Source: Flavobacteriales bacterium (GTDB lineage Bacteria > Bacteroidota > Bacteroidia > CAIKAF01). Taken from it: a stretch of 64,000 nt of DNA. The stretch covers positions 291,574 to 355,573 of the forward strand of contig JANWKT010000014.1 in the NCBI GenBank assembly GCA_025451235.1, in the 5' to 3' direction. The notes beneath the pieces are model-generated. The model made no database searches, was not told where the DNA came from, and saw only the letters and a program-made list of their open reading frames with translations. Position numbers and translations under genes: made by a program. Below, one piece after another: positions 1-64,000 of the stretch; the stretch's first letter is position 1, and the number at the start of each line of letters is the position of its first letter.

Positions 1-3000
1 GTTCAAGGATTAGACCTGGGAGTTATTATGTTGGATACATCAGGTACCCAGCAATGGTTGAGTACCTACGACAATGGTCAATCTTATCCATTGTATAATG
101 ACGTGGGTGCAAGTATCACATTCATCGATCACGATGATATTTGTGTAACAGGAGTGTCACAAGATGCGTCTACACTAGAAGACTGTGTTACCATAAGAAT
201 GGCTGCAGGGGACGGAACCCAAAATTGGGTGGCCCGATATGACGAAAGTAATATGCAGGATGGTGGGGGAAAAGTATTTTATGATGGAACGGACATCTTT
301 GTGGCAGGTTTGGTACAACGAAACATCAACTACCATGCAGTAGCAGGATTTCAATATGATATATCGGGAAATTTACTTGCTTCAACAGCACCGACCCAGA
401 CACTTGACAGCATTACAGAGATCCATGATGCTACCATAGCATCCAATGGTGATATTTATATAGCTGGATTTCTAAATCGCACTGGGTATGCAAGGGATAT
501 TAAATTGATCAAAATTGACAGCACAATGACCTGTCAATGGCAATATTTAAGCAGTACATCCGGCAATGAAGAAGCGAATTCTGTTAGATTGGACAGTGTT
601 GGACATGTATATTTGGGAGGATATGAAACCGTAAGTGGTAATAAGGATTATTATTTGTGCAAACTGGATACAGCAGGAAATGCCATCTGGACAGAATACT
701 ATAATGGTACAGGAAATGGAAATGATGTGGGTGAAGCGATTGCCATTGATGCCAATGGATTTCCCATTATAACTGGCTATAGCTGGGTTGACCCCGGTTT
801 TAACTTTGATTATCATACGATGAAATATGATACCAGCGGAACTATACTCTGGGAAATAGATTATAATGGATTGTCTAATAAAGATGATCGGGCTTATGAA
901 ATAAGCATAGATAACCAGGATAATATTTATGTGATCGGCCAAAGCCAGGACAGTTCGGGTATTACCTGCGAATATATGACTGTAAAATATGTGGAGCATG
1001 AATTGTGGAATGTATCCGATATTGATACTGTACCAAGTTGTTTTAATATAACTCCTAATTGGGGACAATTATTGAATTTGGATACGGTGATTAATGTAAA
1101 TTCAACAGTCAAGTGTTATAGCATAGGTCCAGCTGTATATTTTGAAAATAACAGATTAAGTCATTTATTCTCAAGTCTTGATTCTACATTGATTTCGATG
1201 GATACTATTTTAAGAGTGGATATGAAATTTACCACCGACACTACCAAACGCGTATATCCTCTGAAAAAGAGAGATTGTCGAGTTAACTATTATTTTGATC
1301 AAACAACAGTAACCAATGGATTATGCAATGTTCCAGTATATGAAGAAGTGGTATATCCAGAAATATACAAACTTATAGATCTACATGTATCAGCAAACTC
1401 GAGTGGTGTTTTGGAACAATTTGTTGTTAAGCAAACAGGTGATCCAGAAGACATTTTTTTTACGTATGAAGGAGCGGATACAATTTATATTAATGGTGGT
1501 GGCAATCTCGTTATTGAAACTATGCTTGATGATATTACATATTTACGTCCTACTTGCAGTCAAATTGATTCAAGTGGAGGGTATGTGCCAATTGCCTGGC
1601 AACCTATTTTTCAAATAAACGGAGATACCGTTAGTTTTGATAGTATTCAATCCTGTAACGCTAATTTACCATTGGTAATTGAAATGAAACAGGGCCCGTC
1701 TATTTTGCTCACTGGTATTGCCGATTGGAGCACTTTTCTTGGTGGGAGTAAAGAAGATGCCGCCAATGATATAACAAGTGACGATAATGGAAATATTTAT
1801 GTTACTGGTTATACAGGCAGTATTAATTTCCCGGTAACTTCTGGTGCGTTCCAAACGTTGCTTGGTGGTGGCTTTGGATCATGGGATGCTTTTGTAGTTA
1901 AATTTAATTCCAATTACCATAACGAATGGCTTACATACTACGGTGGGGATCAATATGAACGTGGATTTGGTATTGCACATGATCCTATCAACAATAAAGT
2001 ATATATATGTGGAACAGGTGGTAGTTCAGTATTAGCATATCAATTTGGAACAGGGTATATACAAAGTGTGGGTAATACCGGTGGATTTATTGCACGATTT
2101 GATGATGCAGTAGGTTATCGTGAATGGGGAACTCGATGGGGAGGAAGTAATGGTGAATGTTATCCCCATAAAATAAAAGTCGATGACAACGGAAATGTAT
2201 ATATGGTAGGAAGCACTAACTATATCAGTACAACTTCTACCTGTACAACACCATCTGCGAATTTTTATCCTATATGTAATCCAGGTGGTGGAGCGTTTGT
2301 TCAGACATCCCATAATAATGTTGGTGGTTCGGTGGGTCAAGATTACGAGTATGATGGATTTATAGCGAAGTTTGATGCAAATACAAATTTGGTTTGGAGT
2401 ACTTTATTTGGAGGACCTTATACAGATTTCTTCGACAATTTAGTAATTGACAATGCAAATCAAAAATTGTATGTAGTAGGAAGTACAAATAGTAACAATC
2501 AGGGAGTAACGTGTGGTCCTAGTGGTTATCTTGCTCTTTGCAATTCGGGTGGATACTTCCAAGCAAATCTTAATGGCACCAATAATGGATCAGAATATGA
2601 TGGACTAATTACCCGCTTTACTTTAGGTGGTATTCTTGAATGGAGTACTTTTTGGGGAGGTGATGGTGATGACTTTATTACTGGAGCTGCACTTGATGGT
2701 TCTGGCAGTTTATATCTTAGCGGATATACAAATACCAATTTTTACGGCACTGGAAATTGCGTGGTGCCTACGAATAATGGATTTCCGCATTGTACCTTAG
2801 GATATGACCAAAATTATGGTGGAGGGGATCATGATGCATTTATTGTGAAATTTATTGGAAATGCTGTTCTAAGGTGGTCCACTTTTGTTGGAGGTGATTT
2901 AGGAGAAGGACGTGAGGCAAGATTGATGGTAGATGAAATTGCAGAAGCTTTACCTTGGGGACCCAGGGTGCATGTCTCTCAAGTTGATGATGTTTACTTG

Positions 3001-3681
3001 TTTGGTAATACCCGAAGTGAATCTATCACATCTTCCACTTTATCAGTTCCAATTTCCTACAATTCTTCTTTTTATAATGAATCAACACACGAGGATTCAG
3101 ATCCGACTGCAGATAATACTGACGTATTTGTAAATTTATTTAGTGGTGGCGGTGGCCTTTTATGGGGTACATATTATGGAGGAACTGGTACGACAGCACC
3201 GGCTACACCTCGGATTGGAGATTGCGTTGGAGGTATAACGAGCTGGCAGGGGAGGGTATTTATTTGTGGAAGAACGTACTCAACATCTAATTTCCCTCTT
3301 AATTGCCCCTTTCCCGGAACATCTTATTGTCAGGGATATACTACTGTTAATCCAACATATTCTGATGCCTTTGTGTCACAGCTTAATCTTACACCACTAA
3401 TAGGAATAGAAGATGTAACAGATTTGCAGGTCGGATATTTAGATATTTATCCCAACCCTACTTTTAACTGGGTAACCATCACATTTATACATGATTTGGA
3501 TGAAAATATGAATATTGAAATTATTGATATTTTGGGTAAAAGGGTGTCTTTAGGCAACTTTTCCGTAAATTCAGGCATTAATAAGTACACGGTTGATTTG
3601 GAAGCATTGTCCTCTGGACTATATTTTCTAATCTTTAAAGGAGTTTCAGCCTCATACTTAGTCAAGGTTATTAAAATATGA
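1..3681 (+). CDS. T9SS type A cargo protein with SBBP-type beta-propeller repeats (5' end cut by window)
   Basis: The frame is open to base 1, so the true start and signal peptide lie upstream. The protein is built of many repeats of the kind 'GNIYVTGYT' and 'W(S/L)TxxGG', typical of SBBP beta-propeller repeats; there is one set in the first third and another from about residue 570 on, with a less repetitive linker between. The last 80 or so residues contain 'YPNPTFNWVTI' and an LGK turn followed by 'GLYFLIFKG', a T9SS type A C-terminal sorting domain, so the protein should cross the outer membrane and be surface-attached or released. The stop overlaps the next start in an ATGA, suggesting translational coupling. 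The ligand or role is unknown. Confidence 0.9.
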   Translation, partial: VQGLDLGVIMLDTSGTQQWLSTYDNGQSYPLYNDVGASITFIDHDDICVTGVSQDASTLEDCVTIRMAAGDGTQNWVARYDESNMQDGGGKVFYDGTDIFVAGLVQRNINYHAVAGFQYDISGNLLASTAPTQTLDSITEIHDATIASNGDIYIAGFLNRTGYARDIKLIKIDSTMTCQWQYLSSTSGNEEANSVRLDSVGHVYLGGYETVSGNKDYYLCKLDTAGNAIWTEYYNGTGNGNDVGEAIAIDANGFPIITGYSWVDPGFNFDYHTMKYDTSGTILWEIDYNGLSNKDDRAYEISIDNQDNIYVIGQSQDSSGITCEYMTVKYVEHELWNVSDIDTVPSCFNITPNWGQLLNLDTVINVNSTVKCYSIGPAVYFENNRLSHLFSSLDSTLISMDTILRVDMKFTTDTTKRVYPLKKRDCRVNYYFDQTTVTNGLCNVPVYEEVVYPEIYKLIDLHVSANSSGVLEQFVVKQTGDPEDIFFTYEGADTIYINGGGNLVIETMLDDITYLRPTCSQIDSSGGYVPIAWQPIFQINGDTVSFDSIQSCNANLPLVIEMKQGPSILLTGIADWSTFLGGSKEDAANDITSDDNGNIYVTGYTGSINFPVTSGAFQTLLGGGFGSWDAFVVKFNSNYHNEWLTYYGGDQYERGFGIAHDPINNKVYICGTGGSSVLAYQFGTGYIQSVGNTGGFIARFDDAVGYREWGTRWGGSNGECYPHKIKVDDNGNVYMVGSTNYISTTSTCTTPSANFYPICNPGGGAFVQTSHNNVGGSVGQDYEYDGFIAKFDANTNLVWSTLFGGPYTDFFDNLVIDNANQKLYVVGSTNSNNQGVTCGPSGYLALCNSGGYFQANLNGTNNGSEYDGLITRFTLGGILEWSTFWGGDGDDFITGAALDGSGSLYLSGYTNTNFYGTGNCVVPTNNGFPHCTLGYDQNYGGGDHDAFIVKFIGNAVLRWSTFVGGDLGEGREARLMVDEIAEALPWGPRVHVSQVDDVYLFGNTRSESITSSTLSVPISYNSSFYNESTHEDSDPTADNTDVFVNLFSGGGGLLWGTYYGGTGTTAPATPRIGDCVGGITSWQGRVFICGRTYSTSNFPLNCPFPGTSYCQGYTTVNPTYSDAFVSQLNLTPLIGIEDVTDLQVGYLDIYPNPTFNWVTITFIHDLDENMNIEIIDILGKRVSLGNFSVNSGINKYTVDLEALSSGLYFLIFKGVSASYLVKVIKI

Positions 3682-5048
3682 AGCGAATAATAATAGGGGT
3701 AATACTGTTTATTGGCTCATTTACAATACAAGCACAGTATTGGGAGACAGTTGGCGGAGGTATGTCTGCACCAGTTCGGGACGTTTATGCTGATACTATT
3801 GATAATGTATTATATGCTGTTGGAAATTTTGGATATGCAGGGGACAGTGCCGTATTGCAAATTGGAGCCTGGAAAGATGGAGGTTGGCATAGGGTAGGGA
3901 ACGGAACCAATGACCCATTTTGTTTGAATGATGGATGTAATCCCGTCTTTAGTATTACTCGGCATAACAACTATATATTCATTGGGGGCTTACAGAGTAC
4001 TTTGCCTGGACCAATTAAGTATTTAGCAAGGTGGGATGGAAATAATTGGCTATCTGATGGGAATCCTAACTCTCCTGTTTGCTTATTATCAATAAACGAT
4101 CAGCTATTTTGTACTGGTGGAAATTTTGACACTATTGGTGGCCAACCAATAAATACTATCGCCCGGTGGAATGCGGGTTCCTGGCAACAGTTTGTCTCAC
4201 CTCCCCCCTTTAACTTATTAGGTTGGGGAATTAGTTGTGGCGAGTACTATAATGGCAATTACTATTTTGGGGGTAATTTCTCAGATCTAAGTAACTTTAA
4301 TGATATCGCAGGTTGGGACGGCACACAATGGTTCCCATTACAAAATGGATTATCAGGAGGTATGGCTAATATTTTTGACATCGTTGCTTTTCAAAATTAT
4401 CTTTTTGTTGGTGGGTATTTTCATCAATCGGATGGAAATGTAGCGGATTATTTAATGGCTTGGGATGGGCAAAATTGGTTTGATCCCTTTCCGTCAGTTC
4501 AATTCACATATACAGTTAGTGACTTGGCTGTTTTAAATAATGATTTATATATAGCTGGGTGGCATTCACATGTGGGTGATACAAATGTATATGGTCTAGC
4601 CAAATTTGATGGTGTAAATTTTTGTTCGATTGGAGGAGCAAATAATTTTCTTATAAAGATCGCAGAGCTGAACGATACACTATATGCTGCAACACAAGGA
4701 ATTTTTGATGGAGATACGGCTAAATGGATTGCATCCATGCCAATAAACACTCCGGCGGATACTTGTGTTTATCAACCTTTAAATATTCAAGCGGAAAACA
4801 TACAAAGTCATTCAATTAATTTATACCCAAATCCTACAACAGATTTGGTATACATTTCATTTCCGGGAGTAGAGATAAATACAGTATCATATAGCATATT
4901 AAACACCTTAGGTGAAAAGATTTCAACCGGCTTCATTTCTGAAAATAATTACCAGGTAGATCTTACCAATTTCCCCAATGGAATGTATACCATTGAGATC
5001 ATTTGGGATCATAAGAAGATCTGCAAGAAATTACTGAAGATGAATTAA
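3678..5048 (+). CDS. Secreted T9SS type A beta-propeller protein
   Basis: A signal peptide is visible at residues 1-20 (MKRIIIGVILFIG...QAQ). Repeats such as 'ARWDGNNWLSDG', 'AGWDGTQWFPL' and 'MAWDGQNWFDP' recur about every 50 residues, suggesting a propeller. From about residue 380 'LYPNPTTDLVYISF' opens a T9SS type A sorting domain ending in KKLLKMN. The start codon overlaps the preceding stop by ATGA, so the two genes are probably one transcript and may act together on the cell surface. Function is unknown. It converges on the glycosyltransferase gene, with 9 bases between the stops. Confidence 0.88.
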   Translation: MKRIIIGVILFIGSFTIQAQYWETVGGGMSAPVRDVYADTIDNVLYAVGNFGYAGDSAVLQIGAWKDGGWHRVGNGTNDPFCLNDGCNPVFSITRHNNYIFIGGLQSTLPGPIKYLARWDGNNWLSDGNPNSPVCLLSINDQLFCTGGNFDTIGGQPINTIARWNAGSWQQFVSPPPFNLLGWGISCGEYYNGNYYFGGNFSDLSNFNDIAGWDGTQWFPLQNGLSGGMANIFDIVAFQNYLFVGGYFHQSDGNVADYLMAWDGQNWFDPFPSVQFTYTVSDLAVLNNDLYIAGWHSHVGDTNVYGLAKFDGVNFCSIGGANNFLIKIAELNDTLYAATQGIFDGDTAKWIASMPINTPADTCVYQPLNIQAENIQSHSINLYPNPTTDLVYISFPGVEINTVSYSILNTLGEKISTGFISENNYQVDLTNFPNGMYTIEIIWDHKKICKKLLKMN

Positions 5049-5057
5049 TTTTTTATC

Positions 5058-7010
5058 TCAATTTCCCCATTTCCCCAACGACTTCCATAAAATATTCAGG
5101 TCCAGTTTAACTCGATAATCCTTGGCATAGAGCACATCCAGCTTTTCTTGGGTGAGTTGATCGGAGGTAATTCCTTTGATCCCATCAGCCGGAGTTAATA
5201 CACCGGGCCTTAGTTTGGGAAGATTGTTGTTTGGATTGGAATAACTTACCCAGGTTTTTTTTCCGAAGAAGACTGTAAAAATATTGCTTAAAAAACCTCC
5301 CTTGTTCTTGGGGAACCAGATCAATATAAGCAAGAAAATAAAAAAGAAAAAAGCAATGCCCATGTCCAAGATCCTTTTCCTTCGTTTGTTATTTACTTTA
5401 TTGATGGAATTGAGGTCTACTACATACAATTCACCACGGGTGTTGATGGAGTTGCTGCCAATAATGAATTCGCTTTCAGGTGGAGCAATTTTATATTCGA
5501 TTTCATCTGAACTGCCACTCATGGTTTGCATGATGCGATCCGCAGGAATATTTTTTGCACAGAATATAATTTCAGTTACTTGGTAAATTTTTATTACCTC
5601 TTGTAGCTGGCCTGTATATCCCAGGTATTTGGGATGTTGGTGATCCGCCTCAGGAAATACATAACCAATAATATTGGGTTGTTGCTGGGTTGTTCTTATC
5701 AAGGCTTCTACACGGGTACATTCTTCTTTATCACCCGCAATAATGATGCGCTTGGTGGAGACCGGGTCGAAACTGAGTTTTTTATAGAAATACACATGGG
5801 CCAATAAACGAATGGATAAAACCGCTAGCGTAGAAATGGCAGCTCCAAATAAAATAATAGCCCTGGAGAAACGATACGTTTCTGGCAACAATGCATAGAT
5901 CACCAAAATAAATACAGTACCTACAAACATTCCCCTCAATATGCGCATGATCTTATAAGGTCTTTCATAACCTCCGCTTACGGCCATGGAAATGATCCAG
6001 GTAAGTATATATGCCGGCACTACAAATTGTAAAAACTCTGGTGGGTAAGACCCTCCATCAATATATTTATGGTTATCCTCCCAATAATTTTTTAGGAGGA
6101 AGAGCAAACCGAAGATCGCAGCTCCATCAAGCAATGGAATGGTAAGTTTCTTGATGATCCTTGTACTTACTGCCAGTCCTGCCCTTAAATAAATGGCCAG
6201 ATGGATCAAAAAAGAGAACATGCCGGCATTGCGTTGACTGAAATGTTTTTGTGCGAAGATCACCATGGCCTTGTAAAAAACAAATACATAGTTTACACTG
6301 CTCTTCTTCGTGCTTTCTCCTTTATAATGGATGATGGTGGTATCTGCATAATAATAATTTTTAAAACCTCCTTGGGTAATGCGATACGAAAGGTCGATGT
6401 CTTCACCATACATAAAAAAGGTTTCATCCAGCAAACCTACTTTTGTTAAGGCGGTTTTTCGCATGAGCATAAATGCGCCGGAGAGCACATCTATTTCGTG
6501 GTTTTTATCTTTATCTAAATATCCCAAATGATAACGGCCGAATTTTTTTGACCTCGGAAATATTTTCGAGAGACCGAATATTTTATAAAAGGCTACCCAG
6601 GGGGTTGGCAATCCTCTTTTGGATTCAGGCAGGAATTTTCCTTTTCCGTCGATCATTTTTACACCTAAGCCTCCGGCATCAGGATGTGAATCCATAAAAG
6701 AGAGGGTTTTTATAAAAGTATCTTCCTGTACAACCGTGTCTGGATTTAGCAGGAGGATATATTCTCCCTTCGAAATTTCCATGGCTTGGTTATTGGCTTT
6801 GGAGAAACCCAGGTTTTCTTTGTTTTCGATGACGATGGTTTGTGGAAACTTTTCCTTCACCATTTTGATGGATCCATCCACCGAATTATTATCCACTACA
6901 AAAACTTCTGCTTCCTGCGGACCATTGGCCAATGCTTTATAAACGGATTGAAGGCATTGATCGAGAAAATGCTCTACATTATAATTGACTATGATGACGG
7001 ATAACTTCAC
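5058..7010 (-). CDS. Family 2 glycosyltransferase fused to a degenerate polyprenyl-phosphate sugar transferase-like membrane region
   Basis: About 650 residues. Residues 1 to about 240 form a GT2 domain ('KLSVIIVNYNV', 'VVDNNSVDGS', 'LLNPDTVV', 'FFMYGEDIDLSYRI'). Four or five hydrophobic segments follow, then a Rossmann-like part ('KRIIIAGDKEE'), another membrane segment after 'KRRKRILDMG', and a tail ('KDYRVKLDLNILWKSLG') resembling the end of WbaP/UndPP sugar transferases. The catalytic core of that family (KFRSM and the Asp-Glu stretch) is missing, so only the GT2 part is likely to be active. The GTG at 7010 was chosen because GT2 proteins of this type start with M/V-KLSVI; the frame extends to 7061 but those residues look non-coding. 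Probable role: surface polysaccharide or glycan assembly. Confidence 0.85.
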   Translation of the reverse strand: MKLSVIIVNYNVEHFLDQCLQSVYKALANGPQEAEVFVVDNNSVDGSIKMVKEKFPQTIVIENKENLGFSKANNQAMEISKGEYILLLNPDTVVQEDTFIKTLSFMDSHPDAGGLGVKMIDGKGKFLPESKRGLPTPWVAFYKIFGLSKIFPRSKKFGRYHLGYLDKDKNHEIDVLSGAFMLMRKTALTKVGLLDETFFMYGEDIDLSYRITQGGFKNYYYADTTIIHYKGESTKKSSVNYVFVFYKAMVIFAQKHFSQRNAGMFSFLIHLAIYLRAGLAVSTRIIKKLTIPLLDGAAIFGLLFLLKNYWEDNHKYIDGGSYPPEFLQFVVPAYILTWIISMAVSGGYERPYKIMRILRGMFVGTVFILVIYALLPETYRFSRAIILFGAAISTLAVLSIRLLAHVYFYKKLSFDPVSTKRIIIAGDKEECTRVEALIRTTQQQPNIIGYVFPEADHQHPKYLGYTGQLQEVIKIYQVTEIIFCAKNIPADRIMQTMSGSSDEIEYKIAPPESEFIIGSNSINTRGELYVVDLNSINKVNNKRRKRILDMGIAFFFFIFLLILIWFPKNKGGFLSNIFTVFFGKKTWVSYSNPNNNLPKLRPGVLTPADGIKGITSDQLTQEKLDVLYAKDYRVKLDLNILWKSLGKWGN

Positions 7011-7042
7011 GCAGCTACGAAAATACACAATTTGGGTGAATT

Positions 7043-7129
7043 GCGGCCCCGATAGGAGCAAGTAGCCCGGAACGATCCCGGCTTTCGCCGGGAGCAGTGA
7101 GGACTACTGCGGATAGCGGGATAAGCCGC
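7043..7129. repeat. Nested-hairpin intergenic element
   Basis: An 87-base stretch folds as nested inverted repeats. The outer pair is GCGGC/GCCGC, next inward CCCG/CGGG, then GTAG/CTAC, and the apex is TCCCGGC-tttc-GCCGGGA at 7076-7093. It lies upstream of the divergent glycosyltransferase and zinc-ribbon genes and is richer in G+C than its surroundings. No long T tract follows, so a simple terminator is not obvious; a dispersed structured repeat is more likely. No other clear copy was seen in this window. Confidence 0.5.
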
Positions 7130-7198
7130 CCAATTAATTTACATTCTAAACCTAATTACTTTAAAAAAATACTATTTTTAAAAGAAAAACTAAACTGT

Positions 7199-7471
7199 AT
7201 GAATGAATGTATCTATTGTAAAAGCACAGAAATTGAAAAAGATCTACCCATTTTAACCAAGGGGAATAATAATTGGCCAGTAGTTGTGGGGCCTTACTTT
7301 TCTGTAGGAACAAAAAAATTTTTAGGCCAGGTGCAAACTCACTGTCAGCAGGAAGCCATGTTTATTGATCTATGCAAAAAATGCGGCGGCGTAAAATTGC
7401 ATGTAAAAAATGTTGACAGAGATTGGCAGAAAGAATTTCCTTCCGCCAAGAATGGGGTGATTTTCGTTTAA
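7199..7471 (+). CDS. Small zinc-ribbon-like protein, unknown function
   Basis: 90 residues starting MNECIYCKS, with CxxC pairs near residues 4-7 and in 'CKKCGG' near the C-terminus, suggesting one structural zinc site. There is no signal peptide or membrane segment. The frame extends up to 7097, but those bases run through the hairpin element and give a poor N-terminus, so the ATG at 7199 is preferred. The stop abuts the stop of recR on the other strand. No family is recognised with confidence. Confidence 0.7.
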   Translation: MNECIYCKSTEIEKDLPILTKGNNNWPVVVGPYFSVGTKKFLGQVQTHCQQEAMFIDLCKKCGGVKLHVKNVDRDWQKEFPSAKNGVIFV

Positions 7472-8092
7472 CTATTTTGCTAATGTATTCTCGTAAGGAG
7501 TTCTTTGTAAAATAGAACGGCCTAGTGTTACTTCATCTGCGTATTCCAATTCATCACCAAATGAAATTCCACGGGCAATGGTAGAAATGGTGATGGCTGA
7601 TTCCTGAATCTTTTTATATAAATAAAAACTGGTGGTCTCTCCTTCCATGGTAGTACTCAATGCCAGGATCACTTCTTTTACATGCCCACTGTTTACTTTA
7701 TCGGTTAATGTTTCAATAAAAAGATCAGTAGGACCAATCCCATCCATCGGTGAGATCTTTCCACCCAATACATGGTATACACCTTTATATTGATGCGTAT
7801 TTTCGATCGCCATTACATCTCTTACATCCTCCACTACACATATAGTAGAGGCATCGCGTTTTTGATCAACGCAAATATTGCAGATGGGTTGATCGGATAA
7901 ATTATGACATTGGGTACAATATTGTATTTCGAGACGAAGCTTGTGAAGGCTTTGGGCAAAATGTTCCACTTGAGGTTTGTCGAGTTTTAAAAGATGAAGT
8001 ACCATTCGGGTGGCTGTTTTACGGCCAACACCTGGCAACCCCTGAAAGGATTGGATGGCATCTTCTAAAAGTTTGGATGAGAATTGCTCCAT
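7472..8092 (-). CDS. recR: Recombination protein RecR
   Basis: 206 residues, the usual RecR length. The order is family-typical: an N-terminal helix-hairpin-helix ('SFQGLPGVGRKTATRM'), a four-cysteine zinc finger ('CTQCHNLSDQPICNIC'), a Toprim domain ('TICVVEDVRDVMAIE') and a C-terminal 'ARGISFGDELEYADEVTL'. RecR acts with RecF/RecO to load RecA on gapped DNA. The frame extends to 8116, but MEQFSSKLLEDAI is the family-like start and a promoter box TACCTTTG ends only four bases before this ATG, so the longer start would lie upstream of the transcript. Confidence 0.95.
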   Translation of the reverse strand: MEQFSSKLLEDAIQSFQGLPGVGRKTATRMVLHLLKLDKPQVEHFAQSLHKLRLEIQYCTQCHNLSDQPICNICVDQKRDASTICVVEDVRDVMAIENTHQYKGVYHVLGGKISPMDGIGPTDLFIETLTDKVNSGHVKEVILALSTTMEGETTSFYLYKKIQESAITISTIARGISFGDELEYADEVTLGRSILQRTPYENTLAK

Positions 8093-8096
8093 CTTG

Positions 8097-8104
8097 CAAA
8101 GGTA
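8097..8104 (-). promoter_or_regulatory. Bacteroidota -7 box (TACCTTTG) of recR
   Basis: An exact match to TAnnTTTG on the minus strand, ending four bases before the recR ATG. Transcription should begin at or next to the ATG, implying a leaderless mRNA. No good TTTG box is seen at the expected distance upstream. Confidence 0.55.
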
Positions 8105-8250
8105 ATATATGTACATAGTTGCTACGAGGTTCAGGCTATTTTTTATACATATATGGTATTATTTGTGGAACACCTACCGGTTTACGGAATAGTTATTGGG
8201 ATACCTATATATTTTGGGGCGCCTTAAATTATCTTCGGAGATGTTGGTAA

Positions 8251-8270
8251 CGACGGCCAATTGGCCGTCG
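8251..8270. repeat. Perfect 20-bp palindrome
   Basis: CGACGGCCAATTGGCCGTCG is fully self-complementary and extends by GTA/TAC on each side with one mismatch (8247-8274). It lies in the 457-base gap between recR and the DUF4476 gene, G+C-rich against an A+T-rich background. It may be a REP-like dispersed palindrome or a large operator. No T tract follows. Confidence 0.6.
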
Positions 8271-8343
8271 CTACTAAAGGACAGAAATAAACATCCAAGG
8301 CAATTAAAAAGAACATCCAACTGCGCTTTATCATAAAATAATT

Positions 8344-8488
8344 CTCATTCAAAATAGACTAATTCTAGTCCATAATGATCGTATACTCATGTTCGATTTT
8401 AATTGTTAATTCTCGTCCATAATGTTTAAATTCTCATCAAAAATGCATTTTTACTCATTCAAAAGATATATATGCTCAAAAATATTCT
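8344..8488 (+). promoter_or_regulatory. Array of seven imperfect direct repeats on a 21-bp period
   Basis: Copies of a motif near CTCATTCAAAATG begin at 8344, 8365, 8386, 8412, 8433, 8454 and 8475, that is at spacings of 21, 21, 26, 21, 21 and 21. Two copies read CTAGTCCATAATG and CTCGTCCATAATG. The 21-bp phase puts all sites on one helix face, as for LytTR-type regulators that bind direct repeats two turns apart. The array ends about 65 bases before the DUF4476 ATG. A further related stretch, CTTATTGAAAAT, lies at 8487. The binding protein is inferred, not shown. Confidence 0.6.
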
Positions 8489-8549
8489 TATTGAAAATCA
8501 ATAGTTTATGCGATTCTGTTAAAAAAACCTTAAGATAAATGCTGATAAA

Positions 8550-9089
8550 ATGGAAGTTCTCCGTAAACTAGCATCAAATCACATGATTATGAAAACCAGA
8601 AATCTATCATTTTTAGGGAAATTGGCCAGGAATGGATTCGTAAAAGCATCCTTATTGGCCCTGCTAACAATAGTCCTGATGGCTATTCTCATGAACCTGG
8701 CTACCAATGTTGCATTTTCAAGTCCACTGAACAACAATGGTTTAACTCCATCCTCCTTCTTATCGAGCAACGATAATTGCACCACTTCCCTGGATGCTGA
8801 TCAATTCAAGGGCAAGTATGATTTTATTGCCGGAAAGTATTTTGAAGAAACGCGGATCAAGCTTTCCTGGGAGCTGGTCGATAATTATTGTTTATCCTCC
8901 GTGCAGGTGAGAGACCTGATGAAATTGTTCTCTTACGATAGCACCCGAACCAAGTTTGCCACCTATGCCATAGGTAAAGTGCTTGACCCTGAAAATTTTA
9001 CAGTTTGTAAGGAAACCTTTATGATCTATGGAAACGATCGGGTGATTGATGACCTGGTGAAAGAATATCAATCCAGCATGAATAAATAA
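8550..9089 (+). CDS. Membrane-anchored DUF4476 domain protein
   Basis: 179 residues. Basic N-terminus, one hydrophobic segment at about residues 31-51 (LLALLTIVLMAILMNLA), then a DUF4476-like domain from about residue 83: 'FIAGKYFEETRIKLSWELV', 'LSSVQVRDLMKLFSYDSTRTKFATYA' and 'DPENFTVCKETF' follow the usual pattern of this Bacteroidota family. The domain's function is unknown. In-frame ATGs at 8583 and 8589 are possible alternatives. A strong hairpin terminator follows, so the gene is monocistronic. The upstream 21-bp repeat array suggests dedicated regulation. Confidence 0.75.
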   Translation: MEVLRKLASNHMIMKTRNLSFLGKLARNGFVKASLLALLTIVLMAILMNLATNVAFSSPLNNNGLTPSSFLSSNDNCTTSLDADQFKGKYDFIAGKYFEETRIKLSWELVDNYCLSSVQVRDLMKLFSYDSTRTKFATYAIGKVLDPENFTVCKETFMIYGNDRVIDDLVKEYQSSMNK

Positions 9090-9129
9090 AACCTAGGAAT
9101 TTACTTCGTTCTTCATACAACACATCCTT

Positions 9130-9164
9130 ACTCCCTTTCCTACCCGTTGGAAAGGGAGTTTTTT
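9130..9164 (+). terminator. Rho-independent terminator after the DUF4476 gene
   Basis: Perfect 11-bp stem ACTCCCTTTCC / GGAAAGGGAGT with an 8-base loop, followed by a run of five T. Confidence 0.9.
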
Positions 9165-9220
9165 ATTTACCTAATTTTCAATTAGTTAAAATTTAAAATG
9201 ACCTAATTAACAAATTTTTA

Positions 9221-9262
9221 TAGTACTATGTATTGCATAGTACTACTGAATGCATAGATTTG
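9221..9262 (+). promoter_or_regulatory. padR promoter with palindromic operator over the -33 box
   Basis: TAGTACTATG-tattg-CATAGTACTA (9221-9245) is a perfect 10-bp inverted repeat with a 5-base spacer. The TTG in the spacer (9233-9235) is followed after exactly 19 bases by TAGATTTG (9255-9262), an exact Bacteroidota -7 box. The operator therefore sits squarely on the -33 element, the arrangement expected for autorepression by the PadR protein encoded 17 bases further on. Confidence 0.75.
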
Positions 9263-9278
9263 TGCCATAATTAATACT

Positions 9279-9644
9279 ATGTCAGCTCAAGTAACAACAG
9301 AAAACACAGAAGCACAGATGAGAAAGGGCATCCTTGAGTTGGTGATCCTCTCCGTGCTGGCCAGAAACGATGCGTATGCATCAGATATCATTAACGAATT
9401 GAAAGAAACAAAACTCATCGTTGTTGAAGGCACCTTGTATCCTCTGCTCACCCGGCTAAAAAACGGGGAGTTATTAACCTATCGCTGGGAAGAATCCACT
9501 CAAGGTCCTCCCCGCAAATATTACACCCTTACCGAAAAGGGCCGGGAGTTTTTAAAACAACTCAATTCTACCTGGGACGATTTGGTACTGGCTGTGAACA
9601 AAGCAAGAACACAAAGCTCCACCTCAAACTCAAACCAAGAATGA
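9279..9644 (+). CDS. PadR family transcriptional regulator
   Basis: 121 residues. A winged-helix PadR domain: 'MRKGILELVILSVLARNDAYASDIINEL', 'VVEGTLYPLLTRLKNGELL' and 'GPPRKYYTLTEKGREFL' are the standard landmarks. It lies 38 bases before a PspC-domain membrane protein gene, a pairing common in Bacteroidota, and probably controls both genes. The promoter carries a perfect palindrome likely to be its own operator. Confidence 0.93.
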   Translation: MSAQVTTENTEAQMRKGILELVILSVLARNDAYASDIINELKETKLIVVEGTLYPLLTRLKNGELLTYRWEESTQGPPRKYYTLTEKGREFLKQLNSTWDDLVLAVNKARTQSSTSNSNQE

Positions 9645-9682
9645 ACGCCATTACTGTGATAGAAATATTAAAATAAAGAATC

Positions 9683-11281
9683 ATGAAAAAAACAATTAAT
9701 GCAAATATAGGAGGCATGATCTTCCACCTGGACGAAGATGCTTACGAAAAGTGTAAATCATACCTTGATACCATCAAGGCCAAATTCAGCAAAGTGGAGG
9801 GAGGAGATGAGATCATTGTTGATATTGAATGGAGGATTGCTGAAATTTTCAAAGAAAAATTGGGAGGGTCACGTGAAGTGGTTTCCTTGGACGATGTTAC
9901 CAATATGGTAGCCATCATGGGAGATCCGAATTCATTTATGGATGAAGAAACCATCGATACAACCACACCCACCGAAAATCAACCGATGGTAAAAAGAAGG
10001 TTGTTCCGTGATCCTGACAAAAGGATATTGGGTGGTGTATGCAGTGGCTTTGGGGCATACTTCAATATAGATCCATGGGTAGTAAGGATCATTATGATCG
10101 CCTTGGTATTGTTTGTTGGGGTAACCTTTCTTCTCTACTTTGTATTCTGGATTGCCATGCCAAAAGCGGTAACTACTGCCGATCGGTTGATGATGAAAGG
10201 AAAAAAAGTGGATGTGAACAGCATTGAAGAATCTGTAAAAAAAGAATGGAATGAGACAAAATCAGGATTGAGGAATGCAGGTAAAAATGTAGGATCAAGT
10301 TCTGCTTTGAGTAGCTTGGGTAAGCTTATCCGGGTGGCTTTCGGACTATGCTTTATTTTCTTTAGCACATTAACCCTTGCCATATTTATTTGGGCCATGT
10401 GTTCCCCTTCAGCAACTATTCATATTGATCAAATGCATATATCCATCAGGGAAGCTGCTGGAATGGTCTTCGATTCGTTTGGCGAGAAAGCAGTTGCTTA
10501 TATCAGTGCATGGTTATTGATCGTTGTGCCCTCAGTATTGTTTATTTATTTAGGGATAAGAGCCATTCTTCAATTTAAACATAAGATGCGGTATGTAATG
10601 CTTGGTGGATTTTTATTGTGGATGATTGGATTGGTGATGTGCATTTATACAGTGATCAATGTGGCAGAAAAAAACAAAATGGAATCAAGCACAAAAGAAA
10701 ATCCTTCTATCACGATTCAGGATTCGGCTATTGTGAAACTAAGTGTATTGGGTACGGATGATATTCAGGGCTATAACCTGGAGGGTTATCCTATTGAAAA
10801 TGTAAATTTCGATATTGCTAAAAACACTATAGATAGTTTTCCAACCATCGAGATCACCAAAAGGTCACAGGGAAAGGACAAGCAATATGCTTTTAACATG
10901 GCTCAAAAGATCAATTATTTTTATAAAATTGATAGTAATCAGATCAAATTGGCTCCTTACTTTATGTTGAATAAAGGAGATAAATTCAGAGGGCAACAGG
11001 TTGACATCAAATTGCTGCTGCCCATTGGTTATCAGGTTTACCTGGCCAAAGGAACGGAACAAGTGATCAACAATATCAGCAATGTACAGGAAGTTTGGGA
11101 CCACCATATGCCAGAGCATACCTGGACAATGACCAAGGAAGGTTTGAATTGTAACGATTGTGAGGAAGACATTATACGCAAAGGAAAACATGGTGATGAA
11201 GACACACTTCATACACATGAGACCAATGTAAAAATAAAGATCACCGATGAAGATGGAGAGCATGAAGTAAACATCGATTAA
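9683..11281 (+). CDS. PspC domain membrane protein
   Basis: 532 residues. Residues 1 to about 100 resemble the N-terminal part of Bacteroidota PspC proteins ('MKKTINANIGGMIFHLDEDAYEKCKSYL' is compact and charged, with no signal peptide). The PspC domain lies at about 105-165 ('RRLFRDPDKRILGGVCSGFG', then a membrane helix). Three more membrane segments follow at roughly 214-240, 270-292 and 305-325. The remainder, about 200 residues, is probably extracytoplasmic and ends in an acidic, His-rich tail. PspC proteins take part in envelope-stress responses; here the partner is the PadR regulator and not a Psp regulon. Confidence 0.9.
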   Translation: MKKTINANIGGMIFHLDEDAYEKCKSYLDTIKAKFSKVEGGDEIIVDIEWRIAEIFKEKLGGSREVVSLDDVTNMVAIMGDPNSFMDEETIDTTTPTENQPMVKRRLFRDPDKRILGGVCSGFGAYFNIDPWVVRIIMIALVLFVGVTFLLYFVFWIAMPKAVTTADRLMMKGKKVDVNSIEESVKKEWNETKSGLRNAGKNVGSSSALSSLGKLIRVAFGLCFIFFSTLTLAIFIWAMCSPSATIHIDQMHISIREAAGMVFDSFGEKAVAYISAWLLIVVPSVLFIYLGIRAILQFKHKMRYVMLGGFLLWMIGLVMCIYTVINVAEKNKMESSTKENPSITIQDSAIVKLSVLGTDDIQGYNLEGYPIENVNFDIAKNTIDSFPTIEITKRSQGKDKQYAFNMAQKINYFYKIDSNQIKLAPYFMLNKGDKFRGQQVDIKLLLPIGYQVYLAKGTEQVINNISNVQEVWDHHMPEHTWTMTKEGLNCNDCEEDIIRKGKHGDEDTLHTHETNVKIKITDEDGEHEVNID

Positions 11282-11362
11282 CGGTTGAGTATGTAACAAA
11301 ACAAGCAGGGATCACGTCTAGCTAGCAAACCTGGTTGATTAGAAAAAGTTCTTTATATATTA

Positions 11363-11370
11363 TATCTTTG
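11363..11370 (+). promoter_or_regulatory. -7 box (TATCTTTG) of RNase P RNA
   Basis: An exact TAnnTTTG match ending two to six bases before the predicted 5' end of the RNA. It calibrates the distance from the box to the transcription start in this genome. No convincing -33 TTTG box is seen. Confidence 0.7.
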
Positions 11371-11371
11371 T

Positions 11372-11742
11372 AAAAGCAAGCCGGCTTGTCGCTGTTTGAG
11401 ATCGCAAGATCGAGAAGAGAGGAAAGTCCGGGCAGTACAGAGCACCGCACTTCTTAACAGGAAGGTGCTGTCAGCCTTGGCGGACAGCAACGGAAAGGGC
11501 CACAGAAAAATACTACCATCAACTTCGGTTGTTGGAAAAGGTGAAAATGTGAGGTAAGAGCTCACAGGTCTGTTTGGCAACAAATGGATCGGGTAAACCC
11601 TGCGGACTGAAAGACCAAATACACCCCAATGAAACGGCTCGTTTCGCTATAGGGGAGGGTAGGTTGCTAGATCCTAACGGTGACGTTAGGGTTAGATAAA
11701 TGACAGGTTAAAACAGAACCCGGCTTACTGGCTTGCTTTTTT
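11372..11742 (+). ncRNA. rnpB: RNase P RNA (bacterial class A)
   Basis: The conserved landmarks of bacterial RNase P RNA occur in order: GAGGAAAGTCCGGGC near 11418, AGAGCACCGC, GGAAAGGGCCACAGAAA near 11493, GGTAAACCC, and AGATAAATGACAGG followed by ACAGAACCCGGCTTAC near the 3' end. The terminal helix P1 is formed by 11372-11382 (AAAAGCAAGCC) and 11730-11740 (GGCTTGCTTTT). The U run after P1 probably ends transcription. This RNA is the catalytic part of the enzyme that trims tRNA 5' leaders. Ends are good to a few bases. Confidence 0.97.
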
Positions 11743-11854
11743 CAATCTTTTTTTACGATCCCTTATTTGTTCAGTTCAAAGTGGACCTGGATAGGCCGTG
11801 CTTTGTCTGAACCGAAGAAAACATAACACTAAAAAACAATTAATACGATCAATT

Positions 11855-12736
11855 ATGAAAAATTTCACTGTCATTTTAAAAACCATGTTTGCAGCCTTTT
11901 TTCTTCTGCAGATCATCTTTTACTCTCAACTCTATGCAACAGGTGGTATAGATGTTATTAGACTCGATGCCAACGTCAATAAACTGGAGAAAATGAATCA
12001 TATCCTTCTGACAGGTGCTGTTATTGAAAAAAGAAACGATCTTACACCTCCATATATAGAGGAAACTCCTTATAGGATCGGTGAATGGTCTAAAACATTT
12101 ACAGCGGTAATACTCATGCAAATGGTAGATGAAAAAATGATCCAGCTAGGAACCCCTTTGTCCAGGTTTTTTCCTGATCTTCCCAATGGAAAGTATATAT
12201 CGATGGCCGACCTATTGTCGGAATCCCTAAATATCACTCATTATTTATCAGGAGGGAAATATTATCATTCGATTGGCAGTGAATTTGTTTTTGATGAATT
12301 GGCGGAAGCGGAAAAGGAAGCAGATACCAGTCATGAATTCAGCTTTAACAATGCCAACTACCGGGTGCTTGCAATTGTGATCGAGAAGATCAGTGGGAAA
12401 TCGTATGCGGAGGTGTTAAAGGAAAGGATCATTCAAAAAATAGAATTGAAAAATACCCATGATGGTTCTGAGCAAAACCTGGCCGGACAGGAAGTGCATA
12501 CCTTTGCCTCCTTTTATAACCAAATGGAAGCCTTGGGGAAATGGGACTTACAATCCATCGCTGGTTCAGGCAGTATCATTTCGACCCCTGGAGATCTTTT
12601 TAAATTCATTCATGCACTTTTTCACCAAGAATTGGTATCGGAAAAAAGTTTGATGAATATCCTGAACCTTGGACCTACATCCGGATTAACGGAACTGGTA
12701 TACAGTGGCCAGGTGGGTTTTAAACCTTATAACTGA
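11855..12736 (+). CDS. Truncated serine-hydrolase (class C beta-lactamase fold) paralogue without catalytic residues
   Basis: 293 residues, a clear paralogue of the three genes that follow (about 450 residues each). All three catalytic motifs are lost. The SxxK serine is replaced by Glu77 in 'RIGEWSKTF' (siblings: RIGSISKMF); the YxN tyrosine is Phe164 in 'FNN'; and the protein ends at 'GFKPYN' exactly where siblings carry 'GFGHNG'. The C-terminal lipocalin-like part is absent. An N-terminal signal or anchor segment is present (residues 8-28). ATG 11855 is preferred over the longer frame from 11798. It is either a pseudoenzyme or an early-stage pseudogene; the intact frame of 293 codons favours some retained role. 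Confidence 0.8.
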   Translation: MKNFTVILKTMFAAFFLLQIIFYSQLYATGGIDVIRLDANVNKLEKMNHILLTGAVIEKRNDLTPPYIEETPYRIGEWSKTFTAVILMQMVDEKMIQLGTPLSRFFPDLPNGKYISMADLLSESLNITHYLSGGKYYHSIGSEFVFDELAEAEKEADTSHEFSFNNANYRVLAIVIEKISGKSYAEVLKERIIQKIELKNTHDGSEQNLAGQEVHTFASFYNQMEALGKWDLQSIAGSGSIISTPGDLFKFIHALFHQELVSEKSLMNILNLGPTSGLTELVYSGQVGFKPYN

Positions 12737-12783
12737 TCTGTGGATCTATTTCTCAAAAGAATCATATATTTATAAATAAAAAC

Positions 12784-14142
12784 ATGAGCAAAAAATATTC
12801 ACTTTTCATTTCATGCTGGTTCATTAGTTTAGCTGGAATTTCCCCGATAACCATCGGAGCCCAAAATCTGCTGAACAGATCCAAATTGGATAGTTTGATC
12901 ACTGCTATGGATGTAAACAACCGGGCTATGTTCACCGTTTCGATAGCTGAAAAGGGAAATATTGTTTACCATAGGTCGGTTGGATTTATGGATTCAAATA
13001 TTTCGGTAAAAGCAAATGAAACCACCAAATACAGGATTGGTTCGATCTCTAAAATGTTTACCTCTATCATGATCTTTCAACTGGTGGAAGAGAAAAAACT
13101 AACCTTGGATGCTAAATTGTCCAAATTTTTTCCAAAGGTGAAGAATGCATCGAAAATAACGATAGAGGATCTGCTATGTCATCAAAGTGGGATCCATAAT
13201 TTTACCTCTGATTCGTTATATTTTACCTATTATACATCACCCAAATCAAAAAAAGAATTGGTTGCCCTGATCAACGCATTACCATCTGATTTTGAGCCGA
13301 CGACCGTGCAGGAATACAGTAATTCAAATTTTGTTTTGTTGGGATATATTATAGAACAGATCACCCACAAAACGTTCGCTGAAAATTTGCAGAGTAGGAT
13401 CGTGCAAAAGATAGGATTAAAAAATACTTATTATGGAGCTAAGGCTGATCTCTCCAAAAACGAAGCAAGATCCTATAAATGGGTGGGTGATCATTGGCAG
13501 ACAGACCCGGAAACCGATATGAGCATCCCGCATGGGGCAGGAGCTATTGTATCCACAACCGACGATCTGGTTAAGTTTGCACATGCTTTATTTAGTGGTC
13601 GATTAATTTCGCAAGCTTCCATCGATAATATGATCACCTTTCGTCGTGAATGGGGACTTGGGATTTTCCCTATGGAATTTTCAGGCAAAAAAGGGTTTGG
13701 ACACAATGGAGGCATTGATGAATTTGGGTCACAACTCAAATATTTTACGGATGATAGCTTATCGGTGGCTATTACCTGTAACGGAGCGCATTATTCTATG
13801 AAAGATTGTATGAAAGGGGTGCTGAGTTGTTATTATAACAAGCCTTATTCCATTCCAACCTTCGTTGAGTATAAAGTTGCGGAGGGTCTACTTCAACAAT
13901 ATTCAGGATCGTACAGTTCAGCAGCCCTGAAGATGGATATTGTATTTACGGTCGATGGAGGATCATTGAAAGCACAAGCGACCGGACAACCACCCATCGT
14001 CCTGGAGCCTGTATCCGATACCGTTTTTAATTTTAGTGAAGCGGCAGCAGAATTTACCTTTATTAAATCAGATACAGGTTCAATAGATCAGGTAATGCTT
14101 AAGCAAGGCGGAATGGAATTTATTTTTCTAAAACAAAAATAA
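12784..14142 (+). CDS. Serine hydrolase, class C beta-lactamase/penicillin-binding fold
   Basis: 452 residues with a signal peptide (to about residue 26, '...TIGAQ'). Catalytic motifs are intact: Ser87-x-x-Lys90 ('GSISK'), Tyr179-Ser-Asn181 and His308-Asn-Gly310. A C-terminal region of about 100 residues ('LLQQYSGSYSSAALKMDI' to 'GGMEFIFLKQK') resembles the small barrel often attached to such enzymes. Likely an exported esterase or peptidase; resistance to beta-lactams cannot be inferred. It is the second of four tandem paralogues and lies 47 bases after the truncated one. Confidence 0.9.
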   Translation: MSKKYSLFISCWFISLAGISPITIGAQNLLNRSKLDSLITAMDVNNRAMFTVSIAEKGNIVYHRSVGFMDSNISVKANETTKYRIGSISKMFTSIMIFQLVEEKKLTLDAKLSKFFPKVKNASKITIEDLLCHQSGIHNFTSDSLYFTYYTSPKSKKELVALINALPSDFEPTTVQEYSNSNFVLLGYIIEQITHKTFAENLQSRIVQKIGLKNTYYGAKADLSKNEARSYKWVGDHWQTDPETDMSIPHGAGAIVSTTDDLVKFAHALFSGRLISQASIDNMITFRREWGLGIFPMEFSGKKGFGHNGGIDEFGSQLKYFTDDSLSVAITCNGAHYSMKDCMKGVLSCYYNKPYSIPTFVEYKVAEGLLQQYSGSYSSAALKMDIVFTVDGGSLKAQATGQPPIVLEPVSDTVFNFSEAAAEFTFIKSDTGSIDQVMLKQGGMEFIFLKQK

Positions 14143-14162
14143 ATAAACCAGTCGACGATTGG

Positions 14163-14516
14163 CTAGTCTGCTATTTTAGTTAACTCCACCCCGTCTACTG
14201 TCATTTTCCATGTTCCGGTACTATCCTGGTGGGGTGTTTCAGAAACCACAAAAGTGGTATTGATTCCAAGTGCACCTACCACAAAATTATTTCCTTCAAA
14301 TTTTTGGATCGGAGCTGAAAGGGATTTATTCATACTTCCGCTATGTTTTTCATATTTTACCCTTCCTCCCTTAGAAATGGAAAGGTCGATTTCTGATGAT
14401 TTCCAGACACCCACGTAATCTTGTTTATCGGCGGGTACGGGGATGCCTTTGATGCCACAGGAGGCCAGTGTTACAATACAAATAAAAGCAAAAAATCGGA
14501 TGAGATTTGGATTCAT
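14163..14516 (-). CDS. Small lipoprotein, lipocalin-like, unknown function
   Basis: 117 residues starting MNPNLIRFF. A hydrophobic segment ends in 'TLASC', a lipobox, so the mature protein should be membrane-anchored. The rest is rich in short beta-type stretches ('YVGVWKSSEIDLSIS', 'GTWKMTVDGVEL'). A start at 14537 is also in frame, but a minus-strand TATATTTG box at 14535-14542 overlaps it, favouring the downstream ATG. It is inserted on the opposite strand between serine-hydrolase paralogues two and three. Confidence 0.7.
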   Translation of the reverse strand: MNPNLIRFFAFICIVTLASCGIKGIPVPADKQDYVGVWKSSEIDLSISKGGRVKYEKHSGSMNKSLSAPIQKFEGNNFVVGALGINTTFVVSETPHQDSTGTWKMTVDGVELTKIAD

Positions 14517-14589
14517 AGTAGATGGATTTAAATTCAAATATATGTTTTTCCTTTTTAATTTCCGTTAGCCCGCAAAATTTCTGATTATT

Positions 14590-14619
14590 TTGAAGGTTTA
14601 CTTTTTATCCCTATGTTTA
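14590..14619 (+). promoter_or_regulatory. Promoter of third serine hydrolase (TTG-N19-TATGTTTA)
   Basis: TTG at 14590-14592 (within TTTTG), 19 bases, then TATGTTTA at 14612-14619, one mismatch from TAnnTTTG. The box ends four bases before the ATG, implying a leaderless or nearly leaderless message. Confidence 0.6.
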
Positions 14620-14623
14620 TTAT

Positions 14624-15973
14624 ATGAAAACAGTTAAGCTATATTTCCTGCTGGTCTTTGGCTGCTCAACCTTTACAATGTCTCTGTCGGCGCAAACGGC
14701 CTTGAACATTGCAAAAATGGACAGCCTGCTGGATGTATACGAGCAAAAAAACAAATTGATGTTATCCTTGGCGATCCATCAAGGTGGGAACCAGGTTTAT
14801 AACAAACAGATTGGATATGCTGAAGTAGAAACCGGTACAAAGGCAAACCCCACTACTAAATACCGGGTAGGCTCTATTACTAAGATGTTTACATCGGTAA
14901 TGATCCAGCAACTGATCGAAGAAAAAAAACTAAAGCTGAATACTCCATTATCAAAATTTTTCCCCAAAATAACCAATTCAAAAAAGATCACCATTGAACA
15001 GCTCCTGCAACATCGAACGGGTCTTCATAATTTTACAGATGATGCAGAGTTTCTTCTTCACAGTTCAACTCCTAAAACATCCTCCCAAATGCTGGAGATC
15101 ATTTATTCCCTTCCCCATGATTTTGAGCCTGGAGAAAAGTATGCTTATTGCAATACCAATTATGTATTGTTGGGATATATCATTGAGAAATTGACAAAAA
15201 GATCCTATGCCGATGCCTTGATGGAAAGAATCGTGAACAAAATTGGACTGAAAAACACCTATTACGGAACTCAAACGAATGTTTCGAAGAATGAGGCCAG
15301 GTCGTATATTTATTCGAACCGGTCCTGGACCGTGCATCCCGAATGGGATATGAGTCTCATACATGGGTCAGGGGCGATCGTTTCCACTACAGAAGATCTG
15401 GTAAAATTTATTGAAGCATTGTTCTCATTTCAGTTGACCACCCAGGAATCCTTAAAACAAATGTGTACCCTGAGGGATAGCTACGGTTATGGAATGATCA
15501 CGGTTCCGTTTAACAGTACCTTCTCATTGGGGCATAATGGTCATTGGGATGCATTTGAATCTTTGGTTATCCATTTCCCAGTCGAAAATATATCGGTGGC
15601 CTATAGTGTCAATGGAAAAAATGCGAATATCAATGACTTTTTGATAGGAGTCCTGTCCATATGTTTCAACGTTCCGTATGAAATCCCACGATTTTATGCT
15701 TTCGAAGTCCCCGAGAAAGTATTAAACGAATATACAGGGACCTATCACTGTAGTTCCTTGCAACTGGATTTTTATATTTCCAAAGAAGGAAATATTATTA
15801 TAGGCCAGGCCGTTGGGCAGTCTTCTTTTCCTTTGGAGGCGGTATCTGAAACACATTTCACCTATGCACCGGCCAGTCTCGAAATTGAATTTAAGAAAAA
15901 CATAGTGAATGAAGTGGATCAATTCATACTCAGGCAATCAGGCATGGAGTTTGTCTTTGCAAAGCTAAAATGA
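14624..15973 (+). CDS. Serine hydrolase, class C beta-lactamase/penicillin-binding fold
   Basis: 449 residues with a signal peptide ending near 'SLSAQ' (residue 24). The catalytic set is complete: Ser84-Ile-Thr-Lys87, Tyr175-Cys-Asn177 and His304-Asn-Gly306. Strongly similar over its length to the neighbouring paralogues, including the 'GLKNTYYGT' and 'DMSLIHGSGAIVSTT' stretches and the C-terminal barrel ending 'GMEFVFAKLK'. Its own promoter lies directly upstream. The substrate is unknown. Confidence 0.9.
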   Translation: MKTVKLYFLLVFGCSTFTMSLSAQTALNIAKMDSLLDVYEQKNKLMLSLAIHQGGNQVYNKQIGYAEVETGTKANPTTKYRVGSITKMFTSVMIQQLIEEKKLKLNTPLSKFFPKITNSKKITIEQLLQHRTGLHNFTDDAEFLLHSSTPKTSSQMLEIIYSLPHDFEPGEKYAYCNTNYVLLGYIIEKLTKRSYADALMERIVNKIGLKNTYYGTQTNVSKNEARSYIYSNRSWTVHPEWDMSLIHGSGAIVSTTEDLVKFIEALFSFQLTTQESLKQMCTLRDSYGYGMITVPFNSTFSLGHNGHWDAFESLVIHFPVENISVAYSVNGKNANINDFLIGVLSICFNVPYEIPRFYAFEVPEKVLNEYTGTYHCSSLQLDFYISKEGNIIIGQAVGQSSFPLEAVSETHFTYAPASLEIEFKKNIVNEVDQFILRQSGMEFVFAKLK

Positions 15974-16031
15974 ATAAATAGGGATTAACCCCGATATTTT
16001 TCTTCTCCCTTCCTGGAATCTTTGTGCAAAA

Positions 16032-17384
16032 ATGTATATGAAAACACTTTACGCAATTTTATGGGGGATTTTCATCTTGAATGGGTCTGGCATTTTCAGT
16101 CAATCCTTGAATGTTGCAAAGATGGATAGCCTGTTAAATTCTTTTGACACAAACAACAAATCGATGCTTTCCATAGCCGTCAGCCAGAAAGGCCAGGTAA
16201 CTTATAAAAGATCGATCGGATTTTTATCGTTGGAGGACCATAACCCTATTGCATCAAGCAACATCACTCGCTATAGAATAGGATCAGTTTCGAAGTTATT
16301 TACATCCATTATCATTCACCAATTAATTGAGGAAAAAAAGCTTCAACATGGAACATTGTTATCCAAGTATTTTCCTAAGATCCCCAACGCAAAGAAAATA
16401 ACGATCGAGCAATTATTGAGACATCGAAGTGGGTTGTATGATTTTACCAGCGATCCGGCCTTCATGACCTATCATACCCAATCTAAAACCCAAAAGGAAC
16501 TTCTTGATATTTTTTATTCGCAGAAGCCAATATTCGAGCCAGATCAAAAAATGGAATATTGTAATACCGGGTTTGTATTGCTCGGGTTTATCATTGAGAA
16601 AATTACTAAAAAATCGTATGCTGAGGTATTACAGGAAAGAATTTGTAATAAAATTAAATTGATGAACACATACTTCGGTACCAAAACAAACGTGGAAAAA
16701 AACGAGGCAAAGTCCTATACCTATATCAACAATAGCTGGGTGGTTTCTCCGGAATCTGATATGAGTATCCCGCATGGGGCAGGAGCTGTTGTTTCTACCG
16801 TGGAGGACCTTGTAAAATTTATTGAAGCCATCTTTTCTCATCAATTGGTTTCCAAAACCAGTTTGGATCAAATGACTACCTTAAAAGATATTTGGGGATT
16901 AGGTATTTATGTTTTTCGGGGACTTAACCATACAGGATATGGTCACCAGGGTAGAATTGATGCGTTTTTTACTACGCTTGTCCATTTCCCGACGGATAGC
17001 TTAACCGTGGCGGTTGCAACCAATGGTCAAAATGGCCAGAACGACACATTTTTAAAAGGGGTATTGTCTATATGTTTTGATCAACCTTATCGTATTCCGG
17101 ATTTTATTGAGTATAAAGTTCCTGATCATATCTTGAATACTTATATTGGTTCATACCACAATAGTACGATGAAGACGGATTTTATGGTGAGTTCGTCAAA
17201 TGGAACGTTGGTGATGCAGGCCTCGGGTCAGCCTGCATTTAACGTAGAGGCGGAGAATGATTCAGTATTCAAATTCAATTTGGCCAATATATCCGTTGTA
17301 TTTAAAAGAAATACGGAGGCATATGCTAACCAGTTTGTTCTTAAGCAAGCCGGGATGGAATTTATCTTTGACAGACGCAAATAG
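16032..17384 (+). CDS. Serine hydrolase, class C beta-lactamase/penicillin-binding fold
   Basis: 450 residues with a signal peptide to about residue 24 ('GIFSQ'). Ser85-Val-Ser-Lys88, Tyr176-Cys-Asn178 and 'GHQG' are present, so the third motif is HxG as in this family. It is the fourth tandem paralogue. The start could be 16032 or the ATG at 16038 (MKTLYAI). A near-consensus box AATCTTTG at 16017-16024 lies just before it. The stop is about 100 bases from the sensor kinase gene. Confidence 0.9.
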   Translation: MYMKTLYAILWGIFILNGSGIFSQSLNVAKMDSLLNSFDTNNKSMLSIAVSQKGQVTYKRSIGFLSLEDHNPIASSNITRYRIGSVSKLFTSIIIHQLIEEKKLQHGTLLSKYFPKIPNAKKITIEQLLRHRSGLYDFTSDPAFMTYHTQSKTQKELLDIFYSQKPIFEPDQKMEYCNTGFVLLGFIIEKITKKSYAEVLQERICNKIKLMNTYFGTKTNVEKNEAKSYTYINNSWVVSPESDMSIPHGAGAVVSTVEDLVKFIEAIFSHQLVSKTSLDQMTTLKDIWGLGIYVFRGLNHTGYGHQGRIDAFFTTLVHFPTDSLTVAVATNGQNGQNDTFLKGVLSICFDQPYRIPDFIEYKVPDHILNTYIGSYHNSTMKTDFMVSSSNGTLVMQASGQPAFNVEAENDSVFKFNLANISVVFKRNTEAYANQFVLKQAGMEFIFDRRK

Positions 17385-17480
17385 GTCGACCGCTCATTTC
17401 CAACGGGTAAAGGATCAATTCTCTTTCTTGCTTCCAAACATTTGCTAATTTAGCTGAATATAAATTCGGGAGTGAGCAAT

Positions 17481-20471
17481 ATGCTGAATATTAGGTATAC
17501 TATATTTCCAAATGTTAGGCGAGGGTTGATTATTTTCTTTGTCCTATTCCCATGTGCTTTATTTGGCCAGTATGCTTCCTTTATCAACTATAATTTAAAC
17601 AGTGGATTACCTTCGAATACTGCTTATTTTATTTTAAAAGATTCCAAAGGTTACTTATGGATTACTACCGATCGTGGTTTGGTAAAATATGATGGATACA
17701 GTTTTACTACTTATACTACTACCGATGGTGTATCAGATAATGAGATCTTTGAGGCATATGAAGACAGTAAAAAAAGAATATGGTTTTCCACCTTTAATGG
17801 AATACCCACTATTTACTCAGAGGGCAAATTTTATAGTTTCGAATATTTATTTAAAAAATACGAAAGGGTAGCAACAGGCCCGTGCTACAGGATACTGGAG
17901 AAGGATAGCAGTCTTTGGTTCCTGAACAGAAAGGCTATTTATAGAGTAACCAATAATAGGATCCATGCTTTCTCCGCCAAGAAGACCACCTTGTCTTCCA
18001 TGGCCTATCATGAAGGATGGAAAAAAATGTATTTTCTCAACTCATCGGTTAGTTGGGTCATTAGTATTGATGAAAATAACAAGTTGGATACAATTCCGAT
18101 AAATATTTCTCCATCTACCAATATTTCAAAAGCCCTGATCAAGGATAACTTTTTGTACTATACCTCCTGGAAAAACTTTTGTGGTTGGGACCTGGAGCAT
18201 AATACCGGATTTTCGGTGGAACTTGGAACAGAGCTGTTGTCTATCCAGGATCCTAACAATGATACTACTTTGTTGATAGGTGCATCTAATGGCGTGTATG
18301 AATTCAATATTAAAAACCATTCCTGGAGGGAAAAATTCAGAGACCAACCAGGAATTTCATCCATATTCATTGATTCGGACCGATCTTACTGGACCACTTC
18401 ACTCAATAGTGGGATCAGTTTTTTTGGTAATGAAAAGGTAGAAATATTAAATAATCGAAATGCTATCCCCTTTGAATATGTATCCCTGGTAAAAAAAATG
18501 GGGAACAGGCTTTTAATTGCGTCGGATAAGTTCAGGTTTTGTATTTATAACTTGTCGACGAAAAAAGTGGAAGCGTATTTTGATGAAGCAGATAGGGTTC
18601 CCGGAAGAGGCTTTGCCAATAGCATGAGGAAGGCAACCAACGGAGATATATATGTAAGCTTTAGGGTTGTCTTGATAAAAATCGATAAGAACGGAAAGAT
18701 TTCAAGAATAGGTTTGAAAGAGGTAAGCTATGACTTTATCTTTACACCTGATTATTATGTGGCGGTTCACGTAGATCAGATTTCCAGAAGAAAATCTTCA
18801 GAGTCCATTACAGGTTTAAGTGAAGATTATGAGTCGATGGCTTTAACCGGCCGGCATTTGTTTTACGATTCAACCAATGCCCATATGTATGCATATGGAG
18901 CGAATGGATTATTTAAGGTGAATGTGGACAGCTTTAACTATGTTACCAATTATTCTCATTATAAGCAGATATCCACGAACGTTTCAACAATGGCTAAGTT
19001 CAATGATAGTTTGTTGATCGTTGGAAGCACTCTGAGCGGTATCCATTTTTTAAAGAGAGATAAGATTATTGCCGGAATTGGTATTGATCAGGGATTATCA
19101 TCAAATTATGTGAATTGTGTTTTTGTAGATGGGAATGAAGTTTGGATAGGAACAGATAAAGGAATCAATGTGCTTACGGTCGATTTAGTCAAGGCAAACA
19201 TGAACATGTACCAGTTGGGCAAAAAAGATGGGATCTTTAACAATGAGATCAATGATATCACCATTGAAAATGATACGGTATTTGTTGCGACGCCATCTGG
19301 ACTCTTTTTCTTCCACCGGAACAACGTTAACCGAATAGTGGAAAAACCTACATTGAATATTGAATATGTTACAGTTAATTCGGAGAGTCTCGAATTGCAG
19401 GAGGAGTACCAATTAAATCCATATCAAAACAATGTAAAGGTGAAATTCACCGGGATTTCCTATAATGCACTGGGAAATATTGTGTATCGATATAAACTTA
19501 CCCCTGCCGACGATCTATGGCATTATACCACTTCCAGGGAAATTGAATATCCTTCTTTGTCGCCCAACGAATATACATTGGTGATCCAGTGTAAGGGAAA
19601 CAGAGGAGGCTGGTCGGAGGTGAGGAAAATTAAGTTTGAGATTGCCCCTTCCTTCTGGCAACGGACTACTGTAAGGATCCTTTTCGTTATCCTATTCTTT
19701 GTAGTTATAGGACTTCTGGTGCGTATAAGGTTCAAGGCCATCAAAAAAGGCCATTTGATCAAAGAAAAACTTTTGAAACTCGAAAATGAAAAATTGGAGG
19801 ACATCAAGAACCAGGCCATCAAGGATAAGGAACTGATTGAATTAGAGCAACAGGCATTAAGATTGCATATGAATCCCCACTTTATTTTCAATGCCATCAA
19901 CGCCATTCAGGGATTTTATGCTGGAAATGAGGTGAACAAAGCCAAACAGTTCATCAGCTATTTTTCCAAGTTGCTTAGAATGATACTCGAAACCTCTAAA
20001 GAAAAACTGGTTCCTGTAAGCACTGAGGTAGAGATCATTAAAAATTACCTGGAACTGTTTTTACTTCGATTTGAAGATAAATATTCTTATCATATCAAAC
20101 TGGATCCGGATATTGATTCAGAAAGTATTATGATACCACCCATGGTGGTTCAGCCGTTTGTTGAAAATGCTGTATTGCATGGGATCTCCCCTATGAAGAC
20201 CAAGGGAGAGATCAATATTGATTTTGAGCTTGAAGAAGATGTACTTAAGATCAGCATCCGTGACAATGGAATAGGCCGGAAAAAATCAGAGGAACTTAAA
20301 ATGTTCTCCAAATCAAAGTCAACAGGCATCAAAGTAACCCAAATGAGGTTGAAGCATTTGAATGAACAGCTCAATGATGGGCACCTGGTAGAGATCATAG
20401 ATCTGGAAGAAAAGGGTATTTCCATAGGGACCCTGGTCATTTTACGTGTGCCTTTATCCGGCAAATCATAG
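17481..20471 (+). CDS. Two-component propeller sensor, LytS-type histidine kinase
   Basis: About 996 residues. Signal peptide ('LIIFFVLFPCALFGQ'), then periplasmic regulator-propeller repeats ('LKDSKGYLWITTDRGLVKYDG', 'EVWIGTDKGINVL'), a Y_Y_Y domain around 630-700 ('VKVKFTGISYNALGNIVYRYKL'), one membrane helix near 735, a coiled linker and a LytS-type kinase: 'LRLHMNPHFIFNAINAIQGF' (phospho-His region), 'PPMVVQPFVENAVLHG' (N box) and 'IRDNGIGRKKS' (G box). The cognate regulator is the next gene. ATG 17481 is preferred; an in-frame GTG at 17472 also exists. Confidence 0.93.
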   Translation: MLNIRYTIFPNVRRGLIIFFVLFPCALFGQYASFINYNLNSGLPSNTAYFILKDSKGYLWITTDRGLVKYDGYSFTTYTTTDGVSDNEIFEAYEDSKKRIWFSTFNGIPTIYSEGKFYSFEYLFKKYERVATGPCYRILEKDSSLWFLNRKAIYRVTNNRIHAFSAKKTTLSSMAYHEGWKKMYFLNSSVSWVISIDENNKLDTIPINISPSTNISKALIKDNFLYYTSWKNFCGWDLEHNTGFSVELGTELLSIQDPNNDTTLLIGASNGVYEFNIKNHSWREKFRDQPGISSIFIDSDRSYWTTSLNSGISFFGNEKVEILNNRNAIPFEYVSLVKKMGNRLLIASDKFRFCIYNLSTKKVEAYFDEADRVPGRGFANSMRKATNGDIYVSFRVVLIKIDKNGKISRIGLKEVSYDFIFTPDYYVAVHVDQISRRKSSESITGLSEDYESMALTGRHLFYDSTNAHMYAYGANGLFKVNVDSFNYVTNYSHYKQISTNVSTMAKFNDSLLIVGSTLSGIHFLKRDKIIAGIGIDQGLSSNYVNCVFVDGNEVWIGTDKGINVLTVDLVKANMNMYQLGKKDGIFNNEINDITIENDTVFVATPSGLFFFHRNNVNRIVEKPTLNIEYVTVNSESLELQEEYQLNPYQNNVKVKFTGISYNALGNIVYRYKLTPADDLWHYTTSREIEYPSLSPNEYTLVIQCKGNRGGWSEVRKIKFEIAPSFWQRTTVRILFVILFFVVIGLLVRIRFKAIKKGHLIKEKLLKLENEKLEDIKNQAIKDKELIELEQQALRLHMNPHFIFNAINAIQGFYAGNEVNKAKQFISYFSKLLRMILETSKEKLVPVSTEVEIIKNYLELFLLRFEDKYSYHIKLDPDIDSESIMIPPMVVQPFVENAVLHGISPMKTKGEINIDFELEEDVLKISIRDNGIGRKKSEELKMFSKSKSTGIKVTQMRLKHLNEQLNDGHLVEIIDLEEKGISIGTLVILRVPLSGKS

Positions 20472-20546
20472 CGATTACTAAATGAATGGTTGCAGCTAAT
20501 AAAATTTTCAATTTTTAGCCCGATTTGTTATAACTTTACTCAAAAC

Positions 20547-21299
20547 ATGCAGACCATGATCCGATGTATCGTTATTGATGATGAGAAACAAAGCAGAAAT
20601 GCGTTGATCAGCGAACTGGATAGCTATAAGGATAGAATTAAGATCATTGCAGAGGCCGATTCAGTGGCCACCGCCATTGAAGCGATCAATGACTTTAGAC
20701 CCGACCTTATTTTCCTCGATATACATTTAGGAGATGGAATGGGATTTAACGTATTGGAGAAAATGACCTGGCATAAATGCAAAGTGGTTTTTGTGACCGC
20801 TTACAACGAATATGCGATCAAGGCTTTCAGATTCAATGCGATCGATTATATTTTAAAACCTGTTTCTCATGAAGAGATCAGTAGGGTGGTGGAAAGAGTG
20901 GTGCATATTGAACCGATGGAAGAAAACATTCTCAACAAAAACTTCCTTGCCAATTATAAAAGCTCCGCTCCTAAAAGAATTGCTATTTCTAACAGTGATG
21001 GAGTTCACCTAGTAGAGTTGGATGAAGTAGTTCGATGTGAGGCAGATGGGAATTATACCAAGATCTATACTACCAAGGAAGAAGTGATCCTCACTTCAAA
21101 AACCCTGAAGGAATACGATACCATGTTATCGGATTTTAATTTCGAACGGGTACATAATTCCCATTTGGTGAACATGCGCCATATTAAAAAATATTTGAAC
21201 AAAGACAGTGGCTATTTACAAATGACCGATGGCTCTCAGATCCCTGTTTCTCAACGTAAGAAATCTTATGTGCTGAGCATTCTGGATAAGATTGTTTAG
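20547..21299 (+). CDS. LytTR family response regulator
   Basis: 250 residues. Receiver domain with 'CIVIDDEKQSRNAL' and phosphoacceptor Asp58 ('PDLIFLDIHLGDGMG'), then a LytTR DNA-binding domain from about residue 148 ('RIAISNSDGVHLVELDEVVRCEADGNYTKIYT', ending 'IPVSQRKKSYVLSILDKI'). Paired with the upstream LytS-type propeller kinase. LytTR domains bind direct repeats spaced about 21 bp, which makes the array at 8344-8488 a candidate target. The ATG at 20547 starts just before the receiver domain; the frame runs up to 20490. Confidence 0.93.
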   Translation: MQTMIRCIVIDDEKQSRNALISELDSYKDRIKIIAEADSVATAIEAINDFRPDLIFLDIHLGDGMGFNVLEKMTWHKCKVVFVTAYNEYAIKAFRFNAIDYILKPVSHEEISRVVERVVHIEPMEENILNKNFLANYKSSAPKRIAISNSDGVHLVELDEVVRCEADGNYTKIYTTKEEVILTSKTLKEYDTMLSDFNFERVHNSHLVNMRHIKKYLNKDSGYLQMTDGSQIPVSQRKKSYVLSILDKIV

Positions 21300-21310
21300 A
21301 AAATGATTAA

Positions 21311-21757
21311 TTATTTGATTTTGCAATCTTCTGTTCTCACACCAAACGAAGAAACAATTTGCTTGAATTGGGTCATGATCAGCAGGCATCCAAGTTCGTT
21401 TTCAAAACGGTAAACAGAACGTGTCCACTTTTCCTTTTTCTTGCCATCCATTGTTACTTTAATAAATGGTTTGTTGCCTTTACAGGCAAATTTGATTCCA
21501 AAAATGGAATCGGTTATACAAGAAAGTACTTCTATTTTATTTAGATCAATGGTAATCACCTGTTTTCCTCCCACATTATTAAAGAGAATAAGATTCGGCT
21601 TAGCCGCATCCTGAGAAACGACGGTTTTGAGTTTTTGACTCAGGGTATATTTTTGAACGATCTTGTTGATCGAATCTATTTCAACACTATTTTTTTGAGA
21701 CAGAAGGACCAGGGATGAGCATACCCATAGCAAGACCAGAATCAGCGTTTTTTTCAT
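21311..21757 (-). CDS. Exported protein of unknown function
   Basis: 148 residues with a signal peptide (MKKTLILVLLWVCSSLVLLSQ). The mature part alternates short beta-like stretches and basic residues ('KFACKGNKPFIKVTMDGKKK') and contains four cysteines. No family is recognised. It converges on the LytTR regulator gene and lies 39 bases downstream of the delta-60 protein gene, with which it may be cotranscribed. Confidence 0.7.
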   Translation of the reverse strand: MKKTLILVLLWVCSSLVLLSQKNSVEIDSINKIVQKYTLSQKLKTVVSQDAAKPNLILFNNVGGKQVITIDLNKIEVLSCITDSIFGIKFACKGNKPFIKVTMDGKKKEKWTRSVYRFENELGCLLIMTQFKQIVSSFGVRTEDCKIK

Positions 21758-21796
21758 ATTTTATAAAAATATGAATATTATTACAATATGAGTAAT

Positions 21797-23344
21797 TTAC
21801 TCCTTGATTATTTTTACCACAGCATTTCCTTTAACGGAAGAGATCACTAAAAAGTAATTTCCGGAAGAGAGATCGACCAGCGAAATTTCCTGTAGGTGTT
21901 CACCTGGTATTTGATGTTGATCCGATAAAATAGTTTTCACAGTTTTTCCATGCATGTCCTGTACATAGATGGAAATAATTTCTTTTTCATCAAGAGTATA
22001 TGTAAATATTGCTTGTTCGTGAATAGGATTGGGATAGACCAATACTGCGGGATGATCCGAAAAATGAAGAACACCCAAATATAAACCGGCAAGATACCTA
22101 ATCAACCCAAAGTCCCGTTCTCCATTGATGATGGAGAAACCCGTTACCAGAATATCCTGGTTGGGCTGGACCACAACTGAATGTGCTTCATCATAATCCG
22201 TGCTGATATCAGTAATAACTATTCCTGTTGAATTGGTGGTTGCATCTATGGATCCATCTATATTATATCTTACCAAGGCATAATCCTCCTCGCCTGAAAT
22301 CGCGGCTTGCGAAAATCCAACGACCACGATTTTCCCATCATTTTGAATGGTTACTGAATTAGCTACGTCCCTAAAATTTCTGATGGATGTGGTAAGCTTT
22401 CCATCTCCATCAAAACTATTGTCAAGGGTCCCGTTTGCATTGTATCTAGCTACGGCAAAATCTTCATTCACATTATTAAACGAATGTCCAACCAAAACTA
22501 TCTTACCATCTGTTTGAACTGCAATGCAGTTTGCTATATCAGCTACATTGAAAATAGCAGTATCCATCCCATCACCACTAAAACTATTATCTGCACTTCC
22601 GTTAGTATTATAGCGTGCTACAGCAAATGCCCTTCCACTAAATGTATGAATGTATCCTGCCGCCAATATCTTACCATCCGGTTGAAGAACTAAGTCGTGG
22701 ATCGCATCGTTGTTAGGGCTATAATCATTAATGAGGAAGCCATCGCCATCAAAACTATTGTCCAATGATCCATCAGGATTGTACCGTACGATAGCAAATG
22801 ATTGATTATTAGGATTAGTGGTCCCACCTACCAGGATTTTCCCATCATTTTGTATGGCTACAGCAAATGCCTCCGAAGATGATCCAAGGTTTGTTGCTAC
22901 CACCCCGTTATTTCCAAAAGTAATGTCCAAAGTCCCATTGGTGTTTAACCTGGCCAGAGCAAATTGATAGCTTCCCGAGGTTGAATTTACACCAGCAACT
23001 ACTATTTTTCCATCATTCTGTAATGCGGCATCATAAGCCCAGCAATCGTTTGAGTCTATAGTTACCTCTGCCATTCCGTCAAAATGGAAGCTGGTATCTA
23101 AATCCCCATTTATGTGAAACCTGGCGATTGCAAAAGAATAAAGAGACAAACTATCTCTGGTATCTCCAACAGCTATTATCTTACCATCCGGTTGTAAAAT
23201 AACCTCATGTGCCGCTGAAAAACTTAAAGCAGTGCTATGTACTATACCGGTATCCCCAAAGCTGGTATCTATACTGGCCTGTTGCGAAAATAAAAAACAG
23301 AACCTACAACAAACGATTATAAAAAGAATCAATTTTTTTTTCAT
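21797..23344 (-). CDS. Delta-60 repeat T9SS type A cargo protein
   Basis: 515 residues: signal peptide (to about 'FLFSQ'), then seven or so delta-60 repeats with the pattern 'LQPDGKIxAxG... FAIARxxxxGSLDxSFxxDG', forming a beta-propeller, and a T9SS type A tail from about residue 432 ('VLVYPNPIHEQAIFTYTL' to 'NAVVKIIKE'). Function unknown; probably surface-exposed. Twelve bases separate it from the FAD oxidase gene upstream. Confidence 0.92.
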   Translation of the reverse strand: MKKKLILFIIVCCRFCFLFSQQASIDTSFGDTGIVHSTALSFSAAHEVILQPDGKIIAVGDTRDSLSLYSFAIARFHINGDLDTSFHFDGMAEVTIDSNDCWAYDAALQNDGKIVVAGVNSTSGSYQFALARLNTNGTLDITFGNNGVVATNLGSSSEAFAVAIQNDGKILVGGTTNPNNQSFAIVRYNPDGSLDNSFDGDGFLINDYSPNNDAIHDLVLQPDGKILAAGYIHTFSGRAFAVARYNTNGSADNSFSGDGMDTAIFNVADIANCIAVQTDGKIVLVGHSFNNVNEDFAVARYNANGTLDNSFDGDGKLTTSIRNFRDVANSVTIQNDGKIVVVGFSQAAISGEEDYALVRYNIDGSIDATTNSTGIVITDISTDYDEAHSVVVQPNQDILVTGFSIINGERDFGLIRYLAGLYLGVLHFSDHPAVLVYPNPIHEQAIFTYTLDEKEIISIYVQDMHGKTVKTILSDQHQIPGEHLQEISLVDLSSGNYFLVISSVKGNAVVKIIKE

Positions 23345-23356
23345 CGTTTTCTATTA

Positions 23357-24760
23357 TTAGTCAATAAATATTTTTCCCGGATTCAAAATACCCCTGGGAT
23401 CAAACACTTTTTTAATATCCTTCATCAGGTTAAGTTGAGTTTGGTTAAATGCAATGTCCATATAATCCTTCTGTACATATCCTATTCCATGCTCACCACT
23501 CAGGGTTCCTCCCAGTTTTATACATAGCTCAAAGATCTCACGGATCCCTTTAGGAAGTTCTTCATTCCATGTTTTATCATCCAGGTCACCTTTGATAATG
23601 TTTACGTGCAAATTCCCATCGCCGGCATGTCCATAGCAAACCGATTTGAATCCATATTTATTTCCAATCTCTTTTACCCCTTTCAACAGGTCTGGTAAAT
23701 AATAACGGGGAACAACTGTATCTTCCTCTTTATATACCGAATTTGATTTGACCGCTTCAGCAACAGAACGTCGTAATTTCCAGAGAGCTGCTTTTTCATC
23801 AGCACTTTCGGCATAATAAATATTGAGACAATTAAATTGTTCTGTTACTACTGCGATCTTTTCACAAGTTTGGCGGAGAACGTCCATATCGGTACCATCC
23901 ACTTCAATTAATAAATGGGCTTTTTCTTCATCGGTAATGGTGAGTACTATATCGTTCCTGAATTGTAAGGTCCAGTCAATGGCATCCCTTTCCATAAATT
24001 CAAGTGCCGAAGGAATGATCCCGGCCTTAAAAATCGCTGCTACTGCCTTGCAGGCATTTTCGGCATCGGCAAAAGGGACCAGCATCACAATGGTTTGAGG
24101 AGGGTAGGGGATCAACTTCAATACGATTTGAGTGATCACCCCAAGGGTTCCTTCACTGCCAATAATTAATTGGGTGAGGTTATACCCGGTAGAATTTTTT
24201 AATACATTGGCACCTGTCCAGATAATTTCGCCATTGGCTAATACAATTTCGCAGTTAAGTACATAATCTTTTGTAACTCCATATTTAACGGCTCTGGGTC
24301 CCCCGGCACATTCGGCCAGGTTCCCCCCGATAAAACAGGAGCCTCTGCTACTAGGATCGGGTGGATAATACAATCCTTTTTCGATCACCGCTTCCTGGAG
24401 CACCTGGGTAATGACTCCAGGCTCCACGGTTATCTGTAAGTTATTTTCATCAATGGAAATGATCTTGTTGAATTTATGCATCGATAACAGAACACCCCCA
24501 TGAACGGGCAATGCTCCGCCACTTAGTCCTGTTCCTGCTCCGCGAGGGGTAACAGCAATATATTGGCCATTACAGTATTTTAAAATGTCGGAGACCTGTT
24601 TTGAATTCTCAGGGATCAATACTACTTCTGGCATAAATACCAGGTCTTCCGTTTCATCATGGGCGAAATTTTCCTTGCGGTCGTCAATGATTACGTTCAC
24701 CTCACCCAGGAGTGAGGTAAAGTAAGCCAGGTCTTTTTTATCTGGAATTTTAAAATTCAT
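23357..24760 (-). CDS. FAD-linked oxidase, GlcD/D-lactate dehydrogenase family
   Basis: 467 residues. N-terminal PCMH-type FAD domain ('VTPRGAGTGLSGGALPVHGGVLLSM', 'YPPDPSSRGSCFIGGNLAECAGGPRAVKYGVT', 'IIGSEGTLGVITQI') and a C-terminal FAD-oxidase domain with the conserved 'YGHAGDGNLHVNI' and 'SGEHGIGYVQKDYM'. It probably oxidises a 2-hydroxy acid such as glycolate or D-lactate. No GlcE/GlcF subunits are adjacent, so a single-subunit enzyme is likely. Its neighbours on the same strand are an SH3 protein and a T9SS protein. Confidence 0.92.
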   Translation of the reverse strand: MNFKIPDKKDLAYFTSLLGEVNVIIDDRKENFAHDETEDLVFMPEVVLIPENSKQVSDILKYCNGQYIAVTPRGAGTGLSGGALPVHGGVLLSMHKFNKIISIDENNLQITVEPGVITQVLQEAVIEKGLYYPPDPSSRGSCFIGGNLAECAGGPRAVKYGVTKDYVLNCEIVLANGEIIWTGANVLKNSTGYNLTQLIIGSEGTLGVITQIVLKLIPYPPQTIVMLVPFADAENACKAVAAIFKAGIIPSALEFMERDAIDWTLQFRNDIVLTITDEEKAHLLIEVDGTDMDVLRQTCEKIAVVTEQFNCLNIYYAESADEKAALWKLRRSVAEAVKSNSVYKEEDTVVPRYYLPDLLKGVKEIGNKYGFKSVCYGHAGDGNLHVNIIKGDLDDKTWNEELPKGIREIFELCIKLGGTLSGEHGIGYVQKDYMDIAFNQTQLNLMKDIKKVFDPRGILNPGKIFID

Positions 24761-24770
24761 ATTTCATTTT

Positions 24771-25583
24771 TTATTCAGCAACAAAATTTTTCCCATCCCA
24801 GATCAACGTCCAATTGTTATAACTCCAATCGCATAGCGTATCTTCACAGTCGCTTACCTGTGCACATTTTTCTTCGAACAATATCTTATTGTTTTCACCT
24901 TTTTCTTCATTTGGAAAGATCATGGCCTGATAACAGGCATATCCTCCCTCTCCAGCACCGGATGTATACGTGAAATACTCTTGGAGAATATCATTCCTAA
25001 AGCAAAGATATTTTATTTCACTTCCTCCCACTTCCCCATTAAATTCATAACTCACCGAAAATAACCGAAGCGATGGACTGAATTGGGTCCAGTTCAATAT
25101 TTCCATATCCCATACTTGCTGTATATCGTAATAAGTATTTTCTTTAAGTTCATGGATGAGCTTTCCATTGCGGATCATTCTAAATTTCCAATAATTGTCA
25201 GCCTCGTTGGCATTCATATATTGGGTTACGTTCAATATCATAAAAGTTTCCTTTGTTCCATTCGAGTCAAAATCCCCCTCCATATAGTAATCGGCGATCA
25301 ATCCTCCCCAAATATATCCTTCTGTTTTACCCGATCGAACCTTATACCAATATTCTTCAACACTATCCAAGGCGAGTGAAACGGTGGTTTGCTCCAACAC
25401 CTCCACCAGGGTGCCCATGGGCAAGGTAGTCACCACTTTTCCCTTTAGAGATGGCATATTGCGGATCCTTACCTGGTCTGCAAACAGGGGGTGGGTACCT
25501 TTTTTTAATGGTGTTGTTTGTGCCAACAATGAATTCCCTAAATGAAGGAGGACCAAGAAGAAAAAAAGGATGTTTTTATTCAT
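24771..25583 (-). CDS. Exported SH3b domain protein
   Basis: 270 residues. Signal peptide (MNKNILFFFLVLLHLGNSLLAQ), then a bacterial SH3 domain at about 33-97 ('VRIRNMPSLKGKVVTTLPMGTLVEVLE', 'YWYKVRSGKTEGYIWGGLI'). The C-terminal 170 residues begin with 'GDFDSNGTKETFMIL', like FG-GAP-style calcium loops, and are otherwise unassigned; they hold cysteines and a 'CDWSYNNWTLIWDGKNF' end. Possibly a wall-associated sensor or reporter. It is divergent from the DUF4159 gene. Confidence 0.8.
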   Translation of the reverse strand: MNKNILFFFLVLLHLGNSLLAQTTPLKKGTHPLFADQVRIRNMPSLKGKVVTTLPMGTLVEVLEQTTVSLALDSVEEYWYKVRSGKTEGYIWGGLIADYYMEGDFDSNGTKETFMILNVTQYMNANEADNYWKFRMIRNGKLIHELKENTYYDIQQVWDMEILNWTQFSPSLRLFSVSYEFNGEVGGSEIKYLCFRNDILQEYFTYTSGAGEGGYACYQAMIFPNEEKGENNKILFEEKCAQVSDCEDTLCDWSYNNWTLIWDGKNFVAE

Positions 25584-25665
25584 AGGAAATTCCCAAAAAA
25601 AATGAATATCTACAAATGTAATAGAAGTTGTCCATACTTTTCTTTTCTTCTTCCCGTTCTTTTAT

Positions 25666-25673
25666 TAATTTTG
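25666..25673 (+). promoter_or_regulatory. -7 box (TAATTTTG) of DUF4159 gene
   Basis: An exact TAnnTTTG match ending five bases before the ATG at 25679, implying a start of transcription at or near the A of ATG. No clear -33 box. Confidence 0.5.
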
Positions 25674-25678
25674 GATCA

Positions 25679-26350
25679 ATGAAATCGAAGTTTTTTACCT
25701 TTTTTATCGTTTTGGCACTGATAGGCATCAGCCAGCCTGCCTACGCGGTTAAATTCAAGATCGCCAGGTTGCATTATGGAGGTGGAGGTGATTGGTATGC
25801 CAACCCCACCAGTTTGAAAAACCTGATCAGTTTTTGCAATAAGGAACTCAAGACCAATATTGATCCCGAACCGGATGATGTGGAAGCGGGGAGTGGTGAT
25901 ATTTTCAATTATCCATTTATACATATGACCGGACATGGAAATGTGTTTCTGAACAACCAGGAACTGGATAACCTGAGGACTTATTTATTGGGAGGTGGAT
26001 TTTTGCATGTGGATGATAATTATGGAATGAATAAATATGTGAGAAGAGAAATAGCCAAACTATTTCCAGATAAAGAACTGATTGAACTTCCATCATCCCA
26101 TGCTATTTATCACCAGAAATATGATTTTCCGAAAGGATTGCCGAAGATCCATGAACACGACAATAAACCTTCACAAGGTTTTGGGATCATGCATGAAGGC
26201 AGGCTCATTTTATATTATACTTTCGAATGTGATCTCGGGGATGGTTGGGAAGACCAGGAAGTGCATGGAGATAGCGAGGATAACCGGATGAAGGCACTAA
26301 AAATGGGAGCTAATATTGTGCAGTATGTTTTCTTCGGGTCGTATAAATAA
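25679..26350 (+). CDS. DUF4159 domain protein
   Basis: 223 residues from MKSKFFTFF; signal peptide to about 'QPAYA'. The body has the DUF4159 hallmarks: 'FKIARLHYGGGGDWYANPTSLKNLI', 'PFIHMTGHGNVFLNNQELDNLRTYLLGGGFLHVDDNYGM' and 'HAIYHQKYDFPKGLPKIHEHD'. DUF4159 has a glutamine-amidotransferase-like fold and often accompanies MoxR/VWA gene sets, which are not adjacent here. The frame can be read from a TTG at 25628, but the signal peptide and the promoter box place the start at 25679. The gap to the next gene (26351-26508) holds a small REP-like hairpin, ATCCCGG/CCGGTAT, at 26472-26491. Confidence 0.88.
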   Translation: MKSKFFTFFIVLALIGISQPAYAVKFKIARLHYGGGGDWYANPTSLKNLISFCNKELKTNIDPEPDDVEAGSGDIFNYPFIHMTGHGNVFLNNQELDNLRTYLLGGGFLHVDDNYGMNKYVRREIAKLFPDKELIELPSSHAIYHQKYDFPKGLPKIHEHDNKPSQGFGIMHEGRLILYYTFECDLGDGWEDQEVHGDSEDNRMKALKMGANIVQYVFFGSYK

Positions 26351-26508
26351 TTAAGCGTTTTAAAAACTTCGAATTTACTCTTAAAGCGTTTATTTTAAAA
26401 ATGAACTCATGAACTCAGCACCTGTGGCGCTTCGGTCCTGCGTTGGACATTACCTCAAAAGTTTAACAGTCATCCCGGTGCAGGCCGGTATCCCTTGGTG
26501 TGGAGCAC

Positions 26509-27291
26509 CTATATTTCAATCTTCATCCCATCATAAGCGAAGCGGATAAAACCGGGTAATTTTTTTTCTTCCTCTTCATGTAATCCTAAGCGATGGCTCA
26601 TATGCACAAAAAATCCTTGGCGGGGTTTTACCTGGTCCATGATCTCAATGGCTTGTTGAACTGTATAATGAGAAATATGGTCATCATAATGCAATGCATT
26701 CAGCACAAATATATCTGACCCTTCAATTTTTTTCATTTCATTTTCATGGATGAAATTGGCATCGGTGATATAGGTGAAATCATGGATCCTGAATCCTAAA
26801 ACCGGGAGTTTATAATGCATCACCTCAATGGGCTGAAAATGAATATCGCCGATCGTAATGGTCTCCGTAGCATTGATATTTACCAGGTTGATCTCCGGTG
26901 AGCCCGGATATTTGATCTCGGAAAATGCATAATTGAATTGCTGTCTCAACTCTGTTTCAACACGTGGTGTGCAATAAATATCCATTTGTTTCTTCTGGAT
27001 AAAGTTGAAAGCCCTTATTTCATCTAACCCGCCTACATGGTCTTTATGTTCGTGGGTAATGAGTACTGCATCCAGCTTTTTTACTCCTTCTCTGAGCATT
27101 TGATGCCGGAAATCAGGTCCAATATCCACTGCCACGGAGGTAGTGGCTGATTGGACCAGGATAGAGCATCGGAGCCTTTTATCCTTGGGATTGGCACTGG
27201 TACATACCTTACAATTACAGGCAATTACCGGCACCCCTTGGGAAGTGCCCGTGCCTAGAAATGTAATGGTTATGCCATGCTTGCCCTTCAT
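26509..27291 (-). CDS. MBL-fold metallo-hydrolase, PhnP-like
   Basis: 260 residues. Metallo-beta-lactamase fold with the metal site His80-x-His82-x-Asp84-His85 ('ITHEHKDHVGGLDEIRAF'), an upstream 'FLGTGTSQGVPVIACNCKVC' typical of PhnP-like phosphodiesterases, and further ligands in 'YITDAN', 'HMSHRLG'. Likely a cyclic phosphodiesterase or related hydrolase in the cytoplasm. It stands alone, divergent from the DUF4290 gene. Confidence 0.88.
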   Translation of the reverse strand: MKGKHGITITFLGTGTSQGVPVIACNCKVCTSANPKDKRLRCSILVQSATTSVAVDIGPDFRHQMLREGVKKLDAVLITHEHKDHVGGLDEIRAFNFIQKKQMDIYCTPRVETELRQQFNYAFSEIKYPGSPEINLVNINATETITIGDIHFQPIEVMHYKLPVLGFRIHDFTYITDANFIHENEMKKIEGSDIFVLNALHYDDHISHYTVQQAIEIMDQVKPRQGFFVHMSHRLGLHEEEEKKLPGFIRFAYDGMKIEI

Positions 27292-27446
27292 TGGATATTT
27301 AGGAGCCTAAATGTAAGATTTTCTTAGCATTTGCGTTTATAGCTGAAGGAATTCATTTTTTTATTATCTTCGTTCTAACAATTACCACCGCTTCTGTTTA
27401 GGAAGCCAATCATTTGAAAAACAATTAGCATATTTTATTATCTTTT

Positions 27447-28130
27447 ATGGAGTACAATTCTCAGCGTGAAAAGTTGATATTGCCTGAATTTGGCAGAAAT
27501 ATCCAAAGTATGGTGAACTATACGTTAACGATACCTGATATTGCAGAAAGGACCCGTGCCTCTAGAACTATTATTCAGATCATGGCCCAAAATACCCCCA
27601 GCCTGAATAAGGATCAGGAGGATTTTTACCATATGTTATGGGACCATTTACATGTAATCGCCAAATTCAAACTGGAAGTGGATAGTCCTTATGAAAAGCC
27701 TACACCCGAAGACCTGGTAAGGGAAAAAAAGAAATTGAAGTACCCGAACAAGAAGATCCGGTATAAACACTACGGTAAAAATGTGGAGTATTTTATTGAG
27801 AAAGCCCGCAAAGCCACCGACCCGGCCATGAAAGACCTTTTTATTGAAGCATTGGCCAATATGATGAAGAAGGCTTATCTGAACTGGAACCGGGATTCGG
27901 TGAATGATGAACTGATCAAAGACCACCTGGCAGAAATGAGCAATGGAGAGTTGATCATTACCGATAAACATAAGATCAGTTCAACCAGCGAAATCCTTGG
28001 AAGCACTGCCCAGCGTACTAAAAATAAATTTCAACAAAAGAAGTTTCATAAAAATAATAACAACCGGAACAATCAAAACAATAATAACCGCAACTTTAAG
28101 GGCAATAATTTTAAAAAGAAGAACTTTTAG
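27447..28130 (+). CDS. DUF4290 domain protein
   Basis: 227 residues. The N-terminal 180 or so residues match DUF4290 ('MEYNSQREKLILPEFGRNIQSMVNY', 'DHLHVIAKFKLEVDSPYEKP', 'YGKNVEYFIEKA'). The last 40 residues are a low-complexity Asn/Lys/Arg-rich tail that may bind nucleic acid. In Bacteroidota this gene is commonly found directly before murA, as here. Function unknown. A near-consensus box TATCTTTT abuts the ATG. Confidence 0.9.
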   Translation: MEYNSQREKLILPEFGRNIQSMVNYTLTIPDIAERTRASRTIIQIMAQNTPSLNKDQEDFYHMLWDHLHVIAKFKLEVDSPYEKPTPEDLVREKKKLKYPNKKIRYKHYGKNVEYFIEKARKATDPAMKDLFIEALANMMKKAYLNWNRDSVNDELIKDHLAEMSNGELIITDKHKISSTSEILGSTAQRTKNKFQQKKFHKNNNNRNNQNNNNRNFKGNNFKKKNF

Positions 28131-28145
28131 AACGGTTTGAAGTTG

Positions 28146-28229
28146 GAGGTTTTGAAGTTTGATGTTGGTGATAAAAACTAGCTCAAACCTCGGCAACAAG
28201 TATCAAACCTCAAACATTTGTCAAACCTC
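28146..28229 (+). repeat. Repeat cluster in the murA leader
   Basis: TCAAACCTC occurs at 28183-28191, 28203-28211 and 28221-28229. Upstream, GAGGTTT (28146-28152) and GTTTGA (28157-28162) are complementary to parts of these copies, so the leader can fold in alternative ways. It lies between the DUF4290 stop and the murA start. Regulation is possible but not shown. Confidence 0.45.
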
Positions 28230-28243
28230 AAATAATTAAAGTT

Positions 28244-29560
28244 GTGAGTACATTCGTCATAGAAGGTGGACACCATTTAAAAGGAGAGATCACTCCCCAA
28301 GGTGCAAAAAATGAAACTCTTCAAACCATTTGCGCCGTCCTCCTAACGGATCAAAAAGTAACCATTACCAATATCCCGGAGATCCATGATGTGATGAAGC
28401 TCATAGAGATTTTGGGTGATATGGGAGTAACCGTGAATAAAACCTCCCATGGTACTTATGAGTTTCAGGCCGATCAAATAAAGCTCGAATATCTACAAAC
28501 CGACCATTTCAAGGAAAATGCTGCCAGGCTGAGAGGATCTATCATGTTATTGGGACCCATGCTGGCCAGGTTTGGCCAAGGGTTTATACCCAGGCCCGGA
28601 GGTGATAAAATAGGACGAAGAAGATTGGATACGCATTTTACAGGTCTCATCAAACTGGGTGTTATTTTAGACTTTGAACCCAATTCATATTTCTACAGGG
28701 CACATGCAAAAAAACTGGTGGGTACCTATATCCATATGGATGAAATTTCGGTAACCGGAACTGCCAATGTAGTGATGGCTTCGGTTTTAGCGGAGGGTAC
28801 AACGGTTATTTATAATGCTGCCTGTGAACCTTATTTACAACAGCTTTGCAAAATGCTCAATAGCATGGGTGCAAAAATTGAAGGGATTGGCTCGAACCGG
28901 CTAACCGTAACTGGGGTTAAATCATTGGGAGGTTGCGTGCATCATACCTTGCCTGATATGATTGAGGTGGGAAGCTTTATCGGACTTGCAGCACTTACAC
29001 AATCGGAGCTGACCATAAAAAATTGCAGCTTGCCAGATCTGGGAGTGATCCCTGATATTTTCGAAAAACTGGGTATTATCCTGGTAAAAAATGGAGATGA
29101 TATCATTATTCCCCATCAAAAGAGTTATGATATTGAAACGTTTATGGATGGATCTATCCTAACCGTGTATGATGCTCCCTGGCCGGGCTTTACCCCTGAC
29201 CTCATCAGCATTATCCTGGTTACTGCTATCCAGGCCAAAGGCTCTGTTTTGATCCACCAGAAAATGTTCGAAAGCCGTTTATTCTTTGTAGATAAGCTCA
29301 TTGATATGGGTGCACAGATCATTTTATGTGATCCGCATAGGGCAACCGTCATCGGACTTGACAGGAAATATGCGTTGAGGGGAATTGAGATGACATCCCC
29401 CGATATCAGGGCTGGAATGGCTTTGCTGAATGCAGCCTTAAGTGCTGAAGGTACCAGTCGGATCCATAATATTGAACAGATCGACCGTGGATATGAAAAA
29501 ATTGATGAGCGCCTTAATAAGCTAGGTGCCAGGATCACCCGGGTGGCAAACAATGGATGA
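28244..29560 (+). CDS. murA: UDP-N-acetylglucosamine 1-carboxyvinyltransferase (MurA) with Asp at the active-site Cys position
   Basis: 438 residues, GTG start (MSTFVIEGGHHLKGEI). Catalyses transfer of enolpyruvate from PEP to UDP-GlcNAc, the first committed step of peptidoglycan synthesis. Landmarks: 'GAKNETLQ' (Lys/Asn site), 'RLRGSIMLLGPMLARFGQG', 'DMIEVGSFIGLAAL', 'GPGF..PD'-like 'WPGFTPDLISIIL' and 'SPDIRAGMALLNAAL'. The loop residue that is Cys115 in E. coli is Asp121 here ('RPGGDKIG'; codon GAT at 28604-28606). This substitution is known to keep activity and to prevent fosfomycin attack. Confidence 0.96.
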   Translation: MSTFVIEGGHHLKGEITPQGAKNETLQTICAVLLTDQKVTITNIPEIHDVMKLIEILGDMGVTVNKTSHGTYEFQADQIKLEYLQTDHFKENAARLRGSIMLLGPMLARFGQGFIPRPGGDKIGRRRLDTHFTGLIKLGVILDFEPNSYFYRAHAKKLVGTYIHMDEISVTGTANVVMASVLAEGTTVIYNAACEPYLQQLCKMLNSMGAKIEGIGSNRLTVTGVKSLGGCVHHTLPDMIEVGSFIGLAALTQSELTIKNCSLPDLGVIPDIFEKLGIILVKNGDDIIIPHQKSYDIETFMDGSILTVYDAPWPGFTPDLISIILVTAIQAKGSVLIHQKMFESRLFFVDKLIDMGAQIILCDPHRATVIGLDRKYALRGIEMTSPDIRAGMALLNAALSAEGTSRIHNIEQIDRGYEKIDERLNKLGARITRVANNG

Positions 29561-29632
29561 TCGAAAACTGTGACAGCCCTGCGGGCACCATTAAAAAATA
29601 ATCTTAAATCGGAACAGCCGACTTGCCACTCC

Positions 29633-29663
29633 TTTGATTTGGTATCATTTTTGGATATATTTG
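29633..29663 (+). promoter_or_regulatory. Consensus Bacteroidota promoter (TTTG-N19-TATATTTG)
   Basis: TTTG at 29633-29636, exactly 19 bases, then TATATTTG at 29656-29663. Both boxes match the consensus. The start of transcription would be near 29668, giving a leader of about 20 bases before the thioredoxin-like gene. Confidence 0.75.
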
Positions 29664-29688
29664 TTCATCTATAATATCCCAGATATAT

Positions 29689-30246
29689 ATGAAGCGTAGT
29701 AATATCATTACCATTTCACTTGTTATTGTGGTTATTTGCAGCGGATTTATCATTAAAGGGCTGAATAAGAATACACCGGTGAATGATGCTGTTGGGTTAA
29801 ATATTGGTGACACAGCACCGGAAATTGAAATGATGGCCCCTGATTCCACCACAAAATTTAAGTTATCCGATCTTCGCGGACATATTGTTTTGATCGATTT
29901 TTGGGCAAGCTGGTGCCGTCCATGCCGTATGGAAAATCCCAACATTGTAGCCACCTATAATAAATTTTCAAATTCCAAATTCAATGGGGCTAAAAAGAAA
30001 GGCTTTCGTGTTTTCAGTGTTTCTTTGGACATGAATATAAAAGCATGGCAGGATGCTATTGCAAAAGACGGACTTACCTGGAAATACCATGTAAGTGATT
30101 TAAAATACTGGAGCAATGCTGCAGCACAAACCTATAAGATCACCTCCATTCCGAACAATTACTTGCTTGATGGTAACGGAGTTATTATTGCTAAGAACTT
30201 AAGAGGAGCGAATCTGGAAACGGAACTTACTAAGATCCTTAAATAA
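29689..30246 (+). CDS. TlpA/ResA-like thioredoxin-fold protein
   Basis: 185 residues. N-terminal membrane anchor or signal (residues 5-23), then a redoxin domain: 'IGDTAPEIEMMAPDSTTKFKLSDLRGHIVLIDFWASWCRPCRMENPN', with the redox pair Cys76-x-x-Cys79, and 'TYKITSIPNNYLLDGNGVII' carrying the cis-Pro loop. Probably an extracytoplasmic thiol-disulfide reductase. Own promoter upstream and a strong terminator downstream make it monocistronic. Confidence 0.92.
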   Translation: MKRSNIITISLVIVVICSGFIIKGLNKNTPVNDAVGLNIGDTAPEIEMMAPDSTTKFKLSDLRGHIVLIDFWASWCRPCRMENPNIVATYNKFSNSKFNGAKKKGFRVFSVSLDMNIKAWQDAIAKDGLTWKYHVSDLKYWSNAAAQTYKITSIPNNYLLDGNGVIIAKNLRGANLETELTKILK

Positions 30247-30264
30247 ACAAACCATATTTTGGAC

Positions 30265-30292
30265 AAGGCGGATGATTTCCGCCTTTTTTTTT
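30265..30292 (+). terminator. Rho-independent terminator after the TlpA-like gene
   Basis: Stem AAGGCGGA / TCCGCCTT (30265-30272 and 30278-30285), loop of five bases, followed by a run of T to about 30292. Confidence 0.9.
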
Positions 30293-30366
30293 GGGCAGTG
30301 CTCCTAAAGGGAGTAACCGTTTCGAAAAAATAACTAACAACCTTCATCATTCACCTTTAAATAGTG

Positions 30367-30374
30367 TACTTTTG
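30367..30374 (+). promoter_or_regulatory. -7 box (TACTTTTG) of uvrA
   Basis: Exact TAnnTTTG match 25 bases before the uvrA ATG at 30400. No good -33 box; the spacing supports the start at 30400 over the in-frame ATG at 30364, which would precede the box. Confidence 0.55.
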
Positions 30375-30399
30375 CACGAATTTTCTCTGGAGCATACGT

Positions 30400-33237
30400 A
30401 TGGCAAAAAAACTCAACCTGGAGGACCTGGATCCACAGGATTTTATCATCATTAAAGGAGCAAGGGTACATAATTTAAAAAATATTGACCTTGCGATTCC
30501 ACGTGATAAATTAGTGGTCATTACAGGTCTTTCCGGTTCCGGAAAATCTTCGTTGGCTTTTGAAACTTTATATGCCGAGGGACAACGCAGGTATGTGGAA
30601 AGCCTTTCGGCCTATGCCCGTCAGTTCCTGGGAAGGCTTGATAAACCGGATGTGGATTATATCAAAGGAATATCGCCGGCCATTGCCATTGAGCAAAAAG
30701 TAAATACCAGAAATCCACGTTCTACCGTGGGCACGAGTACAGAAATTTATGATTATCTTAAATTGTTATTTTCCAGAATTGGAATTACTTACTCCCCCGT
30801 TTCGGGAAATGAAGTAAAACGCCATTCAGTATCCGATGCAGTGGATATGCTAGGTGCTTTGAAAGAAAATACAAAAGTCTACATAAGTACCCCTATTCAT
30901 GTAAAAGCCAAAAGGACCCTTAACCAGGAATTAAGCATTCTACAACAAAAAGGATTTTCAAGAATATTGGTGAAAGGACAGGTAACCAAAATTGAGGACG
31001 CCCTGGAATTGAAAAAGATGTTACATGACCACGAGGTAGAAATATTGGTGGGAAGATTGGCAGTAAGTAAAGAGGATGACTTTTACGGAGAAGCTGCTGA
31101 TATGGTCAACATGGCTTTTGGCGAAGGAAACGGAGAATGTATCATTCATATATTGGATGAGAAGGGAGCTATTAAAAAAACGCAACCATTTTCAACCAGG
31201 TTTGAATTGGATGGATTGAGCTTTGAAGAGCCTACAGAGCATTTATTTAGTTTCAATAACCCATATGGTGCCTGTAAGACCTGTGAAGGCTACGGAAAAA
31301 TATTAGGGATTGATGAAGACCTGGTCATACCGGATAAATCAATCAGTGTTTATGAGGGTGCAGTATCCTGCTGGAAGGGAGATAAATTAAGCGAATGGCA
31401 AAATGATTTTATCAAAAGGGCCAACGATTATAATTTCCCCATTCACAAACCCTATTATGATTTATCGGCGGCGCAAAAAAAATTATTGTGGGAAGGAGGA
31501 AGGGAAATAGAAGGGATCAACGATTTTTTTAAAATGGTTGAAGAGAATCTGTATAAGATCCAATACAGGGTTTTGCTGTCGAGGTATAGAGGACGTACCA
31601 CTTGTCCGGATTGTCAGGGTACAAGGTTGAGAAATGATGCAGGTTTTGTAAAGGTGGGAGAGCTTTCTATCATTGAAATGGTATTGATGCCGGTGGAAGA
31701 ATTGAAAACTTTTTTCAGTGAACTGGAGCCGGCAGCTCATCATAAAAAAATAGCTTCAAGATTGTTGATTGAGATCAATAACCGTTTAGGTTATTTATGT
31801 GATGTAGGGCTTGGTTATCTCAATCTGAACAGGCTTTCATCTTCTTTATCAGGTGGGGAATCACAAAGGATCAACCTGGCCACCTCTATTGGCAGCAGTC
31901 TTGTAGGATCCATGTATATATTAGATGAACCGAGCATTGGACTTCACTCAAGAGATACGGAAAGATTGTTGAAAGTAGTGAAGAATTTAAGGGACGAAGG
32001 GAACACCGTAATTGTGGTGGAACACGATGAAGAGTTTATGAAATCCGCCGATGAATTGATCGATATGGGGCCCGAAGCTGGCATCAACGGTGGGAGGATC
32101 GTTTTTCAGGGAACGCATAAAGATGTATTGCGTGAAAAGGATAGCCTTACTGCGAATTATCTTACCGGAAGAATGGCGATCAAGTTACCAGCGACCAGAA
32201 GAAAATGGACAAAATTCATTGAAATTACAGGAGCCAGGGAGAATAATTTAAAAAACATCGATGTTAAATTCCCATTGGGAGTATTGACGGTTATTAGTGG
32301 GGTTAGCGGATCTGGAAAAACAAGCTTGGTGAAAACCATTTTAGCGCCAGGTCTCAAAAAAATGTTCGGAGGTTATAGCGAAAAAACGGGGGACCATGAT
32401 AAAATTACCGGTAACCTTCGGGAAATTACCGGTGTGGAGTTAGTGGATCAGAACCCGATCGGAAAGTCAAGCAGGTCGAACCCGGTTACCTATTTAAAGA
32501 TCTATGATGAGATCCGGAATTTGTATTCCACCTTACCTCTTTCCAAGCAACAAGGATTTAAGCCGGCCCATTTTTCTTTCAATGTTCCTGGTGGACGTTG
32601 CGAAGTTTGCGAAGGAGAAGGAACGGTGACCATCGAAATGCAGTTCATGGCAGATATCAATCTGCTTTGTGAGAATTGCAAGGGAAAACGTTTTCAGGAT
32701 GATGTACTGGAAGTAAAATATCGGGAAAAAAATATTTCTGAAATTTTGGAGATGTCGGTGGACGAAGCCATCGATTTTTTTGAAAAAGCAACCAAAGCAA
32801 CTGTTTTGGATCAGAAAATAGCTCAAAAACTTCAACCTCTTCAGGATGTGGGCTTAGGATATGTAAAGTTGGGCCAAAGTTCCAACACCCTTTCCGGAGG
32901 GGAGGCCCAAAGGGTTAAACTGGCCTATTTCCTGAGTAAAGGAAGCTCCGAAGGGAAGCAATTCTTCATCTTTGATGAGCCTACCACGGGTTTGCATTTT
33001 CACGATGTGCAAAAATTGTTAGATTCTTTTAATGCACTGATTCTCAAGGGGCATACAGTAGTTGTCATAGAGCATAACCTGGACGTGATCAAAACGGCAG
33101 ATTGGGTGATAGACCTTGGTCCTGAAGGCGGAGAACAGGGTGGGGGGCTTGTTTTTGAGGGGGTTCCTGAAGATCTGATCAAAGTAAAGAATTCCTATAC
33201 TGCCCCCTATTTAACAGAAAAGCTACGCAACGTTTAA
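30400..33237 (+). CDS. uvrA: Excinuclease ABC subunit A (UvrA)
   Basis: 945 residues, normal UvrA length. First ATPase: Walker A '[12 protein letters not shown]', zinc finger 'CPDCQGTRL' region, signature '[12 protein letters not shown]', Walker B '[12 protein letters not shown]'. Second ATPase: '[11 protein letters not shown]', zinc finger '[10 protein letters not shown]'/'CENCKGKRF', signature '[12 protein letters not shown]', Walker B '[12 protein letters not shown]'. Recognises bulky DNA damage in nucleotide excision repair with UvrB. No other uvr gene is adjacent. Confidence 0.98.
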
Positions 33238-33362
33238 GGTAGTTTTATCATCTGTGGAAGAGCATGTCAAAAACATGTATACCCAAGCCTGCAAAGTAGG
33301 CGAGAGTACGAGTTCACTAAAAACAAACCGATACGAGTAAACCCGCTTTAACAGGGCATTTT

Positions 33363-33393
33363 TTTGAGAATATTTAAAAAAATAATAACTTTA
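33363..33393 (+). promoter_or_regulatory. Promoter of small exported protein gene (TTTG-N19-TAACTTTA)
   Basis: TTTG at 33363-33366, 19 bases, then TAACTTTA at 33386-33393, one mismatch from consensus. Leader of about 13 bases to the ATG at 33411. It may serve the following two large surface-protein genes as well. Confidence 0.6.
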
Positions 33394-33410
33394 CACAAAA
33401 CCCATTATAT

Positions 33411-33842
33411 ATGAACCGAGCATTTAAATTAGCTGGATTGTTATTGATAGTTTTAAGTCCAACTTTCATGATGGCCCAATCCTCAGAATCCTATAAACTC
33501 TATAAGGATTTAGACGCAGTAAAAATTGATTATACAACCCAACAGTGTACGAATAACGCAGATGTTATTTCGGAATTCCATTTTTTAAGACTTACCAATA
33601 AAACCAACGCTCCTGTTTCGATCAGTTTTAGGGTAGAATATTACTATAACGGATCGTGCAGTACCTGTAGCAACGATGAGTATCAATTTAGCTTTAACAT
33701 CCCTGCTAATGGAAGCATTACTACGGATTGTGCTTCATTGAGCACCTCTACAGGAAGATTGGCAGTGATCAATAAATATGTCAACAAAAATTATGGACCA
33801 CCCTTGGATAAATTTGAATTGTCCAATATAGTAGTTCGATAA
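33411..33842 (+). CDS. Small exported protein, unknown function
   Basis: 143 residues; signal peptide MNRAFKLAGLLLIVLSPTFMMAQ. The mature protein is beta-rich with a cysteine cluster ('GSCSTCSNDEYQF', plus 'QQCTNNAD' and 'TTDCASL') likely to form disulfides. No family recognised. It precedes two large T9SS type B proteins by 26 bases and is probably cotranscribed with them. Confidence 0.75.
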   Translation: MNRAFKLAGLLLIVLSPTFMMAQSSESYKLYKDLDAVKIDYTTQQCTNNADVISEFHFLRLTNKTNAPVSISFRVEYYYNGSCSTCSNDEYQFSFNIPANGSITTDCASLSTSTGRLAVINKYVNKNYGPPLDKFELSNIVVR

Positions 33843-33868
33843 AACAGTACACGGTTAAAAAAAGATCA

Positions 33869-36745
33869 ATGAGAAAAATAGGAGCTTTATTTCTTTTCTG
33901 CCTTGCGGCAAATGTTGCCAGTGCGCAACAGACCATTCAAAATATTGCTTATCCTGTTTATGAACAGTTGAAATCCACCCGTTCTCTGGATCCTTCTATT
34001 CATTACGTCATTGATCCAACTACTATTCCGGTAGCCACTAATTCTGGTCTTCCTTTACCGCCTCCGCCATCTAGCACTGCCTCCACTTCGGGTTGCGCAT
34101 GTTATATTCCGCCGGATGCCAGCTACTCCATAGTTCCGTTTGCTGGGTATGCCCCCCCGAATTATGAGAATGATGATGGAAGTACTGCCAATATTCCTAT
34201 TCCATTTAATTTTTGCTTGTATGGGACCAATTATACTTCCATGTGGATCAACAACAATGGAAATATAACTTTTGATGGTCCGTACGCCACTTTTAGTCCA
34301 GTCGGATTTCCAAGTAACCAGTATGTAATGGTGGCTCCGTTTTGGGGTGATGTAGATACAAGGAACGGAGGAGGATTGGTTTATTATAAAATTACACCCA
34401 CTGCAGTGTATGTGACCTGGGTAAATGTGGGGTATTATGCATTTCACACAGATCTGCTCAATACTTTTTCGGTGATCATTACAGATGCCAACGATCCGGT
34501 AATTGGGGTTGGAAATAATGTGGCTTTTTGTTACCAGGATATGCAATGGACCACCGGTGATGCTTCTGGAGGAAGTGGTGGCTTTGGAGGATTTGCAGCG
34601 ACCGTTGGTTGCAACAAAGGAAATGGAATTGATTTTGTTCAATTCGGACAATTTGATTCTCCAGGAACCGCATACTTCGGACCTTATGCTACTAATAATG
34701 GTGTAAGCTGGCTTGATAACCAATCATTTATTTTTAATGCCTGCAATAGCACCAATATTGCACCCACCATGGCCACCGGGCCTATATGTGATACGATTGA
34801 ACTATGTGTAGGTGATACCCTGGTGGATACCTTGGTCTTTTTATCTCCAGAACCTGGACAAACAACCACTTTGGGTGCCAGTTCAGCCTCTCCCGACTTT
34901 TCTATCTTAAATATTACCAACGGAAATACAGCCACCTTAATTTACCAGGTGATTGGAAATACCGTGGGCACACTTGATATTAACGTGAATGCGGTCGATG
35001 ATGGTGTACCTGTACAAAACGTGAACTATACGATCACCGTTCAGGTGAATCCTAATAATACCCCTATACCAACTGTGATTGGAGATACCATTATTTGTCC
35101 GGGGGAAAACACCATCTTAAGTGCTATTGGTGGAGTTTATGATTCTTATTTATGGAATACCGGAGGTATCAATGATTCAGTTACGGTCAATCAGGGAGGA
35201 AATTATCTCGTTGAGGTTTCATTGAATGGTTGCAGAAGATGGGATTCGATCACTGTTTTTGCATTCCCTCAACCGGTGCCACTCATTACTGCTGATACCA
35301 CGATTTGTGGAGGTGATTCATCATTGATGACAGTTACTAACGGACCCTTTAATCAATATAGCTGGTCGACCGGAAGTACAACATCTACAGCTTATGCAGC
35401 TACTGCCGGAACGTATACGGTTACCGTTACAGATAACAACACTTGTACCGGATCTTCTACTATTAATGTAGTCCAAGTAGTTCCGGTGATTAATATCAAT
35501 TCGGCACTTGCTGTTTGCGGAGGAGATTCTGTGATGATGACTGCCACACCGTTCTTACCATTCAGCTCCATCTACTGGTCTGATGGTACTATCGGACCTT
35601 TGAACTATGCTACTTCTCCGGGACAATATATTGTTACCGGAGTTGATCCTGGAGGCTGCGAGGCAAAAGATACGGTAGTGATTGCATTGCTACCTGATCC
35701 AACTGGAAATCTTGTATTACCTGTTGCTTGTGAAAACCAAGGCTCGGCATTTAGTTATAACAACACCGGCATACCGGTAATCGATTATCATTGGAATTTT
35801 GGAACTGGAATCCCAGGGGATACTTCTAACATTTCTTCTCCTAATTTTACATATCCGTTATTTGGGTTCTATAATGTTTCTTTGGTGATTACAGGAAGTA
35901 ACGGATGTATTGATACCATTCAGGCTAACCTAACTGTTCATACTCAACCAACTGTTACCGTTCCCAATACCCCTATATGTTTGGATGCCGTAGCAACTTT
36001 CAATCCTACTATTGTAAGTGATTCTGTTGTTTCATATAGCTGGGTCTTTGCAGGAGGTACACCAGGTACTTCAAACATTCTTACACCCACCGTTTCTTAT
36101 CCGGCTCCAGGCTCCTATCCATATTTGCTAACCGTTACTACTGAATTTGGTTGCACTACTGTAGTAGCCCAGAATTTGGTTGTACGTGAAAATCCTTCAG
36201 CAGGATTTGGGATTTATCCAATTTGTGTTAGCAGGTTTACTTTTGATTATATCCCTGGAGTGAACGATTCAGCCTTGGTACTTGATTGGAACATGGGTGA
36301 TGGAACATGGTTCCTGGATCAGGATACCACTGTCTTTAATTATTTGTATCCTGGACCAGGCGTATTCAATGTACAGTTGGTGGTGCAAAATGGATGGGGA
36401 TGTACGGACTCTTTAACCATTCCTTTGGTTGTTCCTGATTCTGTATTTCTTGAATTACCCAATGTATTGATACAATCCAGCCTGGTTGGAAATGATAGAG
36501 TGGATATAGAACAGATCGAGCCTAGCTTTAATCTATGTATTGAATATACTTACTCAATTTATGATCGTTGGGGAATAAAAGTATTTGAAACGCATAATGA
36601 TCCGAATAATCCTGACATGTCCTGCGGCAAATGTTTTAAGGGTAAAACACAAGGTGGAGAGCAGTTAAGCCCCGGAGTGTATTATTATATTCTTCAGGGA
36701 AATTTCAATATTCAAAAAGTTGGATTTATCACCATCTTTGATTAG
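33869..36745 (+). CDS. T9SS type B surface protein with NIDO and PKD domains
   Basis: 958 residues. Signal peptide (to about 'VASAQ'), a nidogen-like domain at about 85-270 ('LPIPFNFCLYGTNYTSMWINNNG'-type start, 'YVMVAPFWGDVDTRNGGGLVYYKITPTAVYVTWVNV'), then a series of PKD/Ig-like repeats with 'YSWxFxGGTPGTS...YPxPGSYP' patterns. The final 90 residues ('NVLIQSSLVGNDRVDIE', 'YSIYDRWGIKVFE', 'LSPGVYYYILQGNF') are a gliding-associated type B sorting domain. Probably an adhesin. Shares most of its parts with the next gene. Confidence 0.92.
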   Translation: MRKIGALFLFCLAANVASAQQTIQNIAYPVYEQLKSTRSLDPSIHYVIDPTTIPVATNSGLPLPPPPSSTASTSGCACYIPPDASYSIVPFAGYAPPNYENDDGSTANIPIPFNFCLYGTNYTSMWINNNGNITFDGPYATFSPVGFPSNQYVMVAPFWGDVDTRNGGGLVYYKITPTAVYVTWVNVGYYAFHTDLLNTFSVIITDANDPVIGVGNNVAFCYQDMQWTTGDASGGSGGFGGFAATVGCNKGNGIDFVQFGQFDSPGTAYFGPYATNNGVSWLDNQSFIFNACNSTNIAPTMATGPICDTIELCVGDTLVDTLVFLSPEPGQTTTLGASSASPDFSILNITNGNTATLIYQVIGNTVGTLDINVNAVDDGVPVQNVNYTITVQVNPNNTPIPTVIGDTIICPGENTILSAIGGVYDSYLWNTGGINDSVTVNQGGNYLVEVSLNGCRRWDSITVFAFPQPVPLITADTTICGGDSSLMTVTNGPFNQYSWSTGSTTSTAYAATAGTYTVTVTDNNTCTGSSTINVVQVVPVININSALAVCGGDSVMMTATPFLPFSSIYWSDGTIGPLNYATSPGQYIVTGVDPGGCEAKDTVVIALLPDPTGNLVLPVACENQGSAFSYNNTGIPVIDYHWNFGTGIPGDTSNISSPNFTYPLFGFYNVSLVITGSNGCIDTIQANLTVHTQPTVTVPNTPICLDAVATFNPTIVSDSVVSYSWVFAGGTPGTSNILTPTVSYPAPGSYPYLLTVTTEFGCTTVVAQNLVVRENPSAGFGIYPICVSRFTFDYIPGVNDSALVLDWNMGDGTWFLDQDTTVFNYLYPGPGVFNVQLVVQNGWGCTDSLTIPLVVPDSVFLELPNVLIQSSLVGNDRVDIEQIEPSFNLCIEYTYSIYDRWGIKVFETHNDPNNPDMSCGKCFKGKTQGGEQLSPGVYYYILQGNFNIQKVGFITIFD

Positions 36746-36761
36746 AACTTAAATATTTATT

Positions 36762-38927
36762 ATGAGAAAAATAGCCTATGTAAGCTTTGTTTGTATTTTT
36801 TCTCTTATAGTAACTCACCTGTCAGCACAACAACCTGTTGTTACTATACCCGATTCTACCTATGACCAATTAAAATCTTCGAACCAACTGAATCCAGCGG
36901 TTCATTATTCAATTATAAATACAAATTCCGGAGGTCATCATCACCTAACGGCTCCCATGGTGCCTAAGGCGAGCAATTGTGCTTGCTATACGCCTCATGA
37001 TGCCAGTTGGACCTTGGCTATGCCACCCAATGATGATGGAAGTACAGTAAATCTTCCGATCCCTTTTACTTTCTGTTTGTATGGCAATAATTATAATTCA
37101 CTTTGGATCAATAATAATGGGAACGTAACTTTTGATATTGCCTATGGAGTTTATAGTGCAGTTGGTTTTCCTTCAGCATCCTATGTAATGGTAGCTCCTT
37201 TCTGGGCAGATGTGGATACAAGAGGTATTGGCGAAGTATGGTATAAAATGACACCAACAGCCGTATATGTAAACTGGGAAGGTGTGGGGTATTATGATTC
37301 ATATACCGATAAAATAAATACATTTTCTCTCATCATCACTGATGGAAATGATCCAGTGATAGGAGTTGGTAATAATGTGGCCTTCTGTTATCAAGATATG
37401 CAATGGACTACCGGAGATGCTTCAAATGGAGTAAATGGATTTGGAGGAGTACCCGCCACAGTAGGTTGTAATAAAGGAGATGCTGTTGCATTTGTGCAGT
37501 TTGGCCGTTTCGATTCTCCGGGGACTGCCTACTTCGGCCCTTATGCGACCAATAATGGGGTAAGTTGGTTAGATAACCAATCTTTTGTTTTTAATGCCTG
37601 CAATTCAACAAATATTTCTCCCGTATTGGCAAACGGAGTGAGTTTATGTGATACAATTACCGGTTGTGCGTTGGATACACTCATTGATACCTTAAATTTC
37701 TTGTCGCCTGAAGCTGGCCAAATTACAACCCTAAGCGCTATTTCCGGATCTCCAGATTTTAGTGTGTTGAGTATTACAAATGGTAATACTGCCTCCATCG
37801 TTTACCGAATAGTTGCCACAACTCCTGGAACAATTTCATTTACCATAACGGCAACCGACGATGGAATTCCTGTTCAATCGGTTAATTATACTTTTACCGT
37901 CGAGGTTACGCCAAACAGTACGCCCGATCCTATACTTATAGGTGACACCGTTGTTTGTCCGGGGGTATTCCCTGTATTGCAGGTATCCAACGATATTTAT
38001 GATTCATATTCCTGGAGTAATGGGAGTACTTTAGTTAGTACAACAGCATTAGTTCCTGGTACATATTTGGTTGAAGCAACATTAAATGGATGTCCTAAAT
38101 GGGACTCTATTGTAGTTGTTGCAGTTCCTGGTCCGGTAGTAACCGTGCCAGATACCCTTTCATGTTTAGGTCTTGGGGTTAATTATAATGCAATTTCACC
38201 TGATAATATTGTTCAGTATAACTGGAGTTTTACCGGAGGTGCCCCTGGAACCTCTACCAATAGCACAGAACTGGTCACCTATGCTGCCCCTGGTACTTAT
38301 CCTGTCAGTTTAACCGTTACAAATGAATTTGGTTGTACCACAACTGTCAATTTAAATCATACTGTATTACAAAGTACCAATGCAGATTTTGGAGTGTATC
38401 CGATTTGTATCAGCAGGTTTACTTTTGATCCCCTGCCAGGCACAGCAGATTCCTTATGGGTAATTGATTGGTATATGGGTAATGGAACTTCTTTTTTAAA
38501 TACAGATACTTCCTACTTTAATTATATTTTCCCCGAACCGGGTTTGTATAATGTAAGCATGGTTGTTGACAATGGATTAGGTTGTAACGACTCCATTGTT
38601 CACCAGGTACAGGTGGTTGATACCATTTCCATCCAAATGCCCAATGTATTAAAACATACCAGCACAGCTGGTAACCAGAAGGTCGACCTGGAGGTGTTCA
38701 AACCAGGGTTTAATTTATGCGTGGAATATACATATACCATTTACGACCGTTGGGGAGTAAAAGTTTACGAAGCCTATAATGATCCTTATAATCCCGACAT
38801 GCTCTGCAATGACTGTTTTGCAGGAAAAACAGATGCGGGTGCCGATTTAAGTCCTGGAGTTTATTATTATATCTTCAAGGGTAACTACAATGTACAGGAT
38901 CATGGTTATATAACCATATTCGATTAA
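36762..38927 (+). CDS. T9SS type B surface protein, shorter NIDO/PKD paralogue
   Basis: 721 residues, 16 bases after its longer paralogue. The same order is kept: signal peptide, NIDO domain ('YNSLWINNNGNVTFD', 'YVMVAPFWADVDTRG'), PKD-like repeats and type B tail ('NVLKHTSTAGNQKVDLE' to 'NVQDHGYITIFD'). About 240 residues of central repeats present in the first copy are missing here, consistent with repeat gain or loss after tandem duplication. Probably an adhesin. Confidence 0.92.
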   Translation: MRKIAYVSFVCIFSLIVTHLSAQQPVVTIPDSTYDQLKSSNQLNPAVHYSIINTNSGGHHHLTAPMVPKASNCACYTPHDASWTLAMPPNDDGSTVNLPIPFTFCLYGNNYNSLWINNNGNVTFDIAYGVYSAVGFPSASYVMVAPFWADVDTRGIGEVWYKMTPTAVYVNWEGVGYYDSYTDKINTFSLIITDGNDPVIGVGNNVAFCYQDMQWTTGDASNGVNGFGGVPATVGCNKGDAVAFVQFGRFDSPGTAYFGPYATNNGVSWLDNQSFVFNACNSTNISPVLANGVSLCDTITGCALDTLIDTLNFLSPEAGQITTLSAISGSPDFSVLSITNGNTASIVYRIVATTPGTISFTITATDDGIPVQSVNYTFTVEVTPNSTPDPILIGDTVVCPGVFPVLQVSNDIYDSYSWSNGSTLVSTTALVPGTYLVEATLNGCPKWDSIVVVAVPGPVVTVPDTLSCLGLGVNYNAISPDNIVQYNWSFTGGAPGTSTNSTELVTYAAPGTYPVSLTVTNEFGCTTTVNLNHTVLQSTNADFGVYPICISRFTFDPLPGTADSLWVIDWYMGNGTSFLNTDTSYFNYIFPEPGLYNVSMVVDNGLGCNDSIVHQVQVVDTISIQMPNVLKHTSTAGNQKVDLEVFKPGFNLCVEYTYTIYDRWGVKVYEAYNDPYNPDMLCNDCFAGKTDAGADLSPGVYYYIFKGNYNVQDHGYITIFD

Positions 38928-38937
38928 TTCTTTCCAC

Positions 38938-39010
38938 CGAAGTACGAATAAAATCATACGAACTTACGAACTGCTCTGAACCAGGTTGGTTCGTACCAGT
39001 TCGTACTTCG
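38938..39010. repeat. Inverted repeat in a 363-base gap
   Basis: CGAAGTACGAA (38938-38948) and TTCGTACTTCG (39000-39010) are perfect complements; between them are further ACGAAC and GTTCGT copies, so the stretch can form a 73-base hairpin after the NIDO paralogue gene. It may work as a terminator or be a remnant of a mobile repeat. The rest of the gap (39011-39290) is A+T-rich with no ORF and no clear promoter. Confidence 0.55.
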
Positions 39011-39290
39011 TTGTCGTTAAACATCCACCGCCCTTCCACCTTGGAACTATAAAACATTGTATGTACACCTTTTATCATTGTATTTTTTTTTGATCAATAG
39101 GAGGTTAATTTCAAATTTAGAGCTAAAATAAATAAGGTAACTCTTTGACTTTAATGTTGCTAACCGATCATGTATGCTGCTTCAATCCTGATAAGTGGTG
39201 TGAAACCCGAACTTGCATATAAAAAATATATCTTTTAACTTGTAATCAACAGCACCTAACACTTTCTATTGATCAACAAACTCAACAGAT

Positions 39291-41198
39291 ATGAAAAAAC
39301 GAATACTTCTATCCCTTTTGATCTTACCTAGTTTTATTCCTGCCTTTAATCAGGTGGTTCAGTGGACCGAGGACTTTGAAGGCGTGCCTACGGTTACCTG
39401 GGTGAATAACGACCTGAATTCATCTCCCATTTCTGCATTCAGCCATCCGGACACCGGATGGAAAGTGATGCAGGATTTTTTTTACCTGTATGCCAATGCA
39501 GCACAATCACCGCCTCCCAATCTGGTATGCACCAGCACATCTTATTATTTTCCTGCAGCAGCAGCGGATGATTGGTTACGAACACCCATGATGGTGATTC
39601 CGGCCAATACTTATTTCCTATGGAGCGTTAGGGGATTGAGGTCAAGCGCTACAGCATTTGTACCCAACGGATACGAAATAAAGATCTCCACCACCAATAC
39701 CAATATTTCAAGTTATACCACGACGCTTTATTCTAATCCGTGGACACCTTATGAATGGTGGCATCGATCAGTGGACCTTAGTGCATATGCGGGGCAAAAT
39801 ATTAGTATTGCTATTCGCAATAATACCTATGATGGTTATATGATGCAAGTGGATAACCTGAAAATGATCGAGCTACTGAATTATGATATGAGTGGGATAG
39901 AAATAACTACCAAGATCGGAGTTAAACAAGGTGTTGCTCAAAATATCACCGGTAGGCTCAGGAATTATGGTAACCAAACTGTAACGGGTCTCACCCTGAA
40001 CTATCGCATCAATGGTGGCACCGTAGTGTCGCAACCTATCACCGGTTTAAATCTTCTTCCTTTAGATTATTACACTTTTAGTCATCCTACCACCTGGACC
40101 CCTTCGGCAACCGGTGCTGCACTCATCGAAGTATGGGCTACTTCAATTAACGGAAATGCAGATATGTTGCTTACGAATGATACCGCCAGCCGTACCATAC
40201 AGGTATATTCCGATATGACTATCAAGCGACCCTTATATGAAGAAATGTCAAGCAAAGAATGTGGGCCCTGTGCTACCTGGAATGCATTTATTCATCCGCA
40301 TATCATTGATAACTGGAATGCGAATCTTCCGATAGGTGATATATCGGCCATTTATTACCAAATGGATTTTCCAGGTACACCTGATCCAAGTTATAATGCA
40401 GATGCAGAAGCACGGTATAATTATTATTCAGGAAGTGGAATTCCCATGCATATTTTGGATGGCACTACCGATATGCATGCTACCATTTTCGATGAAGATT
40501 GGAAACAGCCGGCGACCTACCAGGATTTTAGTTATAGCGAAACACCCGCTTTTATAGAAATGGATATAAATACAAGTATAGTGGGTAATACAGTTACTGC
40601 TACAGTAAATGTAAATCCACTGCAGAATATTGGCTCATCAAATCTCAAATTGCATATTGCAGTTACCGAAGACCATTATACCGACGTTCCCGGATTTAAT
40701 GGAGAAACGGATTTTTATTTTGTGATGCGCAAAATGCTCCCCGGTCCCAATGGAACGTCTATAGGTCCATTGGTTCAATATACTCCGGTTCAGGTAACAG
40801 AAAACTATACATTCAATGTGGGCAATGTAACCGCGGGATCATTTAATCTATGGACAGGGTTAACTACACGTGTGGTTGCTTTTGTTCAAGACAATGTTAC
40901 GATGGAAGTATATCAAAGTGCAGTGAGTGACCTGGTGATAGGAATTGATGAGCAAAACCAGGTACAAACACTTATCTATCCAAATCCGGTAAGCGATTGG
41001 TTAAATATTGATTTTAATCAGGATATGCATGAAGTGCTGATCACCCTCACCAACTTAAATGGTCAGTTGGTATACAACCAAACCTATTCCGACATGAATA
41101 AAGTGCTGATGAACATCGAGCATTTACCGGCAGGGATGTATTTTCTTACTATATTAGGCAATGGATTTAGCCAAACATCTAAAGTAGTGAAGAATTGA
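39291..41198 (+). CDS. T9SS type A protein with choice-of-anchor and Omp28-like thioredoxin fold
   Basis: 635 residues. Signal peptide (MKKRILLSLLILPSFIPAFNQ); a cleaved-adhesin/choice-of-anchor J-like domain up to about 195 ('WTEDFEGVPTVTWVNND', 'WHRSVDLSAYAGQNISIAIRN'); a beta domain; an Omp28-like domain from about 310 ('PLYEEMSSKECGPCATWN', with a CxxC pair); and a T9SS type A tail ('TLIYPNPVSDWLNIDF' to 'TSKVVKN'). Probably an exported surface protein, possibly with a redox-active or structural CxxC. Confidence 0.88.
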   Translation: MKKRILLSLLILPSFIPAFNQVVQWTEDFEGVPTVTWVNNDLNSSPISAFSHPDTGWKVMQDFFYLYANAAQSPPPNLVCTSTSYYFPAAAADDWLRTPMMVIPANTYFLWSVRGLRSSATAFVPNGYEIKISTTNTNISSYTTTLYSNPWTPYEWWHRSVDLSAYAGQNISIAIRNNTYDGYMMQVDNLKMIELLNYDMSGIEITTKIGVKQGVAQNITGRLRNYGNQTVTGLTLNYRINGGTVVSQPITGLNLLPLDYYTFSHPTTWTPSATGAALIEVWATSINGNADMLLTNDTASRTIQVYSDMTIKRPLYEEMSSKECGPCATWNAFIHPHIIDNWNANLPIGDISAIYYQMDFPGTPDPSYNADAEARYNYYSGSGIPMHILDGTTDMHATIFDEDWKQPATYQDFSYSETPAFIEMDINTSIVGNTVTATVNVNPLQNIGSSNLKLHIAVTEDHYTDVPGFNGETDFYFVMRKMLPGPNGTSIGPLVQYTPVQVTENYTFNVGNVTAGSFNLWTGLTTRVVAFVQDNVTMEVYQSAVSDLVIGIDEQNQVQTLIYPNPVSDWLNIDFNQDMHEVLITLTNLNGQLVYNQTYSDMNKVLMNIEHLPAGMYFLTILGNGFSQTSKVVKN

Positions 41199-41216
41199 TA
41201 TTCCAAAATATTTACC

Positions 41217-41621
41217 ATGGAAATTCCCGAAAATGTAAAAACATATACCATGAGTTCTTCCACTATATGGTTTGATGAAGAAGGAATTTTATTTTCTGTG
41301 CCCAAACCAGGAAAACCTCCTGAATTATCAAAGGAGGAGATCTTGAAGGAACTGGATCAGTTTAAAGAGATCGTCGGACATAAAAAAGTATGTATGGTTT
41401 CGGAGGCCAACCCTGAATCCCGTCCCCCCACAAAAAGCGAACGTGATTTTATCGCCGAACAGATCAATGGAATTGTAAAGGCGATGGCGATCATTACCAC
41501 CTCTCCGTTAAGCAGGATGATCGCTAATTTATTCTTTGGATTAAAACCACCTCCTTATCCAGCTAAAATGTTCAGCAACGAAAAAGATGCGGTTGAGTGG
41601 ATCAGGCAGCATAACAAATAG
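41217..41621 (+). CDS. SpoIIAA/STAS-like cytoplasmic protein
   Basis: 134 residues, no signal. The pattern 'TIWFDEEGILFSVPKPGKPPELSKEEILKEL' followed by 'GHKKVCMVSEAN' and a C-terminal 'KMFSNEKDAVEWIRQH' resembles the STAS/SpoIIAA-like fold found in many Bacteroidota. Role unknown. It lies 18 bases after the Omp28-like gene. Confidence 0.65.
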   Translation: MEIPENVKTYTMSSSTIWFDEEGILFSVPKPGKPPELSKEEILKELDQFKEIVGHKKVCMVSEANPESRPPTKSERDFIAEQINGIVKAMAIITTSPLSRMIANLFFGLKPPPYPAKMFSNEKDAVEWIRQHNK

Positions 41622-41720
41622 GCTTTTTAATTTTTTTTAAATATCACGGGCTTTATTTCAAAAATGATTGAAATAATTCGGCAAATATTCACGTTCTTTA
41701 CAAATGGTTACCCCAAAACC

Positions 41721-43367
41721 ATGATTAAAAACTTAGAACCTCGATTCATGCAATCAACCCATTCAAACTATATTTTTATTGCCGCGGCTATTTTTATTCT
41801 TTCCTTTTTATCGATCAGGCAAAAAGCAAATGCGCAAACTGAATATATTATTGTGCAGGGTGATCAGCAAATGGATACCAATACTGTATTGATGCAAGGG
41901 TTTATCAATGGTGGAACCAGTTTTAATATTCCGCTTACCCAAAAACTTAAACCTGCCTTTTGGGGTTTTGGATGGGATGTAGTGGCTGGCTATGATTATA
42001 CCGTACCTAATTTCAACTTAAAAAAGATGGCCAGCATCTATTCTGCCTATATGAACTATTACGGGATCGGCGACCCCTTGCTTTTGCAACCATGGACTGG
42101 CGGCTGGGCACAATGGGATGCATTCGTAAATAACATGATCAATCAATCTATTACCACAAGCAGGCCGGTAGATTTTTGGTCGGTTTGGGGCGAACCGGAT
42201 GCAACCTTTAGTGGAACCCCAGCCCAATATATAGAAATGTTCCGCCGGACAGATAGTATCCTTAAAGCAGTTGATCCAACCGCAAAACTGGTAGGACCCG
42301 ATTTTATCGATTTTGGTATTGGGGAGTTGATTTTTTTTATCGACTCCATGGATGCGGTGGGTGTTCATCCGGAAGCTTTGTCCTGGCATGAGTTTGGGAA
42401 TTATCCTGAAGTGGTGTATCTGCATGTTCAACAAATAAAAGATTCACTGGCCGTTCGTCCACTTTCAGGAGACCCGGAGATCCATATTCAGGAATATGCA
42501 GGACCGGATAACCGACTCATACCCGGGTGGAATGTTGGCTGGTTGTATTATTTTGAACAGTCAAAGTTGAATTGGGCGTCGCATGCATGTTTTAATGAAT
42601 TTGACGGAGTGAATACCTGGGACGATTGCTGGAATGGATTAAGTGGGATGTATATGAGTGATGGATTTACACCTCAGCCGAATTATTGGCTTCACAGGGC
42701 CTATGCTGAATTATACCAGCCTATGCGGATCGTTACTTCTTCTTCCGAGTTACACACGGTTGCGTTGGCAAGCCAAAACGGTACTAACCAGGAAATGAAA
42801 GTGATCGTTGGAAGATATTATTCACCCATTATGGGCACACAGAATTCACCGGCGAATGTGGAAGTGAAAATAACCAACTATCCATTTGGAAATAACAGTA
42901 TTCAGCCTCTTTTGATCCAAAAAATCCCAGCACAAACTGTTTCCTATTCGGTTCCATTAGCTAGCCCTATCAATGTTTTCTCCGGTACCGTTAGCTTTGT
43001 GGCCGATTCGGCCACCATTGTATTGAATGGTTTTGCAGATGGGGATGCCTATATTATTTATATCAATCCGGATCTCAACAATATTCTTTCAGACGGCGAT
43101 ATTCCTGATGGACCTGCCATACCCGAAAATTCAATACAGGTTTATCCAAATCCGGCGAGTGGATCTTTAAATATTTTTTCCAGCGAACAAAATATCACGA
43201 ATATAAGGGTGTTAGATGCTACCGGTAAAGTGGTTGATCAAAATTCCGGCTCATTTGGGCAAGCCCCAAGTATCATGGTGAATGAATATGCCAATGGTCT
43301 TTACCTGATAGAAATAATGAATGATCTTGGGAATATTCAGTACAAAAAATTTGTCGTCCAACATTAA
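41721..43367 (+). CDS. T9SS type A glycoside hydrolase, clan A (GH39-like)
   Basis: About 548 residues. A signal segment precedes 'KANAQ'. The catalytic TIM barrel shows 'VDFWSVWGEPD' (acid/base Glu, clan-A pattern) and about 100 residues later 'EIHIQEYAGP' (nucleophile Glu), with 'LSWHEFGNYPE' between. A small beta domain follows, then a type A sorting tail ('IQVYPNPASGSLNIFSSE'). Likely an exported polysaccharide-degrading enzyme; the substrate is not evident. The start is uncertain: 41664, 41721 and 41748 are all in frame; 41721 gives a charged signal n-region. Confidence 0.8.
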   Translation: MIKNLEPRFMQSTHSNYIFIAAAIFILSFLSIRQKANAQTEYIIVQGDQQMDTNTVLMQGFINGGTSFNIPLTQKLKPAFWGFGWDVVAGYDYTVPNFNLKKMASIYSAYMNYYGIGDPLLLQPWTGGWAQWDAFVNNMINQSITTSRPVDFWSVWGEPDATFSGTPAQYIEMFRRTDSILKAVDPTAKLVGPDFIDFGIGELIFFIDSMDAVGVHPEALSWHEFGNYPEVVYLHVQQIKDSLAVRPLSGDPEIHIQEYAGPDNRLIPGWNVGWLYYFEQSKLNWASHACFNEFDGVNTWDDCWNGLSGMYMSDGFTPQPNYWLHRAYAELYQPMRIVTSSSELHTVALASQNGTNQEMKVIVGRYYSPIMGTQNSPANVEVKITNYPFGNNSIQPLLIQKIPAQTVSYSVPLASPINVFSGTVSFVADSATIVLNGFADGDAYIIYINPDLNNILSDGDIPDGPAIPENSIQVYPNPASGSLNIFSSEQNITNIRVLDATGKVVDQNSGSFGQAPSIMVNEYANGLYLIEIMNDLGNIQYKKFVVQH

Positions 43368-43371
43368 ACCC

Positions 43372-44013
43372 TTACTCTTTATTCTTTTTGGCAATGATGA
43401 TGAGATGGGTGGAAGGTGTTTGATCATGTTTTGTATAGTCCTTGCGGGTAAGGTCTATTAATTCAAAGCCATTTTCACGAAGCTCTTGTAATAAATAATC
43501 TTCTTGGTAATAATACACATAGGCTTTATCAGTCCCATTGCTCGCGGTTTCGTAACCTGATTTCTCATCATCTCCTTCAATCACACTTAAATAAAATATG
43601 CCATTAGGGTAGAGGAGGAGAGAAGTATCATTGATCAATTTTGAGCATTCTTCTTTTGATAAATACGGCATACAAAAGCCCGCAATGATCCCATTAAATT
43701 GATGAGGCAATTGGTCAATTTCCCTGCAATCCATGATGGAAAAGTGGGCTTGTGGGTTGTTTTCCTTGGCAAGTTGAACCATATTGGGGGCTAGGTCAAT
43801 CCCTTCTATCTTAAAATCGGGTCTTTTGGATAATATATATTTTGTAATGTTCCCGGGTCCGCAACCGATCTCCAATATTTTCGCCCCAGGCATTTCAACT
43901 AATTCGCAAAAACGATCATAGGTATCATTGTATAGATCCAGGTCCATGAATTTTTCCTGGTAGGCGGAAGCTAGTTTATTGAACGATTCAATGGTATGTC
44001 GATGGTGATCCAT
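43372..44013 (-). CDS. Class I SAM-dependent methyltransferase
   Basis: 213 residues. Motif I 'KILEIGCGPGNITKYIL', motif II acidic residue in 'KIEGIDLAPNMVQLAKEN', motif III region 'FSIMDCREI', motif IV 'IAGFCMPYLSKEEC'. The substrate is unknown; ubiquinone/menaquinone-type or small-molecule enzymes share this layout. Convergent with the glycoside hydrolase gene, with four bases between the stops. Confidence 0.88.
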   Translation of the reverse strand: MDHHRHTIESFNKLASAYQEKFMDLDLYNDTYDRFCELVEMPGAKILEIGCGPGNITKYILSKRPDFKIEGIDLAPNMVQLAKENNPQAHFSIMDCREIDQLPHQFNGIIAGFCMPYLSKEECSKLINDTSLLLYPNGIFYLSVIEGDDEKSGYETASNGTDKAYVYYYQEDYLLQELRENGFELIDLTRKDYTKHDQTPSTHLIIIAKKNKE

Positions 44014-44039
44014 GATGATAGGGTGAACGATGAATATAA

Positions 44040-44642
44040 CTATTTTGCCTCCGGGTCAAATTCGAGTGCTTCAAATTGGTCTTTCACCATGGTCTCGTTG
44101 GTTGATACTACTTCACTTTTCCAAAAGCCAATGCCTTTTACATAATAGTCAACTATTTTTACCAGCGTATATGAAAATGTTTTTTCTACCTGAATAGATC
44201 CACGTTGCTCTCCGTTGAATTTTACGGTTGTCCAACTTGATTTACATTTTACGGTATCCCCTCCAGGGTCTACACATACCCAGTTTAGTGTTTTTCCGCT
44301 TTCTGGCATTTTTAATACCACCGAAGGTGTGGTATGGTCCCATGTTTTTGATCCAAGCTTTGATTTGACTACCGATTTTGTCATTTGAACTTCAGTAGTT
44401 GTAAATATAAAGGTGGATGTAATGGTTGCCAGAACATCACTATACATCTGGCTTACATCTTTGAGCTCATAACTATTTCCTTTATTGAAGTAATAGATGG
44501 TGCGTGTACTGGCTGATTTGGGCTTAGAAAAACGGGCTTTGTTGCTGGTAGTATCCGGAACAAAATAGTCTTTTACCGATTGTGCATTTATGGTCAAAAG
44601 CAGGGTGGTACCTATCATTGCGAAAAAAATATTTTTAAACAT
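44040..44642 (-). CDS. Exported protein of unknown function
   Basis: 200 residues with signal peptide (MFKNIFFAMIGTTLLLTINAQ). The mature part is beta-rich and basic at first ('TSNKARFSKPKSASTRTIYYFNKG'), with a pair of cysteines near 'NWVCVDPGGDTVKCKSSW'. It resembles no family I can name. It lies 26 bases upstream of the methyltransferase gene. Confidence 0.7.
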   Translation of the reverse strand: MFKNIFFAMIGTTLLLTINAQSVKDYFVPDTTSNKARFSKPKSASTRTIYYFNKGNSYELKDVSQMYSDVLATITSTFIFTTTEVQMTKSVVKSKLGSKTWDHTTPSVVLKMPESGKTLNWVCVDPGGDTVKCKSSWTTVKFNGEQRGSIQVEKTFSYTLVKIVDYYVKGIGFWKSEVVSTNETMVKDQFEALEFDPEAK

Positions 44643-44692
44643 AGCAGGGTATTTATAGAAATCTAATGTATAGAATATATTTTATTGTTTGG

Positions 44693-45568
44693 TTAGACAT
44701 CAGTTTTTCTATTCCGTATGAATGTATGAATGGATTGCCCAACAAGCTCTGGTTGTTCTTCCTGGGGGAAATGTCCACAGGTCTCAAGTTTTACGGCCGT
44801 CGAATGGGGAAATCCGGATAAGAATTTTTCCAGTTGGGGAGGTTTGATCACCGGATCTTTCATTCCCCAAATAAACAAGGTAGGTTTGTTGGAAATGCCC
44901 TGTTTTTTGTTCCAAAGTTCCTCAAACCAATCCTGGTCGTTCAAAAGGGACCTGGCAAAACCCAATGCTCCGTTTCGTTCGGTTTTGTTGGCAAATGGCT
45001 TGGTATATTGTCTCAATATTTTTTTGGTGATTTTATGATCTCCAAATGATTTGGGTAAAATAAACCGGGGAGAAAAATTCAGATACTTATATAAAAAAGG
45101 TAGTAATGGGCTTTTAAGCATTTTACTGAACTTAATAAAATCCGGATCTGTTTTATTGCTCCATAACCAGGAATTGAGAATAACCAGGTGCTGGATCTTT
45201 TCAGGATGGTGGATAGCAAAGTTGAGTCCAATGGATCCACCGAAATCATGAACGACCAGCGTTATATCTTGAAGTTGCTTATCAAGAATGAATTTTTCAA
45301 GGGTGTTGCTATGATTTTTTGTGGAATAATCGTAATGCTCGGGTTTATCCGAAAGTCCGAATCCAATATGGTCAATCGCAATGCACCGGTAATGGTTTTT
45401 CAATGACTTGATAATATTTCTATAGTCAAAACTCCAGGAAGGTGTGCCGTGAACAAATAAGATCGTTTCACCTGTTCCTTCATCTATATAATGAAGTTGA
45501 TGGCCATTTACCTCAAAGATATTTGATTTAAAGGGATACGCTGTTCTGTCGAGCCAAGGATATGTCAT
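44693..45568 (-). CDS. Alpha/beta hydrolase with Asp nucleophile, haloalkane dehalogenase-like
   Basis: 291 residues. Alpha/beta-hydrolase fold: oxyanion 'HGTPSWSFDYRN', nucleophile elbow 'VVHDFGGSIGL' with Asp108 in place of Ser, acid in 'WGMKDPVI', His in 'CGHFPQEEQPE'. An Asp elbow occurs in haloalkane dehalogenases and epoxide hydrolases. The usual Trp after the Asp is Phe and the oxyanion-side Asn is Thr, so halide binding would differ. It may be a dehalogenase of divergent type or another hydrolase. Cytoplasmic, no signal peptide. Confidence 0.8.
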   Translation of the reverse strand: MTYPWLDRTAYPFKSNIFEVNGHQLHYIDEGTGETILFVHGTPSWSFDYRNIIKSLKNHYRCIAIDHIGFGLSDKPEHYDYSTKNHSNTLEKFILDKQLQDITLVVHDFGGSIGLNFAIHHPEKIQHLVILNSWLWSNKTDPDFIKFSKMLKSPLLPFLYKYLNFSPRFILPKSFGDHKITKKILRQYTKPFANKTERNGALGFARSLLNDQDWFEELWNKKQGISNKPTLFIWGMKDPVIKPPQLEKFLSGFPHSTAVKLETCGHFPQEEQPELVGQSIHTFIRNRKTDV

Positions 45569-45655
45569 GTTTTCCCGGGTAATGATGGCACCTATTATTT
45601 AAGAAAACAAAGTACAAAAACTAACCATTATTCACAAGACGATCCTATGGTATGA

Positions 45656-47272
45656 TCAATCTCCATAACTATCCCAGGCACCTATGGATTGGATCTGGTG
45701 GTTGGGGGCCCAAAATTCCCATAGGCGTTTCTCAGTGGAGCTAAGCAAGGTTCCTTCAAGATTTAAGGAGGTTAAACCCATACAATCCATTAACGTTTCT
45801 GGCAAGGTGGTGATGGGATTGTTTTCCAGCCCGAGGTTGGAGAGACTGGTAAGTTTTCCTATTTCTGCCGGGATCACTTTGATCTGATTTCCTCCCAGAC
45901 TAAAGAATTCCAAATAGATCAACGTATCTATTTCAACCGGCAATTCCGATAAACGGTTTTTTTCAAAGTCGAGGTATTGCAACATGGCCAATTGTTCTAT
46001 TTGAGGAGGGATCACCGAAATCTGGTTCTTTTCAAAATCAAGTTTGGTAAGTTGTACCAGTTGAAACATTTCCATCGGAATTTCTTTGATATAATTGGAA
46101 TCCAGTTCCAAACGCGTTAAACTTTGGAGTTCTCCAATGGTTGGAGGTAAATAGGTCAACTGGTTTTCTTCCAGAATAAATTCCTGAAGATTTTTCAGAC
46201 CACCTATTTCATCGGGTAAACTTTTTAGCTGGTTCTTCCGAAGAGAAAGGAGGGTCAAACCTTCTAATTTACCTATTTCAGCAGGTAGAGCCTTTAACCG
46301 ATTAGAGTCTATACGCAATTCGGCGAGTTGGAACATATTTCCGATCGAGGCCGGCAGGTATTCAAGTTGATTATTGCTCAGAGGAAGTATACTCAGATGG
46401 ATTAAATTTCCAATCGATGCAGGTAGGCTTGTCAAGACATTGTGTGACAAGGATAATTGGTGTAAGTTGGTAAGTTTACCGAATTCTTCCGGCAAGGTCT
46501 TCAATTGATTCTCGTGCAAGTCTAAAAATTCGAGTTGAGATAAATGACCAATGGATGCAGGCAAACTTTGCAATTGATTCTTGGAGATGGCAAGTGTTTT
46601 TAATTGGTTCAGATTTCCAATCTTAGCAGGAAGAGCAGTTAAGCGATTAGAATCAAGATTTAAGTCGGTTAAAAGACTGAGGTTACATAATTCCTTGGGC
46701 AACGCGGTTAACCTGTTATGCTGAAGAGAGAGCTCTGTTAGCTTGGTCAATTTACCCATTTCACCAGGAATTTCTGTGAGTTGATTATAACTGATCTCAA
46801 GAACGGTCAAGGAAGTTAGCTTACCAATTTCGCGGGGAAGTTTTGTTAACCTGTTTTTATCCAGGTCCAATGAAGTTAATTTTGATAATTTCCCTATAGT
46901 GGAAGGTAAACTAGTAATTTGATTCTGGTCAAGGTCCAGGTCTTCCAGGTTCACCAATTTCCCGATACCGGAGGGTATTTCGGTCAATAGGTTTTGATCC
47001 AGATCGAGCCGGACAAGCTTGGTTAATTGCCATAACTCCTTAGGTAATTCTTTAATTTGGTTCCCTTCCAGTTCTAAAACGGTCAGGTTTTTTAGCTTCC
47101 CTATGTCGGGGGAAAGCTTGGTTAATCCATCTTCTTCCAGGTCCAGCATATACACGCTGTCGGGGTTGGCCAGGGCAGAGGACATGGATTTATAGACTAC
47201 GTTTCGTTGGGCCTCCGCTATGGAAGTTATGGCGATCATGGCCCCTAGCAAGAGGGTAATGGTTGATTTCAT
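45656..47272 (-). CDS. Exported leucine-rich repeat protein
   Basis: 538 residues: signal peptide (MKSTITLLLGAMIAITSIAEA), then about nineteen uninterrupted 23-residue LRRs of the form 'LxxLxLxxNxLxxLPxxIGxL' up to near residue 515. The spacing is very regular with no island. There is no T9SS tail, so it is probably periplasmic or released another way. No enzymatic domain is present, suggesting protein-protein binding. Neighbouring minus-strand genes are separated by gaps over 80 bases, so it may have its own promoter. Confidence 0.9.
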   Translation of the reverse strand: MKSTITLLLGAMIAITSIAEAQRNVVYKSMSSALANPDSVYMLDLEEDGLTKLSPDIGKLKNLTVLELEGNQIKELPKELWQLTKLVRLDLDQNLLTEIPSGIGKLVNLEDLDLDQNQITSLPSTIGKLSKLTSLDLDKNRLTKLPREIGKLTSLTVLEISYNQLTEIPGEMGKLTKLTELSLQHNRLTALPKELCNLSLLTDLNLDSNRLTALPAKIGNLNQLKTLAISKNQLQSLPASIGHLSQLEFLDLHENQLKTLPEEFGKLTNLHQLSLSHNVLTSLPASIGNLIHLSILPLSNNQLEYLPASIGNMFQLAELRIDSNRLKALPAEIGKLEGLTLLSLRKNQLKSLPDEIGGLKNLQEFILEENQLTYLPPTIGELQSLTRLELDSNYIKEIPMEMFQLVQLTKLDFEKNQISVIPPQIEQLAMLQYLDFEKNRLSELPVEIDTLIYLEFFSLGGNQIKVIPAEIGKLTSLSNLGLENNPITTLPETLMDCMGLTSLNLEGTLLSSTEKRLWEFWAPNHQIQSIGAWDSYGD

Positions 47273-47384
47273 ATTCAGTAATAGGTTGTTAAATCGTTAT
47301 TTCAACGGTAAAATCCAACTTATATTGGTTGAGGCCCCCATTATTTCGGGTGATTTTAGACCAGGACTTTATTCCCAGGATGAT

Positions 47385-47795
47385 CTATTGAGAAACCCTT
47401 TTATATTCGATGACCTGGGTGTTTCCATCCGAGGGAAAATCTACTTCATCTCTCACCACTAGAATCGTGTCATTCAACTGAATGATTTTTTCTCGATCCC
47501 ATTCACCGCTTCCTGAATATCGTATGGATAGGTAATTGTTTTCCATGAACCAATAACAGTTTGTATAACCTGATATGTCCACTGTACCATCATCCTTAAA
47601 ATGGAGTTTCCTCCCTACAATCATTCTTGAAAAGTGATCGGTTGATTCTTTATCTAATTTCCCCTTGCTATTAAAATGCTCCAGTTTTACTACCGTCCAC
47701 CTTCCTAAAACACTGTCCTTCGAATGTACCTGGGTTTGTCCATGACAGTAATTGATCACCATGAAAAATATAAGCAGGGAAAACAATTGTTTCAT
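47385..47795 (-). CDS. Exported lipocalin-like protein, unknown function
   Basis: 136 residues from MKQLFSLLIFFMVINYCHGQ (signal peptide). The mature part has 'SVLGRWTVVKLEHF', 'GRKLHFKDDGTVDISGY' and 'NDTILVVRDEVDF', the order of short strands usual in lipocalin-like proteins of Bacteroidota. Ligand unknown. The frame extends to 47819, but the later ATG gives a clean signal peptide. Confidence 0.7.
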   Translation of the reverse strand: MKQLFSLLIFFMVINYCHGQTQVHSKDSVLGRWTVVKLEHFNSKGKLDKESTDHFSRMIVGRKLHFKDDGTVDISGYTNCYWFMENNYLSIRYSGSGEWDREKIIQLNDTILVVRDEVDFPSDGNTQVIEYKRVSQ

Positions 47796-47910
47796 GACCT
47801 CAAGATACAAAAAATACACTGCTTCAATCCGAACATTTTTTTCAATGGTGCCGATGAATAATTACGCAGGAATTGTTTGGTTGTTAACGACTTGTTATTA
47901 CAGGATATAT

Positions 47911-47933
47911 GCCATGTAAAATGGCTAATTTTG
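47911..47933 (+). promoter_or_regulatory. -7 box (TAATTTTG) with adjacent inverted repeat, kinase/regulator operon
   Basis: TAATTTTG (47926-47933) matches TAnnTTTG and ends ten bases before the kinase ATG. Immediately upstream lies GCCAT-gtaaa-ATGGC (47911-47925), a perfect short inverted repeat in the promoter spacer, suitable as an operator. Confidence 0.5.
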
Positions 47934-47943
47934 AACTATTCCT

Positions 47944-49215
47944 ATGAAGCTGAACCGGACGCATATATTTATTGCCATTTCTTCAATTGCATTGCTAGTT
48001 GTGCTGATCATGCAGGTAAATTGGATCTTCCAGACTGCAAAGATCAAAGAAAAAATGTTCAATGAAAAAGCGGACCTGGTTCTTGCAAGAACAACCGATG
48101 CATTGCTTTCGGACCAGGAAACTTGCACGAAGATTGAAGCCTCCCCGGAAAATATGGGTCCTTCCGGACATGTAGCTGTGTTGGAAAAAAATGAGATCCA
48201 TAAAATAGATTCTTTGCTCATTCGTTCGATGAAATTCTATGGTTTTCATGTTGACTATTCTTTTGAGGTGATCAAAAGTGAACCACCGGGGATGAATGGA
48301 CTCAATTTGATCAACAACTCCCATTCCGACCAGCCGGCCTGCGGCCAAATAGGTTTAGAAGAAGAGGTGAATAAGAATGGATTTGAACTGAAACTTTACT
48401 TTCCAACCAAAAGACAATTTATTCTGGCGGAGATGGGACCGATGTTCATTACCTCCGTTATTTTGATATTGGTGGTATTTGTTTTGTTTTGGCGAACCGT
48501 TCGATCGCTGATCAAAGAAAAAAAAATGTCGGAGTATACAGCTGACTTTTTAAATAATATGACCCATGAGTTCAAGACACCCTTAACGAATATCGCTTTA
48601 GCGGGCAAGATGATCATAAAAGATCCCAATATTCAAGACGGTGATAAAATAAAGCACTATTCTGAGATCATCCTGGAGGAAAACGAAAAATTAAAACTCC
48701 AGGTAGAACAAATGCTAAGTATGACAGCATTTGAAAAAGGGGAGATCCCTTTGCGAAAAACTGAGTTGGATTTTCATGAACTCATCCATGAGGCGGTAAA
48801 ATCTATTGGCATACAGATCGAGCACAAACAGGGGAATATTTCTTTCGACCTGATGGCAGAAAACGTGGTGGTAATGGGTGATAAAACGCATCTTGTACAT
48901 GCATTGAGTAACCTACTCGATAATGCCATCAAATATGCCAGGGAAAAACCTGAAATCTCTGTTCAAACTTCCAATGTGGGTGAAAATTTAATGATCGTGG
49001 TGAGAGACAATGGCGTGGGTATAGAAAAGGAATATCAAAAGAAAGTATTCGACAAATTTTTCAGGGTTCCCACAGGAGATATACATGATGTGAAGGGATT
49101 TGGTCTGGGGCTGCCTTATACCAAGAAGGTAGTTGAGTTGCATGGAGGGACCATTGAACTGCAGAGTGAAAAAGGAAAGGGATCCACCTTCAAAATAATA
49201 TTGCCTTATGTTTAA
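47944..49215 (+). CDS. Sensor histidine kinase
   Basis: 423 residues. Membrane helices at about 8-28 and 165-185 frame an extracytoplasmic sensor of some 135 residues. Kinase core: H box with His208 ('NNMTHEFKTPLTNIALAGKM'), N box 'NLLDNAIKYA', 'VRDNGVGIEKEYQ' and 'GFGLGLPYTKKVVELHGG'. The next gene, overlapping by eight bases, is its OmpR-type regulator. The signal sensed is unknown. Confidence 0.95.
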   Translation: MKLNRTHIFIAISSIALLVVLIMQVNWIFQTAKIKEKMFNEKADLVLARTTDALLSDQETCTKIEASPENMGPSGHVAVLEKNEIHKIDSLLIRSMKFYGFHVDYSFEVIKSEPPGMNGLNLINNSHSDQPACGQIGLEEEVNKNGFELKLYFPTKRQFILAEMGPMFITSVILILVVFVLFWRTVRSLIKEKKMSEYTADFLNNMTHEFKTPLTNIALAGKMIIKDPNIQDGDKIKHYSEIILEENEKLKLQVEQMLSMTAFEKGEIPLRKTELDFHELIHEAVKSIGIQIEHKQGNISFDLMAENVVVMGDKTHLVHALSNLLDNAIKYAREKPEISVQTSNVGENLMIVVRDNGVGIEKEYQKKVFDKFFRVPTGDIHDVKGFGLGLPYTKKVVELHGGTIELQSEKGKGSTFKIILPYV

Positions 49216-49897
49216 AGAAAGACCCAAAATACTGCTGGCCGAAGATGATCTTCATTTAGGGATCCTCCTGGTGGACTATTTGGAGAATGAAGGCTTTGAG
49301 GTAAAACTTTGCAAAGATGGGGAGTTGGCACTAAAAGCATTCCAGGTCGGGAGATTTGATCTATGCTTGTTGGATGTGATGATGCCGAAACTGGATGGCT
49401 TCTCCCTGGCAAAGGGGATCAGGCTCAAGGATAAAAAAATACCCCTCATTTTTATTACCGCAAAAGCATTGAAGGAAGATAAACTCAAAGGATATGGTTT
49501 AGGAGCGGATGATTATATCACGAAACCATTTGATGAGGAGGAATTACTTTGGAAGATCAAAGCTATTATCCGGAGAAGTCCTGCCAGTATAACTGAAATG
49601 ATCTCACTGGGCGAATATATTTTCGATTTTCATAATCAATCTTTGCGTTTAGGGGAGAAAACAAAACGGATCACTGAAAAGGAAAGAGATATTATTCACT
49701 ATTTATTTAACCATCGAAATCAAGTGATCAAAAGGGAAGCGATGTTGGAAGAGCTTTGGGGAGAGAACGATTATTTTTTGGGAAGGAGTTTGGATGTTTT
49801 TATCACCAAGATCCGTAAATACCTGAAGGAAGATCCAAGTATTCATATTGAGAATGTTTTTGGTGTAGGGTTTATTTTCAATGTCCCTGAAAAATAG
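49208..49897 (+). CDS. OmpR-family response regulator
   Basis: 229 residues. Receiver with 'LLAEDD', phosphoacceptor Asp56 ('LCLLDVMMPKLDG') and 'FITAKALKEDKLKGYGLGADDYITKPF', then a winged-helix OmpR output domain ('ITEKERDIIHYLFNHRNQVIKREAMLEELWG', 'RSLDVFITKIRKYLKED'). Overlaps the kinase gene, so the pair is translated together. Confidence 0.95.
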   Translation: MFKERPKILLAEDDLHLGILLVDYLENEGFEVKLCKDGELALKAFQVGRFDLCLLDVMMPKLDGFSLAKGIRLKDKKIPLIFITAKALKEDKLKGYGLGADDYITKPFDEEELLWKIKAIIRRSPASITEMISLGEYIFDFHNQSLRLGEKTKRITEKERDIIHYLFNHRNQVIKREAMLEELWGENDYFLGRSLDVFITKIRKYLKEDPSIHIENVFGVGFIFNVPEK

Positions 49898-49898
49898 A

Positions 49899-50243
49899 TC
49901 AGGATCTTTTTAAAAAATCCCCATCCACAATCAGGAGTTTAACCCCATTTTCGGAAAATGAACGATGAGAACTCAGTTCGTCGGATACCACATAGGTTTC
50001 TCCCTCCATGAGTTTTAATTTTTTACCTGTACTCAGTTCAGTGATAAATTCACCTGCTAAACAATGGACAATATGTCCTTTTTCACACCAATGGTCGGCC
50101 AAATACCCTTTGGAATATTCCACCAGCCTAATTCTTAGTCCACCCAATTGAAGTGTCTGCCAATAAGCGATGCCGGTTTCTCCTTTATACTCCACTTTCT
50201 CAATGGATGTCCAATCGATGGTTTGAAATGGGATATGGCTCAT
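49899..50243 (-). CDS. Cupin-fold protein, DHCW-motif type
   Basis: 114 residues. A single cupin barrel with 'YLADHWCEKGHIVHCLAGEFITEL', the conserved DHWCxKGHI stretch of the small Bacteroidota/Proteobacteria family named for it, and 'MEGETYVVSDELSSHRSF'. The histidines and cysteine may bind a metal. Substrate unknown. Convergent with the response regulator gene, one base between stops. Confidence 0.85.
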   Translation of the reverse strand: MSHIPFQTIDWTSIEKVEYKGETGIAYWQTLQLGGLRIRLVEYSKGYLADHWCEKGHIVHCLAGEFITELSTGKKLKLMEGETYVVSDELSSHRSFSENGVKLLIVDGDFLKRS

Positions 50244-50318
50244 ATCAGGTGATTATTTGTTGGTTGGTGAGTTCATTACACTTGCGACTAATTTACAAAA
50301 AAACATAGATCAGAAAGG

Positions 50319-50741
50319 CTAAGACTTTTTTAGGTAGACCATAGAAGCGACCGAAAGTTCAACATATACCAAGCTGCCGATTACCATGAATTCACCCCCA
50401 AAATAAACCCACCCCCAAATGGTGATAGTTTCGAAAAAGAAAAATACACAACCCATGGTAAGTAAACAATAAAATATATTAGCGATGGCAATGACCTGGA
50501 GGAATGGACGCCAATTTTTGCCTATTAAGAAAAAACAAACCATCGAGTAAACGACGTACACCAAAGCTATGATGCATAATGGGTAGAGCATTTTTTCTGG
50601 GATCCCCATTTCCTCCGTAAATCTTGTTAGAACTATACCCAGAAGAAATGCAGTGAGCAATGCTCCTAAACTATCTACCAGAAAAAGCTTTCTGGGGTGA
50701 AGCTTGAATTTTTGAATCATTGAGCTAAATCCTTTTGCCAT
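50319..50741 (-). CDS. Four-helix membrane protein, unknown function
   Basis: 140 residues with four predicted membrane segments (about 21-40, 51-73, 82-103 and 110-133). N-terminus 'MAKGFSSMIQKFKLHPRKLF' is cytoplasmic and basic. No family recognised. Seven bases after the VWA gene stop, likely cotranscribed. Confidence 0.65.
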   Translation of the reverse strand: MAKGFSSMIQKFKLHPRKLFLVDSLGALLTAFLLGIVLTRFTEEMGIPEKMLYPLCIIALVYVVYSMVCFFLIGKNWRPFLQVIAIANIFYCLLTMGCVFFFFETITIWGWVYFGGEFMVIGSLVYVELSVASMVYLKKS

Positions 50742-50747
50742 GGTGGA

Positions 50748-51863
50748 TCATTGAAATGTGAATCCTTTCCTGGCAGCCTGTTCCTTGATAATGCCAATCA
50801 TCGTTTGATCTAAGGATGCCGGGGTGCTATAATATACAGCAGAAGCATCCAAGGCTTCCTCTGCACGCTGGATATAATTAATGATGCTCTCTTTTATCAA
50901 TGCTCTTTCACTGATCTTCCTGATTAAAATTTTTCTTTGTTGGTCAAAACTGGTTTCACTCAGCATGTTCGGAAGGTCTTCGGGTAATAGTTGGCGAAGA
51001 ATGGAAGTGTCGGCAGCATAGGCATCCACCAGGTCCCAACCTGCATAACTGTTGCTTTCGCTTATTTTAAACACCACTCTTTCCCTGAAATAAGTACTTC
51101 CCAGCGATTGAGCATTGGAATCCAGCTTTTCGAGTCGTTTTAGTTTTGCAACACCCGCAGGTCCATAGGGCATATAGGTGGTATTCAAATCTGCATTTCG
51201 GATCTCAATGATTTTATCCCAATAGGTCTCCCCATATTTAAATGATGAATCCTGATCGATCGCCATATACCTCCCTTTTCCACTTGAAGAGGCATTTTCC
51301 CAAAACATGGTTTTGCCTTCATCCGAGCTGCCACAATAAATGGTATTGATGATAATATTTCGTTTTGCTGCATTTTTACAGGCTGTTTGATAGGGAATAG
51401 GGCCCTGGTTAAAAATTTCGTTCCCAGCAATGAAAATGATCTTGAGATCTTCTTTATTCGTTGACCAATTCAAACTATCGAGCGCATATTGAATAGCATA
51501 ACCACAGAATTCATGACTTCCCTCCGTTTTTAAATGGCATAAATGATCAGAGAGAAGGTCGATATCAGAAGTGAGGGGTGTATATAGTTTGAAGTATCCA
51601 TTGGCCTCCGATTCAGCATTTCCAAAACTTCCTAAAGCGATCTCTATGGTAGGTTGCTGGTCGTTCTTTTTTGATTTCATTAATTGATTCACCATTCCCC
51701 AGATCTGTCCTTTTGCCTGGCGGATCAGTCCATCCATACTTCCACTTACATCCAATAGGAGGGCTATTTGAATTTTATCATCCTTGGTTCTTGAATTTTG
51801 CCCCGACACTTGTGTGAAGATCATGAAGACCAATAAAACCGAAACAATGTACTTTTTCATCAT
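50748..51863 (-). CDS. Exported von Willebrand factor A domain protein
   Basis: 371 residues from MMKKYIVSVLLVFMIFTQVSGQ (signal peptide). VWA domain at about 30-210 with the MIDAS 'LLLDVSGSMDGL' and 'IFIAGNE'. The C-terminal part is helical ('LLPEDLPNMLSETSFDQQRKILIRKI'). Metal-dependent adhesion or protein binding in the periplasm is likely. The frame extends to 51944, but the added residues lack a signal and the later ATG fits. Confidence 0.85.
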   Translation of the reverse strand: MMKKYIVSVLLVFMIFTQVSGQNSRTKDDKIQIALLLDVSGSMDGLIRQAKGQIWGMVNQLMKSKKNDQQPTIEIALGSFGNAESEANGYFKLYTPLTSDIDLLSDHLCHLKTEGSHEFCGYAIQYALDSLNWSTNKEDLKIIFIAGNEIFNQGPIPYQTACKNAAKRNIIINTIYCGSSDEGKTMFWENASSSGKGRYMAIDQDSSFKYGETYWDKIIEIRNADLNTTYMPYGPAGVAKLKRLEKLDSNAQSLGSTYFRERVVFKISESNSYAGWDLVDAYAADTSILRQLLPEDLPNMLSETSFDQQRKILIRKISERALIKESIINYIQRAEEALDASAVYYSTPASLDQTMIGIIKEQAARKGFTFQ

Positions 51864-51948
51864 TGACTTTATTTCTGCCGGCCTATGATTTGTCTTTGTG
51901 CCGAATTTAAATGTAGGAATCTTTTTTATTTCTGCCATGAACAAAACG

Positions 51949-52428
51949 TCAGGATTTTCGGCGTCGAAAGAGAATACCCATTGCCATCACATGACTCACC
52001 ACCATAAGTGGTAAAATGGCGGCTGGAACATACCATTGTGCCGTTAGATAATTGGCTGCTTGTATAGACGCTGAGTGTGGAAGTGCTATGGCAAGATCCA
52101 AGGTACCCACGATGGTGCACACGATGGCTAACGCTCGGGCGGAAGTCCATCTTTTACGTAGTGCTATGACCGAGATGAAAGCTAGAACGGCTGTTAGCGA
52201 ATCACCAATCGCTGTTGGTAAAGCAAAGGACCGAGGCAGTTCAGGCGCCAGATTCTGCACCAGAAGACCCATGCCCAAAACCCTGAACATTTGTGGCAGT
52301 ATCCAAACGATGATCCTGTCATTCTCTTCCCACCTTTGGATCTTTGGATTGACCAGTAGTTTGGCAATGGTTGCCCAAACAAGAAGAAACCAAAAAAACT
52401 GAATAAGAAATATGCTGTTTGTATTCAT
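51949..52428 (-). CDS. Membrane protein of unknown function
   Basis: 159 residues with four or five hydrophobic segments ('FLIQFFWFLLVWATIAKLLV', 'MFRVLGMGLLVQNLAP', 'AVLAFISVIALR', 'ALAIVCTIVGTLDLAIALPH', 'AAILPLMVVSHVMAMGILF'). No motif pointing to a transporter class. Ends with a basic tail 'RRRKS'. Confidence 0.65.
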   Translation of the reverse strand: MNTNSIFLIQFFWFLLVWATIAKLLVNPKIQRWEENDRIIVWILPQMFRVLGMGLLVQNLAPELPRSFALPTAIGDSLTAVLAFISVIALRKRWTSARALAIVCTIVGTLDLAIALPHSASIQAANYLTAQWYVPAAILPLMVVSHVMAMGILFRRRKS

Positions 52429-52449
52429 ATAAATGGCAACGCAGGGATT

Positions 52450-52875
52450 CTACTTTCGTTTTAATGCTGCTTCTATCATTCCCTTGAGTACTTTTAGATC
52501 AATGTCCTCTAATGTATTGATGTAAAGGCAACCCACGCCGGTCTTATGCTTGCCTAGTTTTTGAAGGGTGGCCGCTTGCGCTTTAATATCCATCATGAGG
52601 TACAACGATAGGTTCGCTTTACGTGGAGAGAAGCCGATGAGGAGCCAATCTACTTCCCTGCCGGTGGTAGGACTTTTATATCTTTTGTTACCAAATCCGA
52701 TGATGGAGTTGCTCCATAATACCGGCTCTTCTCCGGTGGCTTTTTTCATCATTTCCATCAGTACAAAACTATCTTTTCGTTTTTGCTCATCCGGTACATT
52801 ATTGATAAAATCCTCTACACTTGCAACGGTTGGTTTCGTTTTTATTTCAACCAATTTTGATTTTTTTTCAGCCAT
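52450..52875 (-). CDS. DUF1801 domain protein
   Basis: 141 residues. 'SVEDFINNVPDEQKRKDSFVLMEMMKKATG' followed by 'PVLWSNSIIGFGNKRYK' and 'GLSPRKANLSLYL'-like 'GFSPRKANLSLYLMMD' is the DUF1801/YdhG pattern. Function unknown; the family is cytoplasmic and widely distributed. Gap of 173 bases to the DUF4396 gene holds nothing clear. Confidence 0.88.
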   Translation of the reverse strand: MAEKKSKLVEIKTKPTVASVEDFINNVPDEQKRKDSFVLMEMMKKATGEEPVLWSNSIIGFGNKRYKSPTTGREVDWLLIGFSPRKANLSLYLMMDIKAQAATLQKLGKHKTGVGCLYINTLEDIDLKVLKGMIEAALKRK

Positions 52876-53048
52876 AGGATATGATTATTTGTTGGGTATT
52901 GGTTGAACGGATAGTGGGTTGTCCCAATGCCGGATTTAAATGTAGGAATTTTATTTCATTTACAAGTATACGCAGACCCTCACTTATTTGATTTTGTATG
53001 GCCGTTTATCCTAACGACCCGATTGATGGAGACCGATTGGTAAAATGG

Positions 53049-53546
53049 TTAGTGTATATGCCGCATTCCCTTTTTTACCATTATATAGTTAACAGGTAAA
53101 GCAGCCCAAAAACCGGCCAAAAGGGCAACCGCCATTCCTATCCAAAAAATGGGGTCTGTTAAATGAGCCGACATTACGCCTGGTATCATCACCTCTGCAA
53201 GTACCTCAAATGTTTCCATTACCAGGATACTGATGCCTTCACCGATAATCACTGTTTTTAATGCCTTGGCAGGACTGAAACCAAACTTTTTTAGGGGTAA
53301 AATACCTAATAGCAAACCTGCTATAAATCCGAGAATTACAGAAATAGTAATGGAAGTAAGGTTGTTGAATCCGAGTGCAGTTGATATGATCATTCCCAGA
53401 ATCTCACCAATTCCACAACCCATCAGACAATGTAAGGTTGCACTTAAGGCAAGCTTGAAGTTTGAACTGTTTAGCTTATCGTGATGACTATTTGCATTGG
53501 AATCATGATGGACCTGCAAATTGTGTTCATGATGCGATGTTTTCAT
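53049..53546 (-). CDS. DUF4396 membrane protein
   Basis: 165 residues. A His-rich N-terminal tail (HHEHNLQVHHD), then four or five membrane segments with the family's 'HCLMGCGIGEILGMIISTALGF', 'ETFEVLAEVMIPGVMSAHLTDPIFWIGM' and 'LPVNYIMVKKGMRHIH'. A role in metal or small-ion handling is possible given the His-rich ends, but this is inference. Upstream at 53633-53648, TAGGCTT-gt-AAGCCTA is a short palindrome. Confidence 0.85.
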   Translation of the reverse strand: MKTSHHEHNLQVHHDSNANSHHDKLNSSNFKLALSATLHCLMGCGIGEILGMIISTALGFNNLTSITISVILGFIAGLLLGILPLKKFGFSPAKALKTVIIGEGISILVMETFEVLAEVMIPGVMSAHLTDPIFWIGMAVALLAGFWAALPVNYIMVKKGMRHIH

Positions 53547-53701
53547 AAGTAACGATTTAACAGTACAAATGTCTGAACTTACCCGAAATCCGTGTTATAG
53601 AATTTTGTGGAATGAATATATAATTTTGGGATAGGCTTGTAAGCCTACCGGTTATCCGATCTTGAAGTTCGAATCTAGCTTCTGTTAAACTTGATGAATA
53701 A

Positions 53702-53842
53702 CGCTAACGTGTTTGCAGATTTTCGATGGGCGGTATTTTCAGCATACATGTTGATGCGGAGAACTGAACTTTCTATAGCCACAAAACTGTCTGCTGAGCA
53801 CGAAACCCCGCCTATTACAAATGTGCTGTTATGCGCTGTGGC
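53702..53842 (-). repeat. attC-like site H, second family, 3' of the orphan kinase
   Basis: Bounded by CGCTAAC (53702-53708) and GTTATGCGC (53828-53836). Its inner sequence (GGGGTTTCGTGCTC on the minus strand) differs from the other seven sites. The outer arm GTTATGCGCTGTGGC (53828-53842) pairs with GCCACCATTGCGTATAAC at 55102-55119, beyond the kinase, with a small bulge. Short ORFs on both strands here are not credible. Confidence 0.6.
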
Positions 53843-53871
53843 TATTTCAATTTTGTTCGCTAGCCTTTGCA

Positions 53872-55068
53872 TTATGCACTTTCGTCAAACATAATTTCGT
53901 CTGAACTACCTATTTTATATAATGGTTTCTCAATAGGTAATGTAAAATAAAAAGATGAACCCTCACCTTCAATACTTTCTACCCAAATTTCACCGCCATT
54001 TTTTTCTAAAAATCCTTTTACCAATAACAATCCAATTCCAGCTCCTTTATTCTTTTTTCGTGTTTCTGAAAGGGTTTTCATTTGCGGTGTAAAAAGTTTT
54101 TCAATTATTTCTTGCGACATCCCAATTCCAGTGTCTTTAACCTGAATAATAATTTTGTCGTCTTTGGTTTTTGCTGAAAGGGTTATTGTTCCACCTTTTT
54201 CGGTATGCTTTATCGCATTTGAAACGATATTCTGAATGATTGAAATTAACATTTTCCCATCCGCAAATACAGAAGTGTTCTCTTCAATTTCGTGATGAAG
54301 ATTTATTGTATTTATTGAAGCAGTTTCGTTTAATGCTTCGAAGACTTTATCAATGTATTCGGTTAGCTTTATTTTTGTTGGGGAAAATGCGTCCGAAGCG
54401 TATTTTATTCTCGCCCATTCGACTAAATAGTCTAACATGTCTAATTCATCCGTTGATGATTTATAGAGTAAGTCAAGCATTTCCTGAACAGCATCAGGCT
54501 TCATTTTATGGAAATTTTCTTTCAAATATTTTGCGGTTCCTATAATAGAGGACAGGGGACTTCGTAAATCATGTGAAAGTATGGCAAGAACACTCTCTTT
54601 ATGTGTATTAAGTTCTTCCAATTCTCTGACATATTTTTTTATAGCATCCTCGGATTGTTTCCTATCTGTTAAATCACGTAAAATTTTAACATATCCCAAC
54701 ATCTCTCCGTCTAAACCGATAAGTGGGAAAACCAAGCCATAAGCGTAAAACAGGTTCTTGTCTTTAGCGATGTGCCACCTATTGTCTGTTGCTCTGCCTT
54801 CTTTTAAAGCTGTTTCAATTTCTCTTTTCGGAATACCGTCTTTTAAATCATCCTCTGTAAATATTAAGTCGAAAGGCTCTCCAATAACCTCCTCCGTTTC
54901 GTAACCAAATATTTTTGTCGAGCCAGAACTCCAACTATTTATGATGAATTCTTTGTCTAACGTAAAAATCGAATAGTCCTGTAAGCTGTCGATTATTTGG
55001 CTATAAAATTCAGCAGTTGGTATATATTTATTTTTAAGAATTTTTGGTTTGTCTTGTTTGTCATCCAT
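53872..55068 (-). CDS. Orphan PAS sensor histidine kinase (cassette 1)
   Basis: 398 residues from MDDKQDKPKILK. No membrane segment. PAS domain at about 25-140 ('SQIIDSLQDYSIFTLDKEFIINSWSSGSTKIFGYETEEVIGEPFDLIF'), then a HisKA with 'LAILSHDLRSPLSSIIG', and HATPase with 'IVSNAIKHTEKGG', 'VKDTGIGMSQ' and 'GAGIGLLLVKGFLEKNGG'. No regulator gene is adjacent. The frame runs to 55137 but crosses the next recombination-site arm, so the later ATG is chosen. Its two flanks carry matching inverted ends, making it a self-contained unit. Confidence 0.9.
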   Translation of the reverse strand: MDDKQDKPKILKNKYIPTAEFYSQIIDSLQDYSIFTLDKEFIINSWSSGSTKIFGYETEEVIGEPFDLIFTEDDLKDGIPKREIETALKEGRATDNRWHIAKDKNLFYAYGLVFPLIGLDGEMLGYVKILRDLTDRKQSEDAIKKYVRELEELNTHKESVLAILSHDLRSPLSSIIGTAKYLKENFHKMKPDAVQEMLDLLYKSSTDELDMLDYLVEWARIKYASDAFSPTKIKLTEYIDKVFEALNETASINTINLHHEIEENTSVFADGKMLISIIQNIVSNAIKHTEKGGTITLSAKTKDDKIIIQVKDTGIGMSQEIIEKLFTPQMKTLSETRKKNKGAGIGLLLVKGFLEKNGGEIWVESIEGEGSSFYFTLPIEKPLYKIGSSDEIMFDESA

Positions 55069-55112
55069 TGTTTTTGTTTTAATGTTTATGTTGAAGCGTC
55101 TGCCACCATTGC

Positions 55113-55306
55113 GTATAACCCAACCGCAATTGGCCACGCCAGGCCGCCTAAGTGCGCTACGCTGTAGCCTTGCTTAAAGATAATAAACTTTAACCAATCT
55201 CAAATGATAGCGGGGCGTAAATTTTTATAATAGGCCTAAGCGGTTTATGTTCTAAAAACTTTGAACATTACGGAATGCAAGGCATGTGGCCAATTGGGAG
55301 TTAGCC
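55113..55306 (-). repeat. attC-like site A
   Basis: Cores GTATAAC (55113-55119) and GTTAGCC (55300-55306). Perfect inner arms CAATTGGCCAC (55127-55137) and GTGGCCAATTG (55286-55296). Central stem near GGCGTA/TAGGCC with one mismatch, then TAAGCGG. The two outer cores do not match each other, as expected if they belong to different cassettes. Confidence 0.7.
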
Positions 55307-55316
55307 ACCGTTTTCT

Positions 55317-55943
55317 TCATTTTTGAATCCAAGGGATTTCAAAGAATAAAGGATACTCATCGGATATTGTGTCTGGTTGACAAATAGAAACCGAATCTCT
55401 TCCTGAACATTTTACCAAACACTTATAATTATATGTTTCCTGAGGAATTTGAATAAGCTTTTGCATCAATCCATTTTGTATAAAATGAGAAATATTTTTG
55501 AATAGATAAGTTCTAAAGCTCCAACTTAAACTAAAGCGATGGTAGTAGTACAATGAGTCAGATACTTTCAATAAACAAGAGAATCTTAGGATTTGATTGT
55601 CCCAATAGCTAAATTCTAAAATATTGTCCTTAAAGTATAATGTTGAATCAACTTGAATAGGATAACCAGGACTAATTACTTTAAATTTGTTCACTTTTAT
55701 CCATATTGAGTCCTGTTTTATAATCGTAAAAGTCCTTCTGTATTCTTTTCTTTTTAAATTAACTTTTATTCTATCATTATTAATTTTAATTGAGTACGAT
55801 TGGTTGTTTACGTCCATGCAATGTTCTGAATTACTTTGTATGGATTTATTAATATCAAAAATATCAAACTGACATTTTGTTTGAGCATACAAGTTATTGT
55901 AAAACATTAAAAAGGATGTAAAAAGAATTTTCTTTAAGTTCAT
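55317..55943 (-). CDS. Exported protein of unknown function (cassette 2)
   Basis: 208 residues; signal peptide MNLKKILFTSFLMFYNNLYAQ. Beta-rich, with 'NRIKVNLKRKEYRRTFTIIKQDSIWIKVNKF' and a C-terminal cysteine trio. It ends 8 bases from site A. No family recognised. It is A+T-rich with many ATA/TTA codons compared with the chromosomal genes before 53 kb. Confidence 0.7.
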   Translation of the reverse strand: MNLKKILFTSFLMFYNNLYAQTKCQFDIFDINKSIQSNSEHCMDVNNQSYSIKINNDRIKVNLKRKEYRRTFTIIKQDSIWIKVNKFKVISPGYPIQVDSTLYFKDNILEFSYWDNQILRFSCLLKVSDSLYYYHRFSLSWSFRTYLFKNISHFIQNGLMQKLIQIPQETYNYKCLVKCSGRDSVSICQPDTISDEYPLFFEIPWIQK

Positions 55944-56030
55944 TCAGTATAAAGTACAATTATGATAAAACGAAAAACTTACTTAAATCGGTATATTTAA
56001 ATTGACTCATATATTTTCTTTAGGAATGGT

Positions 56031-56199
56031 AGCTAACGGATATACAACTTGGCAAGTTGCCATTTTATAAATGTAATAATTTTAATCCATACTAAAAAGA
56101 GAGCATTGCGTATATTATTTTAATGCGCCTAAGCGGATTGTGTTTTAAAAACGTTGCACTGTGCGGTATGCAGGCAATTTACTAAGTTGTAAGTTAGCC
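56031..56199 (-). repeat. attC-like site B
   Basis: Cores AGCTAAC (56031-56037) and GTTAGCC (56193-56199). Arms beginning ACAACTTGGCAAGTTGCC and ending GGCAATTTACTAAGTTGT pair at 15 of 18 positions. Central stem GCGTAT/ATGCGC, then CTAAGCGG. Nearly identical to site E (roughly nine bases in ten). Confidence 0.75.
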
Positions 56200-56264
56200 T
56201 GAGCCGCCTAAAAAACTTAAATCTGTTAGCCGAAGACGAAATGAGTCAACCAAATGGAGGTTAC

Positions 56265-57278
56265 TTATTTTTTTATAAATTTAAATGATGAAATAAATTC
56301 GCCCTTGGAAGCAATCAAATAATAAACTCCTGTCGGATAATCAGTCAGGTCAATTGAGGTTATTACGGAACTAAAACTATTCTTATAAACAGTCTGGCCT
56401 AAGTTACTTACAATACAAAAACTATAACCAATCATTTTGTCTGGAGTAGTAATCAATATTTCTTTATCACTTGGATTCGGCTGAATAATTATGTGTATTT
56501 CGTTTGATAGATTTTCTGTCACCATATTTATAAGGCAAGGACTGTCCGCTGGATTGTAAAAGGTAGTGTCTCTTTGGCAATTTCCGTTTGCATTCACTCT
56601 GCCGTGAAGCGTTGTATAAGTTCCGAAACATTCAAGTTGTGGAGCTTCTTGTGCAAGAATTCCTGGCCCATAAACACTCAACGGTTGAGCTGCACCAGTT
56701 GTTTGAAACCCGAAACCTGTCGTAAAACCTACACCTTCAATCAATGCGAGGTCGTTACTGATGCTGTCTCCACCTGCACATGGCTGAAATCTTGAGAAAA
56801 AGAATATTTGATGATTCATCCCATCTCCAAGTAATGTTGTATCAATTCTGGTAACATATAGAACGGAGTCGTCCGTGAATAATGTCTTTGGATAAACTGT
56901 TCCAAGAGTCAAATTGAAATCATACAATAAAGTGTCAACCGAGTTTACAAAATCAAATGCGTAAACTTTTTTTTGCGGAATATCCTGTCTGATACAAGAG
57001 GTCAAAACATGTAAATATTGATTAACATTCCCGGTGCACCATAAGTTCCCGGTCGACTCATTCACATATAACTTATGATAGGTGAAACTATTTATTAATG
57101 TGTCACCGGAAATGTAAAATTGTCTTTGGCCGAATGGAATACATGGAGCATCATAAATTGTGTACATATCATTCCAAGCATAATTACTGTCTGGAAAGGG
57201 AATATAAGCCTGTGCATTCAGTTTAATTCCGCCAGAGAAGAAAATACATATCACAGCCAAAATAAAGTCCTTGTGCAT
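56265..57278 (-). CDS. T9SS type A exported protein (cassette 3)
   Basis: 337 residues from MHKDFILAVICIFFSGGIKLNAQ (signal peptide). The body has no recognised domain; it contains seven or so cysteines ('APCIPFGQRQF', 'SRFQPCAGGD', 'NGNCQRDTTFYNPADSPCLIN') likely to form disulfides. The last 80 residues ('IIQPNPSDKEILIT' to 'SSFKFIKK') are a T9SS type A sorting domain. The frame extends to 57311, but the signal peptide fixes this start. Confidence 0.85.
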   Translation of the reverse strand: MHKDFILAVICIFFSGGIKLNAQAYIPFPDSNYAWNDMYTIYDAPCIPFGQRQFYISGDTLINSFTYHKLYVNESTGNLWCTGNVNQYLHVLTSCIRQDIPQKKVYAFDFVNSVDTLLYDFNLTLGTVYPKTLFTDDSVLYVTRIDTTLLGDGMNHQIFFFSRFQPCAGGDSISNDLALIEGVGFTTGFGFQTTGAAQPLSVYGPGILAQEAPQLECFGTYTTLHGRVNANGNCQRDTTFYNPADSPCLINMVTENLSNEIHIIIQPNPSDKEILITTPDKMIGYSFCIVSNLGQTVYKNSFSSVITSIDLTDYPTGVYYLIASKGEFISSFKFIKK

Positions 57279-57333
57279 TTTTATTCTTCCATCATGTTTA
57301 AAACTCATCATCTTAAAAATTCAAGGCGGCTAG

Positions 57334-57526
57334 GGCTAACGAAGCACTATTAAAAACGCTAGACCACCTTGGTCCGTTACGCTGGTGCCAGTTATAAATG
57401 TATAAACTTTAATCCAAACCGCAATGACTAGCGGCCGTAAATTTTATCAATACGGCCAGGCGGGTGAGGTTTTAAAAGCGTTGATATATAATGGATGCAG
57501 GCAATTTTATAAAATTGGAGTTAGGT
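57334..57526 (-). repeat. attC-like site C
   Basis: Cores GGCTAAC (57334-57340) and GTTAGGT (57520-57526). Right arm contains the palindrome CAATTTTATAAAATTG; the left arm has diverged. Central stem GGCCGTA/TACGGCC is perfect over seven pairs. Outer flanks: the right one pairs with site D's left end across the thioredoxin gene (14 of 15). Confidence 0.7.
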
Positions 57527-57585
57527 AATGGCACATTAAAATCTTCAATTTCATCCTAAATTGTCTTGATAACAAGGAGACTAAA

Positions 57586-58368
57586 TTAATTTCTCAGTGC
57601 TTCATCAATTTCCTGTTTTAGGTCAGCAATGGTCTTGGTTTCGAGTTTTCCGGTATAATAGTATTTTATTTTTGAATCTTTGCCAATAACAACATGTGTC
57701 GGGAAGGCCTGCACTTTATAACTTATACTTAGGGCTTGACTTTCTGGAATGATTGTATAATCAAATGGTTTCTTTTTCAAAAAGGGAATGAGTTTTTCTT
57801 TTTTATCATTGGCAAATCCCAAGAATACAATTTCCTTTCCCTTATACGATTCAACCAGTTTGTTAAGTTCAGGCATTTCAGCAACACAAGGTCCACAGGC
57901 GATGAACCAGAAATTCATTACAATTACTTTTCCCATCTGGTTTTCCAATGAATATTCACTTTCCTGAATGTCCTTCACCGAAAATGGAATGGCGTTTTGT
58001 CCAGTTAAATCAATTTTTATATTCTTGTTTTTTTCTTGGTCAGCCCTTATTTTTTTTAACTCCTCTGTCATAGGTTGGAAGAGCCATATTATTTGGCCTT
58101 CTTTGTTCCGATACGCGTCGACAGTGTAATCACCCGACTGATTCATTTTTATAATTTCAAGTGGGGAAGGTCGCATTCCATCCTCGGTATAAACAAGTGT
58201 TTTTTTTGAACTTATCTCAATACCTTCAAGTTCATAAGAATCAACCTTCGTTAAACCATTCAAGAACTCCATATTTTTGATGGGGAATTGATTCTCGGCT
58301 TTTTTGTCGGGCTTAGAGCCGCAGCCTATAATCAAAACAAGAGAAATAATTAATCCTATTTTTTTCAT
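57586..58368 (-). CDS. TlpA-like thioredoxin-fold lipoprotein (cassette 4)
   Basis: 260 residues. Lipobox 'LIIGC' with lipid Cys16. Residues 20-115 are unassigned; residues 120-255 form a TlpA/AhpC-TSA-type domain with 'MNFWFIACGPCVAEMPEL' (Cys158-x-x-Cys161) and 'QAFPTHVVIGKDSKI' with the cis-Pro. An extracytoplasmic thiol reductase is likely. A near-consensus box CACGTTTG lies about 20 bases upstream. Confidence 0.88.
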   Translation of the reverse strand: MKKIGLIISLVLIIGCGSKPDKKAENQFPIKNMEFLNGLTKVDSYELEGIEISSKKTLVYTEDGMRPSPLEIIKMNQSGDYTVDAYRNKEGQIIWLFQPMTEELKKIRADQEKNKNIKIDLTGQNAIPFSVKDIQESEYSLENQMGKVIVMNFWFIACGPCVAEMPELNKLVESYKGKEIVFLGFANDKKEKLIPFLKKKPFDYTIIPESQALSISYKVQAFPTHVVIGKDSKIKYYYTGKLETKTIADLKQEIDEALRN

Positions 58369-58413
58369 TTACATGAATATTCAATTCAAACGTGAATTGT
58401 CAAAAGTGCTATT

Positions 58414-58585
58414 ACCTAACGAACCTAAATTTTATAAAGTTGCCGGACTTTAAAGTTACAAAACTTAAATCATATTCAAAAATGAAAGCAGTGCGTATAT
58501 TTTTTACAATACGCACAGGCGGATTAACAACTGAAAGCATTGATTTTAGAAGATTTTAGGCAATTTTAAAAAATGGGAGTTAGGT
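58414..58585 (-). repeat. attC-like site D
   Basis: Cores ACCTAAC (58414-58420) and GTTAGGT (58579-58585). Arms AAATTTTATAAAGTTGCC and GGCAATTTTAAAAAATGG pair at about 14 of 18. Central stem GTGCGTA/TACGCAC, perfect over seven pairs, then AGGCGG. Confidence 0.75.
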
Positions 58586-58630
58586 GTTGGCCCTCTTTTC
58601 AGTCAGCTCCCAGGTTTATACTATAATCAT

Positions 58631-59083
58631 CTACAATACCCTCTTTCCCCAAATCAAATGTCTGGTATTAGATTTTTTGCACGCAGTTTTAAGAGCCGGA
58701 CTGCATTTATAATAATAATTATAATGCTGTAGCACTCCTGACCGCAGTACATAGAACTGATCAGCAATGATGCCATTGCGGTAGCAGATCAAATAAAAAT
58801 CAATGCAGGGTTCCCCAGCAAACTTAATGTTCTTTTTAGTGGAAGTAAGTAGTAAACCTGAGATTTTTTTCAATCCATTTGTAGTTACGAAAACTTCCGG
58901 TTCTTTGGAGGTGTGATAATCAAGATGTCCATAACAGACATTTTCCTGGTTTACAAAATTTTGGATATATCCATAGGCGTGTATTTGGACACTATCATAA
59001 TTAAAATTCAGAGAGTCCTTGTAAAATTGTGCCATGCAGTTATTCAAGATCAGTATAAATCCAGTTAATAATATATATTTCAT
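58631..59083 (-). CDS. Small exported protein, unknown function (cassette 5)
   Basis: 150 residues from MKYILLTGFILILNNCMAQ (signal peptide, possibly a lipobox at 'NNC'). Several cysteines ('EPCIDFYLICYRNG', 'YKCSPALKTACKK'). The C-terminus is basic. No family recognised. The frame extends to 59107 but the later ATG begins a better signal. Confidence 0.7.
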   Translation of the reverse strand: MKYILLTGFILILNNCMAQFYKDSLNFNYDSVQIHAYGYIQNFVNQENVCYGHLDYHTSKEPEVFVTTNGLKKISGLLLTSTKKNIKFAGEPCIDFYLICYRNGIIADQFYVLRSGVLQHYNYYYKCSPALKTACKKSNTRHLIWGKRVL

Positions 59084-59169
59084 TGTTGGGATATGTTGGG
59101 TTTTCAAAAAAAGTAAAGTATGGTTTTTTTTTCTTTACAAGATTCAATCATGAAAATGTTTTTGGTTAC

Positions 59170-59337
59170 GCCTAACGGATATACAACTTGGCAAGTTGCC
59201 GTTTATAAATGTAATAATTTTAATCCATACTAAAAAGAAAGCAAGGCGTAAATTATTTTAATACGCCTAAGCGGATTTTGTTTTAAAACCGTTGCCCCGT
59301 GAGGCATGTAGGCAATTTGCTAAGTTGTAAGTTAGCA
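59170..59337 (-). repeat. attC-like site E
   Basis: Cores GCCTAAC (59170-59176) and GTTAGCA (59331-59337). Arms ACAACTTGGCAAGTTGCC and GGCAATTTGCTAAGTTGT. Central stem GGCGTA/TACGCC at 59245-59250 and 59262-59267, in the exact middle of the site. Confidence 0.78.
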
Positions 59338-59375
59338 ACTGGCTAGGAAATATTTCAAAATTTACAAGAACTTAA

Positions 59376-60941
59376 TTATTCAGCAACAATCTTTCCTGTT
59401 TTAATTGTTTCAGAATTTTCAGTCAATGTGTAGAAATACATTCCTGAGCTTAAATTATTTCTGTCAACTTGGATAGAATTTGAATTGATATTAGGAATTG
59501 CCCGAACTTGTTTACCCGTCATATCAAACAAAGTCAATGTTGCATCATTTAGCAACTGTTCAGTCTGAATGATGAAATTTGTCGTAAAAGGATTTGGATA
59601 AACTAAAGTTGAGTATTCATTTAATTCTTCAATGCCAATTTGATTCGAATACTTTAATGTCAAAAAACTCCAAGAGTTTAAATCAATTGATGTTCCAGAG
59701 AGAAATATGTTTCCTTGATTGTCAAGGGCCATTGAATTACAGTAATCTCTGCTAAAAGTTGCATGATGATATCTAGCAAAAGCTTGCTCATTTCCCAATG
59801 GGTCATATTTAATTAGTACATAATTTTCTTTATTGTTTGCATCTGAACTATATCCAGCTACGTTAATGTATCCATCCTCACCAATAATTACGGCACAGCC
59901 GATATCTCCAGCACAGTAGCCTAGAGAATATTGTTTCTGCCAAATCAGATTTCCGATAGAATCAATTTTTACAGTCTTGATTGAATCATCACAATTATTA
60001 TACAATGTGCTCACTACATAGACATTTCCACTCGGATCAACATCTATTCCGTTATTGCCGTATTCATTGGCTGCAGCATTGGCTATATAATATTCCCATT
60101 TGAAATTACCGGAACTGTCATACTTAACTACTGTAGCTCCACCTTGTCCTCCTCCCAAAATAACTGATTGACAAAGAACATAAATATTAGCCATAGAATC
60201 AATCTTTATATCACGGCCATATGCAACACCGGGGTCAAATGTTCCGAAATAATGTTGCTCCCATTGTTTCGAGCCATTTTGGTCATATTTAAAAGTATGG
60301 CAATATTGGGTGGTATCTCCACCACCTGTTCCCGTTACATATACATTTTCATCATTGTCTAATCCAATGGATCCTCGACCCACTCCATTAAGGCAGCTAT
60401 CTATGGCATTCCATAAGAGATTTCCATTCGAATCATATTTCAAGGTAACTATCTTGTGTAGATTTGATCCTGTTACATAAACATTGTTTGAGTCATCTGT
60501 GATAACATCCCATCCCCAGTTCCAATATAAGGCTGTTCCGAATAATCTTTTCCATTGGAGAACTCCGTCAGAATCATATTTCAAAAGTGCTAAACTGTCA
60601 CCATTGTAAATCGTCATTCCTGTTACATAAATATTGCTTGAATTGTCAATAGCCATTCTTGTAAACCAATTCAATGAGTCATGCGTTGTAACCCATTCTA
60701 ATCCACCACCACCATTGTACTTAATTGTCATGGAGCCAACATTTGCCCATGAAGTATCAAAAAATCTACCGGTTACATAAACATTTCCTAAATCGTCTGT
60801 TACCATGTCCATTTGCTCGTAACTCATTGGATAATTTCCAACATAAGTTGTCGCCCATTGGGGTGATACTTGTCCGAAAAGTGTCGTAAAACCAAATGAT
60901 AGAAAGAATAATGTCAGTAATTTGAATTGGGTTCTAAACAT
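59376..60941 (-). CDS. T9SS type A SBBP beta-propeller protein (cassette 6)
   Basis: 521 residues; signal peptide to about 'TTLFGQ'. About nine SBBP-type repeats with 'DDLGNVYVTGR', 'DSSNVYVTGS'-type strands, then a type A sorting tail from about residue 440 ('TLVYPNPFTTNFIIQTEQ' to 'TIKTGKIVAE'). Similar in build to the first gene of this window, but carried in a cassette. A -7 box sits upstream. Confidence 0.9.
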   Translation of the reverse strand: MFRTQFKLLTLFFLSFGFTTLFGQVSPQWATTYVGNYPMSYEQMDMVTDDLGNVYVTGRFFDTSWANVGSMTIKYNGGGGLEWVTTHDSLNWFTRMAIDNSSNIYVTGMTIYNGDSLALLKYDSDGVLQWKRLFGTALYWNWGWDVITDDSNNVYVTGSNLHKIVTLKYDSNGNLLWNAIDSCLNGVGRGSIGLDNDENVYVTGTGGGDTTQYCHTFKYDQNGSKQWEQHYFGTFDPGVAYGRDIKIDSMANIYVLCQSVILGGGQGGATVVKYDSSGNFKWEYYIANAAANEYGNNGIDVDPSGNVYVVSTLYNNCDDSIKTVKIDSIGNLIWQKQYSLGYCAGDIGCAVIIGEDGYINVAGYSSDANNKENYVLIKYDPLGNEQAFARYHHATFSRDYCNSMALDNQGNIFLSGTSIDLNSWSFLTLKYSNQIGIEELNEYSTLVYPNPFTTNFIIQTEQLLNDATLTLFDMTGKQVRAIPNINSNSIQVDRNNLSSGMYFYTLTENSETIKTGKIVAE

Positions 60942-60960
60942 GATCTGTCGTTCTATAAAT

Positions 60961-60968
60961 CAAAGGTA
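60961..60968 (-). promoter_or_regulatory. -7 box (TACCTTTG) inside cassette 6
   Basis: Exact TAnnTTTG on the minus strand, 19 bases before the ATG at 60941. It suggests that this cassette carries its own promoter. Confidence 0.5.
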
Positions 60969-61027
60969 AGTGAATGAATGGGAAAATAAATGACAATTCT
61001 ATCTGTTAGTCGTATAATTGAGCTTGC

Positions 61028-61195
61028 AGCTAACGAAGAATTATTTACCACGTTACCGGCTTATAAATATCGGAACTTTAATTCAAACTACAACGATAGC
61101 GGGGCGTAAATTTTAAAAATACGCCCAGGCGGGTTAGTAGCAGTGTACTTTAAATAGACCGTACTGCAGGTAATGTGGAAAATATACAGTTAGCT
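61028..61195 (-). repeat. attC-like site F
   Basis: Cores AGCTAAC (61028-61034) and GTTAGCT (61189-61195). Arms around TTTACCACGTTACC and GGTAATGTGGAAAAT pair well. Central stem GGGCGTA/TACGCCC, perfect over seven pairs. Its outer right flank GTTAGCTACTTCTGCCT matches the far end of the ars cassette at 63742-63758. Confidence 0.77.
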
Positions 61196-61265
61196 ACTTC
61201 TGCCTCCCCACCGATATCTGTCAAACGGAGTCGAGAATGGTCAACCGAGCGGGAAATAATTTGTT

Positions 61266-61991
61266 TTAATTATTACTGTCCTTCTTCTTAAAATCGAAAT
61301 GTGTCACCCAAGTCAGTTGCAAATAAAACTGATTTAACCATTCCTGTTGTGTCCCGCGAACCCAACCTACATAAAGTAGTCCCGTTTCAAGGCTACTCCA
61401 TTTGTTGAGTTTAAAACCAATTTGGGCGGCCGACCAATTCTCATTGAATATAGAAGTTGCATTTGGTGTTGTATTAAAAAATGCTTCACTGTATCCAAAT
61501 ATGTACATCCGATCTTTATTGAATGGAATCTTAAATCCTAATAAATATCGTAAACGATGGTTGAAATTATATTGACCTGTCGCCCGATCTTCAATAAAGC
61601 GTTCATCGAAACGTAAACGGTTTTTGATTTCAAATTTTCCTACAGGGATTTTTAATGTGAGTTGCTGAAATAAACGATGCTCATTCCGGTAGAATGAATC
61701 AAATGGGTTTTGTCTTTCATATACATAAGAAGCTGTTCCTGTAAGATGCTTCGTAATGTTATATGATATTCCAGCTTCGGCATACATGTACATCATTCGT
61801 GCCGGGTCTGTGACATTGTTCACCGTACTAACATAAGGCTTAGTAGCAGCAAACAAATAAACATTGTAAGAAAACTTCTTGCTTAAATCGGCACTGTGGT
61901 CAATAGTTGGGAATAAGCCAAAATAACTTACTGTTTGTGCTGTTAGATTGCTGACTATAAAAAATGAGATAAGGAATAGATGTTTTTTCAT
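61266..61991 (-). CDS. DUF2490 outer-membrane beta-barrel-like protein (ars cassette)
   Basis: 241 residues; signal peptide MKKHLFLISFFIVSNLTAQ. The pattern of alternating hydrophobic/polar strands ('HRLFQQLTLKIPVGKFEIKNRLRFDERFIE', 'NHRLRYLLGFKIPFNKDRMYIFGYSEAFFN', 'FYLQLTWVTHFDFKK') is that of DUF2490 proteins, which are small outer-membrane barrels. Last gene of the ars cassette, 16 bases after arsC. A role in arsenic handling is suggested only by position. Confidence 0.8.
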   Translation of the reverse strand: MKKHLFLISFFIVSNLTAQTVSYFGLFPTIDHSADLSKKFSYNVYLFAATKPYVSTVNNVTDPARMMYMYAEAGISYNITKHLTGTASYVYERQNPFDSFYRNEHRLFQQLTLKIPVGKFEIKNRLRFDERFIEDRATGQYNFNHRLRYLLGFKIPFNKDRMYIFGYSEAFFNTTPNATSIFNENWSAAQIGFKLNKWSSLETGLLYVGWVRGTQQEWLNQFYLQLTWVTHFDFKKKDSNN

Positions 61992-62007
61992 AGAGAAATG
62001 AATCTTT

Positions 62008-62430
62008 TTATTTAAGATTATCCTTTATGAATTCTTCGCTATATGTCTTTATCAATTCTCTAACTCTTCGGAATTCAGCAGTTATTTCTTCCGGTGTTCC
62101 AGTTGCTTTTGCCGGGTCGGGGAAATTGTAATGAAACTTTTGTGCTTTTGTTGGGAAATAGGGACAGCGTTCTTTCGCATTGTCGCAAACCGTTATTACA
62201 AAATCAAAGTCGATATCGAAATATTCATCGATGTTGTTGGAGGTATGAGATGAAATATCAATTCCATCTTCTTTCATGGTTTCGATGGCCTTTGGATTTA
62301 CTCCGTGGGTTTCAACCCCGGCACTATAAACAATGGCTCTATCACCTGCGAAATGACGTAAATATCCTTCTGCTATCTGGCTACGGCAACTATTGCCCGT
62401 ACATAAAACTAAAATCTTTGTTGGCTCCAT
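62008..62430 (-). CDS. arsC: Arsenate reductase, thioredoxin-coupled type
   Basis: 140 residues. Low-molecular-weight phosphatase fold: P-loop Cys10-TGNSC15-Arg16 ('VLCTGNSCRSQIAEGYL') and the redox pair Cys82 and Cys89 in 'VCDNAKERCPYFP'; the numbering matches the staphylococcal pI258 enzyme. Reduces arsenate to arsenite using thioredoxin. ATG 62430 lies two bases after the upstream stop; an in-frame ATG at 62442 would overlap that gene. Confidence 0.94.
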   Translation of the reverse strand: MEPTKILVLCTGNSCRSQIAEGYLRHFAGDRAIVYSAGVETHGVNPKAIETMKEDGIDISSHTSNNIDEYFDIDFDFVITVCDNAKERCPYFPTKAQKFHYNFPDPAKATGTPEEITAEFRRVRELIKTYSEEFIKDNLK

Positions 62431-62432
62431 AC

Positions 62433-62903
62433 TTAACAACATTTACCTCCCGGTTCGCATTTGGTTTGAGGTGCATTTAGTTCTGATAGACTTACCTTTA
62501 GTTTTTCTTGCGGAATTCCACATTTATCGGATGCCAAACAATTGGTGGTTTTTGCTACCAACAAAAAGTTAAAGCCGTTAAACTCTAAATCGTATTTTCC
62601 GATTGTTGCTCCCTGATATTCGACTTCTATTTCCCGATCTTCTATTCCTAAAACTTTTTCGGAAAGGTTGATGATCTTCAACAATTTTTCAGGTTTTAAA
62701 CGGTGGTCAGTATCATTTGCATCCCATAACTGGAAGTTGACTACTTTTTCATTACGGACAGTTCCGCCACAATCGATAAAGTGTTTGGTAATTTCACCCA
62801 CTTCTGTTACATGGAAGTGTACGGGCACCATTGAATTATCCGGTAATTGAAAATTTACATCGGTTAATGTTGGCAACAGTTCTTTAATTTCTGATAGTTT
62901 CAT
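62433..62903 (-). CDS. DUF6428 protein
   Basis: 156 residues. 'IKELLPTLTDVNFQLPDNSMVPVHFHVTEVG', 'KHFIDCGGTVRNEKVVNFQLWDANDTDHRLKPEKLL' match the DUF6428 family regularly found between arsR and arsC in Bacteroidota. Six cysteines; the C-terminus is 'CEPGGKCC', able to bind arsenite or another thiophilic metal. Its own ArsR-type operator lies 18 bases upstream. Confidence 0.88.
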   Translation of the reverse strand: MKLSEIKELLPTLTDVNFQLPDNSMVPVHFHVTEVGEITKHFIDCGGTVRNEKVVNFQLWDANDTDHRLKPEKLLKIINLSEKVLGIEDREIEVEYQGATIGKYDLEFNGFNFLLVAKTTNCLASDKCGIPQEKLKVSLSELNAPQTKCEPGGKCC

Positions 62904-62920
62904 ATTCGTTTATTTATATT

Positions 62921-62936
62921 ATCGTAATATTTCGAT
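62921..62936 (-). promoter_or_regulatory. ArsR-type operator upstream of DUF6428 gene
   Basis: ATCGTAATATTTCGAT: palindrome ATCGnAATATTnCGAT, the same motif as upstream of the first arsR gene. It suggests a second regulated promoter between the regulators and DUF6428-arsC-DUF2490. Confidence 0.65.
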
Positions 62937-62953
62937 TGAATTAAGCAAAATTT

Positions 62954-63283
62954 TTAACAGCAGTCAGCCGCTTTTATCGGAAGGTCAAATATCTCATTGA
63001 GATATTTTTTAGCGTTGTTCCATTCCTTTTCATCAATACAGTAACAAACTTTGGCTCCTTCAATATCTCCTTTAATTAGTCCAGCCTCTTTGAGTTCTTT
63101 TAAATGTTGTGATACGGTACTCTGTGATAAGGGAAGTTCATCTACAATGTCTCCGCAAACACAAGCTTGTTTTTGAATGAGCAACTTTAATATTGCGACA
63201 CGAGCAGGATGCGCCAAAGCTTTCGCATACTTAGCGATCTTGTTATCCTTTACGGAGAATTCTTCTGTTTTAGCTAATCCCAT
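62954..63283 (-). CDS. ArsR/SmtB family metalloregulator 1
   Basis: 109 residues. Winged-helix ArsR ('[63 protein letters not shown]'). Possible arsenite ligands are the cysteines in 'ACVCGD', 'VCYC' and the C-terminal 'ADCC'. Its start overlaps the end of the other regulator gene by 14 bases. Confidence 0.92.
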
Positions 63284-63602
63284 CTCTGCTACATGTTATG
63301 TTTTCGTGCTGCTTTGCTTTATTATAAAGTCCGTCTACTAATTTTTTAAACTCTTCCAGTTTATCAATGTTGATGCAATAACAAGCTTTGCTTCGTGCTA
63401 TGCGTCCTTTTATCAAACCTTCTTTTTTAAGGGCCTTAATATGTTGTTCGGTTATACTCGAGCTAAGTCCAATATCTTTTAAGTCCTCTGTAACGCAGGA
63501 TTTAGTTTCAATGACCTTTTGAATAATGGTTACTCTTGAGATATTACCCAATGAACGACACAATGATGCCAGCCTGTTATTTTTGTCTTCTTCTATATCC
63601 AT
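63270..63602 (-). CDS. ArsR/SmtB family metalloregulator 2
   Basis: 110 residues. Winged-helix ArsR-like protein ('[62 protein letters not shown]') clearly related to the next gene, but with the 'CVC' pair replaced by 'SCVT'. It keeps 'ACYC'. A tandem duplicate that may have changed metal selectivity or act as a heterodimer partner. First gene of the operon. Confidence 0.88.
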
Positions 63603-63614
63603 AAAAGAAATATA

Positions 63615-63650
63615 ATCGCAATATTACGATAATTATTTCATTATTGCAAA
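63615..63650 (-). promoter_or_regulatory. ars operon promoter with ArsR-type operator
   Basis: On the minus strand: TTTG (63647-63650), 20 bases, TAATATTG (63619-63626, one mismatch from TAnnTTTG). The palindrome ATCGCAATATTACGAT (63615-63630) overlaps the -7 box, so a bound ArsR would block RNA polymerase. Leader of about 12 bases to the ATG at 63602. Confidence 0.75.
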
Positions 63651-63751
63651 TTTCAGACGAAAACGGTCAACTGATTGAGCATTAACTAAAAATATTTTCT
63701 ATAAACTCTTTTTGATGGAAATACTGTCAAAACGGAATTTTAGGCAGTTGT

Positions 63752-63911
63752 AGCTAACGAAGCACTATTTGCCAAGTGCCGTTTTATAAATATACAACTT
63801 TAATATTATCCGTAAAGACTAGCAAGCCGTAAATTATTTACATACGGCCAAGCGGGTGAGAAGCAGTAAGCTTAAATAATCTGTAATGAAAGGCAATTTG
63901 GCAAATTAGGT
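63752..63911 (-). repeat. attC-like site G
   Basis: Left core AGCTAAC (63752-63758); the right core is degenerate (ATTAGGT, 63905-63911). Arms ATTTGCCAAGTGCC and GGCAATTTGGCAAAT pair well. Central stem GCCGTA/TACGGC, six pairs, then CAAGCGG. Its outer left flank completes the ars cassette. The unit it would belong to lies beyond the window. Confidence 0.7.
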
Positions 63912-63957
63912 ACTATCTTCAAAACCAAACTAATTTACAGGTTTTTATCTTTTTTTT

Positions 63958-63965
63958 TATCTTTG
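63958..63965 (+). promoter_or_regulatory. Possible -7 box (TATCTTTG) reading out of the window
   Basis: Exact TAnnTTTG match after a T-rich tract, on the plus strand, pointing rightward away from the array. It could serve a gene beyond the window end. No -33 box can be fixed in the T-rich run. Confidence 0.35.
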
Positions 63966-64000
63966 TCCTTACCGAGAGGAAGCATACTGTGATCACTCAC

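What the first reader, a model, noticed from the sequence alone, without database searches (positions are those of the whole stretch)
53702..63911. Integron-like cassette array in a Bacteroidota chromosome
Seven minus-strand units (six single genes and one five-gene operon) are separated by eight 140-194 bp sites bounded by YTAAC/GTTAR cores. The gene content is unrelated from unit to unit, orientation is uniform, and sites have the R''-arm-stem-arm-R' layout of attC. Classical attC sites are about 57-141 bp, so seven of these would be unusually long. If confirmed, it is a cassette system of a little-described kind, able to move T9SS cargo, a sensor kinase and an ars operon.
Basis: partly seen in the sequence, partly recalled or inferred. 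Interest (0 to 1): 0.95.

Follow-up and report, generated by a model that had tools for sequence, protein, structure and literature searches.

The report
Scattered integron-like cassette arrays, integrase missing
This draft bacterial genome (likely Flavobacteriales) carries seven gene units in a row here and similar recombination-type sites at nine other places, and the units tested have matching ends as in bacterial integrons, which likely lets the cell collect and exchange secreted-protein, arsenic-related and phage-defence genes, although no integron enzyme was found in the assembly.

Summary
The decisive test: in an integron the two ends of one cassette must pair, because they join in the excised circle. 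Over 15 cassettes 122 of 180 tested positions match within a cassette, against 68.7 (sd 6.8) with shuffled partners, 0 of 20000 as good; for six window cassettes the true pairing is the best of 720. A model of seven window sites finds 25 sites at 10 places in the genome; a second model finds sites in 3 of 395 genomes of the class: this one, a congener and one of the same family. Of 16 first sites examined, 7 lead to a shared attI-like head; a model of it finds five more heads, and two contigs stop exactly at a head's GTTAG core. No integron integrase reaches the cut-off in these three assemblies. Cargo includes a retron, AbiV and an ars-like operon. Best reading: a dispersed integron-type system with long attC-like sites (about 160-220 bp), its recombinase unbinned, lost or of another kind. 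Movement is inferred, not observed.

The parts
63753..63918 (-). attC-like site g (first visible site; left core degenerate CCTAAT; right core GTTAGCT)
   Evidence: Model R1 144.2 bits; C14 and C13 contig ends share 127 nt reaching into this site
61034..63757 (-). Cassette 1: DUF2490 protein, ArsC-like, DUF6428, two ArsR-type regulators, with its site f
   Evidence: Families; ends match at 10 of 12 positions after GTTA
61029..61195 (-). attC-like site f
   Evidence: R1 162.3 bits
59176..61033 (-). Cassette 2: SBBP beta-propeller protein with T9SS sorting tail, with its site e
   Evidence: SBBP and Por_Secre_tail; ends 6 of 12
59171..59337 (-). attC-like site e
   Evidence: R1 171.1 bits
58420..59175 (-). 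Cassette 3: small protein of no known family (signal-like start by eye), with its site d
   Evidence: No family; ends 5 of 12, the one window pair that fits the neighbour better (8 of 12)
58415..58585 (-). attC-like site d
   Evidence: R1 148.1 bits
57340..58419 (-). Cassette 4: TlpA/ResA-like thioredoxin-family protein, with its site c
   Evidence: AhpC-TSA/Redoxin; ends 10 of 12
57335..57526 (-). attC-like site c (long, with inserted block in right arm; arms pair poorly)
   Evidence: R1 131.2 bits
56037..57339 (-). Cassette 5: T9SS-tailed protein, with its site b
   Evidence: TIGR04183 32.7 bits over cut-off 23; ends 10 of 12
56032..56199 (-). attC-like site b
   Evidence: R1 166.6 bits
55119..56036 (-). 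Cassette 6: 208-aa protein of no known family (signal-like start by eye), with its site a
   Evidence: No family; ends 7 of 12
55114..55306 (-). attC-like site a (long; right core taken as GTTATAC)
   Evidence: R1 136.3 bits
53708..55118 (-). Cassette 7: PAS-HisKA-HATPase sensor kinase, with its site s1
   Evidence: Families; ends 7 of 12
53702..53834 (-). attC-like site s1, about 133 bp, other sequence family; last site of the array
   Evidence: Left core GCATAAC, right core GTTAGCG; arms partly complementary; not found by R1 or R2
63919..64000 (-). 3' end of unassembled gene X (ends ...LPLGKDKDKKKDKNL) and short spacer, upstream of site g, cut by contig end
   Evidence: Full-length copy of the last 101 nt only at C14 end and C13 start in the assembly

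Best explanation
The window holds an array of seven gene cassettes with attC-like sites, one of ten places with such sites in this genome, and the cassettes were likely placed there by an integron-type tyrosine recombinase that is predicted to act in trans and is missing from the assembly. Shown: units begin at a GTTA core and end in a 133-193 bp site; the two ends of one unit match, as an excised circle with an intact attC requires; in most of 29 sites the two arms pair; seven of 16 first sites examined lead to a shared 65-nt head that looks like an attI. Inferred: the folded single strand is cut at G|TT of the right core; a circle is inserted at a head or at another attC; the enzyme is IntI-like. 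Untested: excision, integration, expression from the head, present activity, and the identity of the enzyme.
For: 1) Cassette ends: same-cassette match 122 of 180 positions against 68.7 (sd 6.8) on shuffling, 0 of 20000; left-core flank against the same site's own right side 54 of 180. Without the three pairs whose core I set by eye: 98 of 144 against 58.3 (sd 6.2), 0 of 100000; six window cassettes: true pairing is the single best of 720. 2) Arms: mean duplex energy of left and right arm -11.9 against -6.96 (sd 0.51) for arms swapped among 29 sites, 0 of 5000. 3) 25 matches in the own genome at 10 places, 7 of them the training sites. 4) Heads: of 16 sites examined, 7 have as top-scoring predicted start a place behind a common motif ending TA|GTTAG; a model of these seven finds five further heads, 3 in G000 and 2 in G001; one of them (C25) is followed 737 nt on by a matching left core with a known left arm. 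5) Contigs C5 of G000 and C184 of G001 stop exactly after GTTAG of a head, as expected if different cassettes follow it in the reads. 6) Orthologous place in two species (G000 C26, G001 C174), unrelated cassettes.
Against: No IntI: best own hit to TIGR02249 79.8 bits against cut-off 265, none over the cut-off in 16 genomes of the family. Full core consensus in only 2 of 8 window sites for either side. The interiors are strongly conserved and seven of eight window sites are longer than published attCs. Single extrahelical bases were not seen; instead a recurrent 1x1 mismatch in the L arm and a longer right spacer. 6 of 29 sites have poorly pairing or hybrid arms. Of the 16 sites, 8 gave no convincing start; 6 of these have under 1.6 kb of contig upstream, but C36 and G4.52 do not. 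Head starts were accepted partly on the shared motif: C26.c scored 17 and was accepted, C36 scored 19 (four ties) and was not. No excised circle or strain pair with a clean gain or loss was available; the window's flank is rearranged in G001 and was not informative.
Confidence: 0.86

Rival explanations
1. The sites are a MITE-like or REP-like repeat of about 170 bp that inserts beside genes; the units are just the genes between copies.
For: Sequence is conserved over the whole site, ends CTAAC/GTTAG are inverted repeats, many copies.
Against: An inserted repeat predicts related flanks around one site; these match no better than shuffled (54 of 180 against 68.7), whereas the two ends of the unit between two sites match (122 of 180). 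Uniform orientation and common heads are unexplained.
Confidence: 0.05
2. Immobile, decaying cluster of attC sites lacking an integrase (CALIN): cassettes were inserted by an IntI now lost. Not exclusive of the best explanation, which leaves present activity open.
For: No IntI over cut-off in three assemblies; decayed sites; hybrid arms. CALINs are known (PMC9024848, PMC8618304, passages).
Against: Arms still pair well in most sites, unrelated cassettes at an orthologous place in two species, contigs breaking exactly at head cores. Conserved heads at many places are not part of the CALIN definition seen.
Confidence: 0.3
3. The recombinase is encoded next to the arrays, by gene X upstream of site g, a repeat that assembly and binning lost (a sub-case of the best explanation).
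For: C14 and C13 begin with the same 127 nt, holding the 3' end of a gene that reads into a site without a proper left core.
Against: Only about 21 codons are visible and no family can be assigned; no recombinase was seen by eye next to the other heads.
Confidence: 0.2
4. XerC/XerD or another housekeeping recombinase moves the units without any IntI.
For: G004, with 5 sites, has only two Phage_integrase matches, 303 and 307 aa frames of Xer size (sequences not inspected); Xer-like proteins in G000 (label by eye).
Against: Known Xer sites are about 28-bp dif-like, not folded 170-nt sites (recalled); 13 other family genomes have no site, yet Xer enzymes are near universal (recalled).
Confidence: 0.07

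Closest known systems
Integron gene cassettes with attC sites (sedentary chromosomal integrons)
   Same: Gene plus downstream palindromic site, GTTA-type cores, uniform orientation, unrelated cargo, similar sites within one lineage, cassette ends complementary
   Different: Seven of eight window sites are 166-193 bp (published 57-141 bp, PMC3053210), full core consensus in 2 of 8, conserved inner hairpin, no integrase found, many places in one genome instead of one platform
[quoted passage not shown]
   Same: Two or more attC-like sites with no integrase nearby; definition from PMC9024848 (passages)
   Different: A conserved attI-like head occurs at 9 places in G000, and sites lie at 10 places in one genome
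attG insertion (cassettes inserted at secondary chromosomal sites)
   Same: Cassettes at many chromosomal places without an adjacent integrase gene
   Different: The heads resemble one another over about 65 nt; attG sites are less constrained (recalled); attG papers were seen in a search listing only
Complete integrons in Bacteroidota
   Same: IntI occurs in the class: G153, 421.9 bits; [quoted passage not shown]
   Different: No attC-like repeat family stood out in 20 kb around the G153 intI; one search lists matches in G000, G001 and G004 only

Membership tests
Integron cassette array | Two ends of each cassette complementary (attC complete only in the circle) | tested here: met
   15 cassettes, 122 of 180 against 68.7 shuffled, 0 of 20000; one window pair fits its neighbour better
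Integron cassette array | Cores RYYYAAC ... GTTRRRY | tested here: inconclusive
   GTTA right core in 8 of 8 window sites, but full GTTRRRY in 2 of 8 (d, e) and full RYYYAAC in 2 of 8 (c, d); most others deviate at one letter
Integron cassette array | Imperfect palindrome: paired R and L arms with unpaired spacer | tested here: met
   29 sites, 0 of 5000 arm swaps as good; 6 of 29 pair poorly; spacer longer on the right side
Integron cassette array | Extrahelical bases on one side of the folded bottom strand | tested here: inconclusive
   Recurrent 1x1 mismatch and asymmetric spacer, no clear single-base bulges
Integron cassette array | attC size 57-141 bp | tested here: not met
   s1 about 133 bp fits; the other seven are 166-193 bp
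Complete integron | intI gene (TIGR02249 over cut-off) | tested here: not met
   Best 79.8 bits against 265; 0 of 16 in the family. The array runs off the contig, so this is absence from the assembly
Complete integron | attI at array start | tested here: inconclusive
   A conserved 65-nt head precedes 7 of 16 sites examined; this window's array start is not in the contig
CALIN | At least two attC sites with no integrase nearby | tested here: met
   Eight attC-like sites in the window; the only Phage_integrase match in contig C14 lies at 46 kb, about 300 kb away
Integron cassette array | Recombination at G|TT observed | not testable with these tools
   No reads, no sister strain; only contig ends at GTTAG

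The most novel reading that the evidence does not exclude
A distributed integron: one recombinase acting in trans, not adjacent and possibly not IntI, serves at least nine attI-like heads spread over one genome, each opening its own run of cassettes with long attC sites, so that the genome has many exchange points instead of one platform, and uses them to swap defence, secretion and metal genes.
Probability: 0.35. Interest if true: 0.92.

Novelty: new variant of a known kind. Interest (0 to 1): 0.8.

Why it matters
Integrons are known as single platforms with one integrase (recalled) and have rarely been reported in Bacteroidota: IntegronFinder 2.0 tells of In0 elements before and one complete integron in Bacteroidetes proper (PMC9024848, passages), though the phylum is listed among integron carriers (PMC8618304, passages). 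Here one lineage has sites at many places with conserved starts and no integrase in view. If the system is live, it is a new way to organise cassette exchange, it would extend the size and sequence range of attC sites, and its cargo (a type III-A retron, AbiV, an FRG-domain protein, T9SS proteins) would make it a defence and surface-protein exchange system. The cassette-end test used here needs no sequence model of attC and could find such arrays where site models tuned to known attCs might miss them.

Tried and rejected
Rfam: 0 matches in 53000-64000 at E up to 1. A 352-aa recombinase homologue (L004; L108 in G001) was considered as the enzyme; its C-terminal half lacks the usual His/Arg box and Tyr in both species, by eye. 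The homologues in G008, G012 and G014 score highest to TIGR02249 in the family but below the cut-off (best 123 bits) and show no IntI-type insert, by eye and recall; these genomes have no site. An outer stem beyond the 7-bp core first looked like a novelty; in a class 1 control one cassette (the same in two plasmids) also matches 5 letters beyond it, so I dropped the claim. That control is weak: its rule demanded the 7-letter match and recovered 1 of the 2 cassettes in each plasmid region. Searching the window's left flank in G001 gave a rearranged region, no empty site. Left out of counts: the pairs starting at C13.a and C34.a (degenerate sites, or a further weak site between); one of 30 sites (L073, broken right core). 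Cores of C14.a (right), C13.c and G1.157a (left) were set by eye; one search repeats the test without those three pairs. In one search, 18 sites were listed and 16 examined. One literature query held a malformed term.
Full report
What was checked. The window is the end of contig C14 of a 4.28-Mb, 46-contig draft genome (G000), 98.09% complete. Public records of two relatives, matched by contig number and length or by length, are titled Flavobacteriales bacterium CRAIB_MAG97 (JANWKQ01; G001, same genus) and, with a title that does not fit, Competibacteraceae BA4 (JACSSC01; G004, same family). The eighth, s1, is a different, shorter site.

Cassette ends. In an integron the attC of a cassette is complete only in the excised circle: the right core is split between the end of the cassette and its beginning. 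So the flank of the left core of a site must match the start of the same cassette, which lies after the previous site, and need not match the sequence after its own right core. I tested 15 adjacent site pairs: 13 in G000 (seven in the window), one in G001, one in G004. Positions 5-16 match 122 of 180 within a cassette; shuffled partners give 68.7 (sd 6.79), maximum 107 in 20000; the site's own right side gives 54. Positions 1-9 and 12-13 match in 12 to 15 of 15, positions 10-11 in only 5 and 2, a recurrent two-base mismatch. Without three pairs whose core I set by eye, 98 of 144 against 58.3 (sd 6.18), 0 of 100000; for the six window cassettes apart from the last, the true pairing is the best of 720. 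One window pair (e to d) fits its neighbour better (5 against 8 of 12). A class 1 control was weak: 1 of 2 cassettes in each of two plasmid regions was recovered, the same cassette, by a rule that demanded the 7-letter core match; it matches 5 letters beyond.

The sites. R1 finds 25 matches at E up to 0.01 in the own genome, 24 of them at 5e-10 or better, on seven contigs and at ten places; seven are the training sites. A second model R2 from 30 sites gives 45 matches at E up to 0.1 in 19 sources, among them decayed ones. Arms come in matched sequence types; left and right arm of one site pair at -11.9 kcal/mol on average against -6.96 (sd 0.51) for swapped arms, 0 of 5000 (29 sites). Six of 29 pair poorly: hybrids of two arm types, sites with an inserted block, or a broken right side. 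Between core and L arm the right spacer is longer, and a 1x1 mismatch recurs in the L arm. The centre is a conserved hairpin, about CCGCTTGGGCGTAT...AATTTACGCCCTGCT. GTTA stands in 8 of 8 right cores in the window, the full GTTRRRY in 2 and the full RYYYAAC in 2.

Distribution. R1 rings in 3 of 60 genomes, own included (25, 5 and 5 matches in G000, G001, G004). R2 rings in the same 3 of 395 genomes drawn from the class, under stricter filters. The core pattern has no match in viral contigs, and one site has none in plasmids.

Array heads. For 16 sites I looked upstream for the predicted start of the cassette. In seven the top-scoring place follows a shared motif, roughly AGGTACNGNAATNNGTA|GTTAG behind an imperfect inverted repeat; an eighth (G4.25b) led to the preceding site; eight gave nothing convincing. 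Scores overlap: C26.c was accepted at 17, C36 not at 19 with four ties, so the shared motif carried part of the decision. A 65-nt model of the seven heads (R3) finds nine heads in G000 at E up to 0.007 (three new: C12, C5, C25) besides one weak antisense match (E 0.35), three in G001 (two new), and nothing below E 0.09 in the other 14 genomes of the family. The new head C25 is followed by a 737-nt unit whose end matches its start and by a truncated site of a known arm type, a prediction that came true; the new heads C12 and G001 C105 gave no convincing unit end in the sequence at hand. Contigs C5 (G000) and C184 (G001) end exactly after GTTAG of a head. The C5 head differs from the similar C12 head close to the core, so that pair cannot cause the break; unbinned copies cannot be excluded, but branching of the reads at the core is the simplest cause (inference).

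Species comparison. G000 C26 and G001 C174 share orthologous genes upstream (4 kb at 73% identity and more beyond) and both carry sites near the same gene, with different head types and no protein match between the cassettes. G000 has one extra gene before its head, so the break is not exactly at the core.

Enzyme. TIGR02249 gives at best 79.8 bits in G000 (cut-off 265), none over cut-off in 16 family genomes, one of 395 in the class, G153 with 421.9 bits, which shows that the search works. G001 has two Phage_integrase matches, a 296-aa frame and the degenerate 352-aa protein; G004 has two, 303 and 307 aa, not inspected. The enzyme may be in unbinned sequence: C14 and C13 share their first 127 nt, the 3' end of a gene X and the start of a site; no other full-length copy of the last 101 nt is in the assembly.

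Cargo. Window: ars-like operon, two T9SS-tailed proteins, a thioredoxin-family protein, a PAS sensor kinase, two small proteins of no family. Elsewhere: a type III-A retron (PRTase and RT, PADLOC 292.1 and 440.9 bits) as first cassette of the array at C13 130-136 kb, AbiV with DUF5677, an FRG protein of candidate defence family PDC-S15. Of 30 such proteins given to Pfam, more than half had no family. One cassette (C8, between sites c and b) has its two called genes on the opposite strand.

Comparison with the literature. attC sites are described as palindromes between RYYYAAC and GTTRRRY of 57 to 141 bp (PMC3053210, passages). [quoted passage not shown] CALINs have been proposed to arise by off-target insertion by an IntI elsewhere, by loss of intI or by rearrangement (PMC8618304, passages). 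In PMC8352920 the word bacteroid does not occur (passages). The listings of searches showed no report of such arrays in Flavobacteriales; the library is open-access only.

Verdict. The observation and the cassette reading hold. A complete integron was not found. The novelty lies in many places per genome with conserved attI-like starts, long attC-like sites, and no integrase in view. Movement itself is inferred.

Noticed in passing
L065 13894-16528 (G000:C13, about 133.9-136.5 kb): A type III-A retron (PRTase, small protein, reverse transcriptase) is the first cassette of an array; the RT reading frame runs about 40 nt into the site.
   Followed up: partly
L065 9943-13885 and L068 6676-8670: Other cassettes hold AbiV with DUF5677, and an FRG protein of candidate defence family PDC-S15.
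   Followed up: partly
L062 10499-12015: A cassette whose two called genes lie on the strand opposite to its site, one of them a weak DUF218 match.
   Followed up: no
window 63874-64000 and L064 1-127: Two contigs share their first 127 nt (perhaps the assembler's k-mer), holding the end of an unassembled gene X.
   Followed up: partly
L074, L075, L076 (G004 contigs C38, C32, C25): G004 contigs share 69-nt ends next to large genes each followed by a small gene and a site; looks like repeated polymorphic-toxin cores with variable tips and immunity genes, by eye only.
   Followed up: no
L004 1438-2496 and L108 952-2010: A conserved 352-aa tyrosine-recombinase homologue lacks the usual His/Arg box and Tyr in both species of the genus, by eye.
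   Followed up: no
L003 540-1550 and 1453-2397 (G000:C40): Two overlapping tyrosine recombinase genes in tandem, on a contig where no site was found.
   Followed up: no
   Followed up: no
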